Part shown: positions 1-8,107 of the stretch, piece after piece
Layout: each line of letters opens with the position of its first letter
Position numbering within the stretch: the stretch's first letter is position 1
The notes under the pieces: model-generated
Databases searched by the model: none
Told to the model about the DNA's origin: nothing
The model's input: only the letters and a program-made list of their open reading frames with translations
Source of the DNA: an uncultured Spirochaetaceae bacterium
Lineage (GTDB): Bacteria; Spirochaetota; Spirochaetia; Treponematales; Treponemataceae
Direction: 5' to 3'
DNA: 8,107 nt
Assembly (NCBI GenBank): GCA_902766345.1
Contig: CACXDK010000005.1
Location: 1-8,107 of the forward strand
Position numbers and translations under genes: made by a program

Positions 1-312
1 ATGTATGTCAACAACCTTTCCATCCACAATAGTACATCCATTCTCAAACGACTTGATGTACATGACACGTTTTGCAAAAAATGCAAGTCCGACTATGATA
101 AACAGCGAAAATACAGCAAGAAGAATAAAGTCTGACGTACAAACCAGTTCCATAGGTCTGTTAATAAGGCTCAGCATTTTCTGAAAGTCGATATCCTTCT
201 TTATTAATGAATAAAAAGCAAGAAATCCTGCTCCTATAACTGGAAATAAACCCGACAATGTTAAACCATAATCATTTCTTATTGCCTTTTTTAAATTCAT
301 CTTACATTCCAT
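1..312 (-). CDS. Unrecognised small membrane protein, N-terminal part (runs off left edge)
   Basis: An open frame of 104 codons starts at ATG 312 and is still open at position 1, so only the N-terminal part is visible. I chose the ATG at 312 because GGAG lies 6 nt upstream (319-322); the in-frame ATG at 300 would sit 18 nt from it. The visible part begins with a basic stretch (KKAIRND, residues 8-14). It has two hydrophobic segments, about residues 16-37 and 60-82, joined by a short polar loop. After the second segment the sequence reads SFENGCTIVDGKVVDI, a turn-and-strand pattern seen after the membrane segment in DUF3592-like proteins. That resemblance is weak and I assign no function. The gene follows aroF by 57 nt in the same direction, so it may be co-transcribed or may use the weak promoter-like TATAAT at 361-366. 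Confidence 0.6.
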   Translation of the reverse strand, partial: MECKMNLKKAIRNDYGLTLSGLFPVIGAGFLAFYSLIKKDIDFQKMLSLINRPMELVCTSDFILLAVFSLFIIVGLAFFAKRVMYIKSFENGCTIVDGKVVDIH

Positions 313-332
313 AAAATACTCCAGCAAGTAAA

Positions 333-359
333 CATGTTCAGATGTTACGTCCGAACATG
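333..359 (-). terminator. Hairpin between aroF and the downstream membrane gene, possible weak terminator
   Basis: Arms 333-342 and 350-359 form a 10-bp stem (nine Watson-Crick pairs and one G-U) around a 7-nt loop, 11 nt past the aroF stop codon. On the minus strand only three U follow (330-332), so it is a poor intrinsic terminator. It may instead be an RNA-stabilising or processing hairpin. A perfect TATAAT lies just upstream on the same strand (361-366), but the hexamer 17 nt further up is only TAGAAG. A promoter for the membrane gene is therefore possible but weakly supported. Confidence 0.35.
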
Positions 360-369
360 CATTATAAAA

Positions 370-1404
370 TTACAGAGTCTTGCCTTCTACTGCTGCATAC
401 TTACCAAGCTTGTCACAGAGAGCTTCAAACTGATCAGGAGTAAGCTGCTGAGAAGCATCGCTCAAAGCCTTTTCAGGATGGCAGTGAACTTCAATTTCAA
501 GACCGTCAGCACCAGCAGCAACAGCAGCCTGAGCAAGAACAGGAACCATCCAGCGAATTCCGCAGGCATGACTAGGATCAATAACAACAGGGAGATGTGA
601 AACCTTATGAAGATAAGGAACAGCACTCAAATCAAGGCAGTTACGTGTGTAAGAATCATAAGTACGAATGCCGCGCTCACAAAGAATAACATTTTCATTG
701 CCATTAGCCATGATATACTCAGCAGACATTAAAAGCTCGCTGATTGTGCCTGAAAGACCTCTCTTTAACAATACAGGCTTTTTAGTCTTTCCAAGTTCTT
801 TAAGAAGATCAAAGTTCTGGAAGTTTCTTGCACCAATCTGAATTAAGTCTACATTTTCAAAATATTTAAGTTCTGAAATAGCCATAAGCTCAGTACAAAT
901 AGGTAGACCTGTCTCTTTTTTAGCAAGTTCCAAAAGCTTAATGCCTTCAACGCCCATTCCCTGAAAACTGTATGGAGAAGTTCTTGGCTTGTAAGCACCG
1001 CCGCGCAAAAGCCTTGCACCAGCTTTTTTTACAGCATGAGCAGCATCCAGAATTTGCTGCTCACTTTCAACAGAACAAGGACCTGCAATAAGAGGAACAG
1101 ATTTTCCGTCACCAATAGAACAAGCTGTAACGCCTGTCTGACCGCCATCAATAGTAATTACAGTATTTTCAGGGTGGAAGGAACGGCTAGCCATCTTATA
1201 CGGAGCAGAAACACGCTCCGCACTTTCTACAACATCATTTGCAAGAAAATCTTCAGGGTCAATTTTTGAAGTATCACCCAAAAGTCCAACGATAGTCTTG
1301 TCAACACCTTTAGAAATGTGAACACCAAAGCCCTTTCCCTGAATTTCATCAAGAAAAGCCTTTACAGACTCATCTCCAGCACCCTTCTTTAAAACCAAAA
1401 TCAT
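370..1404 (-). CDS. aroF: 3-deoxy-7-phosphoheptulonate (DAHP) synthase, type I-beta with ferredoxin-like regulatory domain
   Basis: This cytoplasmic enzyme condenses phosphoenolpyruvate and erythrose 4-phosphate to DAHP, the first step of the shikimate pathway to Tyr, Phe and Trp. The protein has 344 residues, a usual length for the Thermotoga-like I-beta class. Residues 1-70 (MILVLKKGAG onward) form the ferredoxin-like domain, which in family members mediates feedback inhibition by Tyr or Phe. The barrel follows, with AGPCSVE at 107-113, RGGAYKPRTSPYSFQG at 134-149, IGARNFQNFDLL at 190-201, CERGIRTYDSYTRN at 242-255, DPSHACG at 276-282 and EVHCHPEKALSDASQQL from 305. By comparison with the family, C110, H279, E305 and D316 are the likely metal ligands, and all are present. 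The start is ATG 1404 because GGAGGA lies 7 nt upstream; a TTG at 1431 would extend the frame but breaks the family N-terminus. Upstream lies an aromatic-codon attenuator. The symbol aroF is a class name; aroG or aroA(G) is used in some genomes. Confidence 0.95.
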   Translation of the reverse strand: MILVLKKGAGDESVKAFLDEIQGKGFGVHISKGVDKTIVGLLGDTSKIDPEDFLANDVVESAERVSAPYKMASRSFHPENTVITIDGGQTGVTACSIGDGKSVPLIAGPCSVESEQQILDAAHAVKKAGARLLRGGAYKPRTSPYSFQGMGVEGIKLLELAKKETGLPICTELMAISELKYFENVDLIQIGARNFQNFDLLKELGKTKKPVLLKRGLSGTISELLMSAEYIMANGNENVILCERGIRTYDSYTRNCLDLSAVPYLHKVSHLPVVIDPSHACGIRWMVPVLAQAAVAAGADGLEIEVHCHPEKALSDASQQLTPDQFEALCDKLGKYAAVEGKTL

Positions 1405-1411
1405 ACGTCTA

Positions 1412-1417
1412 TCCTCC
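1412..1417 (-). promoter_or_regulatory. Ribosome binding site of aroF
   Basis: GGAGGA on the minus strand lies 7 nt before ATG 1404. This fixes the aroF start and excludes the upstream in-frame TTG at 1431, which would place this site inside the coding region. It sits 25 nt beyond the last U of the attenuator terminator, so aroF is translated only from read-through transcripts. Confidence 0.85.
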
Positions 1418-1442
1418 AGTATGCAAAACAATACAAAATCAT

Positions 1443-1475
1443 AAAAAAAGGGAGCCTTTCATTCGGAAGGCTCCC
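1443..1475 (-). terminator. Attenuator: intrinsic terminator in the aroF leader
   Basis: On the minus strand GGGAGCCTT (1475-1467) and AAGGCTCCC (1458-1450) form a perfect 9-bp stem around an 8-nt loop. Seven U follow directly (1449-1443). This is a textbook rho-independent terminator. It lies inside the transcript leader, upstream of the aroF ribosome binding site and downstream of the aroF promoter, so it must be conditional. The plus strand has no T run after the stem, so it works in one direction only. Confidence 0.9.
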
Positions 1476-1530
1476 TGTAAGCTACTGATTAACCAGCAAC
1501 ACAACACACGCTATTCAGCGAACACTTCCG
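1464..1530 (-). promoter_or_regulatory. Candidate antiterminator pairing in the aroF leader
   Basis: CGGAAG at 1530-1525, inside codons 30-32 of the leader ORF, is the exact complement of CUUCCG at 1469-1464, which belongs to the 5' arm and loop of the terminator. Pairing these six bases would break the inner part of the terminator stem. A second, mutually exclusive partner is GGUUCUC (1546-1540, codons 25-27), which can pair over 7 bp with GGGAGCC (1475-1469) using two G-U pairs. A ribosome finishing at the leader stop codon (1517-1515) would cover CGGAAG and favour the terminator, whereas stalling on the earlier aromatic codons would leave it free. Found by eye; no folding energies were computed. 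Confidence 0.5.
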
Positions 1531-1619
1531 CGACACAATGAGAACCAATAATAGCTAAAGTAAAAGTAAGCCAGCATAGAGAAATTGATAATCTGCGCCC
1601 AACGGGTTGTATTACTCAT
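1515..1619 (-). CDS. aroF leader peptide rich in Tyr/Phe/Trp codons
   Basis: This is a 34-codon frame from ATG 1619 to TGA 1517-1515. Codons 17-27 read AYFYFSYYWFS, so eight of the nine codons from 18 to 26 (1568-1542) are aromatic: four Tyr, three Phe and one Trp. Another Trp is codon 7 and another Phe codon 13. Such density in a short frame between a strong promoter and a terminator-antiterminator is the hallmark of ribosome-mediated attenuation, as in the pheA and trp leaders. The encoded enzyme makes the common precursor of all three amino acids, which fits the mixed codons. No Shine-Dalgarno is visible. The predicted transcript starts about 4 nt before ATG 1619, which suggests near-leaderless initiation. 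An in-frame ATG at 1577 (codon 15) would give a 20-residue peptide but also lacks a ribosome site. Confidence 0.8.
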   Translation of the reverse strand: MSNTTRWAQIINFSMLAYFYFSYYWFSLCRGSVR

Positions 1620-1629
1620 AATTAGTAAG

Positions 1630-1658
1630 ATATTACATTAGTATAATGTTTCTGTCAA
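1630..1658 (-). promoter_or_regulatory. Sigma-70 type promoter for aroF
   Basis: On the minus strand a perfect -35 TTGACA (1658-1653) is separated by 17 nt from -10 TAATAT (1635-1630), one mismatch from consensus. Initiation about 7 nt downstream falls near the A at 1623, which gives a leader RNA of roughly 220 nt before aroF. The DNA upstream of the -35 is rich in A and T runs. This is a strong promoter by sequence, as expected for a gene then controlled by attenuation. Confidence 0.85.
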
Positions 1659-1690
1659 GAGAAAAGCTTTCAAAAAAACAGCTATTTTCT

Positions 1691-1719
1691 TTGCTATTAA
1701 AAACATTCCATGCTATAAT
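1691..1719 (+). promoter_or_regulatory. Extended -10 promoter for the chemoreceptor gene
   Basis: TTGCTA (1691-1696) and a consensus TATAAT (1714-1719) are separated by 17 nt. TG at 1711-1712 gives an extended -10 (TGCTATAAT). Transcription would start near 1726, about 30 nt before the chemoreceptor ATG. It is divergent from the aroF promoter, with the two -35 elements 32 nt apart. There is no sign of a sigma-28 flagellar promoter. Confidence 0.7.
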
Positions 1720-1739
1720 ATTTCTATATTTAGAAATAT
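1718..1739 (+). repeat. Perfect inverted repeat over the chemoreceptor transcription start
   Basis: ATATTTCTA (1718-1726) and TAGAAATAT (1731-1739) are perfect 9-bp arms around TATT. The repeat begins in the last bases of the -10 element and spans the expected start site. It ends 4 nt before the ribosome binding site GAGGAG (1744-1749). It could be an operator for a dimeric repressor or a hairpin at the 5' end of the mRNA; the sequence alone does not decide. Confidence 0.55.
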
Positions 1740-1757
1740 GGAAGAGGAGTTAACTAA

Positions 1758-3518
1758 ATGTTTTTCGAAAAAAAATCTAACGACAGAATGAGTGCAAAAA
1801 AACTCTTTATTGGAACTCTCATTCCTTTACTTGTCATTACCTTCATGGCAGGAATAATCCTTGCATTTATTTCTAACAAACTTATTGGAAATTATGTTCA
1901 TGCAGAAACTTCAGCAACCATTGAACATCTAAATTCACAAATTTCAGATTACATTTCGCCAGCAGTAACAAATGTTGAAAACTTCTCAAACTTTGCAAAA
2001 TCTGCAGACGGCAATGAAACTCTGCAGAATCTTTGCGAAACCTTTGCACAGAGCCTAACTTACGCACTTTCCTTCTACTATGCAACGGAAGACTTTCATA
2101 CAGGTAAAAATAAAGGGTTTTACGCAGACAGCGACCGTTGGGATCCTCCTGCAGACTGGATTCCAAAACAAAGAGACTGGTTCCGTAACGCAGTAGCAAA
2201 AGACGGTGCAGTTTCATTTGAAGAAGCATATATAGATGCAATGACAAACGAACTGTGCTTTACAATAGCAAAAGCTGTAAAAAACAACAGTGGAAAAATA
2301 AAAGGCGTTGTAGCAAATGATCTTAGACTTTCAAGCCTTGCCAGCATGATTCAGGAAGTACAGATTTCACCAAGAAGTCATATATACCTGCTCAGTAGCG
2401 ATGGGAAATACATGACAAATGATGATGAAACAAAAATCATGAACGTAAACTATTTTGATGATTCAAAAATTCCATATTCACAGCAAGAATATCTTGACGG
2501 TACTCCAAAAACTTTAATTTCAGGCAAAACTTTCTACGCCATAAAACAAATAAACAAAACCCCGTGGTTTATTGCAGTCGAAGGACCAGTTTTGGATTTT
2601 ACAGGAAAAGCAAAAACCACAACCCTCATATTTGAAATCATCCTCATCGCATTCAGCGTATTCTTTGCACTCATAAACATACAGTTCATCATGAAGATGA
2701 TATCTGGGGAAAAATCCTTAGGCGAAAAGATTCTTTCAGAAACACAGGGACTTGCCGCAGCAGCAAAAGAAAATGCCGCAACAGCACAGGATCAGACAGC
2801 CGCCGTAAAAGAAATTGTAGCTACAATGGAAGATGACAACGAGCTTTCTGCAAATATCTCGCGGAAAATAAAAGATGTTGCCAGCGTTGCTGGAAAGACA
2901 AGTGACGATGTTTGTGAAGGAGTAAAATCTATAGAGCAGAATGTATTACAGCTTATGGATATTGCAGCGGCAAATAAAAATACAATAGAAGGCATAAAAA
3001 ATCTCAGTGATAAAATAGAAAACATCTGGGATATAGTCACCCTCATTAACAGTGTTGCGGATCAGGCAAAAATCATAGCATTTAATGCCGAACTTGAAGC
3101 AAGCAGTGCTGGCGAAGCTGGAAAGAACTTCCACATCGTTGCAACTGAAATCCGTCGCCTTGCAGACGGCATCATAGACGGAACAAAAGAAATAAAAGAA
3201 AAGATTGGTGAAATTCAAAAGAGTTCTGACAGTCTTATTATTGCAAGTGAAAGCGGTACAGAAAAAATCAACAACGGAGTTGCCAACGCCAACATTCTAA
3301 AAGAAAGCTTTGAAAGCATAAAGAATGCTTCGGAAATAACAGCTAGCAGTGCAAACGACATTACTAAAATCATTCAGCAGCAGGCAGTTGCCAGTGAACA
3401 GATTCTTGTTACACTCAGACAGATAGCATCTGGTGCTGAAAGCTTTAATGCCGCAACCGAAAACATATCTTCTGCATCACAGAACCTCAGGAACATTGCA
3501 GAAGACTTAAACAAATAA
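1758..3518 (+). CDS. Methyl-accepting chemotaxis protein with dCache sensor domain, no HAMP
   Basis: This is a transmembrane chemoreceptor of 586 residues that would signal through CheW and CheA to the flagellar motor. The first transmembrane segment is about residues 16-39 and the second about 287-312. Between them is a periplasmic domain of some 245 residues with the dCache pattern R139-D-W141-F142, then Y158-I-D160 and D188 in VVANDL. This spacing resembles the dCache amino-acid-binding signature, with F in place of the second aromatic Tyr. No HAMP domain follows the second membrane segment. The coiled-coil signalling domain begins almost at once (about 318-586), with its tip near 424-468 (QAKIIAFNAELEASSAGEAG, 436-455). 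N443, E447 and E453 match conserved tip residues, but the usual Arg of EAAR is Ser450. There is no C-terminal NWETF-type tether. ATG 1758 has GAGGAG 8 nt upstream. It stands alone, divergent from aroF and convergent with the arg operon. Confidence 0.92.
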   Translation: MFFEKKSNDRMSAKKLFIGTLIPLLVITFMAGIILAFISNKLIGNYVHAETSATIEHLNSQISDYISPAVTNVENFSNFAKSADGNETLQNLCETFAQSLTYALSFYYATEDFHTGKNKGFYADSDRWDPPADWIPKQRDWFRNAVAKDGAVSFEEAYIDAMTNELCFTIAKAVKNNSGKIKGVVANDLRLSSLASMIQEVQISPRSHIYLLSSDGKYMTNDDETKIMNVNYFDDSKIPYSQQEYLDGTPKTLISGKTFYAIKQINKTPWFIAVEGPVLDFTGKAKTTTLIFEIILIAFSVFFALINIQFIMKMISGEKSLGEKILSETQGLAAAAKENAATAQDQTAAVKEIVATMEDDNELSANISRKIKDVASVAGKTSDDVCEGVKSIEQNVLQLMDIAAANKNTIEGIKNLSDKIENIWDIVTLINSVADQAKIIAFNAELEASSAGEAGKNFHIVATEIRRLADGIIDGTKEIKEKIGEIQKSSDSLIIASESGTEKINNGVANANILKESFESIKNASEITASSANDITKIIQQQAVASEQILVTLRQIASGAESFNAATENISSASQNLRNIAEDLNK

Positions 3519-3521
3519 GAT

Positions 3522-5027
3522 TTATTTTTCTTCGTATGAAAGAATAATCGGACGAATATCTGACGGATACACATCTGCAGCCTTAATTACATAAGGTTGC
3601 AGAACAACACGGTTTTTATTCGAAGCCACACCTTCATCCGTAGAAGAATAAACAATCAGATACGTGCCAATAAAAAATGGTGTAGAAGTTTCGGAACGGA
3701 ACTGAACAAAGCCTTTATCCGCAATCTGCAGAGGAATATACTCCCCCTTGTCAGATATATTGTCACCAGAAACAGTATACGTACCATTTTCAAACACAAC
3801 ATCCGTACCGTCTGTAGACTTCCAGCCATGCTTATCTTCAAAATTCTTAATGTATTCATCTGCAATGTATACAGGCTTTTCCTTGTCATAGAAAGCAGTT
3901 GAAAACTTCATTTTTTTATATTCGCCGTTCCAGACGTTTTCTTCGCTGATTACCATGCGAACAGCATCTTGAATCATAACACGGATTTCATTGGAAGATA
4001 AAAGAGAAATATTTACATTACGCTGCAATGTATCAATTTCAAAATTAGTAGAAGAAATATACATTCCGCGGTAATGCAAGGAACTATTCTGCCAGTTGTA
4101 AACCTCTTCGTCATCACCCATCAAAAAGATAATCTGCTTTCCGTAACGATCAAAAAACAGATAGCGGTAATCGTCCGAAGTTTTACCAGGTTTATACCAA
4201 AGCCCGTCTAAAAAGCCAGTAAAAGACTCTACAGTGCCGTCAAGAATGCCAGCAAGTTCCTTAGCTTCTACATAACTACCCTTCACACGAACCTGACGGG
4301 TCTGTACATACTTTTTCTGAGAGCCATCCCACTCCCAGCAAGTCTGTATCTGATCAGGACTAGACGGATTTTCTTCATCCGAACTATAAGACCAGATAGC
4401 AAAACTTTTTCCGCGTGCAAGGCTCTGATCATAAGATTCATCGCGTTCAATCTGCTCTATATAAATTGAACCGTTGCTCTGTAAATCGACAATCTGATTA
4501 AGATTAACTTTTCCATTCTTAGTTTCTATAAAATAAGCCTGTAATACAGCATTACCGCCCTGATCAAAGCCCTGATACACAAGAGACACCCTATGGTCTC
4601 CAACAAGATCCATGCCTGTATATGAAAAAGTCTTAACCTGAGTTACGCGAGTAGCAATCTGAGCAACTCTAGTGTACTGATATTTCTGCACGTCATACAG
4701 ACCAACAAGCAGCTGTAAATATGGGCTTTCAGCACTTTTTATTGCATTAATCTGATCCTCATAGCCGTCACCGTTAAAATCCATGCTTACAATATTAATA
4801 AGGGTTTCATCTGGCGAAAGAGGAATGAGAGATTCTATTACACTGTCATCTTTTATTATGGAAGAATTGCTGGATGCATGCTCACCGACAGATTCCGCCT
4901 GAGGAATAACGGTTTTTGCAAAAGGCATCTGCTTTTGGGTTGTATTAAAATAGTGCCTGCTGACCAGCACGAATGCCAGTACAGAGGCAACAATAACGAA
5001 TACGACAACAACAAATTGTTTTTTCAT
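3522..5027 (-). CDS. Exported or membrane-anchored protein of unknown function, last gene of the arg operon
   Basis: I do not recognise this protein with confidence. From ATG 5027 it has 501 residues. It opens MKKQF and a strongly hydrophobic stretch to about residue 23 with no lipobox Cys, so it is a signal anchor or signal peptide and the rest is probably periplasmic. A Ser-rich, charged linker runs to about 75. DFNGDGYED at 83-91 has the spacing of a calcium-binding loop (DxNxDGxxD) as in FG-GAP or EF-hand-like repeats, and GMDLVGDHRVSLVYQG at 138-153 looks like a degenerate second copy. The C-terminal third (about 399-460, W402, DGTDVVFENGTY, GEYIPLQI) alternates polar and hydrophobic residues like a beta barrel. 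A treponemal pallilysin-like adhesin is one possibility, at low confidence. A TTG at 5042 would add five residues. Neither start has a clear ribosome site; ATG 5027 begins 24 nt after the argD stop, so re-initiation or coupling is likely. Confidence 0.75.
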   Translation of the reverse strand: MKKQFVVVVFVIVASVLAFVLVSRHYFNTTQKQMPFAKTVIPQAESVGEHASSNSSIIKDDSVIESLIPLSPDETLINIVSMDFNGDGYEDQINAIKSAESPYLQLLVGLYDVQKYQYTRVAQIATRVTQVKTFSYTGMDLVGDHRVSLVYQGFDQGGNAVLQAYFIETKNGKVNLNQIVDLQSNGSIYIEQIERDESYDQSLARGKSFAIWSYSSDEENPSSPDQIQTCWEWDGSQKKYVQTRQVRVKGSYVEAKELAGILDGTVESFTGFLDGLWYKPGKTSDDYRYLFFDRYGKQIIFLMGDDEEVYNWQNSSLHYRGMYISSTNFEIDTLQRNVNISLLSSNEIRVMIQDAVRMVISEENVWNGEYKKMKFSTAFYDKEKPVYIADEYIKNFEDKHGWKSTDGTDVVFENGTYTVSGDNISDKGEYIPLQIADKGFVQFRSETSTPFFIGTYLIVYSSTDEGVASNKNRVVLQPYVIKAADVYPSDIRPIILSYEEK

Positions 5028-5051
5028 TCGTTCATGATACAAAAGACACGA

Positions 5052-6215
5052 TTATTTTTCAAGAACAGAACGTAAAATTGCAAGTCCTTCGTCTATATTC
5101 TTTTTTGAAATGTTTAAAGGAGGTACAAGGCGTAAAGTCTGAGTACCAGCAGTAGAAAACAGCAAACCGTTTTCAAGACATTCCTTTTCCACTTCAACAG
5201 GATTTTTTCCAGTAATTTCAACACCAGTCATAAGACCAAGACCACGAACATCTGTAATGCAAGGCAGATTCCAGCTCTTTATCTGAGAACGCATATAATC
5301 TCCGTTTTCAGTTACATGACCAAGGAAATCTGGAGATGTCAAAGTCTTCAGAACAACACGTGCTGCAGCACATGCCAGAGGGTTTCCTCCAAATGTAGAC
5401 TGATGATCGCCTGCCTGGAACACATCTTTTGCTTTACCACGGAAAAGGCAAGCTCCCATAGGAACACCACCAGCAATGCCTTTAGCCAAAGTTACCACTT
5501 CAGGATTAAACTGCAACTGTTCACTTGCAAGAAGGCTTCCAGTCCTTCCCATGCCAGTCTGAACTTCATCAGCAATAACAATAGCACCTGCAGCACGTGC
5601 AGCAGTAGCAGCAGCCTGAGCCCATTTTGGATCAATAAGGTTTACACCGCCTTCACCCTGTACACACTCTATCATAAGAGCAGCTGTAGTATTGTCAAAA
5701 GCTGTATTGATTGCATCCCAGTCATTTGCCTTGATTGTCCTAAATCCAAGAGGATATGGCTCAAAACATTTTGGGTGGAATTTATCCTGACCTGTAGCCT
5801 TTATAGTTGCAAGAGTACGACCATGGAAAGAATTTTCAAGAGTAATGACAGTCTTGCGCATTGAACCGCCGTTCAACTGACCATATTTGCGGGCAAGCTT
5901 AATTGCAGCTTCGTTTGCCTCAGCACCACTGTTTCCAAAATAAACCCCATCAAAACCAGTTGCATCCAGCAATTCCTTTGCATAAGCAACACCTGTGTCA
6001 CTAAAAAAGTAATTGCATACATGAATCTGATTTTTTGCCTGCTTTGCAATAGCCTTTACAAGAGGCTTGTAATTATGGCCTAAGCAGTTTACGGCAATGC
6101 CAGCAAGAAAATCTATATATTTTTTTCCATTAACATCTTTAAGGACAGAACCTTTTCCTGACTTAAAAGTGACATCAAAAGAACCATAATTATTTACAAC
6201 AGTTTTACTACCCAT
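5052..6215 (-). CDS. argD: Acetylornithine aminotransferase
   Basis: This PLP-dependent class III aminotransferase converts N-acetylglutamate 5-semialdehyde to N2-acetylornithine with glutamate as amino donor, in the cytoplasm. Its 387 residues are full length for ArgD. The family landmarks are in order: NSGAEANEAAIKLARK (95-110, cofactor phosphate loop), SFHGRTLATIKATGQ (129-143), ECVQGEGGV (183-191), ADEVQTGMGRTG (215-226) with D216 for the pyridine nitrogen, LAKGIAGGVPMG (243-254) with K245 as the Schiff-base lysine, and STFGGNPLACAAA (273-285). The C-terminus has LRLVPPLNIS (361-370). ATG 6215 follows the argB stop by 12 nt with AAGGGG 5 nt upstream. Related enzymes include ornithine and succinyldiaminopimelate aminotransferases, but the argJ-argB context favours ArgD; a second role in lysine synthesis cannot be excluded. 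Confidence 0.95.
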   Translation of the reverse strand: MGSKTVVNNYGSFDVTFKSGKGSVLKDVNGKKYIDFLAGIAVNCLGHNYKPLVKAIAKQAKNQIHVCNYFFSDTGVAYAKELLDATGFDGVYFGNSGAEANEAAIKLARKYGQLNGGSMRKTVITLENSFHGRTLATIKATGQDKFHPKCFEPYPLGFRTIKANDWDAINTAFDNTTAALMIECVQGEGGVNLIDPKWAQAAATAARAAGAIVIADEVQTGMGRTGSLLASEQLQFNPEVVTLAKGIAGGVPMGACLFRGKAKDVFQAGDHQSTFGGNPLACAAARVVLKTLTSPDFLGHVTENGDYMRSQIKSWNLPCITDVRGLGLMTGVEITGKNPVEVEKECLENGLLFSTAGTQTLRLVPPLNISKKNIDEGLAILRSVLEK

Positions 6216-6227
6216 AAAAACCCCTTA

Positions 6228-7118
6228 CTAATAAATCATAGTACCAATACCGCGATCACTGAACATCTCTATAAGAAGAGAATGTGGAACACGACCGTCA
6301 ATAATATGAGTACGAGGAACACCGCCATTTCTGGCAAGCATACAGCACTCAATCTTAGGAATCATTCCCCCAGCAATAGTTCCGTCCTTTATATAAGACT
6401 CAACATCATCAATCTTAATGCGTGGAATCAAAGAAGATGGATCATTAACATCTTTTAAGACACCAGGAACATTTGTAAGCTGTACAAATTTTTCTGCATT
6501 CAAAGCAACCGCAATCTTTGCAGCTGCAGTGTCAGCATTAATGTTGTAACGGTTTGTATCTCCGTCTTCGCCAAGCGCAACAGTAGACACAACAGGAATG
6601 AACCCCTGCTGAATGAGCGAGAGGATTATTTCAGGATGAACCTGTGTAACCTCCCCTACAAACCCAAGATCAGCACCATCCTTACTAATCTTCTTGGCAC
6701 GGAGCAAACCAGAATCCACACCGCTCAAACCTACAGCCTTACCGCCCTTCTGCAAAAGGATTCCGACAATATCCTTGTTCAGTTTACCAGTCAAAACCAT
6801 CTGAACAATTTCCATTGTCTCATCATCAGTATATCGTAAGCCGTTTACAAATTTACTTTCTTTGCCAACTCGTTCAAGCATGTGATTAATTTCAGGACCA
6901 CCGCCATGAACAAGAACAACATGAATTCCAATGGTATTAAGAAGAACAATATCTTCCATAACATCAGCTTTGAGTTCTTCATTAAGCATGGCATTTCCGC
7001 CATATTTTACAACAACAATTTTTCCTACCCAATGGCGGAAATATGGCAAAGCCTGAACAAGAACATTTGCCCACTGAGCATTATCAAGTCTTGGATCTAC
7101 AGTATTATTTTCTTCCAT
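6228..7118 (-). CDS. argB: Acetylglutamate kinase, arginine-sensitive type
   Basis: This amino acid kinase phosphorylates the side-chain carboxyl of N-acetylglutamate, the second step to ornithine and usually the controlled one. It has 296 residues, like the hexameric arginine-inhibited enzymes and longer than the arginine-insensitive E. coli form of about 258. The extra N-terminal helix that carries the arginine-sensitive hexamer is present at about 13-30 ([18 protein letters not shown]). Catalytic landmarks are VVKYGGNAM (36-44, K38), HGGGPEIN (71-78), R95 in [22 protein letters not shown] (192-206), LTNVPGVL (214-221) and GGMIPKI (250-256, K255). The C-terminal GIGTMIY is typical of the sensitive type. 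ATG 7118 has AAGGA 7 nt upstream and lies 30 nt after the argJ stop. Feedback control at this enzyme is expected when ArgJ recycles the acetyl group. Confidence 0.96.
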
Positions 7119-7148
7119 AATTACATCCTTAGAACAAAGTCAAAAAAC

Positions 7149-8107
7149 TTATGTTCTGTAATCACCGTTAATCTTGACATAATCGTAAGTCAGATCGCAG
7201 CCCCAAGCAGTTCCGCTTGCATTTCCATCCTTGCACTGTACAAGAATTTCAACAGCTTCCTCGCTCATAATTTCCTTTGCCTTGTCTTCATCAAAGTCAA
7301 GAGGAACACCATCCTTATAAACCTGCACACTGTTTTCCCCATGTACAGTAAAATCATCATTGTTTTCAAAGTATCGCTTTGAACCTTTATTGCTTGTAAA
7401 CCAAATGCTTACTTTTTCAGGTGTAAACTCATAGCCAGAATAGCCCATTGCACACAAAAAACGACCAAAGTTTGCATCGCAGCCAAACATAGCAGCCTTT
7501 ACAAGTGAAGATGAAATAATCTCCTTTGCAAGACCGCGTGCAGTTTCAATATCTTTTGCACCGTTTACATTACATTCAATAAGGCGTGTTGCACCTTCTC
7601 CGTCTGCGGCAATCTTCTTTGCCATTACGGTATTAAGTTTTGTAAGGGCTGCAAGGAATGTATCATAATCTTCCCCTTCCCCTGTAATTTCTGCATTACC
7701 AGCCATACCGTTTGCAAGAATTACAAGAGTGTCATTTGTAGAAGTATCACCGTCTACGCTAACACAGTTATAAGTGCTTTTTATAGATTCCCGCAAAGCC
7801 TTTTCAAGCATTGCAGAAGAAACAGCACAGTCTGTAGTAATAAAGCTGAGCATTGTTCCCAAGTTAATGTGAATCATACCCGAGCCTTTGCACATAGTTC
7901 CAATGTGACAAGTCTTTCCGCCTACAGTAAATTCTAGAGCACATTCCTTGTATTGAGTGTCTGTTGTCATAATGGCAACACGGGCTTCTGCATGGCCTTC
8001 TTTAGAAAGTCCATCTTTAAGAGCCTGAATGTGAGCTTCAATTTTTTCAACAGGAAGCTGCTGACCAATAACACCTGTAGAACAGACAACTACATCATCT
8101 GCACTGG
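7149..8107 (-). CDS. argJ: Bifunctional glutamate N-acetyltransferase / ornithine acetyltransferase ArgJ (5' end beyond window)
   Basis: ArgJ transfers the acetyl group from N-acetylornithine to glutamate, releasing ornithine and recycling acetyl; many members also use acetyl-CoA. The frame stays open from the stop at 7149 to the right edge, so 318 residues are visible and roughly the first 80-90 of about 400 are missing. An ATG at 7970 is internal, because the codons above it read VCSTGVIGQQLP and AEARVAIMTTDTQYK, both ArgJ signatures. The self-cleavage site is KGSGMIHINLGTMLSFITTD. The Thr of GTML (codon 7856-7854) would become the N-terminal nucleophile of the beta chain. Most ArgJ proteins have Ala before this Thr; here it is Gly. 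The beta chain ends in AWGCDLTYDYVKINGDYRT, the expected C-terminus, so the 3' end is intact. It is the first visible gene of the arg operon; argC may lie further upstream, but that is inference. Confidence 0.95.
   Translation of the reverse strand, partial: SADDVVVCSTGVIGQQLPVEKIEAHIQALKDGLSKEGHAEARVAIMTTDTQYKECALEFTVGGKTCHIGTMCKGSGMIHINLGTMLSFITTDCAVSSAMLEKALRESIKSTYNCVSVDGDTSTNDTLVILANGMAGNAEITGEGEDYDTFLAALTKLNTVMAKKIAADGEGATRLIECNVNGAKDIETARGLAKEIISSSLVKAAMFGCDANFGRFLCAMGYSGYEFTPEKVSIWFTSNKGSKRYFENNDDFTVHGENSVQVYKDGVPLDFDEDKAKEIMSEEAVEILVQCKDGNASGTAWGCDLTYDYVKINGDYRT

Follow-up and report, generated by a model that had tools for sequence, protein, structure and literature searches.

The question raised by this locus is whether aroF, the gene for a DAHP synthase in the 8,107-nt stretch of spirochaete DNA analysed here (the window), is controlled by the transcript segment that precedes it, and if so by what kind of switch. 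A first-pass annotation had described upstream of aroF a near-consensus promoter, a short open reading frame (ORF) in which eight of nine codons in a run are aromatic, a candidate antiterminator arm inside that ORF, a 9-bp terminator stem with seven U and the ribosome site of aroF, and had read them as an attenuator of the classical ribosome-stalling type. All of these parts lie on the minus strand where that annotation placed them (Table 1), and the parts, their order, their geometry and their conservation are features of the sequences themselves. Comparison with related loci makes it very likely, in our judgement, that the region acts as a ribosome-mediated transcription attenuator of aroF.

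The aroF locus and its upstream region

In profile searches the aroF product matched NF006421 (457.7 bits) as well as TIGR01361, PF00793 and PF18152. Its solved relatives include 4grs, 1rzm and 3pg9, the latter two of which we take to be the Thermotoga maritima enzyme, presumably feedback-inhibited by Tyr and Phe through the ferredoxin-like domain. The closest relatives among the best 80 of 536 are both from Treponema (L001, 95% identity; L010, 99%). The gene starts with an ATG at 1404 on the minus strand; the other minus-strand genes of the window are a pallilysin-like gene, argD, argB and argJ. The pallilysin-like gene and the two closest aroF relatives assign the window to Treponema. A chemoreceptor gene (1758-3518, plus strand, ATG at 1758) lies divergent from aroF, so no visible minus-strand upstream gene ends at the aroF terminator.

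Table 1. Features of aroF and its upstream region in the window
Feature	Position	Strand	Basis and remarks
aroF, DAHP synthase with N-terminal ferredoxin-like domain	370..1404	-	profile matches
Shine-Dalgarno sequence of aroF, GGAGG	1413..1417	-	sequence
Terminator U-tract, seven U	1442..1448	-	sequence
Intrinsic terminator stem-loop, AGGGAGCCTT-8-AAGGCTCCCT	1449..1476	-	terminator scan
Antiterminator partner CTTCCG, in terminator 5' arm and loop	1464..1469	-	pairing search; extended duplex 1482-1465
Candidate antiterminator strand CGGAAG, within last ORF codons	1525..1530	-	pairing search; extended duplex 1530-1509, interrupted
Leader ORF, 34 codons and stop, MSNTTRWAQIINFSMLAYFYFSYYWFSLCRGSVR	1515..1619	-	ORF list; relatives
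Sensor run YFYFSYYWF (Y18-F26), aromatic codons 8/9	1542..1568	-	translation
Predicted transcription start zone	1619..1625	-	inferred from -10 position; 5' UTR about 0-6 nt
-10 hexamer TAATAT	1630..1635	-	promoter scan
-35 hexamer TTGACA	1653..1658	-	promoter scan

The promoter matches the consensus at 10 of 12 positions, with a spacer of 17 nt between the hexamers. Over both strands of 1200-1900, five promoter-like sites were found, compared with 2.0 expected from shuffles, and two terminator-like sites, one of them the aroF terminator, compared with 0.3 expected. The terminator stem comprises 10 bp when the closing A-U pair is counted. The fold of the whole region is weakly better than that of shuffled sequences (z -1.59, with 11 of 200 shuffles equally good).

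Conservation of leader and terminator

Among the best 80 of the 536 aroF relatives, 46 are from spirochaetes by title, and a complete aromatic leader ORF precedes aroF at 35 of these 46 loci. In all 36 elements of this first set (the 35 and the window) an intrinsic terminator follows the leader, 23-43 nt past the ORF stop. With the finder described below, the leader was not found at 10 of the 46 loci, and at 9 of these 10 the 300 nt before aroF contain no good terminator either. Leader and terminator therefore go together: both are present in 36 cases, the leader alone in none, the terminator alone in one (L038) and neither in nine, leaving out L027, where the core is present and the contig ends before the start codon. 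The pattern that, according to the first-pass annotation, would speak against an attenuator, namely relatives that keep the hairpin and lose the aromatic codons, was thus confined to that single locus.

The co-occurrence bears on the alternative that the terminator is operated by a separate regulator (a T-box, a riboswitch or an RNA-binding protein) and that the ORF is incidental. All regulator-dependent systems of this kind share a terminator placed ahead of the gene and after its promoter, and to this extent the architecture would suit either explanation. However, 36 of the 37 first-set upstream regions that have the terminator also have the aromatic ORF, and a search of the window against Rfam, up to E 1 and including the T-box (RF00230), gave no match. 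We consider regulation of this kind very improbable.

The elements were also sought with a finder that requires at least 5 F, Y or W among 11 residues within 35 codons of a stop and a terminator 5-70 nt later. It matched 37 of 47 spirochaete aroF upstream regions (the window and L027 included) and none of 192 control windows taken from flanking sequence at the longer spirochaete loci. Since the elements are picked for aromatic content, it is these control windows that measure chance, and the aromatic run is not independent evidence beyond them. A survey of the same family covered 60 standalone aroF upstream regions, from 64 rows chosen by frame length among the matches listed, with genomes already in the first set excluded and four rows, two of them at contig edges, left out. 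Leader and terminator were found at 48 of the 60 and the element was not found at the other 12; because the survey finder demands a terminator, the analysis of co-occurrence is confined to the first set. Four of the 48 have an identical counterpart in the first set, and the 84 elements in total comprise 78 distinct ones.

A probable leaderless start for the leader ORF

The -10 hexamer of the window ends 10 nt before the ATG of the leader ORF, and no Shine-Dalgarno sequence precedes that ATG. Given this spacing, translation probably starts at a 5'-terminal AUG, that is, the leader ORF is probably leaderless. The geometry recurs among the relatives. The exact hexamer TTGACA is present in 30 of the 36 first-set elements, and when the 150 nt upstream of each aromatic core were scanned in the 78 distinct elements, the mean promoter score was 10.14, compared with 8.13 for shuffled sequences. 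In 72 of the 78, the first in-frame ATG lies 6-10 nt past the best -10, which is close to the expected start of transcription. The six exceptions have spacings of 1 (twice), 4, 28 and 46 nt, or none; both elements with an ATG at 1 nt have a second ATG at 7, and in those with spacings of 4 and 46 a further TTGAC box follows the chosen -10.

Predicted pairing with the anti-Shine-Dalgarno sequence upstream of the leader ATGs averaged -0.17 kcal/mol and reached -5 or better in 2 of 76 leaders, of which 35 are from the first set (start picked by eye) and 41 (of 43) from the survey, the latter with an ATG required 28-42 nt after a TTGAC box, a preselection that favours leaderless ones. At the aroF ATGs, the mean was -8.21 kcal/mol, and all 35 examined reached -5 or better. 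For contrast, 199 ORFs with 200 or more codons from the same spirochaete loci were taken from the first ATG (true starts may differ). Anti-Shine-Dalgarno pairing is strong at 110 of them, and a comparable promoter lies within 100 nt at 37; in 10 of those 37 the ATG is 6-10 nt past the -10, which suggests that leaderless genes may not be unusual in Treponema. An internal start of the leader at codon 15 was considered and rejected: the ATG is absent in many relatives, and no Shine-Dalgarno sequence precedes it in the window.

The aromatic run and the leader peptide

Tyr makes up 43% of the residues in the 11-residue cores of the 78 distinct elements, Phe 19% and Trp 3.5%; 74 cores have three or more Tyr, 64 have Phe and 29 have Trp. 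By this composition the conserved signals are predicted to be Tyr first and Phe second, with Trp optional. The first-pass annotation had named all three amino acids as signals, and Tyr and Phe hold up across the family, whereas Trp occurs in too few cores to be counted with them.

Two further explanations also involve translation of the ORF. According to one, it encodes a small functional hydrophobic peptide whose dosage is tuned by the terminator. The N-terminal NTTRWAQ is well conserved in one clade, and its codons (window 1593-1613, minus strand) are strongly conserved there at the DNA level, often including third positions. However, apart from this shared N-terminus the leader peptides are very different outside the aromatic core, those of the survey included, and the tail of the ORF is constrained by its pairing with the terminator arm (see below). 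The codon usage of leaders at leuA, also described below, weighs in the same direction, and we give a functional peptide very little credence. According to the other, the ribosome is stalled by sequence-specific arrest of the nascent peptide and not by loss of charged tRNA. A motif, [AV]Y-x-Y, does recur in many cores (uncounted), but the order and kind of the aromatic residues vary widely among elements, and arrest of this type appears highly unlikely. We retain sensing of charged tRNA as the preferred reading.

Searched against Pfam and NCBIfam, the leader ORF gave no match. The Tyr codons of 35 leaders are divided into 76 TAT and 66 TAC, and those of the aroF genes at the same loci into 87 TAT and 201 TAC. 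Within the NTTRWAQ region, ACCCGTTGGGC (1607-1597, minus strand) could fold into a hairpin of 3-4 bp.

The antiterminator and the modelled switch

The antiterminator arm proposed inside the ORF is present as CGGAAG, though its helix with the terminator arm has only 6 contiguous Watson-Crick pairs in the window; an interrupted extension gives a duplex of -20.5 kcal/mol. At least 7 contiguous Watson-Crick pairs join the ORF tail to the terminator 5' arm in 44 of the 78 distinct elements, a proportion that falls to 1.5% when the tails are shuffled and to 11.9% when they are set against the divergent arms of other elements; 18 of the 78 have at most 5. The 44 elements use 24 different tail strands (e.g., GCGGAAG, CAGAGTTC, TGGAAGTC and CGCAGGGT), so that, as far as these alignments of tail and arm go, the strand changes in sequence while its complementarity to the terminator arm persists. 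This agrees with the expectation, raised with the original proposal, that relatives would have a conserved leader ORF with covarying terminator and antiterminator. The tail strand ends within the ORF in all 44 and begins 10-15 nt past the last aromatic codon in 36 of them, which would be about the edge of a ribosome stalled there.

Sequestration of the terminator 5' arm was modelled on RNA without the terminator 3' arm. With a ribosome placed at the first, middle or last aromatic codon, mean predicted sequestration over the 78 elements was 0.71, 0.71 and 0.69, respectively, and with the ribosome at the stop codon it was 0.13; in 76 of the 78 elements it was higher at the last aromatic codon than at the stop. 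In the window, the modelled value is 0.79-0.90 up to codon 27, just beyond the aromatic run, then 0.64 at codon 28, 0.30-0.47 at codons 29-33 and 0.11 at the stop. When the terminator 3' arm was included, only 7 of the 78 elements had an aromatic position at which the antiterminator exceeded 0.5, and the window is not one of the 7. Because the antiterminator seldom prevails against the full terminator, the attenuator model needs kinetic control, in which timing decides.

Other tests lend the antiterminator modest support, and the test for contiguous Watson-Crick helices is the clearer one. Shuffling of the tail lowered predicted sequestration only from 0.69 to 0.43, with 12 of the 78 elements above all 30 shuffles, and when the 78 arms were ranked for each tail by duplex energy, the element's own arm had a median rank of 12.5. 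In leaders modelled as untranslated, the arm was still sequestered (mean 0.58 over the 35 first-set leaders; 0.80 in the window; below 0.4 in 9 of the 35), which suggests that a protector hairpin may not be general; in the folding models such a hairpin is not generally evident.

Proposed mechanism

We infer transcription start, translation, stalling, termination and read-through as follows. RNA polymerase would start about at the AUG of the leader, and a ribosome would begin on this 5'-terminal AUG and trail the polymerase. When Tyr-tRNA (and Phe-tRNA) is plentiful, the ribosome would reach the stop codon and cover the last codons of the ORF; CGGAAG would then be unable to pair, the terminator would form and transcription would end near 1442. 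When Tyr-tRNA or Phe-tRNA is scarce, the ribosome would stall within YFYFSYYWF and leave CGGAAG, just ahead of it, free to pair with the emerging terminator 5' arm (CUUCCG), so that the terminator would be pre-empted and aroF transcribed. Such a device would have two states, antiterminator or terminator, and no general protector hairpin, and an untranslated leader should therefore read through.

In the classical enterobacterial trpL and pheL systems, strand 1 pairs with strand 2 and the leader has a Shine-Dalgarno sequence. The window resembles these systems in its regulatory codons, in the predicted competition between antiterminator and terminator and in its U-tract. Unlike them, the Treponema leaders have almost no Shine-Dalgarno sequences and no evident general protector strand. 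As far as attenuation itself is concerned, the classical model proposed at first is well supported by sequence comparison, and it may need amending in these two respects.

Comparison with other phyla and known leaders

Attenuators of aroF are already on record outside the spirochaetes. In Corynebacterium glutamicum aroR-aroF, stalling on the leader peptide is reported to increase aroF operon transcription when Phe is limiting (PMC11802643, PMC7356990). As in the window, a leader peptide lies upstream of a DAHP synthase gene, and the C. glutamicum peptide has Phe-Tyr-Phe. Compared by description, however, that system belongs to a different phylum, and the supply of Tyr is described as irrelevant to it (PMC11802643), whereas the leader in the window has eight aromatic codons and Tyr is the most conserved residue of the Treponema leaders. 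For uORFC-13-1, found upstream of aroF in Acholeplasma and environmental sequences (24 representatives), attenuation has been proposed (PMC8632094). It is likewise described as an upstream ORF with one or more Phe codons immediately ahead of an apparent intrinsic terminator, but the description includes a ribosome-binding site, in contrast to the Treponema leaders with their Tyr/Phe-rich run and no Shine-Dalgarno sequence.

Leader peptides whose ORF begins at the transcript's 5' end or close to it, as those of Treponema seem to, are also reported: trpL of S. meliloti (PMC7298713), the ilvB leader of C. diphtheriae (PMC5784534) and several leaders of S. lividans (PMC8079986). As described there, these are Trp, branched-chain and other leaders of Alphaproteobacteria and Actinobacteria, and none is at aroF or in spirochaetes. 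According to a genome-wide study of 2010, leader-peptide systems had previously been shown only in Proteobacteria and Actinobacteria, to which that study adds a Firmicutes case (PMC2965389); its main text contains no match for spirochaetes or Treponema. A leucine-rich attenuator peptide of Staphylococcus aureus was reported later (PMC5794164), and a leader-gene study of 2016 that includes Spirochaetales is concerned, by its stated topic, with reinitiation at short distances. Among the open-access literature matches listed, in a search that lay outside most subscription papers, none described a leader-peptide attenuator from a spirochaete. The first-pass annotation had been aware of no attenuator described for aroF in spirochaetes, and in this respect we likewise found none in print; attenuation at aroF as such has a reported precedent in Corynebacterium and a proposed one in Acholeplasma.

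The 80 relatives also provided 34 non-spirochaete loci (L046-L080 without L051), of which 32 were tested. An aromatic leader ORF with terminator was found at 16 of these 32 aroF upstream regions, mostly clostridial by title (e.g., L064, L065 and L059). In 15 of the 16, with starts chosen by eye, anti-Shine-Dalgarno pairing averaged -5.76 kcal/mol and was strong (-5 or better) in 13, and the -10 lay 21-55 nt upstream. The same gene thus appears to be preceded by leaders of two kinds, those of clostridia and other Firmicutes, mostly with a Shine-Dalgarno sequence and a normal UTR, and the apparently leaderless ones of Treponema, a contrast that could serve as a natural test of timely ribosome loading for the control of RNA polymerase. 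In an Rfam search of 20 non-spirochaete loci, a T-box stood in place of the leader at L056 (Faecalicoccus) and L071 (Acholeplasmatales).

Leaders at other amino acid genes

Leaders of similar design were found at other biosynthetic genes of the family. In nine family genomes, all nine loci of leuA (2-isopropylmalate synthase; L205-L213; type PRK03739/TIGR00970, two of the nine checked) carry upstream a short leader, in most cases rich in Leu, and a terminator; the chosen leader ATG lies 6-7 nt past the best -10 at each of them. Of 30 further leuA loci (L216-L245, three of them from the first nine genomes and one, L240, almost without upstream sequence), 19 carry a Leu-rich leader, defined by three or more Leu among eight residues, with a terminator, and in 17 of the 19 the ATG is 6-10 nt past the -10. 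These 19 leaders use CTA for 50 of 87 Leu codons, compared with 25 of 1220 in the leuA genes (p = 1.5e-47, a value that overstates independence since leuA sequences are related). Rare codons for the controlled amino acid are not required by the function of a peptide and argue for sensing of charged tRNA, to which the CTA codons at leuA point.

At a paralogue of ilvB, a Val/Leu-rich leader ORF with a terminator was found at three of six loci (L176, L177 and L179), and at hisG an HSHHH leader ORF with a terminator at one of nine (L190); in both groups the ATG lies 7-11 nt past the -10. At L180 and L181 there is no attenuator, and the ilvB paralogue gene starts about 9 nt past a -10, seemingly leaderless itself. 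No matching leader was found at trpE (six loci), the main ilvB (nine), fused aroF-pheA (five) or a separate prephenate dehydratase gene (one), and no Leu-rich leader at the other type of leuA (nine). As a protein query, the 19-aa ilvB leader gave no match in 60 genomes, in a search with no positive control.

We regard the chances as evenly balanced that the Treponema family uses leaderless two-state attenuation generally, at aroF (Tyr/Phe), leuA (Leu, via CTA), the ilvB paralogue (Val/Leu/Ile) and, in some cases, hisG (His). If this is so, a spirochaete family would have leader-peptide switches on several amino acid pathways without Shine-Dalgarno sequences. Ribosome and polymerase would be coupled from the first nucleotide, a protector or pause hairpin would be unneeded, and an untranslated leader would lead to read-through, not to termination.

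In five genomes (L081, L082, L086, L089 and L090), a second DAHP synthase, with no aromatic leader found upstream, occupies a longer frame (581-640 aa). Matches to prephenate dehydratase lie in frames of equal length on the same contigs, and at L081 the fusion was confirmed.
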